From contig CAJXTG010000011.1 in NCBI GenBank assembly GCA_913060655.1, positions 1 to 48,313 on the forward strand: a stretch of DNA of 48,313 nucleotides, read 5' to 3'. Below are positions 1 through 48,313 of the stretch, one piece after another. Position numbers and translations under genes: made by a program. The stretch's first letter is position 1. Every line of letters begins with the position of its first letter. The notes beneath the pieces are model-generated. The model made no database searches. It was not told the DNA's origin and was given only the letters and a program-made list of their open reading frames with translations. The stretch is from an uncultured Nitriliruptoraceae bacterium. GTDB lineage: Bacteria > Actinomycetota > Nitriliruptoria > Nitriliruptorales > Nitriliruptoraceae.

Positions 1-17
1 CCTCTACCCTCGGAGGG

Positions 18-383
<366 letters not shown>

Positions 384-404
<21 letters not shown>

Positions 405-1079
405 CACCCCCACCGGGTCGCACAGCTCCGGCCCCTCGTTGCGCACGTCGTTGACCCGGCGGGAGACGCGCACCACCTCGACGTCGGGGACGGTGTCGAC
501 GAGCTCGGCGAGCAGCCCGTCGTCGCACGCGCCCGGCGCCAGCCAGCCGTCGAGCAGCCCGTCGGGCACGAGCAGCGGCGTCCGGTGGTGCACGTCCGCG
601 GCCGCACCGGTCGCCGCGGTCGTCATCAGCGCGACGGTCGCGAGCGGCGGCGCGTCGGGTGCGGCGTCGGGGGCCCGCCACGTCGACCACAGTGCGGCGA
701 CCGCCACCGGCCCCTCGCCGCGGGGTCGCAGCAGCCACGGCTGCCGGGCCCCGTCCTCGTCGGACCACTCGTACCAGCCGTCGAGCGGGACGACGCCCCG
801 GCGACGGGAGAGCGCCGGGCCGAACAGCCGGGACGTCGCCGCACCCTCGACGCGGGCGTTGATCGGCCGCGGGCCGGCGTCGGGGTCGCGCGACCAGGAC
901 GGGACGAAGCCCCACCGCATCGTGCCGAGCCGCCGTCCGTCCGCGCCGATCACGACCGGCACGGGGGTCGACGGTGCGACGTTGTAGCGCGGGCGCAGCG
1001 CGTCCCCGGTCGTGTCGGTCGCAGCGAACCGTTCGGCGAGCCGCTGCGCGGAGGAGGTCTGGACGAAACGTCCGCACAC
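384..1079 (-). CDS. SRAP domain protein (YedK/HMCES family), abasic-site DNA-protein crosslinking
   Basis: Predicted 231-residue SRAP protein. Members form a covalent thiazolidine link between Cys2 and abasic sites in single-stranded DNA, shielding them during replication. The start is GTG (1079-1077), giving MCGRF with the essential Cys2 exposed after Met removal. The other active-site positions are present: Asn74 in RPINARVEG, Glu104 in DGWYEW and the His pair 164-165 in VHHRTP. It lies 1 base downstream of the LonSB gene stop (TGA, one base, GTG), so the two are very likely co-transcribed and translationally coupled. Its TAA stop (386-384) lies inside the 3' end of rnpB on the other strand. 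The fold assignment is secure; coupling to Lon-type proteolysis is inference. Confidence 0.95.
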
Positions 1080-1080
1080 G

Positions 1081-1704
1081 TCAGCCGCGGCCTCCGAGCT
1101 CGAGCGCGCTGGTCTCCTCGAGCTCGCCGAGCAGCTCCGCGAAGCGGTCCAGCCGCGCCTCCCAGCCGTCGATGGCGAGCAGCCGCTGCGCGTCGTGCTC
1201 GCTGAGGGGGGTGAGGACGAGCAGCTGCCAGCAGGCGACCGCGTCGTCCTCGGCGACGTCGAACGTCGAGGGCACGGTGTCGTCGCCGAGCTCGCTGCGC
1301 AGGGCGAGGAGCCGCCGCACGCGCGGCAGGAGCTCGTCGCGGCGCGCCCGGACGGCGTCGTCGATCCCGTCCTCGGCGAGCTCGTCGACCCGCGCCTGCG
1401 GGTAGGGGTCGTCGGGGTACCACTCGCGCACCCGCACCCGGCGGGTCCCCACCGTCACCGCGACCCAGCGGCCGTCGTCGAGCTCCTCGGCCTGCAGGAC
1501 ACGGGCCACGGTGCCGACGTCGCACCGCTCGTCCCCGCCGCCCGTCTCGCTGCCGCGGGCGATCTGGACGACGCCGAACTCGCGTTCGCCGTCCATCAGG
1601 TCGTGGAACATGGTCCGGTAGCGCGGCTCGAAGATGTGCAGCGGCAGGACCATGTGGGGCATCAGGACGGTGCCGAGGGGGAACATGGGCAGGCTGCGCG
1701 CCAC
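1081..1704 (-). CDS. Stand-alone Lon substrate-binding (LON N-terminal) domain protein
   Basis: Predicted 207-residue protein consisting of a LON substrate-binding domain without the AAA+ or protease parts of Lon. The N-terminus MARSLPMFPLGTVLMPHMVL and the following HIFEPRYRTMFHDLM are typical of the family, followed by a helical C-terminal half. I chose the GTG at 1704-1702 because GGAGGAGG lies 5 bases upstream and the family signature starts there. A reading frame open further upstream (to 2007) is rejected, because it would add an unconserved stretch antisense to the pterin dehydratase. Function of stand-alone LonSB proteins is not established. The SRAP gene follows after 1 base, hinting at a DNA-protein-crosslink or proteolysis role (inference). 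Confidence 0.88.
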   Translation of the reverse strand: MARSLPMFPLGTVLMPHMVLPLHIFEPRYRTMFHDLMDGEREFGVVQIARGSETGGGDERCDVGTVARVLQAEELDDGRWVAVTVGTRRVRVREWYPDDPYPQARVDELAEDGIDDAVRARRDELLPRVRRLLALRSELGDDTVPSTFDVAEDDAVACWQLLVLTPLSEHDAQRLLAIDGWEARLDRFAELLGELEETSALELGGRG

Positions 1705-1716
1705 GGGCACCTCCTC

Positions 1717-1758
1717 CACGTTCCCTGCTCCACGTTCCCTGCTCGAGCGTCCCTGCAG
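1717..1758. repeat. 14-bp tandem repeat upstream of the LonSB gene
   Basis: The 14-base unit cacgttccctgctc occurs twice without a gap (1717-1730 and 1731-1744), followed by a degenerate third copy (1745-1758). On the minus strand each copy carries a purine-rich GTGGAG stretch. The innermost copy runs into the ribosome-binding site of the LonSB gene, so the repeat lies in its leader or promoter-proximal region. Confidence 0.8.
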
Positions 1759-1882
1759 GACCGTCCGGGCGTCGGCCGCGGGACGCCGCCGACGGCAGGG
1801 TTCGGGGCGCGCTCCCGCCTGGACGGGCCGGCGTGGCGCGGCCTGCTCGCGCCGCACCGCCACGGCTGGTACCCCTCCCCGC

Positions 1883-2197
1883 ATGGAACTCCTCGACGAC
1901 ACCGCGATCGCCGCCGCACTCGCCGACCTCGACGGCTGGGAGCGCGACGGTGACGCCCTCGTGCGGGCACTGCGCTTCCCGTCCTTCCTCGACGCGATCG
2001 CCTTCATCGTGCGGGTCGCCGACGTCGCCGAGGCGGCCGACCATCATCCGGAGCTCACCAACGTGTACTGGAACGTGAGCGTCCGGCTCACGACCCACGA
2101 CGCCGGTGGGATCACGGCCCGCGACGTGGACCTCGCCCGCGCCATCGACGGGGTCGTCGATCCGGCCCCCGGTGGCGGGCACCCCGCCGAGGGGTGA
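1883..2197 (+). CDS. phhB: 4a-hydroxytetrahydrobiopterin (pterin-4a-carbinolamine) dehydratase
   Basis: A 104-residue PCD/DCoH-family protein, the full usual length. It dehydrates 4a-carbinolamine pterins to quinonoid dihydropterin during pterin recycling; in bacteria without aromatic amino-acid hydroxylase it may serve molybdopterin metabolism instead. The active-site signature is intact: His54-His55-Pro56 in ADHHPELTNVYWNVSV and His72 in TTHD. The ATG at 1883 has TACCCC 7 bases upstream, resembling the leaderless arrangement of other genes here but lacking the last T. The stop overlaps the start of the SDR gene (GTGA). The symbol is by family; no phenylalanine hydroxylase is nearby. Confidence 0.93.
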   Translation: MELLDDTAIAAALADLDGWERDGDALVRALRFPSFLDAIAFIVRVADVAEAADHHPELTNVYWNVSVRLTTHDAGGITARDVDLARAIDGVVDPAPGGGHPAEG

Positions 2198-2958
2198 CGG
2201 TGGGCGGTCCCGACCTCACCGGTCGCGTCGGCCTCGTCACCGGGGCCAGCCGTGGGATCGGGGCGGCCGTCGCACGGGGTCTGCTCGACGCCGGCGCGGC
2301 CGGGGTCGTCGTCACCGGCCGGCGCCCGGAGACGGTCGCGGCGGTCGCCGAGGAGCTCGGACCCCGGGCGGTCGCCGTCAGCGGCAACGTCCGCGACCCC
2401 GAGCACGCCCGGGAGGCCGTCGCGACGGCCGTCGCGACGTTCGGCGCCTGCGACCTGCTCGTCAACAACGCGGGCACGAACCCGTCGGCCGGTCCGCTGA
2501 TGGAGGTCGACCTGGAGGCGGTCGACGCCACCTGGGACGTGAACCTGCGCGCGCCGCTCGTGTGGGCGCGCGCCGCCTGGGACGGCTGGATGCGGGCGAA
2601 CGGGGGTGCGATCGTCGCCGTCGGCTCCGTCGGTGGCCTCACACCCGGCCCGGCGCTCGGCGCCTACAACGTCTCCAAGGCGGGGCTGCACCATCTGACC
2701 CGCCAGCTCGCCCACGAGCTCGCGCCGACGGTGCGGGTCAACGCCGTCGCCGCGTCGGTGGTCCGCACGCGGCTGGCCGAGGCGCTGTTCGCCACCGACC
2801 CGGACGGGGTCGCGGCCGCCCACCCGCTGGGGCGCCTGGGTGAGCCGGACGACGTCGCCGCCGCGGTCCTGTTCCTCCTCTCCGATGCGGCGAGCTGGAT
2901 CACCGGCGTGGTGCTGCCCGTCGACGGCGGACTGTCCGGCGCCGCCGGGCCGCTCTGA
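2194..2958 (+). CDS. Short-chain dehydrogenase/reductase (FabG-like SDR)
   Basis: A 254-residue classical SDR using NAD(P)H. TGASRGIG (residues 16-23) is the cofactor glycine motif, NNAG (91-94) follows, and the catalytic residues are Asn117, Ser145, Tyr158 and Lys162 (YNVSK). The C-terminal part, ending in GGLSG, resembles 3-oxoacyl-ACP reductases. GTG (2194) overlaps the stop of the pterin dehydratase by four bases, so translation is coupled. That coupling could indicate a pteridine-reductase-type role, but the sequence does not specify the substrate. An N-terminal extension via an upstream start is unlikely. Confidence 0.92.
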   Translation: MTVGGPDLTGRVGLVTGASRGIGAAVARGLLDAGAAGVVVTGRRPETVAAVAEELGPRAVAVSGNVRDPEHAREAVATAVATFGACDLLVNNAGTNPSAGPLMEVDLEAVDATWDVNLRAPLVWARAAWDGWMRANGGAIVAVGSVGGLTPGPALGAYNVSKAGLHHLTRQLAHELAPTVRVNAVAASVVRTRLAEALFATDPDGVAAAHPLGRLGEPDDVAAAVLFLLSDAASWITGVVLPVDGGLSGAAGPL

Positions 2959-2967
2959 CCGGCCCGC

Positions 2968-3013
2968 GCTGACCGGCCCCCTCATGACCGGGCCGGGCTG
3001 ACCGGCCCCCTCA
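2968..3013. repeat. 29-bp-period direct repeat between two stop codons
   Basis: A 17-base sequence starting GCTGACCGG occurs exactly at 2968-2984 and again at 2997-3013. A shorter related copy (ctgaccggccc) spans the SDR stop codon at 2956-2958. The last copy ends with the complement of the stop codon of the convergent metalloprotease gene. It fills the whole 52-base gap between the two convergent genes. Confidence 0.85.
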
Positions 3014-3817
3014 GTCCTCCGACGTGCCCGCAAGGGGCAGCGCGGGCGTTCGCAGGGTGCGGCCGGACCGCTCCGCGGCCGGGTCGGGCCCGTCGAGGCA
3101 GCCGGCCGGCCGACCGATCGCTGCGAGCCCCGCACGGTCCCCGGCGCCGAGCCGGATCGGACCTGCGCCGGGGTCCGCCGCCATCAGCTGGGTCGGGTCG
3201 TCGACGTGGGCGAGGCCGAGCACGTGGCCGAGCTCGTGCACGAGGGTCGCCCCCCACGCGTCCCGCCGGTCGGCGAAGCCGGGGACGAGGTCGGTGCGGT
3301 CGGCGTTGAGCACGACCTGCCCGGTGACGAGCGCCTCCCGGTCGCCGTCACGGACGGCGACGGGGACGGCCACGCCGCGGTCCAGCGGCGTGAGCGGCAG
3401 CGCGGTCGCCGCCGGCGTCGACCAGGCGACGAGCACCTCGCGCCACACCGGGCCGGTCGGCGTCATCCGGGTGAGGGGGCGGTCGACGGCGGGCCGCTCC
3501 GCCGTCGACCCCACGAGGACGAGGTCGAGCCCGCTGCCGTCCGCGAGCAGGGCGAGCGCCGTCCGGAGGTCCGCGACCGCACCGGGTGGCGCCTGCTGCG
3601 GGTTGATCGCGAACCGGACCGGTTCGCACGGGTCCCAGCGCAGCGGAGCGCCGCTGCGGGTGGTGCCCCACACGGCGTAGCCGGCGTCCGACGGCAGGAG
3701 GGCCCGGCCGAGCAGCAGGACGACGAGGGCGGCGACGGCCAGCCCGGCGGCGACCAGCAGGCCGACCGGGGGTCGTCGCACCGGCGCGGCGCGCGGCGCT
3801 GCTGGCGTAGGGTCCAC
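3011..3817 (-). CDS. Membrane-anchored metzincin-type zinc metalloprotease
   Basis: Predicted 268-residue protein with a short basic cytoplasmic start, one transmembrane helix (about residues 19-42) and an extracytoplasmic catalytic domain. The zinc signature HELGHVLGLAH (194-204, three His ligands, Glu195 base) followed by Met212 in QLMAAD (Met-turn) marks a metzincin, closest in style to matrixin-like M10/M57 peptidases. Two Cys (64 and one near the C-terminus) could form a disulfide. The start is taken at GTG 3817-3815, where TAGCGT lies 7 bases upstream (leaderless pattern) and no Shine-Dalgarno is visible. Substrate unknown. Confidence 0.88.
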   Translation of the reverse strand: MDPTPAAPRAAPVRRPPVGLLVAAGLAVAALVVLLLGRALLPSDAGYAVWGTTRSGAPLRWDPCEPVRFAINPQQAPPGAVADLRTALALLADGSGLDLVLVGSTAERPAVDRPLTRMTPTGPVWREVLVAWSTPAATALPLTPLDRGVAVPVAVRDGDREALVTGQVVLNADRTDLVPGFADRRDAWGATLVHELGHVLGLAHVDDPTQLMAADPGAGPIRLGAGDRAGLAAIGRPAGCLDGPDPAAERSGRTLRTPALPLAGTSED

Positions 3818-3830
3818 CGTCGGGACGCTA
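3808..3830. promoter_or_regulatory. Divergent promoter pair, metalloprotease / CoA transferase
   Basis: On the minus strand TAGCGT (3830-3825) lies 7 bases before the metalloprotease GTG, giving a leaderless transcript. On the plus strand TAGGGT (3808-3813) lies about 35 bases before the CoA-transferase ATG. The two candidate -10 elements point away from each other and overlap in their downstream regions, so the genes may share regulation. Confidence 0.5.
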
Positions 3831-3848
3831 CCGCCGCGGAGGATGCTG

Positions 3849-5078
3849 ATGGCCGATGACGACGGTGCGCGGCGTCGGCCCACCGGCCCGCTGGCCGGCG
3901 TCCGGGTCGTCGAGCTCGCCGGTCTCGGTGCGGCCCCCTACGGCGTGATGCTGCTCGCCGACCTCGGCGCCGACGTGATCCGCGTCGACCGGCCCGGCGC
4001 TGGGGACGACCCGAACGTGCTCGCCCACGTCGGGGTGTGGCGCGGACGCCGCTCGGTCGTCCTGGACCTGCGACGGCCGGAGGGCCGCAGCGCGCTCGAC
4101 GCGCTCCTCGCCTCCGCCGACGTGCTCGTCGAGGGGATGCGACCCGGTGTGATGGAGCGGCTCGACCTCGGCCCGGAGCGGGTGTGCACCGCCCATCCGC
4201 GGCTCGTCTACGCCCGGATGACCGGCTGGGGTCAGGACGGTCCGCTCGCCCGGACCGCCGGCCACGACGTGAACTACGCCGCCCTGTCGGGCGCGCTGCA
4301 CACCGTCGGACCGGCCGACGGCCCGCCGCCGCCCGTCGTCAACTACCTCGCCGACCTCGGAGGTGGCGGGATGCTGCTGGCCGTCGGGGTCCTCGCCGCG
4401 CTCGTCGAGCGGGGCCGGTCGGGCCGCGGCCAGGTCGTCGACGCGGCCATGGTCGACGGGGCCGCGTCGTTGACGGCCTTCGTCCGCGGGCTGTCGGCGC
4501 TGGGGGCGTGGCGTGACGAGCGGGGCGTGAACCTGCTCGACGGCGGTGCGCCGTTCTACGCGACCTACACGTGCGCCGATGGGCGCGCGGTCGCCGTCGG
4601 CGCGATCGAGCCGGCGTTCTTCGCGGCGCTGCTCGACGGTCTCGACCTCGACCCCGCGCTCGCCGCCGACCAGCACGACCCCGCACGCTGGCCGGCGCTG
4701 CGGCACGCCCTCGCCGAACGGTTCGCCGCCCGGCCGCGTGACGTGTGGGCGGAGCGGTTCGCCGGGACCGACGCGTGCGTCACGCCGGTGCTCAGCCTCA
4801 CCGAGGCACCGGAGCATCCGCACCACCGCGCGCGGGGGACGTTCGCGGTGGGCCTCGGTGGTCCTGTCCCCGCCGGCGCGCAGGGATGGCCGATGCCCGC
4901 GCCGGCACCGCGGCTGTCGCGCACACCGGGGGAGGTCGGGGCGGACGCGCCGCCCCCCGGCGCGGACACCGTCGAGGTGCTGACCGAGGCGGGCCTCGAC
5001 GTGGCGACGATCGGCGCGCTGCTCGCGAGCGGGGCGGCCGCGGAGGCCGCCCCGTCCGGTCCGGCGGACGCCGGCTAG
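3849..5078 (+). CDS. CaiB/BaiF family III CoA transferase / alpha-methylacyl-CoA racemase
   Basis: Predicted 409-residue enzyme. Family members either move CoA between carboxylic acids or epimerise 2-methylacyl-CoA. MLLADLGADVIRVDRPG near residue 34 is the CoA-binding N-terminal signature. GHDVNYAALSG contains His139, and LADLGGGGM contains Asp169, matching the His/Asp pair of alpha-methylacyl-CoA racemase; I therefore favour racemase over oxalate-type transferase. The ATG at 3849 is chosen because GGAGG precedes it by about 7 bases; the in-frame ATG at 3843 sits too close to that site. Its stop overlaps the stop of convergent fadE within CTAG (5075-5078). The fadE neighbour fits branched-chain or sterol side-chain oxidation (inference). 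Confidence 0.9.
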   Translation: MADDDGARRRPTGPLAGVRVVELAGLGAAPYGVMLLADLGADVIRVDRPGAGDDPNVLAHVGVWRGRRSVVLDLRRPEGRSALDALLASADVLVEGMRPGVMERLDLGPERVCTAHPRLVYARMTGWGQDGPLARTAGHDVNYAALSGALHTVGPADGPPPPVVNYLADLGGGGMLLAVGVLAALVERGRSGRGQVVDAAMVDGAASLTAFVRGLSALGAWRDERGVNLLDGGAPFYATYTCADGRAVAVGAIEPAFFAALLDGLDLDPALAADQHDPARWPALRHALAERFAARPRDVWAERFAGTDACVTPVLSLTEAPEHPHHRARGTFAVGLGGPVPAGAQGWPMPAPAPRLSRTPGEVGADAPPPGADTVEVLTEAGLDVATIGALLASGAAAEAAPSGPADAG

Positions 5079-6970
5079 AAGGCCTCGACGGGGACCTGCA
5101 TCAGCGCGCCGTCCTCCTGCTCGGCGACGTGCCGGCGGGTCGCGACCTTCGGCAGGGCGTTGCGCACGAACCAGCGGGCCGCGGCCACCTTCCCGGCGTA
5201 GAACGCGACCTCCTCGTCGTGGGACCGGCCCGTCGCCGGCGGCTCGCCGGCCGCGAGCGCGTCGAGGCGCGCCTGCGCCACGTCGGCGTGCCGGACGAGC
5301 AGCCAGGCGATCGTGACCTCGGCGAGCGAGTAGAGGAACGCGGTCGACTGCAGGCCGGCGAGGTGGATCTGGTCACGCTTCGCCTCGTCCATCGACGCCA
5401 TCGCGTGGGTGATGAGCACGCCGAGGTGCGCCTGCGCGTCCTCGAGCCCCTGCCCCAGCAGCCCGCGCTCCTGCTCGAACGGGTCGTCGCCGCCACCCGC
5501 CTTGACCGTCTCCTGCACCTGCTCCGCGAGCCAGGTGAGCGTCTGCCCCTGGTCCTTGACGATCTTGCGGAACAGCAGGTCGAGGGCCTGGATGGCGGTC
5601 GTGCCCTCGTAGAGCGTGTCGATCTTCGCGTCGCGGACGTACTGCTCGATCGGGTAGTCCTGGGTGTAGCCGGACCCGCCGAACGTCTGCAGCGTCATCG
5701 AACCGAGCAGCTCGTAGGCCTTCTCCGAGCAGTAGCCCTTGACGAGCGGCAGCAGCAGGTCCTCGCGCCGCAGCCACGTCGCGTGCTCGTCGCTGCCCTC
5801 CCCGGCGAGCGCCGCCTGGTCCTGCACCCAGCCGGTGAACATGACGAGCGCACGCATGCCCTCGGCGTGCGCCTTCTGCTCCATCAGCCCGCGGCGCACG
5901 TCCGCATGGTCGATGATCGGCACCCGCGGTGCGGTCTTGTCCGCGGAGCGGGTCAGGTCGGCACCCTGCTGGCGGATCTTCGCGTAGTCGAGGGCGTTGA
6001 GGTAGCCGGTCGACAGCGTCGACATCGCCTTGGTGCCGACCATCATGCGCGCGTACTCGATGACGAGGAACATCTGCCGGATGCCGTCGTGGACGTCGCC
6101 CACGAGGTAGCCGACGCACGGGGTGCCGTCCTGCCCGAGCGACAGCTCGCAGGTCGCCGAGCCCTTGATGCCCATCTTGTGCTCGAGGTTGGACACGCGC
6201 ACGCCGTTGCGCGCCCCCAGCGAGCCGTCCTCGTTCACGAGGTACTTCGGCACGATGAACAGCGACAGGCCCTTCGTCCCCGGGCCGGCCCCCTCGGGAC
6301 GGGCGAGCGCGAGGTGCACGGTGTTCGCGTGCAGCGGCGTCGCGTCGGCCGAGGTGATGAACCGCTTGATGCCCTCCAGGTGGTAGACGCTGCCGAGGTC
6401 GTCGGGCCCGGCGTCCTCCACCTTGACCGCCCGGGTCGTGCCCGCACCGACGTCGGAGCCGGCGTCCGGCTCGGTCAGCACCATCGTGCCGCCCCAGTGC
6501 TGCTCCACCATCGGCATCGCGAAGCGCTGGCGCTGCCCGTCGGTCCCGACCTTGTCGATGATGCCGGCCATCAGCGGACCGATGGGCCACAGCGAGGCCG
6601 TCGCGTTCCCGCCGGCGCCGAGCTCGGCCGCGATCCAGCGCAGCGTCGGCGGCGCCCCGAACCCGCCGAGCGACTCGGGCAGCGGCAGGAGGTGCCACCC
6701 GGCCTCGTAGTAGTCGCGCAGCGCCTGCTCGAGCGACGCGGGGATGGTCACGTCGCCCTCGGGGGAGAGGTGCAGCGGCTCCCGGTCGGCGGGGACGAAC
6801 GACTCGGCCCACGACGACTCGCGCGTGAACCGCTCGAACTCGCTGATGAGCATGCGCGCCTGGTCGCTGTCCATCGACGCGAACGGTCCGCTGCCGTAGT
6901 AGTCCTCCGCACCGAGCACCTCGAACAGGTTGAACTCGATGTCGCGGACGTTGGTCCGGTAGTGGCTCAT
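5075..6970 (-). CDS. fadE: Acyl-CoA dehydrogenase, FadE5-like long form
   Basis: A 631-residue flavoprotein catalysing the first step of fatty-acid beta-oxidation. It closely resembles the long mycobacterial FadE5 type: N-terminus MSHYRTNVRDIEFNLFEVLG, FAD/substrate loops VLTEPDAGSDVG (165-176) and KRFITS (202-207), and catalytic Glu455 in DTLYEGTTAIQ. A C-terminal extra helical domain of about 160 residues ends in MQVPVEAF. The ATG at 6970-6968 has a strong GGGAGGGAGGA ribosome site; the frame continues upstream to 7045 without conserved residues. The promoter region (7026-7056) holds a palindromic operator shared with the divergent TetR gene. Confidence 0.95.
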   Translation of the reverse strand: MSHYRTNVRDIEFNLFEVLGAEDYYGSGPFASMDSDQARMLISEFERFTRESSWAESFVPADREPLHLSPEGDVTIPASLEQALRDYYEAGWHLLPLPESLGGFGAPPTLRWIAAELGAGGNATASLWPIGPLMAGIIDKVGTDGQRQRFAMPMVEQHWGGTMVLTEPDAGSDVGAGTTRAVKVEDAGPDDLGSVYHLEGIKRFITSADATPLHANTVHLALARPEGAGPGTKGLSLFIVPKYLVNEDGSLGARNGVRVSNLEHKMGIKGSATCELSLGQDGTPCVGYLVGDVHDGIRQMFLVIEYARMMVGTKAMSTLSTGYLNALDYAKIRQQGADLTRSADKTAPRVPIIDHADVRRGLMEQKAHAEGMRALVMFTGWVQDQAALAGEGSDEHATWLRREDLLLPLVKGYCSEKAYELLGSMTLQTFGGSGYTQDYPIEQYVRDAKIDTLYEGTTAIQALDLLFRKIVKDQGQTLTWLAEQVQETVKAGGGDDPFEQERGLLGQGLEDAQAHLGVLITHAMASMDEAKRDQIHLAGLQSTAFLYSLAEVTIAWLLVRHADVAQARLDALAAGEPPATGRSHDEEVAFYAGKVAAARWFVRNALPKVATRRHVAEQEDGALMQVPVEAF

Positions 6971-7025
6971 CGTGGTCCTCCCTCCCTGCGGACCGGGGCG
7001 GTCCGCGCTGCGCGCCTCGAGCAGC

Positions 7026-7049
7026 AACTTGGAACGCTCGTTCAAAGTT
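7026..7049. promoter_or_regulatory. 24-bp palindromic operator between fadE and tetR
   Basis: AACTT-g-GAACG-ct-CGTTC-a-AAGTT: ten of twelve base pairs are symmetric. It lies directly downstream of the fadE -10 element and covers its expected start point, as expected for repression by the divergent TetR-family regulator. The inner GAAC-N4-GTTC also matches a LexA half-site pair, but the outer symmetry favours a TetR operator. Confidence 0.72.
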
Positions 7050-7050
7050 G

Positions 7051-7056
7051 AGCGTA
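7051..7056 (-). promoter_or_regulatory. Candidate -10 element of fadE
   Basis: TACGCT on the minus strand (7056-7051) matches the TA(G/C)NNT pattern used through this window. The start point would fall near 7044, inside the palindrome, about 75 bases before the fadE ATG. Confidence 0.5.
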
Positions 7057-7079
7057 GCGGTCACGACGGCCCCCGTCGC

Positions 7080-7085
7080 TAGCCT
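7080..7085 (+). promoter_or_regulatory. Candidate -10 element of tetR
   Basis: TAGCCT lies 36 bases before the tetR GTG start. The palindrome at 7026-7049 would then lie about 43-66 bases upstream of the transcription start. Confidence 0.45.
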
Positions 7086-7121
7086 CCCGCACGTCGAGCA
7101 GCACCCTCCCGAGGAGCGCAG

Positions 7122-7694
7122 GTGGCCCGCTACCGCGTCGGTCTCGAGACCCAGGAACGGATCCTCGAGGCGACCCGCACCCTGCTCGCGCAGGAGGGGA
7201 TGGAGGGCCTCACGCTCAAGCGCATCACCGAGCGGGCCGAGGTGGGGGTCGGCAGCTTCTACAACCTGTTCGACTCCAAGGAGGCGGTCGTCTTCGAGGT
7301 CGTCCGGCAGGCCCTCGACGCCGTCGACCCGCACCGCGGCGACGGCGGGGCCGGCGACACGCTCGAGGAGCTCGTCGACGCGTTCGTGACGTTCATGACC
7401 GGCTCGTCGACGATCGCCCGGATCTACCTGCAGCTCGCCGGGCTCGGACTGAGCGATCCCGCGATCGCCGCCCGGGTGCTGCGCAGCCACCGCAGGCGGG
7501 TCGAACGCTTCACCGCCGCCTGCCGGCGCGACGACCCGTCCCTCGACGCGGAGGCGGCGCGCGAGCGGGCCGAGACGATCATGGCGGCGCTCACCGGACT
7601 CGGGCTGACCGCCCTGATCGACCCCGGCTTCGACATGCGCGCCCACGCGGCACGCCTCGTGGTCGGGGGCCCGACGGCGACGCGCGAGGCCTGA
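7122..7694 (+). CDS. TetR/AcrR family transcriptional regulator
   Basis: A 190-residue TetR-family protein. The N-terminal helix-turn-helix spans about residues 11-57 (LKRITERAEVGVGSFYNLF, then DSKEAV), and the C-terminal ligand domain is helical with Arg/Ala-rich segments. The start is GTG 7122 with GAGGAG five bases upstream. It is divergent from the FadE5-like acyl-CoA dehydrogenase, and a palindrome sits between them. The simplest reading is that it represses fadE and responds to a fatty acyl-CoA, like other TetR regulators of beta-oxidation (inference). Confidence 0.92.
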   Translation: MARYRVGLETQERILEATRTLLAQEGMEGLTLKRITERAEVGVGSFYNLFDSKEAVVFEVVRQALDAVDPHRGDGGAGDTLEELVDAFVTFMTGSSTIARIYLQLAGLGLSDPAIAARVLRSHRRRVERFTAACRRDDPSLDAEAARERAETIMAALTGLGLTALIDPGFDMRAHAARLVVGGPTATREA

Positions 7695-7702
7695 GGCCGG
7701 CG

Positions 7703-8221
7703 TCAGCCGGGGAACATCGGCAGCCCGCCCTGCCCCCCGCCCCCGAGGTCGAACGTCTCCGGTCCGGCCCGCTTCGGGTCGTAGCGGTCGAACACGTCCT
7801 GGGCGCCGGGCAGCGCGTCGACCGCATGCTGCAGCGGGTGGAGGAACGGCAGCGCCGTCGGATCGAGCTCCTCCGCGGCCACGAACTCGTCGAGCCCGTC
7901 GTCGGCGCCGAACAGCGCGGCCGACAGGTGCGGCGCGTGCCGCCGGGCCCCGTACGCGGCGATCACCCCGTCGTGGCCGGCCACGTCGGCCTCGGCGACG
8001 AAGCCCCAGCACGGCACCTGCTCGCCGGTGAGGTGCTCGGCGGCGAGCTCGGCGAACACGTGGTGGCGCAGCTCGTCCTCCTCGGGCAGCGCCGGCAGGG
8101 TCAGCAGCAGCGTCCGCGCCGGCCCGGGCAGCACCACCGTCGGCGGGATCGGACGGCCCCGCTTCGCCACGACGTCCAGCGCCGCCTGCTGGGTGATGAA
8201 CCGCAGCTCGTCGAACTGCAC
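7703..8221 (-). CDS. Hypothetical protein coupled to ilvD
   Basis: A 172-residue protein of unrecognised family. The likely start is the GTG at 8221-8219, only 2 bases after the ilvD stop (TGA-AC-GTG). The reading frame stays open upstream to 8320 inside ilvD, but that stretch is antisense-like low complexity. The sequence is acidic and soluble with no membrane segment or signal. A central block TVVLPGPARTLLLTLPALP precedes a helical region with several His and ends in a glycine-rich tail, LGGGGQGGLPMFPG. Tight coupling to ilvD suggests co-expression; function unknown. Confidence 0.75.
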   Translation of the reverse strand: MQFDELRFITQQAALDVVAKRGRPIPPTVVLPGPARTLLLTLPALPEEDELRHHVFAELAAEHLTGEQVPCWGFVAEADVAGHDGVIAAYGARRHAPHLSAALFGADDGLDEFVAAEELDPTALPFLHPLQHAVDALPGAQDVFDRYDPKRAGPETFDLGGGGQGGLPMFPG

Positions 8222-8223
8222 GT

Positions 8224-9912
8224 TCAGAGCGCCGTCGTCGCGCCGGTCGCCGCCGACCCGACCATCCGCGCGTACTTCCACAGCACGCCGGACGTGTAAC
8301 GCGGCTCCGGCGCCGACCACGTCGTGCGCCGCTGCGCGAGCACGTCCTCGTCGACGAGCAGGTCGATGGTCCGCGCCGGCACGTCGATGCGGATGCGGTC
8401 ACCGTCGGCGACCAGCCCGATCGGGCCGCCGTCGGTCGCCTCCGGTGCGACGTGCCCGATCGAGAACCCGTGCGTCGCACCGGAGAAGCGCCCGTCGGTC
8501 AGCAGCGCGACCTCGGACCCGAGCCCCGCCCCCTTGATCGCCGAGGTGACCGCGAGCATCTCGCGCATGCCCGGCCCGCCCCGCGGTCCCTCGTAGCGGA
8601 TGACGACGACGTCGCCGGGCTCGATGCCGCCGGTGAGCACGGCCGCCATCGCCCCGTCCTCGCCGTCGAACACGCGGGCGGGGCCCTCGAACACGAGCTG
8701 CTGGTCGGGGATCCCGGCGACCTTCACGACCGCGCCGTCGGGCGCGAGCGACCCCTTGAGGATGGCGAGCCCGCCGTCGACGTGGATCGGTTCGCTCACC
8801 GGGTGCACCACCGTGCCGTCGGGGCGCGGCGGGTCGAGCGCGACGAGCTCGTCGGCGAGGCTGCGCCCGGACACGGTCAGCGCGTCACCGTGGAGCAGGC
8901 CGGCGTCGAGCAGCTCCCGGAGCACCACCGGCACGCCACCGATGCGGTCCAGGTCGTTCATGACGTGGGCGCCACCGGGCTTCGTGTCGGCGATGTGCGG
9001 CACGCGCCGGGCGATGCGGTCGAAGTCGTCGATCGTCAGGTCGACGCGGGCCTCCGCCGCGATGGCGAGCAGGTGCAGGACGGCGTTCGTCGACCCGCCG
9101 ACGGCGCTCACGACCGTGATCGCGTTCTCCAGCGCCTCGCGGGTGACGATGTCGCGCGCGCTGATGCCCCGCTCGAGCAGGCCGACGACGGCCTCACCGC
9201 TGCGCCGGGCGAACTCGTCGCGGCGCGCGTCCGGCGCCGGCGGCGAGGACGAGCCGAGCAGCGACAGGCCCATCGTCTCGATGGCCGACGCCATGGTGTT
9301 CGCGGTGAACATCCCGCCGCACGAGCCCTCCGTCGGGCACGCCGCCCGCTCGAGCCGCGCGAGACGGTCGTCGTCCATCTGGCCGCGGGCGTGCGCGCCG
9401 ACCGCCTCGAACACGTCCTGGATGGTGACGTCGCGGTCGTCCAGCCGGCCCGGCAGGATCGAGCCGGCGTACACGAAGGCGCTCGGCACGTCGAGACGCA
9501 CCGCCGCCATCACCATCCCGGGCAGCGACTTGTCGCAGCCCGCCAGGGTGACCATGCCGTCGAGCCGTTCGGCGTGCATCATCGTCTCGACCGAGTCCGC
9601 GATGACCTCGCGGCTCACCAGCGACGCGCGCATGCCCTCGTGGCCCATGGAGATGCCGTCGGACACGGCGATGGTGGTGAACTCGAGCGGGAAGCCGCCG
9701 GCCGCCCGCACCCCCTCCTTCGACGCCTTCGCGAGACGGTCGAGCGGCATGTTGCAGGGGGTGACCTCGTTCCACGACGAGGCGACCCCGACCTGCGGGC
9801 GCGCCCAGTCCTCGTCGGTCATCCCGATCGCGCGCAGCATCGCGCGCGCAGGGGCCCGCTCGGGGCCGTCGGTGACCTCATGGCTGCGGTGCTTCGGGCC
9901 GGGGACGGGCAT
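8224..9912 (-). CDS. ilvD: Dihydroxy-acid dehydratase
   Basis: A 562-residue IlvD/Edd family enzyme, full length. It converts 2,3-dihydroxy-isovalerate and -methylvalerate to the 2-keto acids in valine, isoleucine, leucine and pantothenate biosynthesis. The iron-sulfur cysteines are visible: Cys53 (TPCNMP), Cys126 (AGCDKS) and Cys198 ([12 protein letters not shown]). The start is ATG 9912, giving [20 protein letters not shown], the usual family beginning. The rest of the ilv operon is not nearby; only a small unknown gene follows. Upstream lie a perfect inverted repeat (9943-9963) and a promoter that also serves the divergent thioesterase gene. Confidence 0.97.
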
Positions 9913-9942
9913 GGCGACCTCGTGCTCGGGCTGGGGCGTCGG

Positions 9943-9963
9943 GCACGGTCGGCACGACCGTGC
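9943..9963. promoter_or_regulatory. Inverted repeat in the ilvD leader
   Basis: GCACGGTCG (9943-9951) and CGACCGTGC (9955-9963) form a perfect 9-bp inverted repeat with a 3-base spacer. It lies 31-51 bases upstream of the ilvD ATG and 16 or more bases downstream of the predicted start point. It could be a repressor operator or a hairpin in the leader RNA. Confidence 0.6.
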
Positions 9964-9986
9964 GGGCCGCAGCGGCGGGGCGCTGG

Positions 9987-9996
9987 ACGGTAGCGT
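9987..9996. promoter_or_regulatory. Bidirectional -10 element, ilvD / thioesterase
   Basis: The ten bases ACGGTAGCGT contain TAGCGT on the plus strand (9991-9996, toward the thioesterase at 10026) and TACCGT on the minus strand (9992-9987, toward ilvD). The central TA is shared by both, the symmetry known to cause divergent transcription from one bacterial promoter. Confidence 0.55.
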
Positions 9997-10025
9997 CCGC
10001 CCCGTCGGACCTCGGAGGCGGGCGC

Positions 10026-10520
10026 ATGGCGGGACCGTTCGGTGAGGACGTCGACCGCGCGCTCGCCGTCCTCGCCGCCGGTGGGACGCTCGCGGGGGCG
10101 GAGCTCGCCGGGCTCGACGCGATGCTGACCGACCGGTTCGGCGCGGGGACGATCGGGCTGCGCTGGGACCGCATCACCACCGAGCGGGGTGAGGCGCACT
10201 TCGACGCCACCGAGCTGCACCATCAGCCGTCCGGCATCGTCCACGGCGGGGTCTGGTGCGCCGTCATCGAGTCGATGGCGTCGGTGTGCGCCGCCCTGTC
10301 GGCCCTGCCGCGCGGGCTCGTCTGCGTCGGCGCGCACAACGCGACGGACTTCCTGCGTCCCCACCGCACCGGGCGGGTCGACGGCGTCGCGACGCCCGTG
10401 CACGTCGGACGCACCCAGCAGCTGTGGCAGGTCGTGCTCACCCGGGCCGCCGACGGCAAGGCGCTCGCTCGCGGGCAGGTGCGGCTCGCCAACGTCGACC
10501 CGGCCCAGCTCGGCGGCTGA
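10026..10520 (+). CDS. PaaI-like hotdog-fold thioesterase
   Basis: A 164-residue single hotdog domain protein. Relatives hydrolyse aryl- or acyl-CoA thioesters; substrate not determinable here. The signature [20 protein letters not shown] includes the HGG motif (residues 73-75) and the downstream Glu82, typical of 4HBT/PaaI enzymes. C-terminal strands [13 protein letters not shown] and [12 protein letters not shown] match the fold. The start is ATG 10026 with GGAGG seven bases upstream; the frame is open to 9960 but would include the promoter. Divergent from ilvD. Its stop codon lies in the first copy of a 12-bp tandem repeat. Confidence 0.9.
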
Positions 10521-10540
10521 CCCGGCGGCTGACCCGGCGG
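10511..10540. repeat. 12-bp tandem repeat across the thioesterase stop codon
   Basis: The unit cggcggctgacc occurs at 10511-10522 and 10523-10534, and half again at 10535-10540. The true TGA is in copy one and a second TGA is in copy two. Confidence 0.9.
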
Positions 10541-10548
10541 CACGTCGC

Positions 10549-10554
10549 TACCCT
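10549..10554 (+). promoter_or_regulatory. Candidate -10 element of gltB
   Basis: TACCCT fits the window-wide TA(G/C)NNT pattern. It predicts a gltB leader of about 110 bases, among the longest in the window. Confidence 0.45.
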
Positions 10555-10620
10555 CCGCCCGCGAGCAACGGCGCTCCCCGACCCCCCACGACCCGCAGCG
10601 GTCCGCACGGGAGCCGCCGA

Positions 10621-10655
10621 GGCCCCGTCGGGCCGCCCACCCTCCCGCCGGGAGG
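10621..10655 (+). promoter_or_regulatory. Two hairpins in the gltB leader
   Basis: GGCCC-cgtc-GGGCC (10621-10634) and CCTCCC-gcc-GGGAGG (10641-10655) are perfect small stem-loops placed 37 and 16 bases before the gltB ATG. They might act in attenuation or translation control. The first has near-identical counterparts before pdxS, yajC and secD. Confidence 0.5.
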
Positions 10656-10671
10656 CCACGCGGAGGCCCGC

Positions 10672-13600
10672 ATGTCCACCCTCGCACCCGACCCCGCCGC
10701 ACGTCCGCACCTCGCGCCACCCACCGAGCGTGACGCCTGCGGCATCGGCTTCGTCGCCCGCACCGACGGGTCAGCGTCCCGCGACGTGGTCCGGCTCGCC
10801 CTCGACGGGCTGTGCGGGGTCCGCCACCGCGGGGCGGTCGCCGCCGACGCCGCCTCCGGTGACGGTGCCGGGCTGCTCACCCAGCTGCCGCAGGCGCTCC
10901 TGCACGCGTGGGCCGCCGAGGCCGGCGCGCCCGTCGCCGAGGACGAGCCGCTCGGCCTCGCGTTCCTGTTCCTCGACGGTCGCGACGACGAGGACGGGGC
11001 GCGGGCCCGTGCGGACGCCCGGTCCGCGTTCGCCGCCGCGTGCGCCACCGAGACGGTCGAGCTCGTCGCCTGGCGTGACGTGCCCCACGACCCCGCCGCG
11101 ATCGGCCCGCAGGCGCGTGCGCGCCAGCCCGCACTGGTCCAGGCGCTGCTGCGTCGTCCCGCCGCGCTCGACGATCGCGACGCGGAGCGCCTCGCGTACC
11201 GGCTGCGTCGGCGCGCCGTGCGCGGCGCCCGGGCGGCCGGTGCGGAGCTGTACGCGGCGAGCTGCTCGTTCCTCACCGTCACCTACAAGGCGATGGCCGA
11301 CGCGGCCCAGCTCGGCGCCTTCTACCCGGACCTCGCCGACGCGCGCTTCGTCTCCGCCCTCGCGGTGTTCCACTCGCGCTTCTCCACCAACACGACGCCG
11401 ACGTGGCAGCGCGCCCAGCCGTTCCGCCTGCTGTGCCACAACGGCGAGATCAACACGATCGAGGGCAACGCCAACCTGATGCAGGCCCGCGAGGGGCAGC
11501 TGACCGCCGGGGCGCTGTCGGTCGACGGGACCGACTGGTGCGACCCCGAGCTGCTCCCGCCGGTCATCGCCCCCGACCAGTCCGACTCGGCGAAGCTCGA
11601 CGCGGCGCTCGAGCTGCTCGTCAACGGCGGCCGCGACGTGCGGCACGCCCAGGCGATGCTCGTGCCGCAGGCGTGGCAGAACACCCACGCCATCGCCCCC
11701 GACGTGCGCGACTTCCTGCGCTACCACGCCTGCCTCGTCGAACCGTGGGACGGTCCGGCCGCGCTCATCTTCACCGACGGCCGTCGGGTCGGTGCGGCCC
11801 TGGACCGCAACGGGCTGCGCCCGCTCCGCTACCACGAGCGCTCCGACGGGCTCGTGATCGGCGCGAGCGAGGTCGGCGCGATCGTCGTCGACCTGCCCGA
11901 CGACACGACGGTGACGGTGCGGCGCGGCCGGCTCGGCCCCGGACAGATGCTGTGCGTCGACCCCGAGGGCGGCGGCCTGCAGGACGACACGACGATCAAG
12001 CACGCGCTGGCCGCGCGTGCCCCCTACGGCGAGTGGCTGCGGGAGGGGCTGCTGGAGCTCGGGACGGGCCTGCCGGTGGAGCACGTCGGGGACGACCTCG
12101 TGCGCCGGCAGCTGGCGTTCGGCTTCACGAAGGAGGAGGTCACCTCGCTGCTGCGGCCGATGGCGACGCAGGGCAAGGAGGCGGTGTCGTCGATGGGTGA
12201 CGACACGCCGATGGAGATGCTGTCGCTCGTGCACCGGCCCGTGTCGCACCTGCTCAAGCAGCGCTTCGCCCAGGTCACCAACCCGCCGATCGACCACCTG
12301 CGGGAGCGCGAGGTGATGAGCGTGCGCACGCGGCTGGGACGGCGTGCGCCGCTGCTGACCGAGGGGCCCGAGGCGGTGCGCCTCGTCGAGCTCGACTCGT
12401 TCCTGCTCACCCCCGACGGGCTGCAGCAGCTGGCGATGGACCCGCGGCTGCCCTGGCCCGTGATGGCTGTCGACGCGACCTTCGCGGTCGCGGACGGGGA
12501 GCACGGGCTCGAGCAGGCCCTCGAACGGCTCGGGCAGGAGGCCGTCGAGCACGTCGAGCGCGGTGCCGGGGTGCTCGTCGTCAGCGACGTCGGGGTCGAC
12601 GTCGACCGCTGCCGCGTGCCCATCCTCCTCGCCGTCGGGGCGGTGCACCAGCGGCTGGTCACCGCGGGGGTACGGACCCGCGTGTCCCTCGTCGCGGAGA
12701 CGGACGAGCTGCGCACCACCCACGACGCGGCGACGCTGCTCGGCTACGGCGCCGACGCGCTCGTCCCCCGCCTCGTGCTCGAGACGATCGCCCACCTGGC
12801 CGACGAGGACCGCATCGGCGGGGACAACCCGACGTCGTCGGAGGCGCAGCAGCGCTACCGCGCGGCCCTCGAGGACGGGGTCCTCAAGATCATGTCGAAG
12901 ATGGGCATCTCGGTGCTCGACTCGTACCGCTCCGCGCAGATCTTCGAGGCGCTCGGGCTGGACGCCGAGGTCATCGACCGGTGCTTCACCGGGACGACGT
13001 CCGTCCTCGGCGGCCACCGCTTCGTCGACCTCGCACGGACCGTGCTCGCGCAGCATGCGGTCGCGTTCGCCGGTGACCTCACCGTCGACGCCGACGCGGA
13101 CCTGCCCAGCCCCGGCGTGATCAAGTGGCGCAAGGGCGGCGAGTTCCACGACATGTCCAAGCCGGTCATCGACCGGCTGCACGACGTCCTGGGGCTCGGA
13201 CGGGCCCCGGCGACCGAACCGTTCGTGCTCGACGGCGCCGGCAAGGAGGACGTCGACGGTCCCACCGCGGCGCTCGTGCGGCGAGCGGCGGAGCAGGGAC
13301 GCGACGACCTCTACCGCGTCTTCAGCGAGACGGTCCGCGCCCGTCCGGCCGCGTTCCCCCGTGACCTGCTCGCGGTCGCGGCCGACCGCACGCCCGTCCC
13401 GCTCGCCGAGGTCGAGCCGGTGGCCGCGATCACCCGCCGCTTCTCCACCGGCGCGATGTCCCACGGCGCGCTGTCCAAGGAGGCGCACGAGACGCTCGCG
13501 GCCGCGATGAACCTCATCGGTGGGCGGGCGAACTCCGGCGAGGGCGGGGAGAGCCCCGAACGGTTCCGCACCCGTGGCGGCCCGCTCGACCTCGACTGCC

Positions 13601-15300
13601 GCATCAAGCAGGTCGCGTCCGGCCGCTTCGGGGTCACCCCCGAGTACCTCGCGAACGCGGAGGTCCTGCAGATCAAGATGGCGCAGGGCTCCAAGCCGGG
13701 GGAGGGCGGACAGATCCCGGGCCACAAGGTGATCGACGAGATCGCCCGGCTGCGGCACACCACCCCGGGCGTGACGCTGATCAGCCCGCCACCGCACCAC
13801 GACATCTACTCCATCGAGGACCTCGCCCAGCTGATCTTCGACCTCAAGCAGGTCAACCCGGCCGCGCTCGTCGACGTGAAGCTCGTCGCGCTGTCGGGCA
13901 TCGGCACCGTCGCCGCCGGTGTCGTCAAGGCGCTGGCGGACTCGATCCACATCTCCGGCAACGACGGTGGCACGGGCGCCTCGCCGCTGTCCTCCATCCA
14001 GCACGCCGGGATGCCGTGGGAGATCGGGCTCGCGGAGGTCCAGCGCACCCTGCGGGAGAACGGCCTGCGTGGACGGGTGCGGCTGCGCGTCGACGGCGGG
14101 TTCAAGACCGGCCACGACGTGCTGCTCGCGGCGCTGCTCGGCGCCGACGAGTACGCGTTCGGCACCGCGGCCCTGTTCGCCGAGGGCTGCATCATGGCCC
14201 GCGCCTGCCACCGCGACACCTGCCCCGTCGGCGTCGCCACCCAGCGCCTCGACCTGCGCGAGAAGTTCGCCGGCACGCCCGACACGGTCGCCGCCTACCT
14301 CGTCATGGTCGCCGAGGAGGTGCGCGAGCTGCTCGCCGCCGCCGGCTTCCGCACCCTCGACGAGGCCATCGGACGGGTCGACGCGCTCGTCGGCCGTCCC
14401 GACCTCGACGGCCCGGCGGCACGGCTCGACGTGGGCGCGCTGCTCGTCGACCCGGGGGTCGGCGAACGACGCTTCGTCGCGCGCGAGCCGATCCAGGACC
14501 CGCGGTCCGCGCTCGGCGACCGCGTCGTCGAGGACGCGCTGGAGACCGTGTTCCTCGGTGGCATCAGCGAGTTCGCCTACCCCATCGCCCCCTCCGACCG
14601 CACCGTCGGCGCCCGGCTCGGCGGCGCGGTCGGGCTCGAGTTCGGCGAGCAGGACCCGCCGGGGCTCGCGCGGCTGCGGTTCACCGGCGCCGCGGGCCAG
14701 TCGTTCGGGGCGTTCGTCACCCGCGGGGTCGAGCTCGTCCTCGACGGCGAGGCGAACGACTACGTCGGCAAGGGCCTGGGCGGCGGCCGCATCGTCATCC
14801 GTCCGCCGCAGGACGACGCGGGCGAGGCGGTGCTGCTCGGCAACACCGCCCTGTACGGCGCGACCGCCGGCGAGCTGTTCGTCGCGGGGCGCGCCGGCGA
14901 ACGGTTCGCCGTGCGCAACTCCGGTGCGACCGCCGTCGTGGAGGGTGTCGGCGACCACGCCTGCGAGTACATGACCGGTGGCACCGTCGTCGTCCTCGGT
15001 CCGACCGGCGGCAACATCGGTGCGGGGATGAGCGGCGGGCGCTGCTTCGTGCTCGACACGGACGGGGAGCTCCTCGCCCGCGTCAACCGCCAGCTCGTCG
15101 AGGCCGAACGGCCGTCGCAGGCGGAGCTCGCCGAGGTCGCCGAGCTCGTCACCGAGCACGTGGCCGTCACCGGCTCGTCCGCCGGTCGCCGCATGCTCGA
15201 GGCGTGGGAGGACACGTGCCGACTGCTGTGGCGGGTCGCGCCCGCGTCGGAGGGCGACCGGGCGACGCCGGCGGGCCTGTCGCGCACCGCGAACGGGTGA
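10672..15300 (+). CDS. gltB: Glutamate synthase, large (alpha) subunit
   Basis: A 1542-residue glutamine-dependent glutamate synthase large subunit. The amidotransferase Cys23 follows a 22-residue propeptide (ERDACGIGF), as in the processed class-II Ntn glutaminases. The central and FMN-binding barrel regions follow, with GGRANSGEGGE and MAQGSKPGEGGQ. The 3Fe-4S ligands are Cys1173, Cys1179 and Cys1184 in CIMARACHRDTCPVG, and the C-terminal GXGXG-type beta-helix contains repeated G-rich motifs (GGNIGAGMSGG). The ATG at 10672 with GGAGG five bases upstream is chosen although the frame is open to 10189. The small subunit gltD normally needed for electron transfer is not adjacent; it must lie elsewhere or be replaced by another reductase. 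Confidence 0.97.
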   Translation: MSTLAPDPAARPHLAPPTERDACGIGFVARTDGSASRDVVRLALDGLCGVRHRGAVAADAASGDGAGLLTQLPQALLHAWAAEAGAPVAEDEPLGLAFLFLDGRDDEDGARARADARSAFAAACATETVELVAWRDVPHDPAAIGPQARARQPALVQALLRRPAALDDRDAERLAYRLRRRAVRGARAAGAELYAASCSFLTVTYKAMADAAQLGAFYPDLADARFVSALAVFHSRFSTNTTPTWQRAQPFRLLCHNGEINTIEGNANLMQAREGQLTAGALSVDGTDWCDPELLPPVIAPDQSDSAKLDAALELLVNGGRDVRHAQAMLVPQAWQNTHAIAPDVRDFLRYHACLVEPWDGPAALIFTDGRRVGAALDRNGLRPLRYHERSDGLVIGASEVGAIVVDLPDDTTVTVRRGRLGPGQMLCVDPEGGGLQDDTTIKHALAARAPYGEWLREGLLELGTGLPVEHVGDDLVRRQLAFGFTKEEVTSLLRPMATQGKEAVSSMGDDTPMEMLSLVHRPVSHLLKQRFAQVTNPPIDHLREREVMSVRTRLGRRAPLLTEGPEAVRLVELDSFLLTPDGLQQLAMDPRLPWPVMAVDATFAVADGEHGLEQALERLGQEAVEHVERGAGVLVVSDVGVDVDRCRVPILLAVGAVHQRLVTAGVRTRVSLVAETDELRTTHDAATLLGYGADALVPRLVLETIAHLADEDRIGGDNPTSSEAQQRYRAALEDGVLKIMSKMGISVLDSYRSAQIFEALGLDAEVIDRCFTGTTSVLGGHRFVDLARTVLAQHAVAFAGDLTVDADADLPSPGVIKWRKGGEFHDMSKPVIDRLHDVLGLGRAPATEPFVLDGAGKEDVDGPTAALVRRAAEQGRDDLYRVFSETVRARPAAFPRDLLAVAADRTPVPLAEVEPVAAITRRFSTGAMSHGALSKEAHETLAAAMNLIGGRANSGEGGESPERFRTRGGPLDLDCRIKQVASGRFGVTPEYLANAEVLQIKMAQGSKPGEGGQIPGHKVIDEIARLRHTTPGVTLISPPPHHDIYSIEDLAQLIFDLKQVNPAALVDVKLVALSGIGTVAAGVVKALADSIHISGNDGGTGASPLSSIQHAGMPWEIGLAEVQRTLRENGLRGRVRLRVDGGFKTGHDVLLAALLGADEYAFGTAALFAEGCIMARACHRDTCPVGVATQRLDLREKFAGTPDTVAAYLVMVAEEVRELLAAAGFRTLDEAIGRVDALVGRPDLDGPAARLDVGALLVDPGVGERRFVAREPIQDPRSALGDRVVEDALETVFLGGISEFAYPIAPSDRTVGARLGGAVGLEFGEQDPPGLARLRFTGAAGQSFGAFVTRGVELVLDGEANDYVGKGLGGGRIVIRPPQDDAGEAVLLGNTALYGATAGELFVAGRAGERFAVRNSGATAVVEGVGDHACEYMTGGTVVVLGPTGGNIGAGMSGGRCFVLDTDGELLARVNRQLVEAERPSQAELAEVAELVTEHVAVTGSSAGRRMLEAWEDTCRLLWRVAPASEGDRATPAGLSRTANG

Positions 15301-15310
15301 GCGGCGCGCC

Positions 15311-16273
15311 GTGACCGGACGGCCGGTGACCGCGACGGCCGCCCAGGCGCGGCTCGTCGACGAGGTCCTCGCCTGGGGGGCGGAGCGTCCGGCGCCGCCG
15401 GCGGACCTGTCCGAGCGGCTGCTCGCCCGGATGGGCCCGGCGATCGCCGACTGGCTGGCGGTCCGCGCGGCCGACCCCGCGCACGCCGAACGGCCCCTGC
15501 TGATCACCAAGACGCGGCTGTCGCGGCTCGTGTGCGACGGGCTGCAGCAGGACCCGGAGCCGTACGTGCACGGCTGGGCGAACGTCCGCGGCACCCTCGT
15601 GCACGCCGCGATCGAGGCGGACGTCGGCGGGGCCCGCGACGAGGACGCCGGCCGCGTCGTCGAGCACGCCTGGCACCGGCTCGCCACCGACCGGCCGGGC
15701 GACCCGCGGTCGGTCGGGGCCTGGCTCAACGCCCGTGACGCCGGTGAGCGGGACACGCTCGTCGCCGAGTCGACGACGCTGCTGGCCGGGTTCCGTGAGG
15801 TGTGGCCCGAGCTCACCGGCGCGCCGCTGCGGGTCGTCGCCGAGCGGCGGCTCGCCGTGATGCTCGGGGGACGCGCCGTGCGGCTGCAGGGCGTGCCCGA
15901 CCTGCTCGTGGAGAGCCCGGTCGACGACGGCCGGGCACGCCGGCTCATCATCGACCTGAAGACGGGCATGCCGCGCGGGCAGCGTGACCGCGACGAGCTG
16001 CGCTTCTACGCGCTGCTGGCGACCCTCGCCGGCGGCACGCCGTTCCGCTGGGCGACGCTGTACGTCACCGAGGGCCGTGTCGAGCAGGAGGACCTCGCGG
16101 AGCCGGTGCTGGCGACCGCCGCCGAGCGGGTCGCCGACGCCGTCCACCAGGCGGTGCGGCTCGCCGGTGACGCGGCCGCCGAGCGGCTGGCCGGAGGGCC
16201 GTGGTGCGCCGGCTGCCGTCGGCGCACCGCCTGCCCGGAGGCCGCCGCGGAGGACGTCGCGCACGCTGGCTAG
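15311..16273 (+). CDS. PD-(D/E)XK nuclease with 4Fe-4S 'iron staple' (AddB/Cas4/RecB-like)
   Basis: A 320-residue stand-alone nuclease domain. The catalytic set of the RecB/AddB/Cas4 group is visible: His98 in GTLVHAAIE, Asp197 in LQGVPDLLV, and Asp215-x-Lys217 in LIIDLKTG, followed by the QRDRDELRFYALL helix. Four cysteines are spaced as in AddB and Cas4: Cys75 (RLVCDG) far upstream, then Cys299-x2-Cys302-x5-Cys308 (WCAGCRRRTACPE). This predicts a 4Fe-4S cluster tying the two ends of the domain together. The GTG start at 15311 follows the gltB stop by 10 bases. No helicase or CRISPR genes are near; a HIRAN-domain gene follows after 10 bases. Probable role: DNA end processing or repair (inference). 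Confidence 0.85.
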   Translation: MTGRPVTATAAQARLVDEVLAWGAERPAPPADLSERLLARMGPAIADWLAVRAADPAHAERPLLITKTRLSRLVCDGLQQDPEPYVHGWANVRGTLVHAAIEADVGGARDEDAGRVVEHAWHRLATDRPGDPRSVGAWLNARDAGERDTLVAESTTLLAGFREVWPELTGAPLRVVAERRLAVMLGGRAVRLQGVPDLLVESPVDDGRARRLIIDLKTGMPRGQRDRDELRFYALLATLAGGTPFRWATLYVTEGRVEQEDLAEPVLATAAERVADAVHQAVRLAGDAAAERLAGGPWCAGCRRRTACPEAAAEDVAHAG

Positions 16274-16276
16274 CGT
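16271..16276 (+). promoter_or_regulatory. -10 element of the HIRAN gene, embedded in the nuclease stop codon
   Basis: TAGCGT starts with the TAG stop of the nuclease gene and lies exactly 7 bases before the HIRAN ATG. This predicts a leaderless transcript independent of the upstream genes. Confidence 0.55.
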
Positions 16277-16283
16277 GCCGGCC

Positions 16284-16724
16284 ATGCGTCCGTCCCTGCC
16301 CGAGTTCCGCACGCCGGTCCGTGGCTACGCGTTCGCCGCCGTCCCGCCGCCCCGCCGTGCGGTGCTCGACGCCGGGACGCCCGTCGCGCTGCTGCGCGAG
16401 CCGGAGAACCCGGCGGACCCGCTGGCGGTGGGCGTCTGGCTCGTGGAGGACGGCCGCCCGAGCTGGCGGCTCGGCTACCTCGATCGCACCGTCGCCTCCC
16501 GCATCGCCCCGCGGCTCGACGGTGGCGTGGCGGTCGACGCCGTGCTCGACGGATGGGTGGAGGAGCCGGACGGTCGCTGGCGTCGGCCACTGCTCCACGT
16601 ACGACCCGCGGTCGATGGCGGCGGGGCGCCCGACGTCGCCGCGGAGGGGCCGCCGGTCAGCCGTCCGACGCTGCGGCGGCAACCGCCGGGGGTGCGTCGA
16701 CGGCGGGTGCGTCGGCGGGGTTGA
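16284..16724 (+). CDS. Stand-alone HIRAN domain protein
   Basis: A 146-residue protein whose residues 12-108 form a HIRAN domain, known from HLTF/Rad5 helicases, where it binds 3' ends of single-stranded DNA. Signatures are VALLREPENPADPLAVGVWL and WRLGYLDRTVASRIAPRLDGG, the usual hydrophobic-NP-D-A and GYL-x4-A pattern. The last 20 residues are Arg-rich, and their DNA overlaps the 3' end of the convergent VanW gene by 68 bases. It follows the iron-staple nuclease by 10 bases and has a leaderless-type promoter. A role with the nuclease at DNA ends is a plausible inference; stand-alone HIRAN function is not established. Confidence 0.82.
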   Translation: MRPSLPEFRTPVRGYAFAAVPPPRRAVLDAGTPVALLREPENPADPLAVGVWLVEDGRPSWRLGYLDRTVASRIAPRLDGGVAVDAVLDGWVEEPDGRWRRPLLHVRPAVDGGGAPDVAAEGPPVSRPTLRRQPPGVRRRRVRRRG

Positions 16725-18510
16725 CCTCGACGATGCGCCGCTGCGGGGCGTACACGGTCCGCCACCGCTCCACCGGCGGCGCCGGACCGGCGGCCGTGGG
16801 GATGCGGGAGCGTCGCACGGTGACCGTGAACCCGTCGCCGCCGGGTTGGACGACCCGTTCCGTCCCCGGCGGCACGTCCTCGGCGACGCGCACGAGCGTG
16901 TCGAACGGCTGCGGTGCGGACCGCTCGGACTGCTCCGCGCGCACCGCCGCCCAGCGGGGGCGGCCGAACAGCTCGACGGTGATCGACGTCGGCGTCGTCG
17001 CGGTGCGGAGCAGCAGCCAGCCGGCGGTGTCGTTGGTGATCGCGACGTCGAGCCGCGGGTAGAACAGGGTCGCCTCACGTCCGGCCGGGTAGCGCGGGAT
17101 GAAGAAGGAGTGGGGCTGCCACGCCTCGAGGGGCACGCCGGCGAAGAACGCGGCGTTGAGCAGCGTCGTCCCGACCTGCGACACGCCGCCGCCGCAGGTG
17201 TCGACGAGCTCGCCACGGACGATCGTGCCGGCCGGCAGGTACCCGTCGGCGCACGTGCGCGGACCGCTCCGACGGTTCACCGACAGCGTCGCACCCGGCG
17301 CCACCCAGGAGCGGTCGAGCACGGTGGCGAGCCGGCGGATGTTGTCGGTCCGCGCCCCGCCCGCCCCGTGGAAGGTCGTGAACGTGCCCAGCAGGTGCGT
17401 GGGCCGGCGCGGCCGCAGCGTGTCGGCGGTCGTCGCGGGCGTCACGACCAGCAGGTCGGCCTCCGCCCGTCGCTCGCCGGCCATCACCAGCTCGACCAGC
17501 TGCGCGGCCGTCCGGCGCGCGACCCACACGGTGCGTGTGACCTCCGGGACGACGCGGGCGTCGACCCGGACGGGGGAGAACGTCGTCGACCCGCCGCTGG
17601 TGAGCGCGGCCACGGGCGGACCGGTGTCGACGCGGGCCGGGGCGGGGGAGCGGTCGAAGGTCCGCGCCGCCGCCACCCCGAGCCGGGCGGCGAGCCGCTC
17701 GTGGTCGACGTGCAGCACCGGGTGCGACCCCATCCCGTCCGGTGCTGCCCGGACCTCGAGCAGGTCGCCGAGCACGTCGGTGGGGACGATGAGCCGACGG
17801 CCGTCGTGGTGCAGCACCCGCGGGGCCCGCAGCGCGTCGGCGACCCGGTCGGCGAGCCGTTCGATCGCCGCGAACGTCGACGGTGGCGGTGAGGTGGTCG
17901 CGGCGAGGACGGCCCGGTCACGTGCGGGGTCGAGGAGTGCGGCACGCAGCCGGGTCACGCTCCGTGCGGTGTCGACGCGGACCGCCCCATGAGGTCCGAC
18001 GACCGTCACGGAGCGTGCGGCCGGGTCGATGCGCAGGTCGCCGACGGACGGGTCGCGCTCGAGCGCTGCGGCGGTGTCCTCCACCCAGGCGGTCAGCGCC
18101 GAGGGGTCGACGGTGCCGACGGGCGTGAGGGCGACGTCGACGAACGGGGCCGCCAGCCGTTCGAGCAGCCCGCCGACGCCGCCTCGTCCGCGTTCGGCCG
18201 CCACCCGGACGGTCGCGTCGACGTCGAAGCGCAGCCCGACGTCCTCCGGGTCGAGCCGCACGCGTCGGCCGGGCGCGCTGACGGCGAGCGGGGTCCGTGC
18301 GGCGGTGGCGAGGGCGGGGGCGAGCCGGTCCGTCGCCTCCTCGACCGTCCGGCCGCCGAGGTCCACGCCCGCGACCACGGTGCCGGGGAGGATGCGACCC
18401 GCCTGTGCGGCCGTCAGTCCGACGAGGACCACCGCGAGGGTGAGCGTCGCTGCTGCCAGGGTCCCGGCGGCGACGGCGACGGCCGACGGCACACGGCTCA
18501 CGGGCGACAC
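16657..18510 (-). CDS. VanW family protein with peptidoglycan-binding and G5-like regions
   Basis: A 617-residue envelope protein: N-terminal transmembrane/signal segment (about 9-34), repeated YoaR-type peptidoglycan-binding-4 regions (about 45-360), a VanW domain (about 374-505, with LLGTFTTFHG, RTDNIRRL and DTCGGGVSQVGTTLLNAAF) and a C-terminal G5-like domain (about 530-600, VPPGTERVVQPGGDG). Such proteins sit outside the membrane and probably interact with the cell wall; the VanW activity itself is not established. The GTG at 18510-18508 is chosen, with TAGGAC 7 bases upstream; a second GTG at 18501 is possible. The low-complexity Pro/Ala/Val/Asp tail is antisense to the HIRAN Arg tail. 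Confidence 0.9.
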   Translation of the reverse strand: MSPVSRVPSAVAVAAGTLAAATLTLAVVLVGLTAAQAGRILPGTVVAGVDLGGRTVEEATDRLAPALATAARTPLAVSAPGRRVRLDPEDVGLRFDVDATVRVAAERGRGGVGGLLERLAAPFVDVALTPVGTVDPSALTAWVEDTAAALERDPSVGDLRIDPAARSVTVVGPHGAVRVDTARSVTRLRAALLDPARDRAVLAATTSPPPSTFAAIERLADRVADALRAPRVLHHDGRRLIVPTDVLGDLLEVRAAPDGMGSHPVLHVDHERLAARLGVAAARTFDRSPAPARVDTGPPVAALTSGGSTTFSPVRVDARVVPEVTRTVWVARRTAAQLVELVMAGERRAEADLLVVTPATTADTLRPRRPTHLLGTFTTFHGAGGARTDNIRRLATVLDRSWVAPGATLSVNRRSGPRTCADGYLPAGTIVRGELVDTCGGGVSQVGTTLLNAAFFAGVPLEAWQPHSFFIPRYPAGREATLFYPRLDVAITNDTAGWLLLRTATTPTSITVELFGRPRWAAVRAEQSERSAPQPFDTLVRVAEDVPPGTERVVQPGGDGFTVTVRRSRIPTAAGPAPPVERWRTVYAPQRRIVEVNPADAPAVDAPPAVAAAASDG

Positions 18511-18555
18511 CGTCCAGGTCCTACGGCGGGGGAGCGGCAGCGTACTCGCGCGGCC

Positions 18556-18561
18556 TACGCT
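18556..18561 (+). promoter_or_regulatory. -10 element of the anti-sigma-like gene
   Basis: TACGCT lies 6 bases before the ATG at 18568, which indicates a leaderless mRNA. No Shine-Dalgarno is visible. Confidence 0.55.
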
Positions 18562-18567
18562 GCCCGT

Positions 18568-19278
18568 ATGGACCAGCACACCCGCTTCGAGCAGCTCGCG
18601 CTGGCGCACGTGCTCGGCGGGCTCGACCGGGGCGACGCCGACGACTTCCGGTCGCACCTGCGCGCCTGCGCGTCGTGCCGGGCACGGGTCGCGGAGCTGC
18701 GCGGCATCTCCTCCACGCTCGACGCCGCGGCACGTGAGGAGCGTCGGCGGGCCGCCGAGGAACCGCCGCCGCGACGTGACCCGGCGCCGGCGCCCCGACC
18801 GCGGGGGCCCGGCCGGCTGGCCGTCGTGCTCGTCACCGTCGTGCTCGTCACCGCGGTGGGGTTCTGGAACCTGCACCTGCGCACGAGCGCCGACACCTAC
18901 CAAGGGGTCGCCGAGGACCGTGCGGCGATCCTGTCCGACCTCGCGCGGGGGGAGCTGGTCACCGCCGACGCGCTCACGCCGGTCGCCGCCCGCGTCGCCG
19001 TCGCAGGGCCTCGCCTCGCCGTCGTCATCGCCGACGGCGGGCCGCTGGGCTCCGACGAGCGGCTGGTCGGCTGGCTGCTGCCCCTCGGGTCGACGATCGA
19101 CGAGGCGGTGGTGCTCGCCGTCGGGCCGCGCGCGACGACGGAGATCGCCGTCCGCATGGACCGCGGCGAGGCGCGTGAGCTGGTCGTCACCCGCGAGCAG
19201 GGGCTGCTGTCGTCGTCGGGTCCGCGCGGGGACGAGCTGTTCCGCGTCGCGCTACCTTCGCAGGACCCGGGCACGTAG
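18568..19278 (+). CDS. Zinc-finger anti-sigma-like membrane protein (RskA-like)
   Basis: A 236-residue single-pass membrane protein. The cytosolic N-terminus carries a zinc-binding HC2 motif (His30, Cys34, Cys37 in HLRACASC) as in ZAS anti-sigma factors, a Pro/Arg-rich linker (61-83), one transmembrane helix (about 84-101) and an extracytoplasmic domain of about 130 residues resembling anti-sigma-K (RskA) C-terminal domains. No sigma-factor gene lies beside it, so its partner must be elsewhere. Its promoter looks leaderless. Its TAG stop (19276-19278) falls inside the tRNA-Val gene, so the last codons overlap the tRNA 5' end by 10 bases. Confidence 0.83.
   Translation: MDQHTRFEQLALAHVLGGLDRGDADDFRSHLRACASCRARVAELRGISSTLDAAAREERRRAAEEPPPRRDPAPAPRPRGPGRLAVVLVTVVLVTAVGFWNLHLRTSADTYQGVAEDRAAILSDLARGELVTADALTPVAARVAVAGPRLAVVIADGGPLGSDERLVGWLLPLGSTIDEAVVLAVGPRATTEIAVRMDRGEARELVVTREQGLLSSSGPRGDELFRVALPSQDPGT
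19253..19258 (+). promoter_or_regulatory. -10 element of tRNA-Val
   Basis: TACCTT lies 10 bases before the mature tRNA 5' end, within the last codons of the anti-sigma-like gene. Transcription would start very close to the mature end. Confidence 0.5.
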
Positions 19279-19340
19279 CTCAGTGGGAGAGCGCTGCCTT
19301 CACACGGCAGAGGTCAGAGGTTCGATACCTCTCGTGCCCA
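19269..19340 (+). tRNA. tRNA-Val (anticodon CAC)
   Basis: A 72-base cloverleaf. Acceptor GGGCACG (19269-19275) pairs with CGTGCCC (19333-19339), with discriminator A at 19340. D-arm GCTC...GAGC; anticodon stem CTGCC/GGCAG with loop TTCACAC (anticodon CAC, reading GTG valine codons); T-arm AGAGG-TTCGATA-CCTCT. CCA is not encoded (next bases CCC). The 5' end overlaps the stop of the upstream protein gene. Confidence 0.96.
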
Positions 19341-19353
19341 CCCCGGCCACCAC

Positions 19354-19359
19354 TACGCT
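19354..19359 (+). promoter_or_regulatory. Candidate -10 element of the thrS operon
   Basis: TACGCT lies 30 bases before the thrS GTG, leaving a leader of about 24 bases, too short for a T-box. Confidence 0.45.
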
Positions 19360-19389
19360 CCGACGATCCTCCGGACGACGGGACAGCAG

Positions 19390-21414
19390 GTGAGCACGGT
19401 GCAGGCACGCCACGGTGACGCGACCGTCGAGCTCGACGCGGGCGCGACGGTCCGCGAGGCGCTCGGCCGGCTCGGGGTGATGCGTGCCGACGTCGTCGCC
19501 GCGGCCGTGGACCGCGGCGCCGGCGACGAGCAGTGGGACCTCGACCGCGCGCTCCCCGACGGTGCCGTCGTCCTCGACCCGATCCGGGCGGCGACGCCCG
19601 AGGGCCGCGACATCCTGCGCCACTCGACGGCGCACGTCATGGCGCAGGCGGTCACCGACCTGTTCCCCGACGCGAAGTGGGCGATCGGCCCGCCCGTCGA
19701 GGACGGCTTCTACTACGACTTCGACGTCGAGCGCCCGTTCACGCCCGAGGACCTCGAGGCGATCGAGGCCCGCATGCGCGAGCTCCTCGCGGCGAAGCAG
19801 CGGTTCGTGCGCGCGGAGCTGACCCGGGACGAGGCGCTGGCGCTGTTCGCCGACCAGCCCTACAAGCGCGAGGTCATCGAACGGGTCGAGCCGAGCGAGG
19901 TCGACGTCGCCGAGGGGCGCGACGAGCCGACGTTCACCGTCTACCGCAACGTCGACCCCGACGGGGGGGAGGCGTGGGTCGACCTGTGCCGTGGGCCCCA
20001 CCTCGGCTCGACCGACCGCATCCCCGCCTTCCGCCTGCTGCGCACGGCCGGTGCCTACTGGCGCGGGCAGGAGGACCGGCCGATGCTGCAGCGCATCTAC
20101 GGCACCGCCTGGGAGTCGCAGCAGGCCCTCGACGACCACCTGCGCATGCTCGAGGAGGCGCGGGCGCGCGACCACCGGCGGCTCGGCCGCGACCTCGAGC
20201 TGCTCCACATGCCCGAGGAGCTCGGCCCCGGCCTCGCCCTGTTCCTCCCCAAGGGCGCGCACGTGCGCCGCCAGATGGAGGACTGGATCCGGGAGGAGAC
20301 GCTCGCCCGCGGGTACGAGCCGGTCTACACGCCGCACGTCGCCAAGGAGGACCTGTGGCGCATCTCGGGCCACCTGGAGAACTACGGCGACCTGATGTTC
20401 CCCGGCATGGAGGTGGAGCACGCCACCTACCGCCTCAAGCCGATGAACTGCCCCTTCCACATCCTCGCCTACACCTCGCGCACCCGCTCGTACCGCGAGC
20501 TGCCGCTGCGCATCAGCGAGCTCGGCACCGTCTACCGGTTCGAACGCTCCGGCGTCGTCAACGGGCTGCTGCGGGCGCGCGGCTTCACCCAGGACGACTC
20601 CCACATCTTCTGCCGCGCCGACCAGGTCGTCGACGAGGTCGTCGGCTGCATCACCTTCGCCCGCGACCTCTACCGTGCGTTCGGGCTCGGTGAGCCGTCA
20701 CGCGTCGCCGTGTCGACCCGGCCGGAGAAGTCGATCGGCACCACCGAGCAGTGGGAGCGGGCCGAGCGGGCGCTGATGGACGCCGCCGCCGCGTCCGGCT
20801 ACGCCTACGAGGTCGACGAGGGCGAGGGCGCCTTCTACGGCCCGAAGATCGACATCCACGCGCGCGACGCCATCGGCCGCGAGTGGCAGCTCACCACCAT
20901 CCAGGTCGACTTCAACCTGCCGGGCCGCTTCGACCTCTCCTACATCGCCGAGGACGGGCAGAAGCACGAGCCGTTCATGGTCCACCGCGCGCTGTTCGGT
21001 TCGATCGAGCGGTTCTTCGCGGTCCTGCTCGAGTCGACCAACGGGGCGTTCCCCCTCTGGCTGGCGCCCGAGCAGGTGCGGGTCGTGCCCGTCGCCGCGG
21101 ACTTCGCCGACTACGCGCGCGACGTCGCCGAGGCGGCGCGCGGTGCCGGCCTGCGCGCGCACGTCGATGACGCCGACGACACGCTCGGCGCCCGCATCCG
21201 CAGCGCCCAGACCGAGAAGGTGCCGGTGACGCTGGTCGTCGGCGGGGACGAGCGCACCGCCGGCACCGTCGCCGTGCGCCGCTACGGCGGTGGGCAGCGC
21301 AAGGACGTGCCGCTCGCGACGCTCATCGACGAGCTCCGCACCGAGGTCGAGGACGGTCGACGCGGTGCGCTGCCGGTCGGTGCCGACGCGTCGGACGGAT
21401 CCGACGGCCCATGA
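19390..21414 (+). CDS. thrS: Threonine-tRNA ligase
   Basis: A 674-residue class II synthetase. An N-terminal TGS-like domain (about 1-65) and an editing domain with HSTAHVMAQAV (HxxxH) precede the catalytic core: MNCPFHILAY with the zinc Cys, motif 2 around RISELGTVYRFERSG and the conserved GFTQDDSHIFC, and motif 3 before PLWLAPEQV. An anticodon-binding domain forms the end. The start is GTG 19390. The stop overlaps the pgsA-type start (ATGA), so the threonine enzyme is coupled to phosphatidylinositol mannoside genes as in mycobacteria, but the HIT-family gene I recall between them there is absent. Confidence 0.97.
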   Translation: MSTVQARHGDATVELDAGATVREALGRLGVMRADVVAAAVDRGAGDEQWDLDRALPDGAVVLDPIRAATPEGRDILRHSTAHVMAQAVTDLFPDAKWAIGPPVEDGFYYDFDVERPFTPEDLEAIEARMRELLAAKQRFVRAELTRDEALALFADQPYKREVIERVEPSEVDVAEGRDEPTFTVYRNVDPDGGEAWVDLCRGPHLGSTDRIPAFRLLRTAGAYWRGQEDRPMLQRIYGTAWESQQALDDHLRMLEEARARDHRRLGRDLELLHMPEELGPGLALFLPKGAHVRRQMEDWIREETLARGYEPVYTPHVAKEDLWRISGHLENYGDLMFPGMEVEHATYRLKPMNCPFHILAYTSRTRSYRELPLRISELGTVYRFERSGVVNGLLRARGFTQDDSHIFCRADQVVDEVVGCITFARDLYRAFGLGEPSRVAVSTRPEKSIGTTEQWERAERALMDAAAASGYAYEVDEGEGAFYGPKIDIHARDAIGREWQLTTIQVDFNLPGRFDLSYIAEDGQKHEPFMVHRALFGSIERFFAVLLESTNGAFPLWLAPEQVRVVPVAADFADYARDVAEAARGAGLRAHVDDADDTLGARIRSAQTEKVPVTLVVGGDERTAGTVAVRRYGGGQRKDVPLATLIDELRTEVEDGRRGALPVGADASDGSDGP

Positions 21415-22244
21415 CGATCCGCTCGCGCTACCCCGACGTCGCCGCGGCGATCGTCGGCCCGTTCGGGCGCGGCCTCGCGAGGCTCGGCGTCGGTCCGAAC
21501 GCGCTCACGACGGTCGGACTGCTGCTGACCGCCGCGTCGGCGGTCGCCATCGCCCTCGACGCGCCGCTGCTCGGTGCGGCCCTGCTGTTCGTCGGCGGCA
21601 GCATGGACGCGCTCGACGGCACGGTCGCACGCGCCTCCGGGCGGTCCACCCCCTTCGGCGGCTTCTACGACTCGGTCAGCGACCGGCTCTCCGACGGGAT
21701 GGTCCTCGCCGGCATCGCCTGGTCCGTCGCCGACCGTCCGCAACTGCTCGCCCTCGCGCTCGCGGCCCTCGTCCTCGCCGAGGTCACCTCCTACGTGCGG
21801 GCCCGCGCCGAGTCCATCGACCTCGAATGCTCCGTCGGGGTCCTCGAGCGCGCCGAGCGGGGGATCCTCGTGCTCGTCGGCCTGCTGTTCCCCCCGCTGT
21901 TCACCCCGGTCCTGTGGGCGCTCGTCGTCGGCGGTGCGATCACCGTCGTGCAGCGCGTCCATCACGTCTGGTGCCAGATCGACCGTGACCTGCCCGAGGA
22001 GCTGCTCGCCCTCGCCCACACCGACCGTGCCTGGAGCCGCGCGTTCGTCCGCACCGCCCGGGCGTTCTACGGGGCGCGCAACTTCGACGAGGCGTTCGGC
22101 GGCGACCTCGACGAGGTCCTCGGCGAGGGGCGCACCGAACGGCTCCGTGAACGGCTCGCGAACCGGTTGCGTGCGACCCCGGGTGCGGCCGTCGTCCGGC
22201 GCGTGCGGGCCGCCGGCGACGACGAGGCGCCGGACGGCCCGTGA
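21411..22244 (+). CDS. pgsA: CDP-alcohol phosphatidyltransferase, phosphatidylinositol phosphate synthase-like
   Basis: A 277-residue polytopic membrane enzyme. The CDP-alcohol phosphotransferase motif D-x2-DG-x2-AR-x8-G-x3-D-x3-D is complete (Asp66, Asp69, Gly70, Ala73-Arg74, Gly83, Asp87, Asp91). Its place before a PatA-like acyltransferase and PimA argues for the actinobacterial phosphatidylinositol-phosphate synthase (CDP-diacylglycerol plus inositol phosphate) rather than phosphatidylglycerophosphate synthase. A soluble acidic/basic tail of about 80 residues follows the membrane core. ATG overlaps the thrS stop; its own stop overlaps the next GTG (GTGA). Confidence 0.9.
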   Translation: MTIRSRYPDVAAAIVGPFGRGLARLGVGPNALTTVGLLLTAASAVAIALDAPLLGAALLFVGGSMDALDGTVARASGRSTPFGGFYDSVSDRLSDGMVLAGIAWSVADRPQLLALALAALVLAEVTSYVRARAESIDLECSVGVLERAERGILVLVGLLFPPLFTPVLWALVVGGAITVVQRVHHVWCQIDRDLPEELLALAHTDRAWSRAFVRTARAFYGARNFDEAFGGDLDEVLGEGRTERLRERLANRLRATPGAAVVRRVRAAGDDEAPDGP

Positions 22245-23299
22245 GCGTCACCCCGGGACGGCTGCTCGGCGCGCTGCCGCCGGCGGCGCCACCGACCCGG
22301 GCGCAGCGGGCGGCGTTCCGCCGCTACCTCATGCTGTGGCGCACCGTCGAGGCGCTGCCGGAGCCGGTCGTGCGACGGCTGCCGGCGACGCTGGGCCGAG
22401 CGTGGGCGCGGTTCGCCCCGGCACGGCAGCGGGACCAGCTGACCGCCAACCTCGCCCGCGTGCTGCGCGTCGCCGACCCGACGGCCGTCGTCGCCGGCGA
22501 ACCGCCCGCGACGCTCGTCGAGGAGGCGTTCGTCAGCTACGCGCGCTACTGGGTGGACGCGTTCCGACTGCACCGCATGGACGTCGCGCGGGTCACGCGG
22601 GAGGCGACGAGCGTCGGCCTGCACCACGTCGACGCGATGCGCGACAGCGGCCGCGGCGGCATCCTCGCGACCGCCCACCTCGGCTCATGGGACGTGGGTG
22701 CGCTGTGGTCGTCGCACCGGCGCTGGGGGATGGTCGTCGTCGCGGAGGTCGTCGAGCCGCGCCGGCTGTTCGAACGGTTCGTCGACCTGCGCGTGCAGGC
22801 CGGACTCGACGTCATCCCGCTCGTCCGCGGCGCCCCGATGCTGGACGCGCTCGAGGGCAGCGTGGCGGACGGAGGGCTGGCGACGCTGCTCGCCGACCGG
22901 GACCTGACCCGGCGCGGCCCGATCGTCGACTTCTTCGGTGAGCCGTGCCGGTTGCCGCCGGGCACCGCCGCACTCGCCCGGCGCACGGGCCGGCCGGTCG
23001 CGACCGGCGCGTTCCTCACCGCCGGTGACCGCTACCACGGCGTCGTCCTCGACCCCGTCGACGTCGCCGACCTCGACGTCTACGACGGCACCCAGCAGGT
23101 CGCCCACCGCCTGCAGGAGCTGATCGCGCTGGCGCCGACGCAGTGGCACGTGCTCGTGCCCAACTGGCTCGCGGACCGCGAACCCGACCACCCGGTCGTC
23201 GCGGCGTGGCGCGCCGGGGACGACTGGCGTGCACTCGCCCGTGCCGCCTGGCGGGACGAGGCGGCAGCGGACCGTCGGGCAGCGCAGGACGGCCCGTGA
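22241..23299 (+). CDS. Phosphatidylinositol mannoside acyltransferase (PatA-like, LpxL/HtrB family)
   Basis: A 352-residue lysophospholipid acyltransferase family protein. The HX4D catalytic motif is present as His146-LGSW-Asp151 (usual form HxGNWE/D), followed by SVADGGLATLLADRDL and FFGEPCRLPPGTAALARRTG, the family's substrate-pocket block. The position between pgsA and pimA suggests it adds palmitate to the mannose of phosphatidylinositol mannoside, as mycobacterial PatA does. Starts at GTG 22241 overlapping the pgsA stop; its stop overlaps the pimA start. Confidence 0.9.
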   Translation: MSVTPGRLLGALPPAAPPTRAQRAAFRRYLMLWRTVEALPEPVVRRLPATLGRAWARFAPARQRDQLTANLARVLRVADPTAVVAGEPPATLVEEAFVSYARYWVDAFRLHRMDVARVTREATSVGLHHVDAMRDSGRGGILATAHLGSWDVGALWSSHRRWGMVVVAEVVEPRRLFERFVDLRVQAGLDVIPLVRGAPMLDALEGSVADGGLATLLADRDLTRRGPIVDFFGEPCRLPPGTAALARRTGRPVATGAFLTAGDRYHGVVLDPVDVADLDVYDGTQQVAHRLQELIALAPTQWHVLVPNWLADREPDHPVVAAWRAGDDWRALARAAWRDEAAADRRAAQDGP

Positions 23300-24462
23300 G
23301 GATCGCGCTCGTCAGCCCCTACGCGCTCGACGTCGCCGGTGGCGTCCAGGTGCACGTGCGGGCGCTCGCCGCCGCCCTGCGGGCCGCCGGCGACGAGGTG
23401 CTGGTCATCGGTCCGGGCGCGCCCGACCGCGGGACGACCGTCGACGGTGTCGCGACCCGCACCCTCGGGCGGACGTGGAGCGTGCCCGCGAACGGGTCGC
23501 GCGCACCCGTGGCGCTCGGCGCCGGGGCCGCCCGGCGCGTGCGGGACCTGCTGCGCCGCGCCGCCGCCGACGTCGTGCACGTCCACGAGCCGCTCGTCCC
23601 CGTCGTCGGGCCCGCCGCCGTCCTCGCCGGCGACACGGCACCCCGTGTCCTCACGTTCCATGCGAACGCCGAGGGCGGGGCCCTCCCGGCCGCCTACCGC
23701 GCCGTGCGGCCCCTCGCCCGCGCCGTCGTCGCCCGCGGGGCCGCACGCACGGCCGTCAGCCCCGTCGCCGCCGCGTTCCACGCCCGCATGCTCGGCGTCG
23801 ACGCCGCGACGTTCACCGTCGTGCCCAACGGGGTCGACGTCGACCGGTTCGCGGCCGCCGCAGCGGCCGCCGGCGGGGCCGGTGCGCGCAGCGTCGCGGG
23901 CCCGCGGCGGCTCGTGTTCCTCGGACGCCTCGAGCACCGCAAGGGCGCCGACACGGTCGTCGAGGCGTTCCTGCGGCTCGCCGGTGTGCGCCCGGACCTG
24001 CACCTGCGGGTCGTGGGTGACGGGCCGCTCGCCGACACGCTCGCCCGGCGGCGGGACGCCGCCCCCTCGGCGGTGGGGGCACGGCTGGAGCTCGCCGGCC
24101 GAGCGGCGGGCGACCGGCTGCCCGCACTCCTCGCCGACGCGGACGTCGCCGTCCTGCCCGCCCGCGGCGGCGAGTCGTTCGGGATCGTGCTGCTCGAGGC
24201 GATGGCCGCCGGCGTCCCCGTCGTCGCGACCGACATCCCCGGCTACCGGGCCGTCGCCCGCCAGGACCGGGAGGCCCTGCTCGTCCCACCCGACGACCCG
24301 TCGGCGCTCGCCACGGCCGTGGCCCGCGTCCTCGACGATCGGCCGCTCGCCGACCGGCTGCGGGCCGCCGGCCGGACCCGGGCCGAGGAGCACGCCTGGG
24401 CGACGGTCGCCGCCCGCATGCGCACCGTGTACGCCGCCGCGGCCACCGGCGCGCCCCGCTGA
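23296..24462 (+). CDS. pimA: Phosphatidyl-myo-inositol mannosyltransferase PimA-like (GT4)
   Basis: A 388-residue GT-B glycosyltransferase. The N-terminus MRIALVSPYALDVAGGVQVH is the PimA hallmark with the GGVQ loop, and the C-terminal EX7E motif is Glu293-Glu301 (GGESFGIVLLEAMAAG). It transfers mannose from GDP-mannose to phosphatidylinositol on the inner membrane face. GTG 23296 overlaps the acyltransferase stop; the frame remains open further upstream but belongs to the previous gene's shadow. A strong hairpin 17 bases after the stop closes the thrS-pgsA-patA-pimA unit. Confidence 0.94.
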   Translation: MRIALVSPYALDVAGGVQVHVRALAAALRAAGDEVLVIGPGAPDRGTTVDGVATRTLGRTWSVPANGSRAPVALGAGAARRVRDLLRRAAADVVHVHEPLVPVVGPAAVLAGDTAPRVLTFHANAEGGALPAAYRAVRPLARAVVARGAARTAVSPVAAAFHARMLGVDAATFTVVPNGVDVDRFAAAAAAAGGAGARSVAGPRRLVFLGRLEHRKGADTVVEAFLRLAGVRPDLHLRVVGDGPLADTLARRRDAAPSAVGARLELAGRAAGDRLPALLADADVAVLPARGGESFGIVLLEAMAAGVPVVATDIPGYRAVARQDREALLVPPDDPSALATAVARVLDDRPLADRLRAAGRTRAEEHAWATVAARMRTVYAAAATGAPR

Positions 24463-24478
24463 CGCCGCCCCGCCCGTC

Positions 24479-24501
24479 GGACGGCCGTCGAACGGCCGTC
24501 C
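24479..24501 (+). terminator. Hairpin after pimA
   Basis: GGACGGCCGT-cga-ACGGCCGTCC is a perfect 10-bp stem with a 3-base loop, 17 bases after the pimA stop and before the next promoter. There is no U-tract, as is common for actinobacterial terminators. Confidence 0.7.
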
Positions 24502-24520
24502 TGTCGAGGCCCCGGGGCCG

Positions 24521-24526
24521 TACCCT
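24521..24526 (+). promoter_or_regulatory. Candidate -10 element of the DUF3048 lipoprotein gene
   Basis: TACCCT lies 44 bases before the ATG, just after the pimA hairpin. Confidence 0.45.
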
Positions 24527-24534
24527 GCGGCCCT

Positions 24535-24557
24535 CGAGCCGGGTCCCCGAGCCGGGT
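24535..24557. repeat. 13-bp-period direct repeat in the lipoprotein gene leader
   Basis: CGAGCCGGGT occurs at 24535-24544 and 24548-24557, directly before the ribosome-binding site. Confidence 0.75.
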
Positions 24558-24569
24558 GAGGAGCAGCGC

Positions 24570-25646
24570 ATGCGAGCCGTCCTGCGCCGGCGGGTCACCG
24601 CCGGTGTCGCCGTCGCGCTGCTGCTCACCGCCTGCGGCGGCGCGGCCGACCCGGCCGACCCCGCTGGCCCGACGACGCCCGACGCGGCCCCCACCACGCC
24701 GGACGGTGGGAGCGGTGGGGAGGCGCCGACGGAGGCGCTGCCGCGGTCGCCGTTCACGGGACTGCCGGTCAGCGAGGACGTGCTGGCCCGCCCGCTGCTC
24801 ACCGTCAAGGTGGAGAACTCGGAGAACGCGCGGCCGCAGTCGGGGCTGGACGCCGCCGACGTCGTCGTCGAGGAGCTCGTCGAGGGCGGCATCACCCGCT
24901 TCCTCGTGCTGTTCCACGGCGAGCTGCCGGAGCGGGCCGGGCCGGTCCGCTCCGCACGGCCCGTCGACGTCGACCTGCTGTCGGGGCTCGGACCGTCGGG
25001 CTTCGCCTACTCGGGCGCCCGGGCGGAGGTGGAGGAGCTGCTCGCGGCCGCACCGTCGATCCGGGTGGTGGAGGGCGTCGACGGGTTCTTCCGCGACGAC
25101 GTCCGACGCGCGCCCCACGACCTGTACGTCGAGCCGGCGACGGTGCTCGACGTCGTGCGCGCCCGGGGCGCGCGCCCCCTCGTGGACATCGGCTGGCGGT
25201 TCAGCGAGCAGGTGCCCGACGGCGCGCTGACGTGCCCGGCGGGGGCGACCGGCTGTGCGGACCCGGGTGCCGCGATCGTCATCGAGATGTCGGCCGCGTT
25301 CCGCACCGGGTGGACCTACGACGCGCCGGCGGGGGTGTACCGCCGCCAGCAGAACGGCCGGCCGTTCGCCGTCACGGGCCCGGGGGAGATCGGGGCCGCC
25401 AACGTCGTCGTGCTGGCGACCCGCCACTACGTCGGCGCCAGCGGCTACGACGAGACGGACGCGACGACGACGGGCGCGCCCGCGCTCGTGCTGCGGGACG
25501 GGCGGCGGTACGCGGCCCGCTGGGAGAAGCCGACGGCCGGTGACCTGCTCCGCATCCTCACCCCCGATGGCGAACCGTTCCCGCTGAAGCCGGGCGCGAC
25601 GTGGCTGCACCTGCCGGCCGCCGAGCGCATGCCCGAGGTCGGCTGA
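24570..25646 (+). CDS. DUF3048 (YerB-like) lipoprotein
   Basis: A 358-residue secreted lipoprotein. A basic start and hydrophobic segment lead to the lipobox LLLTAC (Cys22), then a Pro/Thr/Asp-rich spacer (about 24-58). Two DUF3048 lobes follow, with [39 protein letters not shown], and a C-terminal [22 protein letters not shown]. The function of this family is unknown; it is anchored outside the cytoplasmic membrane. ATG 24570 follows a GAGGAG site. It is a separate unit between pimA and pdxS. The stop codon lies inside a 15-bp tandem repeat. Confidence 0.92.
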
Positions 25647-25670
25647 CCCGTCCGCGGCTGACCCGTCCGC
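25641..25670. repeat. 15-bp tandem repeat across the lipoprotein stop codon
   Basis: The unit ggctgacccgtccgc occurs at 25641-25655 and 25656-25670. The first copy contains the real TGA and the second an extra TGA. The same GGCTGACC core appears in the repeats at 10511 and, as GCTGACC, at 2968. Confidence 0.9.
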
Positions 25671-25708
25671 GGCCGCGTCGGCGCCCGAACCGGCCGGGCC
25701 GCCGCCAG

Positions 25709-25714
25709 TACGCT
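25709..25714 (+). promoter_or_regulatory. Candidate -10 element of pdxST
   Basis: TACGCT, 44 bases before the pdxS ATG; a GGCCC/GGGCC hairpin follows at 25727-25740. Confidence 0.45.
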
Positions 25715-25726
25715 CCGGCCGTCGCC

Positions 25727-25740
25727 GGCCCCGTCGGGCC
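25727..25740 (+). promoter_or_regulatory. Leader hairpin before pdxS
   Basis: GGCCC-cgtc-GGGCC, identical to the hairpin in the gltB leader, ending 18 bases before the pdxS ATG. Confidence 0.5.
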
Positions 25741-25758
25741 GCACCGAGGGAGGTCCCG

Positions 25759-26667
25759 ATGTCCGCAGCGTCCAACGGCCACGGTCCGATCACCGGCAGC
25801 GACCGCGTGAAGCGCGGCCTCGCGGACATGCTCAAGGGTGGCGTCATCATGGACGTCATCGACCCGGAGCAGGCGCGCATCGCCGAGGAGGCCGGCGCGG
25901 TCGCCGTCATGGCGCTCGAGCGCGTCCCGGCCGACATCCGGCGCGAGGGTGGGGTCGCCCGCATGAGCGACCCGGAGATGATCGAGTCGATCGTCGAGGC
26001 GGTCTCCATCCCGGTCATGGCCAAGGCCCGCATCGGCCACATGGTCGAGGCGCAGGTGCTCGAGCATCTCGGCGTCGACTACATCGACGAGTCCGAGGTC
26101 CTCACGCCCGCCGACGAGGCGAACCACATCGACAAGCAGCCGTTCACCGTGCCGTTCGTGTGCGGGGCGACGAACCTCGGCGAGGCGCTGCGGCGCATCT
26201 CCGAGGGTGCGGCGATGATCCGCTCGAAGGGTGAGGCCGGCACCGGCAACGTCGTCGAGGCGACGCGGCACATGCGGGCGATCACGGGCGGCGTGCGTCG
26301 GCTCACGCAGCTCGACCCCTCCGAGCTGCACGCCGCGGCGAAGGACCTCGCCGCGCCCTACGACCTGGTCGCCGAGGTCGCCGAGCTCGGCCGGCTGCCC
26401 GTCGTCCTGTTCACCGCCGGCGGCATCGCGACGCCGGCGGACGCGGCGATGATGATGCAGCTCGGCGCCGACGGGGTGTTCGTCGGGTCCGGCATCTTCA
26501 AGTCCGGCGACCCGGTGAAGCGGGGCCGCGCCATCGTCGAGGCCACCACCCACTTCGCGGACCCGGAGGTCGTCGCCCGCGTGTCGCGCGGACTCGGCGA
26601 GGCGATGGTCGGCATCGAGATCGACACGATCCCCGCGGAGCAGCGCTACGCCGGCCGGGGCTGGTGA
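25759..26667 (+). CDS. pdxS: Pyridoxal 5'-phosphate synthase, PdxS subunit
   Basis: A 302-residue barrel enzyme that builds PLP from ribose 5-phosphate, glyceraldehyde 3-phosphate and ammonia supplied by PdxT. Asp32 (IMDVID), the Schiff-base lysines Lys89 (VMAKARIGH) and Lys157 ([11 protein letters not shown]), and the phosphate-binding [11 protein letters not shown] are all present. Starts at ATG 25759; the stop overlaps the pdxT GTG (GTGA), so the two subunits are coupled. Confidence 0.98.
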
Positions 26668-27338
26668 CGCGACTCCCGGGGGAGCGGCTCGACCGCCGGC
26701 CGGCGGCGGCCGGCGCACCGGCCGACCGGGCCGACCCGGCCGACGCGGCACCGCTCGTCGGGGTCCTCGCGCTGCAGGGTGACGTGCTCGAGCACACCCG
26801 TGCGCTCCGCGCCGTCGGGGTGCGTCCGCTGCCGGTCCGCAGCGTCGCCGACCTGGAGGCGGTGGACGGCCTCGTCCTGCCGGGGGGCGAGTCGACGGCG
26901 ATCTCACGCGCGCTCGGACGGGCCGGCCTCGACGAGCCGCTCGCCCGGCGCATCGCCGACGGGCTGCCGGTGCTGGGCACCTGCGCGGGGCTGATCCTGC
27001 TGTCCGACGAGCTCGTCGAGGACGACGCGCTGCCGCGACCGGGCGGGATCGCGGTGCGCACGCGCCGCAACGCCTACGGGCCGCAGACCGCGTCGTTCGA
27101 CGTCCGTGTCGAGGTCGCCGGGCTCGACGGCGGGCCGATGGACGTCGCCTTCATCCGCGCACCCCGCATCGAGGCGGTGCTGGGGGATGCGGTGGACGTG
27201 CTCGCCGAGGTCGACGGCGCCCCCGTCGCCGTGCAGCAGGGGGCACGCATCGGGCTCGCGTTCCACCCGGAGGTCACCGGTGACCTCCGGCTGCACGCAC
27301 GCCTCGCCGACCTCGTCCGCCGTCGGACCGGTCGGTAG
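26664..27338 (+). CDS. pdxT: Pyridoxal 5'-phosphate synthase, PdxT glutaminase subunit
   Basis: A 224-residue class I glutamine amidotransferase that feeds ammonia to PdxS. The nucleophile is Cys107 in GTCAGLI, with His201 and Glu203 in [15 protein letters not shown] is the oxyanion loop. The coupled GTG start gives an unusual Ala/Pro/Asp-rich extension of about 31 residues before the normal beginning [10 protein letters not shown]. No ATG or GTG start lies close to the normal beginning, so the extension is probably real. Its TAG stop forms part of the yebC promoter -10 element. Confidence 0.96.
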
Positions 27339-27341
27339 CAT
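27336..27341 (+). promoter_or_regulatory. Candidate -10 element of yebC within the pdxT stop
   Basis: TAGCAT begins with the pdxT TAG stop and lies 39 bases before the yebC ATG. Confidence 0.4.
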
Positions 27342-27380
27342 CCGCCGCGCGCCGCACGGGCGCGAGGTCGGAGGTCGACG

Positions 27381-28136
27381 ATGGCGGGCCACAGCAAGTG
27401 GGCCAACATCAAGCATCGCAAGGCGGCGCAGGACAAGAAGCGCGGCAAGCAGTTCGCGAAGCTGATCCGGGCCATCGAGTCGGCGGCCCGTGAGGCCGGG
27501 GCGGCGGACCCGACGGCGTCGCCGTCGCTCGCGCTGGCCGTGCAGAAGGCCCGTGACGCCGACGTCCCCAAGGACAACATCGAGCGGGCGTGCCGCCGCG
27601 GTGCCGGGGAGGACGACGGGGGCGCCCGCTACGAGCCGGTCACCTACGAGGGCTACGCGCCGGGCGGGGTCGCCGTCCTCGTCGACGTGCTGACCGACAA
27701 CCGCAACCGCGCCGCGTCCGACGTCCGCAGCCTCTTCACCCGGGCCGGCGGGAGCCTCGCCGAGCCGGGCGCGGTGGCGTTCCTGTTCACCCGTCGCGGC
27801 CAGGTGCTCCTCGGGCCGGGGGTCGACGCCGACGCGGTCCTCGACGCCGGGGTCGACGCCGGCCTCGAGGACGTCGAGCCGGGGGAGGAGGGCACCGTCG
27901 CCTGGTGCGAGCCCGGTGCGGTCACCGACCTGCGGGCGGCGCTCGAGGCCGCCGACCTGCCCGTCGTCGGGGCGGAGACGACGATGGTGCCGACGGTCAA
28001 CGTCCGCCTCGACGACGCGGCGGAGGCCGGACGGGTGCTGCGCCTGCTGGACGCCCTCGAGGACAACGACGACGTCCAGGAGGTGCACGCGAACCTCGAC
28101 GTCGACGAGGGCCTGCTCGCCGACGTCGAGCTCTGA
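27381..28136 (+). CDS. yebC: YebC/PmpR family protein (TACO1)
   Basis: A 251-residue YebC-family protein. The N-terminus MAGHSKWANIKHRKAAQDKK is the family signature, with PKDNIERA near residue 60 and a C-terminal alpha/beta part ending EVHANLDV. Members act as DNA-binding regulators or, by more recent evidence, ribosome-associated factors relieving stalls at proline stretches. As in many actinobacteria it lies between pdxT and ruvC. ATG 27381 follows GGAGG. Confidence 0.96.
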   Translation: MAGHSKWANIKHRKAAQDKKRGKQFAKLIRAIESAAREAGAADPTASPSLALAVQKARDADVPKDNIERACRRGAGEDDGGARYEPVTYEGYAPGGVAVLVDVLTDNRNRAASDVRSLFTRAGGSLAEPGAVAFLFTRRGQVLLGPGVDADAVLDAGVDAGLEDVEPGEEGTVAWCEPGAVTDLRAALEAADLPVVGAETTMVPTVNVRLDDAAEAGRVLRLLDALEDNDDVQEVHANLDVDEGLLADVEL

Positions 28137-28137
28137 G

Positions 28138-28164
28138 CCGGCCCCGTCCCGAGGTCCGGGCCGG
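28138..28164 (+). terminator. Inverted repeat after yebC
   Basis: CCGGCCC (28138-28144) and GGGCCGG (28158-28164) pair, and an alternative stem GTCCGG-g-CCGGAC (28154-28166) overlaps. It starts 1 base after the yebC stop and precedes the ruv promoter; terminator-like without a U-tract. Confidence 0.5.
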
Positions 28165-28193
28165 ACGTCCGGGGTGGCGCCCGCCCGCGCTGC

Positions 28194-28199
28194 TAGCGT
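28194..28199 (+). promoter_or_regulatory. -10 element of ruvCAB
   Basis: TAGCGT, immediately followed by the LexA-type box at 28202-28215, which would cover the transcription start. Confidence 0.55.
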
Positions 28200-28201
28200 G
28201 A

Positions 28202-28215
28202 CGAACACCTGTTCG
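28202..28215. promoter_or_regulatory. LexA (SOS) box before ruvCAB
   Basis: CGAAC-acct-GTTCG is a 14-bp palindrome with a 4-base centre, matching the Gram-positive/actinobacterial LexA core GAAC-N4-GTTC. It sits 2 bases after the -10 element, an ideal repressor position. A 14-base direct repeat of GTTCGGACG (28211, 28225) continues downstream. Confidence 0.75.
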
Positions 28216-28283
28216 GACGACCCCGTTCGGACGCCGCCGTCCGGCCCTCCGCCACGGCCGGGGACCGAGGAGCCCTCCAGGTC

Positions 28284-28919
28284 ATGTCCGCCGGCAGCCC
28301 CGCCCCCGTCGTCCTCGGCATCGACCCGGGGCTGACCCGCTGCGGGGTCGGCGCGGTCCGTGGCCCCGTGAGCCGCCCGCGCCTCGTGCACGCGGCCTGC
28401 CTGCGCACCCCCACCGACCTGCCGGTCGAGCAGCGGCTGCTGCGGCTGCACGGTGCGCTCGACGCGCTCGTGACCGAGCTCGCACCGGCCGCCGTGGCGG
28501 TCGAGCGGGTGCTGTTCAGCGGCAACGTGCGCACGGCCATGCCGACCGGCCAGGCCGCCGGCGTGGCCCTGCTCGTCGCCGCGGCCCACGGTCTGCCGGT
28601 CGTCGCCTACAGCCCCAACGAGGTCAAGCAGACGGTCACCGGGGACGGCCGGGCCGACAAGGACGCGGTCGCCCGGCTCGTCGCCGCCCAGCTCACCCTC
28701 GACGCGCCCCCGCGGCCCGTCGACGTGACCGACGCGCTCGCGGTCGCGCTCACCCACCTCGCCCACCGGCGCGGCCCCGCGGCCGCGGCCATCGCGACGC
28801 CCGCACGGGTCGCGCTCGCCGACGCCGCCGCCGACGCCACCCGCGCGGGACGTGGCGGCTGGGAGGCGGTCGTGGCCGCCCGCGCCGGACGGGCGCGCGG
28901 CGCGGGGGACGCCGCGTGA
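28284..28919 (+). CDS. ruvC: Holliday junction resolvase RuvC
   Basis: A 211-residue endonuclease that cuts Holliday junctions with RuvAB. The four acidic catalytic residues are Asp14 ([10 protein letters not shown]), Glu74 (AVERVLF) and Asp147/Asp150 ([12 protein letters not shown]). It is longer than E. coli RuvC owing to an Ala/Arg-rich C-terminal tail. ATG 28284 is the start. Preceded by a LexA box; the stop overlaps the ruvA GTG. Confidence 0.97.
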
Positions 28920-29512
28920 TCGCGTCGGTCCGCGGACCGGTCCTCGAGCGCGGCGACGGCAGCGTCGTCGTCGACGTCGGGGGGCTCGGCCACCTGGTGC
29001 ACGTCCCCGCCGGCACGGTCCTGCCCGCCCCGGGACGCGAGGTGACCCTGCACACGTCCCTGCAGGTGCGCGAGGACTCGCTGACGCTGTACGGCTTCAC
29101 CGACCGTGGGGCGCTGCGCCTCTTCGAGCTGCTGCTGACCGCCTCCGGCGTGGGACCGCGGCTCGCGCTCGCAGCGCTGGGGACCGTGCCGGCCGCCACC
29201 CTGGAGGCGGCGATCGCCGACGGGGACGTCGCGGTGCTCACGAGCGTGCCCGGCATCGGCAAGCGCGTCGCCGACCGCATCGTGCTCGAGCTGCAGGAGC
29301 GGGTCGGCACGGGCGTCGTCCCGGCCCCGGCGGCCGCCGCGGCCGGGGACGAGGCGACCGCGACGGTCCGCGAGGCGCTCGCCGGCTTCGGGTTCACCGC
29401 CACCGAGGTCCGCGAGGCCCTCGCGCAGCTCGACCCGGAACCCGGCGAGGACGGCGGGGCACTGCTCGGACGTGCGCTGCGGGTGCTGGGACGGCCGGAG
29501 CGGTCCGCATGA
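28916..29512 (+). CDS. ruvA: Holliday junction branch migration protein RuvA
   Basis: A 198-residue RuvA. The N-terminal OB fold ([29 protein letters not shown]), helix-hairpin-helix motifs ([16 protein letters not shown] and [13 protein letters not shown]) and the C-terminal RuvB-binding domain ([22 protein letters not shown]) are all present. The tetramer holds the four-way junction. GTG 28916 overlaps the ruvC stop; its own stop overlaps the ruvB ATG. Confidence 0.97.
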
Positions 29513-30597
29513 GCGGGGCGACACCGCCGGAGCGGCCGGCCGAGCGGCTGGTCGGGCCGGCCGCGGACGGCGACGAGTCGACCGTCGAGGTGACGCTGCG
29601 GCCGCAGCGGCTGGACGAGTTCGTCGGCCAGGAGCGCATCCGCCGCCAGCTCGCGCTCGTCCTCGGCGGCGCCCGGCGTCGCGACCAGCCGGCCGACCAC
29701 GTGCTGCTGTCCGGCCCGCCGGGGCTGGGGAAGACGACCCTCGCGGCGATCGTCGCGGGCGAGCTCGGCGCACAGCTGCGGGCCACGTCGGGACCGGCGA
29801 TCGAACGGCCGGGGGACCTCGCCGCGATCCTCAGCGGTCTCGAGCCGGGCGACGTGCTGTTCGTCGACGAGGTCCACCGGCTGCCGCGCACCGTCGAGGA
29901 GGTCCTCTACCCGGCGATGGAGGACTTCCAGCTGGACGTCGTCGTCGGCAAGGGGCCGGGCGCCCGGTCGATCCGCCTCGAGCTGCCCCGTTTCACCCTC
30001 GTCGGCGCGACGACCCGCTCGGGGCTGGTCGCCGCCCCGCTGCGGGACCGGTTCGGGTTCACCGCGCAGCTCGAGCACTACGCGCCCGAGGAGCTCGGCA
30101 CGATCGTGCGCCGCAGCGCCGGCATCCTCGCGATCGTGCTCGACGACGCGGCCGCCGACGAGATCGCCTCCCGGTCGCGGGGGACCCCACGGATCGCGAA
30201 CCGGCTGCTCCGGCGGGTGCGGGACTTCGCGGAGGTCGAGTCCGGCGGGCGCATCGACCGGGCGGTCGCCCGCGACGCCCTCGACGTGTTCGAGGTGGAC
30301 GGCCTCGGCCTCGATCGCCTCGACCGGCGCCTGCTCGAGGCGGTCGTGGACCGGTTCGCCGGCGGCCCCGTCGGGGTCGGCACGCTCGCGACGGTCCTCA
30401 GCGAGGAGCCGGCCACCCTCGAGGACGCCGTCGAACCGTTCCTGCTGCGCGCCGGGCTGCTCCAGCGGACCCCGCGGGGACGGACCGCGACCGCCGCGGC
30501 CTACCGGCACCTGGGTCGGGCGGTGCCGGCGACGTCCGACGCGCCCGCCCTGTTCGACGCGGACGGCCCGGAGGGCGCCCCGCCGGGCGACGGCTGA
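29509..30597 (+). CDS. ruvB: Holliday junction branch migration helicase RuvB
   Basis: A 362-residue AAA+ motor. Walker [10 protein letters not shown] (69-77), Walker B DEVH (120-123), sensor 1 GATTR and the arginine-finger region LRDRFGF are conserved; a winged-helix domain ends the protein. ATG 29509 overlaps the ruvA stop; the frame is open far upstream as a shadow of ruvA and is not used. Last gene of the ruv operon. Confidence 0.98.
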
Positions 30598-30625
30598 GTC
30601 GCCGCGGCCCCCGGCGGCACGCCGG

Positions 30626-30631
30626 TAGGCT
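30626..30631 (+). promoter_or_regulatory. -10 element of the yajC operon
   Basis: TAGGCT, identical to the rel -10 element. It is flanked by imperfect inverted arms ACGCC (30619-30623) and GGCGT (30637-30641). Confidence 0.5.
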
Positions 30632-30645
30632 CCCCGGGCGTCCTC

Positions 30646-30661
30646 GGGCCCGGTCGGGCCC
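30646..30661 (+). promoter_or_regulatory. Leader hairpin before yajC
   Basis: GGGCCC-ggtc-GGGCCC: the same GGCCC-N4-GGGCC layout as the gltB and pdxS leader hairpins, 24 bases before the yajC GTG. Confidence 0.5.
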
Positions 30662-30685
30662 CTCATCGGGCCGACAGGAGCAGCG

Positions 30686-31045
30686 GTGGACAGCACGGCG
30701 GTGGGCAGGGTCACGCTCGCGCAGGCGGAGGCCGGCGGCCTCGAGGGGCTGCTGCTGCCCCTCGTGTTCCTCGTGCTCCTCTACGTGCTGCTCATCCGGC
30801 CCCAGTCGAAGCGGCGCAAGGAGCTCGCGCGGCTGGTCGCCTCGCTCACCGTCGGCGACCTGGTCGCGACCGTGGGGGGCATGCACGGGGCGGTGGTCGA
30901 CCTCGACGACGACACGGTCGACCTCGCGGTCACCGAGGACGCGTCCGGTGCGCCCGACGTCGTGCTGCGGTTCGACCGCAACGCCGTCGCCCGGGTCATC
31001 GAGAAGGCCGACGCTCCCGACGACGCGGACGGCGACACGGCCTGA
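30686..31045 (+). CDS. yajC: Preprotein translocase subunit YajC
   Basis: A 119-residue single-span membrane protein associated with SecDF. It has a hydrophobic helix at about residues 20-37 (LLLPLVFLVLLYVLLIRP), then the family signature QSKRRKEL and VGDLVATVGGMHG. The start is GTG 30686 preceded by GGAG. The stop overlaps the next ATG by one base (TGATG). Confidence 0.95.
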   Translation: MDSTAVGRVTLAQAEAGGLEGLLLPLVFLVLLYVLLIRPQSKRRKELARLVASLTVGDLVATVGGMHGAVVDLDDDTVDLAVTEDASGAPDVVLRFDRNAVARVIEKADAPDDADGDTA

Positions 31046-31899
31046 TGGAGGGCACGGCGGGACGCGGCGACGCCGCCGACGACCCGGGCGTCCGTGCCGA
31101 GGACGCCTCCGCCATCGCACCCGGCGCGCTCGGCGACGAGCAGGCGGAGCAGGCGCTGCTGCGCGGGGTCGACGCACGGGCGGCGGTCGCGGAGGCCCAG
31201 CGCGTCGGTGCGCTGACCGGGCGGGCGACCGGTTCGGAACCGGACGTGCTCGCCCAGCTGCAGCAGGACGAGGTCGTGTCGGCGTTCATCCAGCTGTCCG
31301 ACCAGTTCATCGGCGCGATGGGGTTCACCGAGCACGGCTTCCGGCACGCGAACCTCGTCGGGCGCATCGCCCACAACGTCCTGCAGCACCTGGGGGCCGA
31401 GCAGGAGCTGTGCGACCTCGCCGCGATCGCCGGCTACCTGCACGACGTCGGCAACGTCGTCGCTCGGACCAACCACGGCCTCTCCTCCGCGTGGGTCGCC
31501 TACGATGCGCTGCGCCGTCTGGAGGTCGATCCGTACCGGATCGGGCTGGTCCTCTCGGCGGTCGGCAACCATGAGGAGCAGCACGGCACGGTCATCGGGC
31601 CCGTGGGGGCGGCGGTCATCCTCGCCGACAAGGCGGACGTCCACCGCTCCCGGGTCCGGCGCGGGGTCGACCCGTCGCTGGACATCCACGACCGGGTGAA
31701 CGACGCCGTCACCCATTCGTTCCTGCGGGTCGACGCGGAACGTGCGACCATCACCCTGGAGCTGGAACTGGACACCGACCGTTCGACCGTCATCGAGTAC
31801 TTCGAGATCTTCCTCGACCGGATGGTCATGTGCCGCCGTGCCGCCCGCACGCTCGGCTGCGAGTTCCGCATCACCGCCAACGACGTCCCCCTCGGCTGA
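31045..31899 (+). CDS. HD-domain phosphohydrolase between yajC and secD
   Basis: A 284-residue soluble protein. Residues about 95-230 form an HD domain: His101 (GFRHANLV), His133-Asp134 (GYLHDVGN), additional metal-type His144 and His176 (GNHEEQH) and a distal Asp195 (ILADKADVHRSR). This pattern suits a metal-dependent phosphohydrolase, possibly acting on nucleotides or cyclic dinucleotides. The acidic N-terminal 75 residues are unassigned. Start ATG overlaps the yajC stop (TGATG), so it is translated with the Sec accessory genes. Substrate unknown. Confidence 0.85.
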   Translation: MEGTAGRGDAADDPGVRAEDASAIAPGALGDEQAEQALLRGVDARAAVAEAQRVGALTGRATGSEPDVLAQLQQDEVVSAFIQLSDQFIGAMGFTEHGFRHANLVGRIAHNVLQHLGAEQELCDLAAIAGYLHDVGNVVARTNHGLSSAWVAYDALRRLEVDPYRIGLVLSAVGNHEEQHGTVIGPVGAAVILADKADVHRSRVRRGVDPSLDIHDRVNDAVTHSFLRVDAERATITLELELDTDRSTVIEYFEIFLDRMVMCRRAARTLGCEFRITANDVPLG

Positions 31900-31914
31900 G
31901 CGCCGGCCCCCCGC

Positions 31915-31929
31915 GGCCCCGTCAGGGCC
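31915..31929 (+). promoter_or_regulatory. Leader hairpin before secD
   Basis: GGCCC-cgtca-GGGCC lies 24 bases before the secD GTG, the fourth copy of this hairpin type in the window. No -10 element is evident, so secD may be read from the yajC promoter. Confidence 0.45.
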
Positions 31930-31953
31930 GCCCCGTCCGCCCGGAGTCGACCC

Positions 31954-33429
31954 GTGAAACGCCGTCCCCTGATCGTCAGCCTCGTCGCGACGCTCGCCGT
32001 CGTCGTCGGTGCCGCAGCGGTCGTCGCGGCCGGTGCGCGGCCGCTGCTCGGGCTCGACCTGCAGGGCGGCATCAGCGCCGTCTACCAGCCGGTGCTGCCG
32101 GCCGGTGAGGAGCGGCCGGACGACTTCGAGGAGATCCTCGACGAGACCATCGAGATCATCCGCTCACGGGTCGACGCCCTCGGCGTCGCCGAGCCCGACA
32201 TCGCCCGCAGCGGCACCGACGTGATCGTCCAGCTGCCCGGCGTCAGCGACGCCGAGCGGCTGCGCGAGCTCATCGGTCGGACCGCCCAGCTGCGCTTCCG
32301 GCCCGTCCTGCAGACGTTCCAGCCGGGCACCGAGGCCTACGACGCGCTCGAGGTCGACTGCACCCTCCCACCGTCGGAACGCCCCCAGCTCGCCGCCGAC
32401 GAGGCCGGCTACCTGTGTGCGCGCGGCGTCGACGTGGGGGAGGGCGACACGGCCGTGCGCCTCCCCGGTGCGATCCACCTCGTCGGTCCGGCCGCCCTGT
32501 CGGGCGAGTCGATCGTCGACGCGTTCCCCGTCGAGCAGTCCGGCGGGTTCACCACCTCCGTCTCGTTCGACGCCGAGGGGAGCGCGGCGTTCGCCGCCAT
32601 CACCGCGCAGCTCGCCTGCGAGCGCGATCAGGGGCTGCCGGGGCTGCTCGCGATCGCCCTCGACGGCGTCGTCGAGTCGGCCCCGTCGATGAACCCCGAC
32701 GTGCGCTGCGGGGTCGGCCTCACCGACGGTGCGGTCATCACCTCGGGGGAGACGGACCGCGACGCGCAGCAGCAGGCCGCCACCGACCTGGCGCTCGTGC
32801 TGCGCACCGGATCGCTGCCGATCAGCCTCGAGCCGTCCACGTTCGAGGAGGTCTCGCCGACCCTCGGGGAGGCGTCGCTCGACGCGGGGCTGCTCGCCGG
32901 CGGCATCGGGCTGCTGCTGGTCGGCGTGTGGCTGCTGGCGTTCTACCGCTGGCTCGGCGCCGTCGCGCTGACCTCGCTGGTCGTGTTCAGCGTGGTGGTC
33001 GCCGGGCTCCTCTCCGCGCTCGGTGCGATCGGCTTCGCCCTCACCCTGGCGGGGGTCGCCGGCATCATCGTGGCGGTGGGGATCACCGCCGACTCGTCCA
33101 TCCTGTTCTTCGAGCGGCTGCGGGACGAGCTCGCACTGGGCAAGACGGTCCGCAGCGCCACCATCAAGGCCTACGCGTCGGCGTTCCGCACCAACCTCGC
33201 CGGCAACACCGTCACCTTCGCCGCGGCGGTGATCCTCTACGCGCTCGCGGTCGGGCCGGTGCGCGGCTTCGCCCTCATGCTCGGCCTGGCGACGCTGCTG
33301 GACCTGGTCATCCTCGCCGGGTTCACCCGGCCCGTCGTCATGCTGATGGTGTCGTCGGGATTCCTCGACCGGCGCCGGCTCGGCTTCGCGACGTCGGACC
33401 GGTCCGCGACGCAGGAGGTGGGCGCATGA
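31954..33429 (+). CDS. secD: Protein translocase subunit SecD
   Basis: A 491-residue RND-type membrane protein driving late steps of protein export with the proton gradient. An N-terminal helix (about 9-28) is followed by a large periplasm-equivalent region beginning GLDLQGGISAVYQ. Five C-terminal helices contain the conserved ITADSSILFFERLRDEL. It is shorter than E. coli SecD, as usual in actinobacteria. GTG 31954; the stop overlaps the secF ATG (ATGA). Confidence 0.96.
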   Translation: MKRRPLIVSLVATLAVVVGAAAVVAAGARPLLGLDLQGGISAVYQPVLPAGEERPDDFEEILDETIEIIRSRVDALGVAEPDIARSGTDVIVQLPGVSDAERLRELIGRTAQLRFRPVLQTFQPGTEAYDALEVDCTLPPSERPQLAADEAGYLCARGVDVGEGDTAVRLPGAIHLVGPAALSGESIVDAFPVEQSGGFTTSVSFDAEGSAAFAAITAQLACERDQGLPGLLAIALDGVVESAPSMNPDVRCGVGLTDGAVITSGETDRDAQQQAATDLALVLRTGSLPISLEPSTFEEVSPTLGEASLDAGLLAGGIGLLLVGVWLLAFYRWLGAVALTSLVVFSVVVAGLLSALGAIGFALTLAGVAGIIVAVGITADSSILFFERLRDELALGKTVRSATIKAYASAFRTNLAGNTVTFAAAVILYALAVGPVRGFALMLGLATLLDLVILAGFTRPVVMLMVSSGFLDRRRLGFATSDRSATQEVGA

Positions 33430-34481
33430 GGCGCACCCCGAGGCTCCGCATCGTCCCCCACGCCCGCCGCTGGGCGGTCGTGTCCGCCCTGCTGCTGCTC
33501 CTGTCGATCGGGGCGCTGCTCGGTCGCGGCGTCGAGCTCAGCATCGACTTCGTCGGCGGCAGCGCGTTCCGTGTCGAGGGCATCGCCGCGGACGTCACCC
33601 CCGACGTGCTGCGCGGCACCGTCGAGGACGTCGGCGTCGACGAGGCCGTCGTGCAGGTCAGCGGGACGGGCGACGAGCGGGCCGCCGTGGTGCGCACCGA
33701 GTCCCTCGAGCCGGACGGGCCGCTCGCCCGCGCCGTCCGGGCGGCGCTGACGGAGGCCACCGGCGTCGCCGACGTCCAGGAGACGTTCGTCGGGCCGACG
33801 TGGGGCGAGCGGATCACGACCCAGTCGCTGCGGGCCCTCGTCGTGTTCCTCGTCGTCGTCGCCGTCTACATCTCGGTCCGCCTCGACCGGCGCATGGCCG
33901 TCGTCGCCCTCGCCGCGATGGTGCACGACGTGCTGCTGACCGTCGGCATCTACGCGCTCGTCGGTTTCGCGGTGTCCCCGGCGACCGTCATCGCCGTGCT
34001 GACCATCCTCGGCTACTCGCTGTACGACACCGTCGTCATCTTCGACCGGGTCAAGGAGAACGGCCACACGCTGGGGGAGCCGGGCCGGCGGACCACCCCC
34101 GAGCTCGTCAACGCCTCGCTCAACGAGGTGCTGTACCGCTCGCTGAACACGACGATCAGCTCGATCCTGCCCGTCGGCGCGCTGCTGTTCATCGGCGGGA
34201 GCGTCCTCGGCGCGACGACGCTGCAGGACCTTGCCCTCGCCCTGTTCGTCGGCATGCTGGCCGGCGCCTACTCGTCGGTGTTCGTCGCCGGGCCGCTGTA
34301 CGCGGTGTGGAAGGCGCGCGAGCCGGCCGAGCAGCGGCGCATCGCCAAGGTCGTCGCCCGCGACGCCGGCGCGAGCGACGACGAGGTCGCCGCCGCCGTC
34401 GACGCGTCGTTCGAGGGCCGGGCACCGATCACCACCGACTACGTGCGTGGCGCCGGTCGCCGCGGACGCCGCCGACGCTGA
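33426..34481 (+). CDS. secF: Protein translocase subunit SecF
   Basis: A 351-residue partner of SecD. It has the N-terminal helix (about 16-33) followed by the SecF signature SIDFVGGSAFRVEG, then five helices with ILGYSLYDTVVIFDRVKEN. The ATG at 33426 overlaps the secD stop; the longer upstream frame is a shadow of secD. The C-terminal tail is basic (RRGRRRR). apt follows after 41 bases. Confidence 0.96.
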   Translation: MRRTPRLRIVPHARRWAVVSALLLLLSIGALLGRGVELSIDFVGGSAFRVEGIAADVTPDVLRGTVEDVGVDEAVVQVSGTGDERAAVVRTESLEPDGPLARAVRAALTEATGVADVQETFVGPTWGERITTQSLRALVVFLVVVAVYISVRLDRRMAVVALAAMVHDVLLTVGIYALVGFAVSPATVIAVLTILGYSLYDTVVIFDRVKENGHTLGEPGRRTTPELVNASLNEVLYRSLNTTISSILPVGALLFIGGSVLGATTLQDLALALFVGMLAGAYSSVFVAGPLYAVWKAREPAEQRRIAKVVARDAGASDDEVAAAVDASFEGRAPITTDYVRGAGRRGRRRR

Positions 34482-34522
34482 CCGTCATGCCGGTGCCGGA
34501 CGGCACCGAGGGGGAGGACGCC

Positions 34523-35053
34523 GTGACCGCTCCGGACCGCACGCTGCTCGAGTCCCGCATCCGTGACATCCCGGACTTCCCGAAGCCGGGGATCGTGTTC
34601 AAGGACGTCACGCCGCTGCTCGCCGACCCGGAGACGTTCGCGCACGCGGTCGACGCGCTGGCCGCACCGTTCTGCGACGACGGCGTCGACAAGGTCGTCG
34701 GCATCGAGGCGCGGGGCTTCATCCTCGCCGCCCCGGTGGCGCTCGCGTGCGGCGCCGGGTTCGTGCCGGCCCGCAAGGCGGGGAAGCTGCCCGGATCGCG
34801 CCGCGGTGTCGCCTACGACCTCGAGTACGGCAGCGAGACCATCGAGCTGCACGACGACGCGTTCGCCCCCGGCGACCGCGTCCTCATCGTCGACGACGTG
34901 CTCGCGACCGGTGGGACCGCCGCCGCGACCGTCGAGCTCGTCGAGGCGCTCGGCGGCGAGGTCGTGGGGCTCGCGTTCCTCATCGAGCTCGGGTTCCTCG
35001 ACGGCGGCGCCCGGATCGCCGACCACCGCCGCACCTCGCTGCTGACGTTCTGA
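34523..35053 (+). CDS. apt: Adenine phosphoribosyltransferase
   Basis: A 176-residue purine salvage enzyme converting adenine and PRPP to AMP. RIRDIPDFPKPGIVFKDVTPLL is the family N-terminus, and VLIVDDVLATGGTA is the PRPP-binding motif. I prefer the GTG at 34523 because GGGGGAGG lies 5 bases upstream; ATG 34487 would add 12 residues. The neighbour of rel, as in mycobacteria. Confidence 0.95.
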   Translation: MTAPDRTLLESRIRDIPDFPKPGIVFKDVTPLLADPETFAHAVDALAAPFCDDGVDKVVGIEARGFILAAPVALACGAGFVPARKAGKLPGSRRGVAYDLEYGSETIELHDDAFAPGDRVLIVDDVLATGGTAAATVELVEALGGEVVGLAFLIELGFLDGGARIADHRRTSLLTF

Positions 35054-35102
35054 GGGCGCGCCGGGCGCCCGCGCCGCCCGACCCACCGGGGCCGTCGGCC
35101 GA

Positions 35103-35129
35103 CGACCCGTCGGTAGGCTCGACGGGTCG
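35103..35129. promoter_or_regulatory. Perfect inverted repeat enclosing the rel -10 element
   Basis: CGACCCGTCG (35103-35112) and CGACGGGTCG (35120-35129) are exact reverse complements. The 7 bases between them are gTAGGCT, that is, the -10 hexamer (35114-35119). A dimeric regulator bound here would block the promoter, or the element could form a hairpin; the ATG lies 15 bases beyond. Confidence 0.7.
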
Positions 35130-35144
35130 AACGGAGGCGGACGG

Positions 35145-37559
35145 ATGGGCCCGGAGCCGGTTCCCGGGGCGTCCTCGGACGCGCCCGCCGGCGACGTGAC
35201 CGCCGAGGGCGGATCGGCCGCCGGCCCCGCCGCCGCGCCGTCCGCCACCCCGTCCGCGGCCCCCGCCCCCGCGCCGCCCCCGCGCCGTCCGTCCGGTGTG
35301 ATGGGGGTGCTGGCCCGCCTGCCGCTGGGGGTGCGCGAGGCGGTCCCGGCGGAGCTCGAGCCGCTCGCCGTGGCGATCCGGCGCGAGTCGCGCGCCGAGG
35401 TGCGTGAGGTCGTGCGCGCCTACCACTACGCCCGGGCGATGCACGAGGGGCAGAAGCGGCGCAGCGGCGAGGACTACATCACCCACCCCGTCGCCGTCGC
35501 CACCAACCTCGCGTCGCTCGGGCTCGGCACGGCGACGCTGCTCGCCGCGCTGCTGCATGACACCGTCGAGGACACCCCCGCGACCCTCGAGGACGTGCGC
35601 GAGGGCTTCGGCGAGGAGGTCGCGCTGCTCGTCGACGGCGTGACGAAGCTCGACCGCATCCAGACCGAGTCGCGCCAGGAGCAGCAGGCGGAGACGCTGC
35701 GGAAGATGGTCGTCGCGATGGCCCGCGACATCCGCGTCCTGGTGATCAAGCTCGCCGACCGCCTCCACAACATGCAGACCATCGGCGCGATGCCGCGGGA
35801 CAAGCAGAAGCGCATCGCCCAGGAGACGCTCGACATCTACGCGCCGCTGGCGCACCGGCTGGGGATGCAGCAGTTCAAGCTGGAGCTGGAGGACCTCGGC
35901 TTCGCCACGCTGCATCCGAAGCGGTTCGAGGAGATCGTCACCCTCGTCGACGAGCGCAACCCGGAGCGCGAGGCGTACCTCGACCAGGTGATGGGGGCGA
36001 TCCGTGACGAGCTGCGCGCGGTGCGGGTGCGCGGCGAGGTCACCGGCCGACCCAAGCACTACTACTCGATCTACCAGAAGATGGTCCTGCGCGGGAAGGA
36101 GTTCGACGAGATCCACGACCTCGTCGCCGTGCGGGTCATCGTCAACGACGTCCGCGACTGCTACGCGGTGCTCGGCCAGCTGCACTCCGTGTGGCGTCCC
36201 GTCCCGGGGCGCTTCAAGGACTACATCGCGATGCCGAAGCTCAACCGCTACCAGTCGCTGCACACGACGCTCGTCGGACCGGGCGGCCGGCAGCTCGAGG
36301 TGCAGATCCGCACGGCCGAGATGCACCGCACCGCCGAGTTCGGTGTCGCCGCGCACTGGAAGTACAAGGACCCGGCGAAGGGTGAGGACGACGCGGCGGA
36401 GCTGCCCTGGCTCTCGCAGCTGCTCGAGTGGCAGGACGAGGTCAGCGAGCCGGGCGACTACCTCGAGTCGCTGCGCATCGACCTCTACCAGGACGAGGTG
36501 TTCGTCTTCACCCCCAAGGGGCAGGTCCTCGGGCTGCCCGCCCGCGCCACGCCGATCGACTTCGCCTACGCCGTGCACACCGAGGTCGGCCACCGCTGCA
36601 TCGGGGCGCGCGTGAACGGGCGGCTCGTCGCGCTCGACCACCAGCTCGACAACGGCGACACCGTCGAGATCATGACCAGCCGGGCCGACGACGCCGGACC
36701 GTCACGCGACTGGCTGCGCATCGCCGTGTCGTCGCGGGCCCGCTCGAAGATCCGCGCCCACTTCAACCGGGAGCGACGTGCGGACACGTCGGTGCGCGGG
36801 CGCGAGGCCGTGCAGCGTGGCCTCCGCCGCAAGGGGGTCGGCTACGCGCGCGTGATGGCGTCGGGAGAGCTCGCCGAGGTCGCCCGCGCGCTCAACTATC
36901 GCGGCCCCGACGCGCTGTTCCTCGCGGTCGGCGAGGGGCACGTCAGCGCCGGGACGGTCGTGCAGGCGGTCGTCGACCGGCTCGTCGATGACGACGTGCC
37001 CCAGGACGCGCCGGCGATGCCCACCCGGCACAGCCCCATCCGCATCGGCGGGCGCGGCGACGGGGACGCCGTCGAGGTCGAGGGCGACACGGGCATGCTC
37101 GTGCGGCTGGCCCGCTGCTGCACGCCGGTGCCCGGCGACGCGATCGAGGGGTTCGTCACGCGCGGGCGCGGCGTGTCCGTGCACCGCTCGGACTGCCCCA
37201 ACGTCGCCGAGCTGCGCCAGGAGCCCGAACGGTTCGTCCCCGTCGACTGGTCCGGCGAGCACGACGCCACGTTCCGCGTCGCCGTCGAGGTCGAGGCGTT
37301 CGACCGCAAGCATCTGCTGCGTGACGTCACCGCCGTGCTCGGTGACCTGCACCTGTCGATCGTGTCGGCGCAGGTGACCACGCGCGCCGACCGGGTGGCC
37401 GTGCTCCGCTTCGCGTTCGAGCTGGCCGACGCGGCCCACCTCAGCCACGCGCTGCGGTCCATCGCCGGCGTCGAGGGCGTCTACGACGTCTACCGGGTCG
37501 TCCCGCGACCGCAGGGCGCCGTCGGCGGGACGGCACCCGCCGCGACGGACGAGCCGTGA
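35145..37559 (+). CDS. rel: Bifunctional (p)ppGpp synthetase/hydrolase Rel
   Basis: An 804-residue long RSH enzyme of the stringent response. An Ala/Pro-rich extension (about 1-50) precedes the hydrolase HD domain (HYARAMHEGQKRRSGEDYITHP, and His138-Asp139 with Glu142-Asp143 in LLHDTVEDT). The synthetase domain follows (EFDEIHDLVAVRVIV, GRFKDYIAMPKLNRYQSLHT), then TGS (FVFTPKGQVLGLP), the zinc-finger/conserved Cys region (RCCTPVPGD) and a C-terminal ACT domain. Both active sites look intact, so it can make and degrade ppGpp. Its promoter sits inside a perfect inverted repeat. The stop overlaps the next gene (GTGA). Confidence 0.97.
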   Translation: MGPEPVPGASSDAPAGDVTAEGGSAAGPAAAPSATPSAAPAPAPPPRRPSGVMGVLARLPLGVREAVPAELEPLAVAIRRESRAEVREVVRAYHYARAMHEGQKRRSGEDYITHPVAVATNLASLGLGTATLLAALLHDTVEDTPATLEDVREGFGEEVALLVDGVTKLDRIQTESRQEQQAETLRKMVVAMARDIRVLVIKLADRLHNMQTIGAMPRDKQKRIAQETLDIYAPLAHRLGMQQFKLELEDLGFATLHPKRFEEIVTLVDERNPEREAYLDQVMGAIRDELRAVRVRGEVTGRPKHYYSIYQKMVLRGKEFDEIHDLVAVRVIVNDVRDCYAVLGQLHSVWRPVPGRFKDYIAMPKLNRYQSLHTTLVGPGGRQLEVQIRTAEMHRTAEFGVAAHWKYKDPAKGEDDAAELPWLSQLLEWQDEVSEPGDYLESLRIDLYQDEVFVFTPKGQVLGLPARATPIDFAYAVHTEVGHRCIGARVNGRLVALDHQLDNGDTVEIMTSRADDAGPSRDWLRIAVSSRARSKIRAHFNRERRADTSVRGREAVQRGLRRKGVGYARVMASGELAEVARALNYRGPDALFLAVGEGHVSAGTVVQAVVDRLVDDDVPQDAPAMPTRHSPIRIGGRGDGDAVEVEGDTGMLVRLARCCTPVPGDAIEGFVTRGRGVSVHRSDCPNVAELRQEPERFVPVDWSGEHDATFRVAVEVEAFDRKHLLRDVTAVLGDLHLSIVSAQVTTRADRVAVLRFAFELADAAHLSHALRSIAGVEGVYDVYRVVPRPQGAVGGTAPAATDEP

Positions 37560-38272
37560 GCGCACCGGTCCTCGAGGCGGCGCGGCTGGGCATGTGGGCG
37601 ACGAACTGCGTCGTGCTCGGCGACCGCGACACCGGCGAGGCCGTCGTCGTCGACCCGGGGCAGCACGGTGAGGAGGCCGTGCCGCTGCTGCTCGAACGGG
37701 TCGGGCTGCGGGCCGCCGCGATCGTGCTCACCCACGCCCACCTCGACCACCTGTGGGCCGCACCCGCCCTCGCCCGCACCCTCGACGTGCCCGTCCACCT
37801 GCACCCCGAGGACACGTGGCTGTGGGAGCGGCCCGCCGCGGCGTTCGGCCCCGACGGGGAGCGGCTCGCCGCCGGCTTCGGCTTCGCCGACTGGGACACC
37901 TCCGCGGTCGACCTGCGGCCGCTCGCCGACGGCCAGCGGCTCGAGGTCGCCGGCCTGCGGCTGGACGTGCACCACACGCCCGGGCACACGCCCGGCCACG
38001 TCGTGCTGACCACCGACGACCTCGCCGGCGCCCCCCTGCGCCTCGACGAGCGGCCGCTGCACGCCCCCGCGGCGGTGCTGCTGTCGGGGGACCTGCTGTT
38101 CGCCGGCTCCATCGGTCGCACCGACCTCGCGGGCGGGGACACGGACGCGATGGCACGGTCGCTCGCCGCGACCATGGCAGGATGCGCGGACACGACGCTC
38201 GTCGTCCCCGGCCACGGGGACGCGACGACCATCGGGGCGGAGCGGGCCGACAACCCGTTCCTGCCCCGCTGA
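37556..38272 (+). CDS. Metallo-beta-lactamase-fold hydrolase (glyoxalase II-like)
   Basis: A 238-residue MBL-fold enzyme. The metal motif is THAHLDH (His60, His62, Asp64, His65), then HHTPGHTPGHV, SGDLLFAGSIGRTD and the C-terminal VPGHGD, resembling hydroxyacylglutathione hydrolase-like proteins that hydrolyse thioesters. Its place between rel and hisS matches mycobacteria, where its substrate is also unknown to me. Coupled to rel by GTGA overlap; hisS follows 23 bases later. Confidence 0.9.
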   Translation: MSAPVLEAARLGMWATNCVVLGDRDTGEAVVVDPGQHGEEAVPLLLERVGLRAAAIVLTHAHLDHLWAAPALARTLDVPVHLHPEDTWLWERPAAAFGPDGERLAAGFGFADWDTSAVDLRPLADGQRLEVAGLRLDVHHTPGHTPGHVVLTTDDLAGAPLRLDERPLHAPAAVLLSGDLLFAGSIGRTDLAGGDTDAMARSLAATMAGCADTTLVVPGHGDATTIGAERADNPFLPR

Positions 38273-38295
38273 CCGCCCCACGGCGAGGAGCCCGC

Positions 38296-39666
38296 ATGCC
38301 TCCGGTCGACGTCAGCCCGCCGTCGGGCACCCGAGACCTGTTCCCCGCCGACGTGCTGCTGCGCCGGCGCACGTTCGCGACCGTGCAGGACGCGTTCGAA
38401 CGGCACGGCTTCGAGCCGCTCGACACCCCGGCGTTCGAGCGGCTCGAGGTCCTCACCGGCAAGTACGGGGAGGAGGGGGAGCAGCTGATCTTCCGCATCC
38501 TCCGGCGTGGCGAGCACGCCGCGAGCGGTGAGGCGGACCTGGCGCTGCGCTACGACCTGACCGTCCCGCTCGCCCGCGTCGTCGCCCGGTACGGCTCCCA
38601 GCTGCCCCAGCCGTTCAAGCGCTACCAGATCGCCAGCGTGTGGCGGGCCGACCGGCCCGGGCGGGGCCGCTTCCGCGAGTTCACCCAGTGCGACATCGAC
38701 ATCGCCGGCGGGGACACGCTCGTCGCGGACGCGACGGTCATCCTCGCCGTCGTCGACGCGCTGGCCGCGCTCGGCCTCGACGGGGTCACCGTGCACCTCA
38801 ACGACCGCGACGCGCTGCACGGCCTCGTCGCCGCGTACGGCATCCCCGAGGCGCTCGGCGCCTCGGCGCTCACCGCGCTCGACAAGCTCGCGAAGGTCGG
38901 CGCCGACGGGGTCGCCGCGGAGCTGCGCGAGCGTGGCGTCGCGGCAGGGGCGGTCGACGCGCTGCACGCCGACCTGTCGGCCGCCGACCCGACGGCGGCG
39001 CTCGTCGCCCGCATCGGCACCGATGCGCGCGGCCGCACGGGGCTCGAGCGCATCGCGGCGCTGCAGGCGCTGCTGCCCGACACCGGCGCCGCCCGGGTCG
39101 TGCACGACCCCGTCCTCGCCCGGGGGCTCGGCTACTACACGGGCCCCGTGTTCGAGTGCACCCATCCGGCGCTCGACGCGTCCATCGCCGCCGGCGGCCG
39201 CTACGACGGCCTGATCGGCATGTTCGGCGACGAGCCCGTCCCCGCCGTCGGCGGCTCGCTCGGCCTGGAGCGCATCCTGCTCATCCTCGCCGAGCAGCAG
39301 GGGCAGGAGGCGGGCGGGCAGGGCCCCGGACCCGACGTCCTCGCGACCGTGCTCGACCCGGACGACGCGGCGGACGTGCTCGCCGTCGCCGCCGGGCTGC
39401 GTGCGGCCGGGGTCAGCGTCGACGTGTACGCCGGCGGCGGCCGGATGAAGAAGCAGCTGCGCCACGCCGACCGGCGGGGCGCGCGCTTCGCGCTGGTCCG
39501 CGGCGCCGACGAGCGCGCCACCGGTAGCGTCACCCTCAAGGAGCTCGCGACCGGCGAGCAGACGACCCTCCCGGAGGACGCCGCCGCCCGGTTCCTGCGT
39601 GACCGGCTGGGACGCGCCGACGGCGCCGGCGCCGACGCCGACGGGACGACCTCGGAGACAGCGTGA
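38296..39666 (+). CDS. hisS: Histidine-tRNA ligase
   Basis: A 456-residue class II synthetase. PPSGTRDLFP opens the protein, motif 2 is VWRADRPGRGRFREFTQCD, the histidine-binding loop is ARGLGYYTGPVFE, and motif 3 is GGSLGLERIL. The KYGEEGEQLIF block and the RFREFTQCDIDIAG form belong to the eukaryote-like branch of HisRS rather than the common short bacterial form (which reads RGLDYYT), including what I recall for mycobacteria. ATG 38296 follows GGCGAGGAG. The stop overlaps the aspS GTG. Confidence 0.95.
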   Translation: MPPVDVSPPSGTRDLFPADVLLRRRTFATVQDAFERHGFEPLDTPAFERLEVLTGKYGEEGEQLIFRILRRGEHAASGEADLALRYDLTVPLARVVARYGSQLPQPFKRYQIASVWRADRPGRGRFREFTQCDIDIAGGDTLVADATVILAVVDALAALGLDGVTVHLNDRDALHGLVAAYGIPEALGASALTALDKLAKVGADGVAAELRERGVAAGAVDALHADLSAADPTAALVARIGTDARGRTGLERIAALQALLPDTGAARVVHDPVLARGLGYYTGPVFECTHPALDASIAAGGRYDGLIGMFGDEPVPAVGGSLGLERILLILAEQQGQEAGGQGPGPDVLATVLDPDDAADVLAVAAGLRAAGVSVDVYAGGGRMKKQLRHADRRGARFALVRGADERATGSVTLKELATGEQTTLPEDAAARFLRDRLGRADGAGADADGTTSETA

Positions 39667-41489
39667 GCATCACCCCCTACGGCGCCATGCGCACCCATGG
39701 CGCGGGCGTCCTGCGTCGTGACGACGTCGGCACGGACGTGCGGCTCGCCGGCTGGGTCGCGACCCGTCGTGACCACGGCGGGGTCGTGTTCCTCGACCTG
39801 CGGGACCGCAGCGGCGTCGTGCAGGTCGTCGCGGACCCCGACGTCGCCGCCGACGTCGTCGAGGCCGCCCAGCGGCTGCGCGACGAGTGGGTCGTGCGCG
39901 TCGAGGGTGCGGTGCGCCTGCGGCCCGAGGGGATGCGCAACGAGCGGCTGGGGACCGGCGACGTCGAGGTCGCCGCGACCCGCATCGAGGTGCTCAGCGC
40001 CGCCCGCACCCCGCCGTTCCCCGTCGAGGACGACGTGGAGGCGGGGGAGGACCTGCGCCTCACGCACCGGTACGTCGACCTGCGACGTCCGCGCATGGCC
40101 CGCAACCTGGCGCTGCGCTCCCGGGCGCTGTCGGTCATCCGGCGCGTCATGGAACGGCACGGCTTCCTCGAGGTGGAGACGCCCCAGCTGACGCGGCCGA
40201 CGCCGGAGGGCGCGCGCGACTTCCTCGTGCCGTCGCGCATCCGGCCGCGCGAGTCGTACGCGCTGCCGCAGTCGCCGCAGCTGTTCAAGCAGCTGCTGAT
40301 GGTCGGTGGCGTCGAGCGCTACTACCAGATCGCCCGCTGCTTCCGGGACGAGGACCTGCGCGCCGACCGGCAGCCCGAGTTCACCCAGCTCGACGTCGAG
40401 CTGTCCTTCGGGGACGAGGAGGACGTGTACGCCCTCATGGAGGAGCTGTACGCCGAGCTGTGGCGCGACTGCCTCGACGTCGAGCTGCCCACACCGTTCC
40501 CCCGGATGACGTTCGCGGAGGCGATGCGGCGGTTCGGGTCGGACAAGCCGGACCTGCGCTTCGCCATGGAGCTCGTGGACCTGTCCGACACCCTCGCCGG
40601 CACCGACGTCGGCGTGTTCGCCGGCGCGCTCGCCGACGGCGGCAGCGTCGTCGCCCTCACCGTCCCCGCCGGGGAGCCGCTGACCCGCCGTGAGCTGGAC
40701 GGCTGGGTCGACTGGGCGAAGGCGCGCGGGGCGGGCGGGCTCGCCTGGGGCGTCGTCGAGGACGGCGACGGCGCGACGCCGACGCTGCGCTCCCCGCTCG
40801 CGAAGTTCCTCACCGACGACGAGGTCGCCGGCATCCTCGCCGCCTGCGACGCGGCGGTGGGGGACACGGTGCTGTTCGCCGCCGGTCCGACGGACGCGAC
40901 GCGCACCCTCATGGGGGCCCTGCGGGTCGCGGTCGCCGACGCCCGCGGTCTCATCCCGACGGACGCGTGGCGGTTCGTGTGGATCACCGAGCCGCCGATG
41001 TTCGACGCGGAGGTGGACCGCGCCGGCCGGCCGACGGGCGGCTGGGTGCCGAACCACCATCCGTTCACCGCCCCCGGGGAGGCGTTCGTCGACACGTTCG
41101 ACACCGACCCGGGCAGCGCGACCAGCCGCGCCTACGACATCGTGCTCAACGGCGTCGAGCTCGCCTCCGGGTCCATCCGGATCCACGACGCGGACGTGCA
41201 GCGGCGGGTGTTCCGCTTCCTCGGCATCTCCGACGCGGAGGCGGAGGCGAAGTTCGGGTTCCTGCTGCGTGGGCTCGCGCACGGCACGCCGCCGCACGGC
41301 GGGATCGCCCCGGGCATCGACCGGACCATCATGCTGATGGCCGGGGAGGACTCCATCCGCGACGTCATCGCGTTCCCCAAGACCCAGTCGGGTGCGTGCC
41401 CGCTGACCGACGCGCCGGCACCGTCGGACGAGGCCGCCCTCGCCGAGGTCGGGCTGCGCCTGCTGCCCGAACCGTCCCGCAGCGCGTGA
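39663..41489 (+). CDS. aspS: Aspartate-tRNA(Asp/Asn) ligase
   Basis: A 608-residue bacterial-type AspRS with an N-terminal anticodon OB fold, the class II core (FRDEDLRADRQPEFTQLD), the bacterial GAD insertion and the C-terminal motif 3 (GIAPGIDRTIMLM). His38 in the RRDHGG loop is the form seen in non-discriminating enzymes, which also charge tRNA-Asn for later amidation by GatCAB. GTG 39663 overlaps the hisS stop; its own stop overlaps rarA. Confidence 0.96.
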   Translation: MSITPYGAMRTHGAGVLRRDDVGTDVRLAGWVATRRDHGGVVFLDLRDRSGVVQVVADPDVAADVVEAAQRLRDEWVVRVEGAVRLRPEGMRNERLGTGDVEVAATRIEVLSAARTPPFPVEDDVEAGEDLRLTHRYVDLRRPRMARNLALRSRALSVIRRVMERHGFLEVETPQLTRPTPEGARDFLVPSRIRPRESYALPQSPQLFKQLLMVGGVERYYQIARCFRDEDLRADRQPEFTQLDVELSFGDEEDVYALMEELYAELWRDCLDVELPTPFPRMTFAEAMRRFGSDKPDLRFAMELVDLSDTLAGTDVGVFAGALADGGSVVALTVPAGEPLTRRELDGWVDWAKARGAGGLAWGVVEDGDGATPTLRSPLAKFLTDDEVAGILAACDAAVGDTVLFAAGPTDATRTLMGALRVAVADARGLIPTDAWRFVWITEPPMFDAEVDRAGRPTGGWVPNHHPFTAPGEAFVDTFDTDPGSATSRAYDIVLNGVELASGSIRIHDADVQRRVFRFLGISDAEAEAKFGFLLRGLAHGTPPHGGIAPGIDRTIMLMAGEDSIRDVIAFPKTQSGACPLTDAPAPSDEAALAEVGLRLLPEPSRSA

Positions 41490-42943
41490 GCGCCGACGCG
41501 CCCCGCCTCGGGCTCGCCGACGACGGCCCGGAGGTCGACACCGCGCCGGCGGCCAGCACCGTGCTCACCGACACGGCCGGGATGCCGCTGGCGGCCCGGC
41601 TGCGGCCCCGGGACCTCGCCGAGTTCGTCGGCCAGCTCCAGGCGGTCGGTCCGGGACGCCCCCTGCGGCGCATGCTGGACCGTGGGGCGCTGTCGTCCCT
41701 GGTGCTGTGGGGGCCGCCCGGCGTCGGCAAGACGTCGCTCGCCCGGGTCATCGCCGGCTGCGTCGACGCGACGTGGGTGGAGCTGTCCGCCGTCACCGCC
41801 GGCGTGAAGGACGTCCGGCGGGCGCTCGACGAGGGCCGGGGCCGCCTCGAGCTGCGCGGCCGCCGGACCGTGCTGTTCATCGACGAGATCCACCGGTTCA
41901 ACAAGGCGCAGCAGGACGCGCTGCTGCCCGGCGTCGAGGCCGGCTGGGTCACCCTCGTCGGTGCGACGACGGAGAACCCGTTCTTCGAGCTGAACGCGCC
42001 GCTGCTGTCGCGCTGCCAGCTGGTCCGGCTCGAGCCGCTCGACGCGACGGAGGTGCGCACGCTGCTCGAGCGCGCCGTCACCGACGCGGAGCGGGGGCTC
42101 GCCGGACGGGTCGCGCTCACCGACGAGGCGTTCGCCCATCTCGCGGCGGTCGCCGAGGGGGACGCGCGCGCGGCCCTGTCGGCGCTGGAGGTCGCCGCGT
42201 CCGCCGTCGGCGTCCACGGCCCCGACGGCACGCTGTTCGACGAGGGGGCGACGTCCGCCCCGGCGGTCGAGCTCGACCTCGACGCCGTCGCCGGGGCGCT
42301 GCGCCGCTTCCGCTACGACCGCGCCTCCGACGCCCACTACGACCAGGTGTCGGCGTTCATCAAGTCGCTGCGCGGCTCCGACCCCGACGCGGCCGTCTAC
42401 TGGCTCACGCGCATGCTCGCCGCGGGGGAGGACCCCCGGTTCCTCGCCCGCCGCATGGTCATCCTCGCCTCCGAGGACGTCGGGCTGGCCGACCGCACCG
42501 CGCTGCCGACCGCCGTCGCCGCGTTCGAGGCCCTCGACCGGGTCGGGCTGCCCGAGGCCCGCTACGCGCTCACCCACGCCGCGATCGCGCTGGCCGTCGC
42601 CCCGAAGTCGAACCGGGTGACGACGGCGATGGCCGCCGCCGACGCGCTCGTCGCCGAGACCGGCGACCTGCCGGTGCCGGTGCACCTGCGCGACACCCAC
42701 AACCGGTCGATGCGCCGCTGGATGGCCGAGCAGCGGCCCGACGGGCGGCCCCCACGGGCCTACGAGTACCCTCACGACCATCCGAACGGCGTGGCGGTCG
42801 GCCAGCCGCACCTGCCCGACGGGCTCGAGGACCGGGTGCTGTACGAGCCGTCCGACCACGGGCACGAGGCCGGCCTGGTCGACTGGGTCGCCGAGCTGCG
42901 CGCCCTGCGCCGTCCGCCGTCCGACCCCGACCTGCGAGGCTGA
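41486..42943 (+). CDS. rarA: Replication-associated recombination protein A (AAA+ clamp-loader-like ATPase)
   Basis: A 485-residue RarA/MgsA/WRNIP1-family ATPase acting at stalled replication forks. LAARLRPRDLAEFVGQ opens the AAA+ module; Walker A is GPPGVGKTS, Walker B FIDEIHRFNKAQQDALLP, sensor GATTENPFFELN. The C-terminal tetramerisation region contains HYDQVSAFIKSLRGSDPDAA and ends in KSNRVTTAM and the YPHDHPNG segment. The GTG at 41486 overlaps the aspS stop; the longer upstream frame is the aspS shadow. Position next to alaS is usual in actinobacteria. Confidence 0.96.
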   Translation: MSADAPRLGLADDGPEVDTAPAASTVLTDTAGMPLAARLRPRDLAEFVGQLQAVGPGRPLRRMLDRGALSSLVLWGPPGVGKTSLARVIAGCVDATWVELSAVTAGVKDVRRALDEGRGRLELRGRRTVLFIDEIHRFNKAQQDALLPGVEAGWVTLVGATTENPFFELNAPLLSRCQLVRLEPLDATEVRTLLERAVTDAERGLAGRVALTDEAFAHLAAVAEGDARAALSALEVAASAVGVHGPDGTLFDEGATSAPAVELDLDAVAGALRRFRYDRASDAHYDQVSAFIKSLRGSDPDAAVYWLTRMLAAGEDPRFLARRMVILASEDVGLADRTALPTAVAAFEALDRVGLPEARYALTHAAIALAVAPKSNRVTTAMAAADALVAETGDLPVPVHLRDTHNRSMRRWMAEQRPDGRPPRAYEYPHDHPNGVAVGQPHLPDGLEDRVLYEPSDHGHEAGLVDWVAELRALRRPPSDPDLRG

Positions 42944-42945
42944 CC

Positions 42946-43161
42946 GTGCGCCGTGTCCTCTCCTTCGCCCTGGGCCTCGGCATCGGCCTCGTCGTCGGCG
43001 GCAACCTGGTGCGCCGCCTCGACGCGGTCGGGCAGCGCTTCGCCCCCGACCGCATCGGCGTCGCCGCCAGCGCGTTCGTCGACCGCACCCGCCTGCGCGT
43101 CGTCGACGGGCTGGCCGCCCGCGGGCTGACGCGGGAGGACGGGACGACGTGGACTCGCTGA
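42946..43161 (+). CDS. Small membrane protein between rarA and alaS (DUF6167-like)
   Basis: A 71-residue protein with one glycine-rich transmembrane helix at about residues 4-22 (LSFALGLGIGLVVGGNLV) and a basic cytosolic tail. It starts at GTG 42946, two bases after the rarA stop, and its end overlaps the alaS start by 13 bases in another frame. Small proteins of this layout precede alaS in many actinobacteria (resembling the DUF6167 type); function unknown. Confidence 0.75.
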   Translation: MRRVLSFALGLGIGLVVGGNLVRRLDAVGQRFAPDRIGVAASAFVDRTRLRVVDGLAARGLTREDGTTWTR

Positions 43162-45797
43162 CGATCCGTGAGACGTTCCTGCGCTTCTACGAGGAGCGCG
43201 GGCACCGCCGCTTCCCGTCGGCGTCGCTCATCCCCGCCGACCCCACGGTGCTGCTCACCATCGCCGGCATGCTGCCGTTCAAGCCGTGGTTCATGGGCGA
43301 CGAGCCGGCGCCGGTCGACCGGGCCGTCAGCTTCCAGAAGTGCGTGCGCACCAACGACATCGAGAACGTCGGGCTGACCACCCGTCACCTGTCGTTCTTC
43401 GAGATGCTCGGCAACTTCTCGTTCGGCGACTACTTCAAGCGTGACGCGATGCGCTGGGCGTGGGAGCTGTCCACCGAGCACTTCGGGCTCGACCCGGAGC
43501 GGATCTGGGTCACGATCTACGAGGAGGACGACGACGCGGAGGAGCTGTGGCTCACCGAGACGGACCTCCCCGCGGCGCGGCTGCAGCGCCTCGGTGCCGA
43601 CGACAACTACTGGTGGACGCACGCGGCCGGCCCCGGCGGCCCGAACTCGGAGCTCTACTACGACCGCGGTGAGGCGTACGGGGAGGGCGGCGGCCCGGCC
43701 GTCAACGACGAGCGCTACCTCGAGTTCTACAACCTCGTGTTCATGCAGCACGCGCTCGACGCGCAGGGCACCATCCTCGGGGACCTGCCCGCCCAGAACG
43801 TCGACACGGGGCTCGGGCTGGAGCGGCTCGCGGTGCTGCTGCAGGGCGTCGACAACGTGTTCGAGACCGACCTGTTCCAGCCGCTGCTCGCCCGCGCCGG
43901 CGAGCTCACCGGCCACGCCTACGGCGCCGACGCGCAGGCCGACGTGTCGCTGCGCGTCATCGCCGAGCACGCCCGCACCGCGTCGTTCCTCGTCGGCGAC
44001 GGCGTGCTGCCGTCGAAGGAGGGCCGCGGCTACGTCCTGCGCCGGCTGATGCGCCGTGCGATCCGCCACGCCGGGCTGCTCGGCGTCGACGTCGGTGGCG
44101 GGCAGGGCGTCGCGGTGCCGATGGTCGAAGCGGTCATCGACACGATGGCCGCCGCCTACCCCGACCTCGCCGCGCAGCGCACCCTCGTCACCCGGGTGCT
44201 GGAGGCGGAGGAGCGGGACTTCGGCGCACGGCTGCGTGACGGGCTCGCCCGCGTCGACACGGCCGTCGCCGAGCTGCCCGCCGGCGCACCGTTCCGCGGT
44301 GACGTCGCGTTCGAGCTGCACGACACGTTCGGGTTCCCCATCGACCTGACCGCCGAGATCGTCGCCGACGCGGGTCTGGGGCTGGACCGCGACGCGTTCG
44401 ACGCGCTCATGGACGAGCAGCGCGAACGTGCGCGTGCCGGCGCCCGCAAGGGCGACGGTGGCGTGCCCGACGACGTGTACCGGGCGGGTGCGGCGGCCGC
44501 CGGGCAGGTCGAGTTCGTCGGCTACGACACCCTCGAGGTCGAGACGACCCTCCGGGCGCTGCTGACCCCGGCGGGCACGGTGCCGTCGGCCAGCGAGGGC
44601 GACGAGGTCGAGGTGGTGCTGGCCCGCAGCCCGTTCTACGCCGAGGGCGGCGGGCAGGTCGGCGACGCCGGGACGATCGTCACCCCGACGGGGCGGCTCG
44701 AGGTCCTCGACACGCAGGAGGTCATCGGCGGCGGCCTGCAGGTCCAGCGCGCCCGCGTCGTCGCCGGCGAGGTCGTCCCCGGTGCGGACGTCGCCGCCAT
44801 GGTCGACGCCGAGCGGCGCGCGGCGACCGGCCGTTCCCACTCCGCCACGCACGTGCTGCATGCGACCATCAAGGAGCTCGTCGGCGAGCACGCCCAGCAG
44901 GCCGGCTCGCTCGTGCAGCCCGGCCGGCTGCGCTTCGACTTCCCCCACTTCTCCGCCCTCGACGACGACACCCTCCGGGCCGTCGAACGGCTGGTGAACA
45001 CGCGCGTGCTCGCCGACCCCGACGTCGTCACCGAGGTCATGGGCCTCGAGGAGGCGAAGGCTGAGGGGGCGGTCGCGAACTTCGGGGACAAGTACGGCCA
45101 GGTCGTCCGCGTCGTCACGATCGGCGACTTCTCCAAGGAGCTGTGCGGCGGCACCCACGTGCGCACCGGCGCGGGCATCGGCACCGTCACCATCGTCCGG
45201 GAGGAGTCCATCGGCTCCAACACCCGGCGTGTCGAGGCGCTCACCGGCCTCGACGCGGTCACCTTCCTCACCCGCGAACGGCTCGTCGCCGAGGAGATCG
45301 CCCGGCTCGTCGACGTGCCCACCGCCGACGCGGTCGCCCGCATCACCGACCTGACCGCCCGGCTGCGCGCCGCGGAGAAGGAGCTGGCGCGCCTGCGCAC
45401 CGCCGACCTCGCCGGCCGCGCCCGCACCCTCGCCGACGCCGCACCGCGCGAGGACGGCCTCGCCGTCGTCGTCGAGCGGGCCGACGGGCTCGCCCCCGAC
45501 GACCTGCGCCGCCTCGCCGCCGAGATCCGCGGGGCGCTGGGGGAGGGGGCCGTCGTCGTCGTCGGTGCGGCGAACGACGGGAAGGCGCAGCTGATCGGCA
45601 CGGTCACCGCCGACCTCGTCGAACGGGGCGTGTCCGCCCGCACCGTCCTCACCGACGCCGCCCGCACGGTCGGCGGTGGCGCCGGCGGCGGGGACGACCT
45701 CGCCCAGGCCGGTGGTCGGGACGCCGGCGCGCTCGACGACGCGCTGGAGGTCGCCCGCACCGCCGCCCGCACCGCCGCCCGGGCCGGGTCGGCCTGA
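43149..45797 (+). CDS. alaS: Alanine-tRNA ligase
   Basis: An 882-residue class II synthetase, full length. The catalytic core starts LTIRETFLRFYEERGHRRFPSAS and includes FHEMLGNFSFGDYFK-type motif 2. The editing domain carries His564 and His568 (HSATH) and Cys666/His670 (CGGTH), and the C-terminal oligomerisation/C-Ala region is present (TVGGGAGGGDDLAQAGG). GTG 43149 starts inside the small upstream gene. The stop overlaps the ruvX ATG (TGATG). Confidence 0.97.
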   Translation: MDSLTIRETFLRFYEERGHRRFPSASLIPADPTVLLTIAGMLPFKPWFMGDEPAPVDRAVSFQKCVRTNDIENVGLTTRHLSFFEMLGNFSFGDYFKRDAMRWAWELSTEHFGLDPERIWVTIYEEDDDAEELWLTETDLPAARLQRLGADDNYWWTHAAGPGGPNSELYYDRGEAYGEGGGPAVNDERYLEFYNLVFMQHALDAQGTILGDLPAQNVDTGLGLERLAVLLQGVDNVFETDLFQPLLARAGELTGHAYGADAQADVSLRVIAEHARTASFLVGDGVLPSKEGRGYVLRRLMRRAIRHAGLLGVDVGGGQGVAVPMVEAVIDTMAAAYPDLAAQRTLVTRVLEAEERDFGARLRDGLARVDTAVAELPAGAPFRGDVAFELHDTFGFPIDLTAEIVADAGLGLDRDAFDALMDEQRERARAGARKGDGGVPDDVYRAGAAAAGQVEFVGYDTLEVETTLRALLTPAGTVPSASEGDEVEVVLARSPFYAEGGGQVGDAGTIVTPTGRLEVLDTQEVIGGGLQVQRARVVAGEVVPGADVAAMVDAERRAATGRSHSATHVLHATIKELVGEHAQQAGSLVQPGRLRFDFPHFSALDDDTLRAVERLVNTRVLADPDVVTEVMGLEEAKAEGAVANFGDKYGQVVRVVTIGDFSKELCGGTHVRTGAGIGTVTIVREESIGSNTRRVEALTGLDAVTFLTRERLVAEEIARLVDVPTADAVARITDLTARLRAAEKELARLRTADLAGRARTLADAAPREDGLAVVVERADGLAPDDLRRLAAEIRGALGEGAVVVVGAANDGKAQLIGTVTADLVERGVSARTVLTDAARTVGGGAGGGDDLAQAGGRDAGALDDALEVARTAARTAARAGSA

Positions 45798-46285
45798 TGC
45801 GCCGTCCCGGCGACGAGCTGCCGACGTCGGGCAGGCTGGTCGCGTTCGACCTCGGGCGGGTCCGGGTCGGCGTCGCCACCTCCGACCCCGACCAGGTCGT
45901 CGCGAGCCCGGCGGACACCGTCGACGTCGCCGACCTCGACCGGGGCGACAGCATGGACGTCGCCGCGCTCGCCGCACGGCTCGCTGCCCGCGCCGCCGAC
46001 CTCGACGCGAGCGGCGTCGTCGTCGGCGCGCCGCTGGACCTGTCGGGCCACGAGGGCGAGGCGGCCCGTGAGGCCCGTGCGGTCGCCGACGCGCTGCGGG
46101 CCGCCGCGGACCTGCCGGTGCGGCTGGTCGACGAGCGGTTCACGACCACGGAGGCGGAACGGGCCCTGCTCGAGGCGGACGTGTCCCGTGCGGGACGGCG
46201 GCGGGTGGTCGACCGGGTCGCCGCCGGCGTGCTCCTCCAGGGGGTGCTGACGACGCAGGCGCAGCGCAGGGGGGCCGGACGATGA
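45797..46285 (+). CDS. ruvX: RuvX/YqgF Holliday-junction resolvase-like RNase H fold nuclease
   Basis: A 162-residue YqgF-family protein, linked to 16S rRNA 5' end maturation and possibly junction resolution. LVAFDLGRVRVGVATSD carries the first catalytic Asp, VVGAPLDLSG is the second strand motif, and RLVDERFTTTEAE contains the Glu, with a final Asp in RVVDRVAAGVLLQ. ATG 45797 overlaps the alaS stop by one base; its stop overlaps the mltG ATG. Confidence 0.95.
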   Translation: MRRPGDELPTSGRLVAFDLGRVRVGVATSDPDQVVASPADTVDVADLDRGDSMDVAALAARLAARAADLDASGVVVGAPLDLSGHEGEAAREARAVADALRAAADLPVRLVDERFTTTEAERALLEADVSRAGRRRVVDRVAAGVLLQGVLTTQAQRRGAGR

Positions 46286-47451
46286 GCGGCCCCGACCTCG
46301 CGGCCATCCCCGAACCCGTCGCGTCCCTCGGGGGCCGGTCCGCACGCGCCCGCCGCACCCGGGCCCTCGTCGCCCTCGGCACGCTCGTCGCCGTGGCGGC
46401 CGGCGTGGCGCTGTGGCCGACCGGCGGGGCCGACGAGCCGTCGGCACCGCCGACGGAGGTGACCGCACCCGCCCCCGTCGTCTACGAGGTGCGTGCGGGG
46501 CAGACGGTGCGCAGCGTCGGGAACGAGCTCGCCGAGCTCGGCGTGATCGACTCGACCCTGCGGTTCCTGCGGGTCGCCGAGGCGGAGGGGCTCGCGACGG
46601 TGCTGCGGCCCGGCAGCTTCGTGCTGCGCACCGGCCTCGGGTCGGAGGAGACGGTCGCGCTGCTCGCCGCCGGCCCCGACGTCGGCGTGCAGCGGGAGAC
46701 GGTCCGGGTGCAGGTGATCGAGGGGCTGCTCCTCACCGACACGCTCGCCGCGCTCGCCGAGCAGCTCGACGGGGTGGGACGGGCCGAGCTCGACGCCGTC
46801 ATCGCCGCGACGCGCACCGGCGCGGACGGTGCGCTGACCCTGCCGGACTGGTGGCCCGACGTCACCGCCGCCCCCGACGACGTCGACCTCCTCGAGGGGC
46901 TGCTGTGGCCCGAGACCTACGACGTGTTCGCCGACGCGGACGCACGGGAGGTCCTCCAGCGGCTCGTGGACCAGACCGTCACGGAGATGGCCCGCATCGC
47001 CGACGGCGACGTCGACGTCCTCGGGACACCGCGCACCCGCCACGAGCTGCTGACCATCGCGAGCCTCATCGAGCGGGAGACGAACGTCGACGCGGAACGG
47101 GCGCTGGTCAGCGGCGTCATCCACGGGCGGCTCGCCGACGGGATGCGCCTCGACATCGACGCGACGCTGTCGTACGCGAAGGGCGACCTGACGGCGATCC
47201 CGCTGGACGTCGACCGCCGCTCCGACAGCCCCTACAACACCTACCGGATCCCCGGGCTGCCACCGGGGCCGATCTCCGGTGTGGGCCGCGCGTCGCTCGC
47301 GGCGGCCGCCGCACCGGAGGTGACCGACGCGCGCTTCTACGTGCTCGCCCCGGCCTGCGACGGCAGCCACGTGTTCGCCGTCACGTTCGCCGAGCACACC
47401 CGCAACGTCGCCGCGTTCCGCGCCGCCCGCGACGCCGGGGCGTGCGCATGA
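46282..47451 (+). CDS. mltG: Endolytic transglycosylase MltG (YceG-like)
   Basis: A 389-residue membrane-bound lytic transglycosylase that cuts nascent glycan strands to end their growth. A short cytosolic N-terminus, one transmembrane helix (about 30-48), a LysM-like subdomain and the catalytic YceG domain are visible. The latter has ASLIERET (catalytic Glu264), SGVIHGRLADGMRLDIDATL and SPYNTYRIPGLPPGPI. ATG overlaps the ruvX stop; its stop overlaps aroE. The order alaS-ruvX-mltG-aroE is classic for actinobacteria. Confidence 0.95.
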   Translation: MSGPDLAAIPEPVASLGGRSARARRTRALVALGTLVAVAAGVALWPTGGADEPSAPPTEVTAPAPVVYEVRAGQTVRSVGNELAELGVIDSTLRFLRVAEAEGLATVLRPGSFVLRTGLGSEETVALLAAGPDVGVQRETVRVQVIEGLLLTDTLAALAEQLDGVGRAELDAVIAATRTGADGALTLPDWWPDVTAAPDDVDLLEGLLWPETYDVFADADAREVLQRLVDQTVTEMARIADGDVDVLGTPRTRHELLTIASLIERETNVDAERALVSGVIHGRLADGMRLDIDATLSYAKGDLTAIPLDVDRRSDSPYNTYRIPGLPPGPISGVGRASLAAAAAPEVTDARFYVLAPACDGSHVFAVTFAEHTRNVAAFRAARDAGACA

Positions 47452-48313
47452 GCGGCACCGCAGAACGTCCCGCCGACCGTGCGGTCACCGCGGCGACCCT
47501 GCCCGGTGACCTCGGCGCGGACGACGTCGTGCTGCTCGGCTGGCCGGTCGCCCACTCGCGCAGCCCCGCCATCCACACGGCGGCCGCGGCGCACCTCGAC
47601 CTGCCGCTGCGCTACCGCGCGCTCGCGGTCGCCCCCGACGACCTCGACGCGGTCATCGACGCCCTCGGTGCTGCCGGCGTGCGTGGCGCGAACGTCACGA
47701 TGCCGCACAAGCCGGCCGCGTTCGCCCGCTGCGACGTCGTCAGTGACGAGGCGCGGTCGATCAGCGCGGTGAACACGCTCACGTGGGAGCGTGACGGGGA
47801 CACGACGACCCTCGAGGGGCACACGACGGACGCGCTGGGGCTGGAGGCGGCGCTCGCCGAGGACGTCGGCCCGGTCGTGGACATGCCGGTGCTGCTCGTG
47901 GGCACCCGCGGCGCGGCCCGGGCGGCGGCGCTCGCGCTGACCCGCGGGGGAGCGCGCATCACCGTCGCCGGCCGTGATCCCGCCGGCCGGGCGGGGGTGC
48001 TCGACGTCATCACCGCCGCGGACCGGGTCGGCGGCGCGGCGGTCGGCGAGGTGGCGCTCACCGACGAGCTCGGCCTGCAGCGGGCGGTGTCCGGTGCCCG
48101 GCTGGTGATGAACGCGACGTCGGTCGGCATCGACGGGGGCAGCCTGCCGGCCCCGTTCGAGGCGCTCGATGCGGGGCAGATCGCCTACGACCTGATCTAC
48201 GGCGCACCGACGCCGTTCCTCACCGCCGCGTGGGATGCGGGGGCGCAGGCGCACGACGGGCTCGGCATGCTCGTCCACCAGGCCGCCGCGTCCTTCGAAC
48301 GCTGGACGGGCCA
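47448..48313 (+). CDS. aroE: Shikimate dehydrogenase, 3' end beyond the window
   Basis: The first 288 codons of a shikimate dehydrogenase-like protein with no stop before the window ends. The substrate-binding motifs are present: HSRSPAIH, NVTMPHK (catalytic Lys), SAVNTL and an Asp in GHTTDALG, and near the end GLGMLVHQAAASFE. The nucleotide-binding loop is unusual: VGTRGAARA replaces the common GAGGAxxA, and AGRDPAGRA takes the place of the NRT-type NADP motif. ATG 47448 overlaps the mltG stop. Confidence 0.9.
   Translation, partial: MSGTAERPADRAVTAATLPGDLGADDVVLLGWPVAHSRSPAIHTAAAAHLDLPLRYRALAVAPDDLDAVIDALGAAGVRGANVTMPHKPAAFARCDVVSDEARSISAVNTLTWERDGDTTTLEGHTTDALGLEAALAEDVGPVVDMPVLLVGTRGAARAAALALTRGGARITVAGRDPAGRAGVLDVITAADRVGGAAVGEVALTDELGLQRAVSGARLVMNATSVGIDGGSLPAPFEALDAGQIAYDLIYGAPTPFLTAAWDAGAQAHDGLGMLVHQAAASFERWTG

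Follow-up and report, generated by a model that had tools for sequence, protein, structure and literature searches.

Does a gene for a stand-alone nuclease that is followed directly by a gene for a stand-alone HIRAN protein form a functional unit with it, and for what purpose? The question is raised by two co-oriented genes in a window of 48,313 nucleotides (the whole stretch of DNA analyzed) from an uncultured member of the family Nitriliruptoraceae, whose genome of 1.67 Mb is 96.6% complete. In a preliminary description the two genes were interpreted as a minimal repair or defense unit, composed of an iron-sulfur nuclease and a free subunit recognizing DNA ends. As a whole this interpretation is partly supported by the analysis presented here; the minimal catalytic unit is unproven.

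The first gene (15311-16273, forward strand) has a GTG start and encodes a protein of 320 residues that was recognized in a profile search by Pfam PDDEXK_1 (PF12705; E 1.8e-16, 61.3 bits, cut-off 22). All residues listed in the preliminary description were located at the positions given there. Judged from its sequence, the protein has the catalytic set of the PD-(D/E)XK class, consisting of His98 in motif I (15602-15604), Asp197 in motif II (15899-15901) and Asp215-x-Lys217 in motif III (15953-15961). The codons of Cys75 (15533-15535) and of Cys299-x2-Cys302-x5-Cys308 (16205-16234), on the same forward strand, give the cysteine pattern of the AddB/Cas4-type nucleases, with Cys75 as the first residue of a putative 4Fe-4S set. 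Cys75 is kept across the orthologs, the exceptions being the degenerate nucleases of the genera g11 and g13. The AF2 model of the nuclease has a pLDDT of 90.9, and the best PDB folds found for it with Foldseek were those of AdnA, ACE1 (Cas4-family), Dna2 and AddB; a single-sequence search of the PDB gave no useful match. The protein is not a Cas4 by the model TIGR00372 (15.6 bits, cut-off 65), and no cas genes (cas1/cas2) were recognized around it. Near the pair no helicase, no Cas gene and no typical CRISPR array were seen, in agreement with the earlier observation. As regards a possible orthology to Rv2119 of Mycobacterium tuberculosis, two better PDDEXK_1 matches were found elsewhere in the window's own genome.

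The second gene (16284-16724, forward strand) begins with ATG ten bases after the nuclease stop codon and encodes, as had been described, a HIRAN protein of 146 residues. It was matched by the Pfam HIRAN profile (PF08797) with E 1.1e-8 and 35.2 bits (cut-off 24.7), its AF2 model is confident for the HIRAN core, and the model is closest to the HIRAN domain of HLTF (4s0n, Foldseek E 9.4e-6); profile score and fold agree in the assignment. N42, P43 and D45 are invariant in the HIRAN alignment. In HLTF, Tyr72 and Tyr93 stack on the bound dinucleotide (PMC4666394), a pocket that is a feature of HLTF and is not shared by every HIRAN domain. Both aligned positions are non-aromatic in the window's protein, that of Tyr93 being Ala44, and binding of 3' ends in the manner of HLTF should not be assumed.

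The 3' end of the HIRAN gene overlaps by 68 bases (16657-16724) that of a convergent VanW-family gene (16657-18657, reverse strand), a conserved member of the neighborhood for which no functional link is claimed. Behind a variable linker the HIRAN protein ends in a tail (residues 130-146, LRRQPPGVRRRRVRRRG; 16671-16721, forward strand) whose PPGV-RRRR pattern is conserved in the alignment of the family's HIRAN proteins. The tail and linker region is predicted to be disordered. The tail is retained as well in HIRAN genes that do not run into the VanW gene, so that it is not an effect of the overlap; it is a candidate short motif for binding of DNA or of a partner.

Conserved adjacency of the two genes in actinobacterial genomes had been proposed as a check on the pair, and adjacency limited to the window's genome as a ground for rejecting it. 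Nuclease and HIRAN were found adjacent and co-oriented in 24 genomes of Nitriliruptoraceae from nine genera, so that the arrangement is not confined to this genome. Four further genomes of the family have the pairing broken only by contig ends: G012, G026 and G028 carry the nuclease match at the end of one contig and the HIRAN match at the end of another, and G032 carries a HIRAN match at a contig end and no nuclease match. Five genomes of the family yielded neither gene, and G005 and G017 have a nuclease of another clade without a paired HIRAN gene. In G005, a HIRAN domain starts a 977-residue SNF2-type helicase (L183:5120-8050), an arrangement like that of Rad5/HLTF. Among 296 sampled genomes of the phylum strong orthologs of the nuclease are common, and none of those outside the Nitriliruptoraceae was found beside a HIRAN gene. 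In the genome sequences compared, the pairing is specific to this family; it resides on the chromosome and is inherited vertically throughout the clade.

The pair persists while the gene upstream of the nuclease varies: the window's genus has gltB there, g9 has korAB, and most others have a gene for a DsbA-like protein. In g9, g11, g12 and g13 the stop codon of the nuclease and the start codon of HIRAN overlap by four bases (ATGA or GTGA). Intervening genes were found in G010 (VapBC-like) and G011 (a gene on the opposite strand). Conservation of the neighborhood extends to the unrelated VanW gene, so that mere adjacency argues only weakly for a functional link.

The nuclease orthologs of other families in the class are located in neighborhoods with LigD or of the type Ku-FxsA-(RsgA)-nuclease-HAD ... 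UvrD (L082-L090, L099, L179), which suggests a link to end joining there. The window's genus (G000-G003), with reduced genomes of 1.1-1.7 Mb, has no Ku gene; many larger relatives have Ku. A link to NHEJ as the general role was rejected, as the window's genus is without Ku and the phylum loci outside the class have mixed metabolic neighbors.

The nuclease orthologs were compared by a tree and a survey of the catalytic and cysteine residues (n=59). Nucleases paired with HIRAN fall into a single clade (SH-aLRT 99); those without HIRAN, the ones of G005 and G017 among them, make up the other. The complete residue set is intact in all unpaired orthologs with the exception of Asp215, which is Glu in L158. 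In a subclade of eight paired nucleases (SH-aLRT 89) the His is gone and, in most members, the Lys too; the g11 and g13 members also lack all four cysteines, and Asp197 is lost in G012. Nucleases predicted to be catalytically dead are kept only beside HIRAN. Closely related degenerate genes, compared in pairs, have dN/dS values of 0.19 and 0.29, and intact pairs have 0.20-0.25; by this measure the degenerate genes are not decaying and are under purifying selection beside HIRAN. Since they are not decaying, the degenerate protein is likely a functional non-cutting partner, which would argue for a binding role in the partnership. Of the proposed combination of a nuclease with an end-recognition subunit, the conserved pair stands, and its description as a catalytic unit is weakened by a subclade that keeps a nuclease predicted to be dead and by the absence of the two HLTF tyrosines.

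The HIRAN gene has a predicted promoter of the PafBC/RecA-NDp type (16255-16276, forward strand), made up of the upstream element CGTCG (16255-16259), 11 bases and the hexamer TAGCGT (16271-16276). The hexamer starts on the TAG stop codon of the nuclease gene, and the HIRAN ATG follows seven bases past it, a distance consistent with a leaderless transcript. The aligned upstream regions of the HIRAN genes have the common form TGTCR-N11-YAnnnT, then 6-8 bases (6-7 in most cases) and the start codon, in which the hexamer (TAnnnT or CAnnnT) lies exactly 16 bases on from a TGTCRCA-like element. This element precedes HIRAN at fixed spacing in 20 of 23 genomes; the other three all belong to g11 and all show the ATGA coupling. 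The leaderless-type promoter noticed earlier at the stop of the nuclease gene is genuine insofar as it is conserved. Its register is that of the published mycobacterial RecA-independent damage promoter, with the consensus tTGTCRgtg-8 nt-TAnnnT (PMC5656591), and family-wide the HIRAN genes combine TGTCR and TAnnnT in the 16-base register characteristic of PafBC/RecA-NDp promoters.

The window's own site, with CGTCG in place of TGTCR, scores weakly against the PWM: its 5.2 bits place it at rank 19 of 96,546 positions, and at rank 2 of 9,309 when only positions with a correctly spaced start codon are counted. Orthologous sites score 5.3 bits in G001, 11.7 bits in G002 and 15.6 bits in G003, where the HIRAN start sits further downstream of the element. 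In the window's own genome the case is built on conserved position and spacing; the site is one of five genome-wide pattern matches in the 1.67 Mb.

A strict pattern gave 31 matches in four larger genomes of the family versus 3 for the reversed control. Its targets include HIRAN, uvrB, sbcD, DUF222 repeats and a gene whose product resembles AddB by inspection and has no Pfam match. A relaxed pattern gave 24 matches in the window's genus versus 6 reversed and 7 mis-spaced, the negative control being the promoter pattern mis-spaced by one base; among the targets are HIRAN, RmuC, nucleases judged RecB-like by inspection and the unnamed protein whose gene follows dnaG. Because the motif first came to light upstream of HIRAN, the HIRAN counts are partly circular and the nuclease counts are not. 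The nuclease gene was not used in deriving the motif and served as an independent test: in the combined set of loci the motif stands 5-9 bases before the start at 12 of 59 nuclease loci versus 10 of 700 other genes (Fisher 6e-9, a value that overstates independence because the loci are related), and four wrong spacings placed it before the nuclease gene in 0 of 59. Outside the Nitriliruptoraceae, where the orthologs in Actinomycetota stand alone, the element often precedes the nuclease gene itself, and several of the sites outside the class read TGTCGGTG or TGTCAGTG, which is the mycobacterial form.

The regulator PafBC is present in the window's own genome, as this genome carries dop-pup-pafA-pafB-pafC-tatA-tatC, in which pafA is separated from tatA/tatC by two neighboring genes with WYL domains. 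Models confirmed pafA and the WYL domains, and the other members of the Pup-proteasome locus were assigned by order and inspection. PafBC is activated by single-stranded DNA (PMC11804915). No description of HIRAN as a PafBC/RecA-NDp target was found in the literature searched.

Among the clearest damage-type promoters in the seven Nitriliruptoraceae genomes looked at is that of a conserved protein of 260-303 residues with no Pfam or NCBIfam match (L272:2888-3775, on C8 of the window's own genome, after dnaG; also L196, L198, L202, L234 and L235). The gene after dnaG is likely an unnamed damage-response gene. In G010, near-identical damage-type promoters precede several DUF222 (13E12-like) repeat genes (L207, L213, L217, L220, L221, L223), and one DUF222 gene is located between pafA and pafB (L269).

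Starting from the observed gene identities, conservation, clade structure, promoter conservation and presence of PafBC, we consider it probable that the nuclease and HIRAN form an end-processing pair of the DNA-damage response with HIRAN as the inducible partner. Counted in favor are the pairing in 24 genomes, the varied upstream neighbor, the four-base overlaps and the single nuclease clade. Counted against are the relatedness of the genomes, which are not independent, the VanW gene in the block, the unpaired nucleases of G005 and G017, the weak PWM site of the window and the missing aromatic equivalents of HLTF Tyr72 and Tyr93. Induction, DNA specificity, physical contact and division of labor are what we infer for such a pair, in the following steps. 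Single-stranded DNA formed at damage would activate PafBC, and RNA polymerase would be turned to the HIRAN promoter. Because HIRAN has a damage-type promoter of its own, it would be induced without the nuclease, of which the upstream transcript would maintain a basal supply. HIRAN may bind single-stranded ends or junctions and recruit, position or restrain the nuclease there, possibly via its conserved basic C-terminal tail, and trimming by the nuclease would make the end ready for recombination or for gap repair. The nuclease of one subclade would have turned into a non-cutting DNA-binding partner. Held more tentatively, at somewhat less than an even chance, is the specific view that HIRAN is the damage-inducible specificity or control subunit of a stand-alone iron-sulfur end nuclease, with an inducible promoter within the coding sequence of its partner and, in one lineage, a non-cutting complex that binds ends and contains a pseudo-nuclease.

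The same data could be read as a conserved neighborhood only, in which two repair genes act independently and are neighbors by chance, in a family whose genomes rearrange slowly, HIRAN being one more member of the damage regulon. The block does include the unrelated VanW gene, HIRAN with its own promoter survives the VapBC-like insertion in G010 and the opposite-strand gene in G011, and the pairing was not found outside the Nitriliruptoraceae. However, independent action does not account well for four-base stop-start overlaps in four genera, for a pairing that coincides with one nuclease clade, or for predicted dead nucleases that are kept beside HIRAN only, and we regard it as rather unlikely. 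Leaderless TAnnnT promoters are numerous in high-GC actinobacteria, and some of the matches precede genes without a known repair role, as expected if the element were a general leaderless promoter of these genomes and not a DNA-damage one. This is distinctly unlikely given only 5 matches in the 1.67 Mb of the window's own genome, targets enriched in repair genes, wrong spacings that yield nothing for nuclease or HIRAN, and an upstream element and 16-base spacing that fit the published motif (PMC5656591).

HIRAN genes occur in some defense-associated clusters (PMC11706625), the nuclease resembles DruK in PADLOC at the superfamily level (E 4e-9), and its Foldseek matches include ACE1, an Argonaute-associated Cas4-family protein. 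A minimal anti-phage defense unit is nevertheless highly improbable: the PADLOC matches of HIRAN are weak (best E 0.014), neither known defense genes nor a defense-island context was found at the locus, no mobile or defense genes surround the pair, and a chromosomal pair with clade-wide vertical inheritance carries a predicted damage-regulon promoter. That promoter points to DNA repair rather than virus defense. Of the two roles first suggested, repair is thereby strengthened and defense is disfavored.

Free-standing bacterial HIRAN proteins have been described as uncharacterized (PMC11090510). With a nuclease partner that is conserved and a promoter assigned to a named damage response, they would gain a role that is concrete and testable. 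The damage-response pair would also add two new targets to the PafBC damage regulon, carry that regulon into Nitriliruptoria and further classes of actinobacteria, and offer, within one partnership, a graded natural set of nucleases running from active to dead.

The nuclease shares the catalytic set of His, Asp and Asp-x-Lys and the Cys plus Cys-x2-Cys-x5-Cys pattern with AddB, AdnA, Cas4-family, ACE1 and Dna2 nucleases, and its predicted fold matches those of AdnA, ACE1, Dna2 and AddB. Unlike the AddB/AdnA/Cas4 family it is a stand-alone protein of 320 residues without helicase or cas genes, and its sequence likeness to Cas4 models is weak and under the cut-off. The HIRAN protein resembles HLTF/Rad5 HIRAN and bacterial lp_0118 (3k2y) in fold and in the N-P-x-D motif. 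It is not fused to a SWI2/SNF2 helicase as in HLTF/Rad5, differs from HLTF in having Ala at the Tyr93 position and a non-aromatic residue at that of Tyr72, and differs from both HLTF and lp_0118 in its conserved PPGV-RRRR tail. The mycobacterial PafBC/RecA-NDp (P1) regulon is matched in promoter consensus and spacing, in the location of PafBC at the Pup-proteasome locus and in repair-gene targets; the window's site differs in its degenerate upstream element and in a hexamer that overlaps a stop codon. HIRAN-HipA-diDNase clusters, which combine HIRAN with a DEDD dinuclease and HipA in mobile islands of Gram-positive genomes (PMC11706625), are similar in that a HIRAN gene standing alone is the neighbor of a gene for a small DNase; in contrast to these, the pair has a nuclease of the PD-(D/E)XK class and keeps a stable place on the chromosome.
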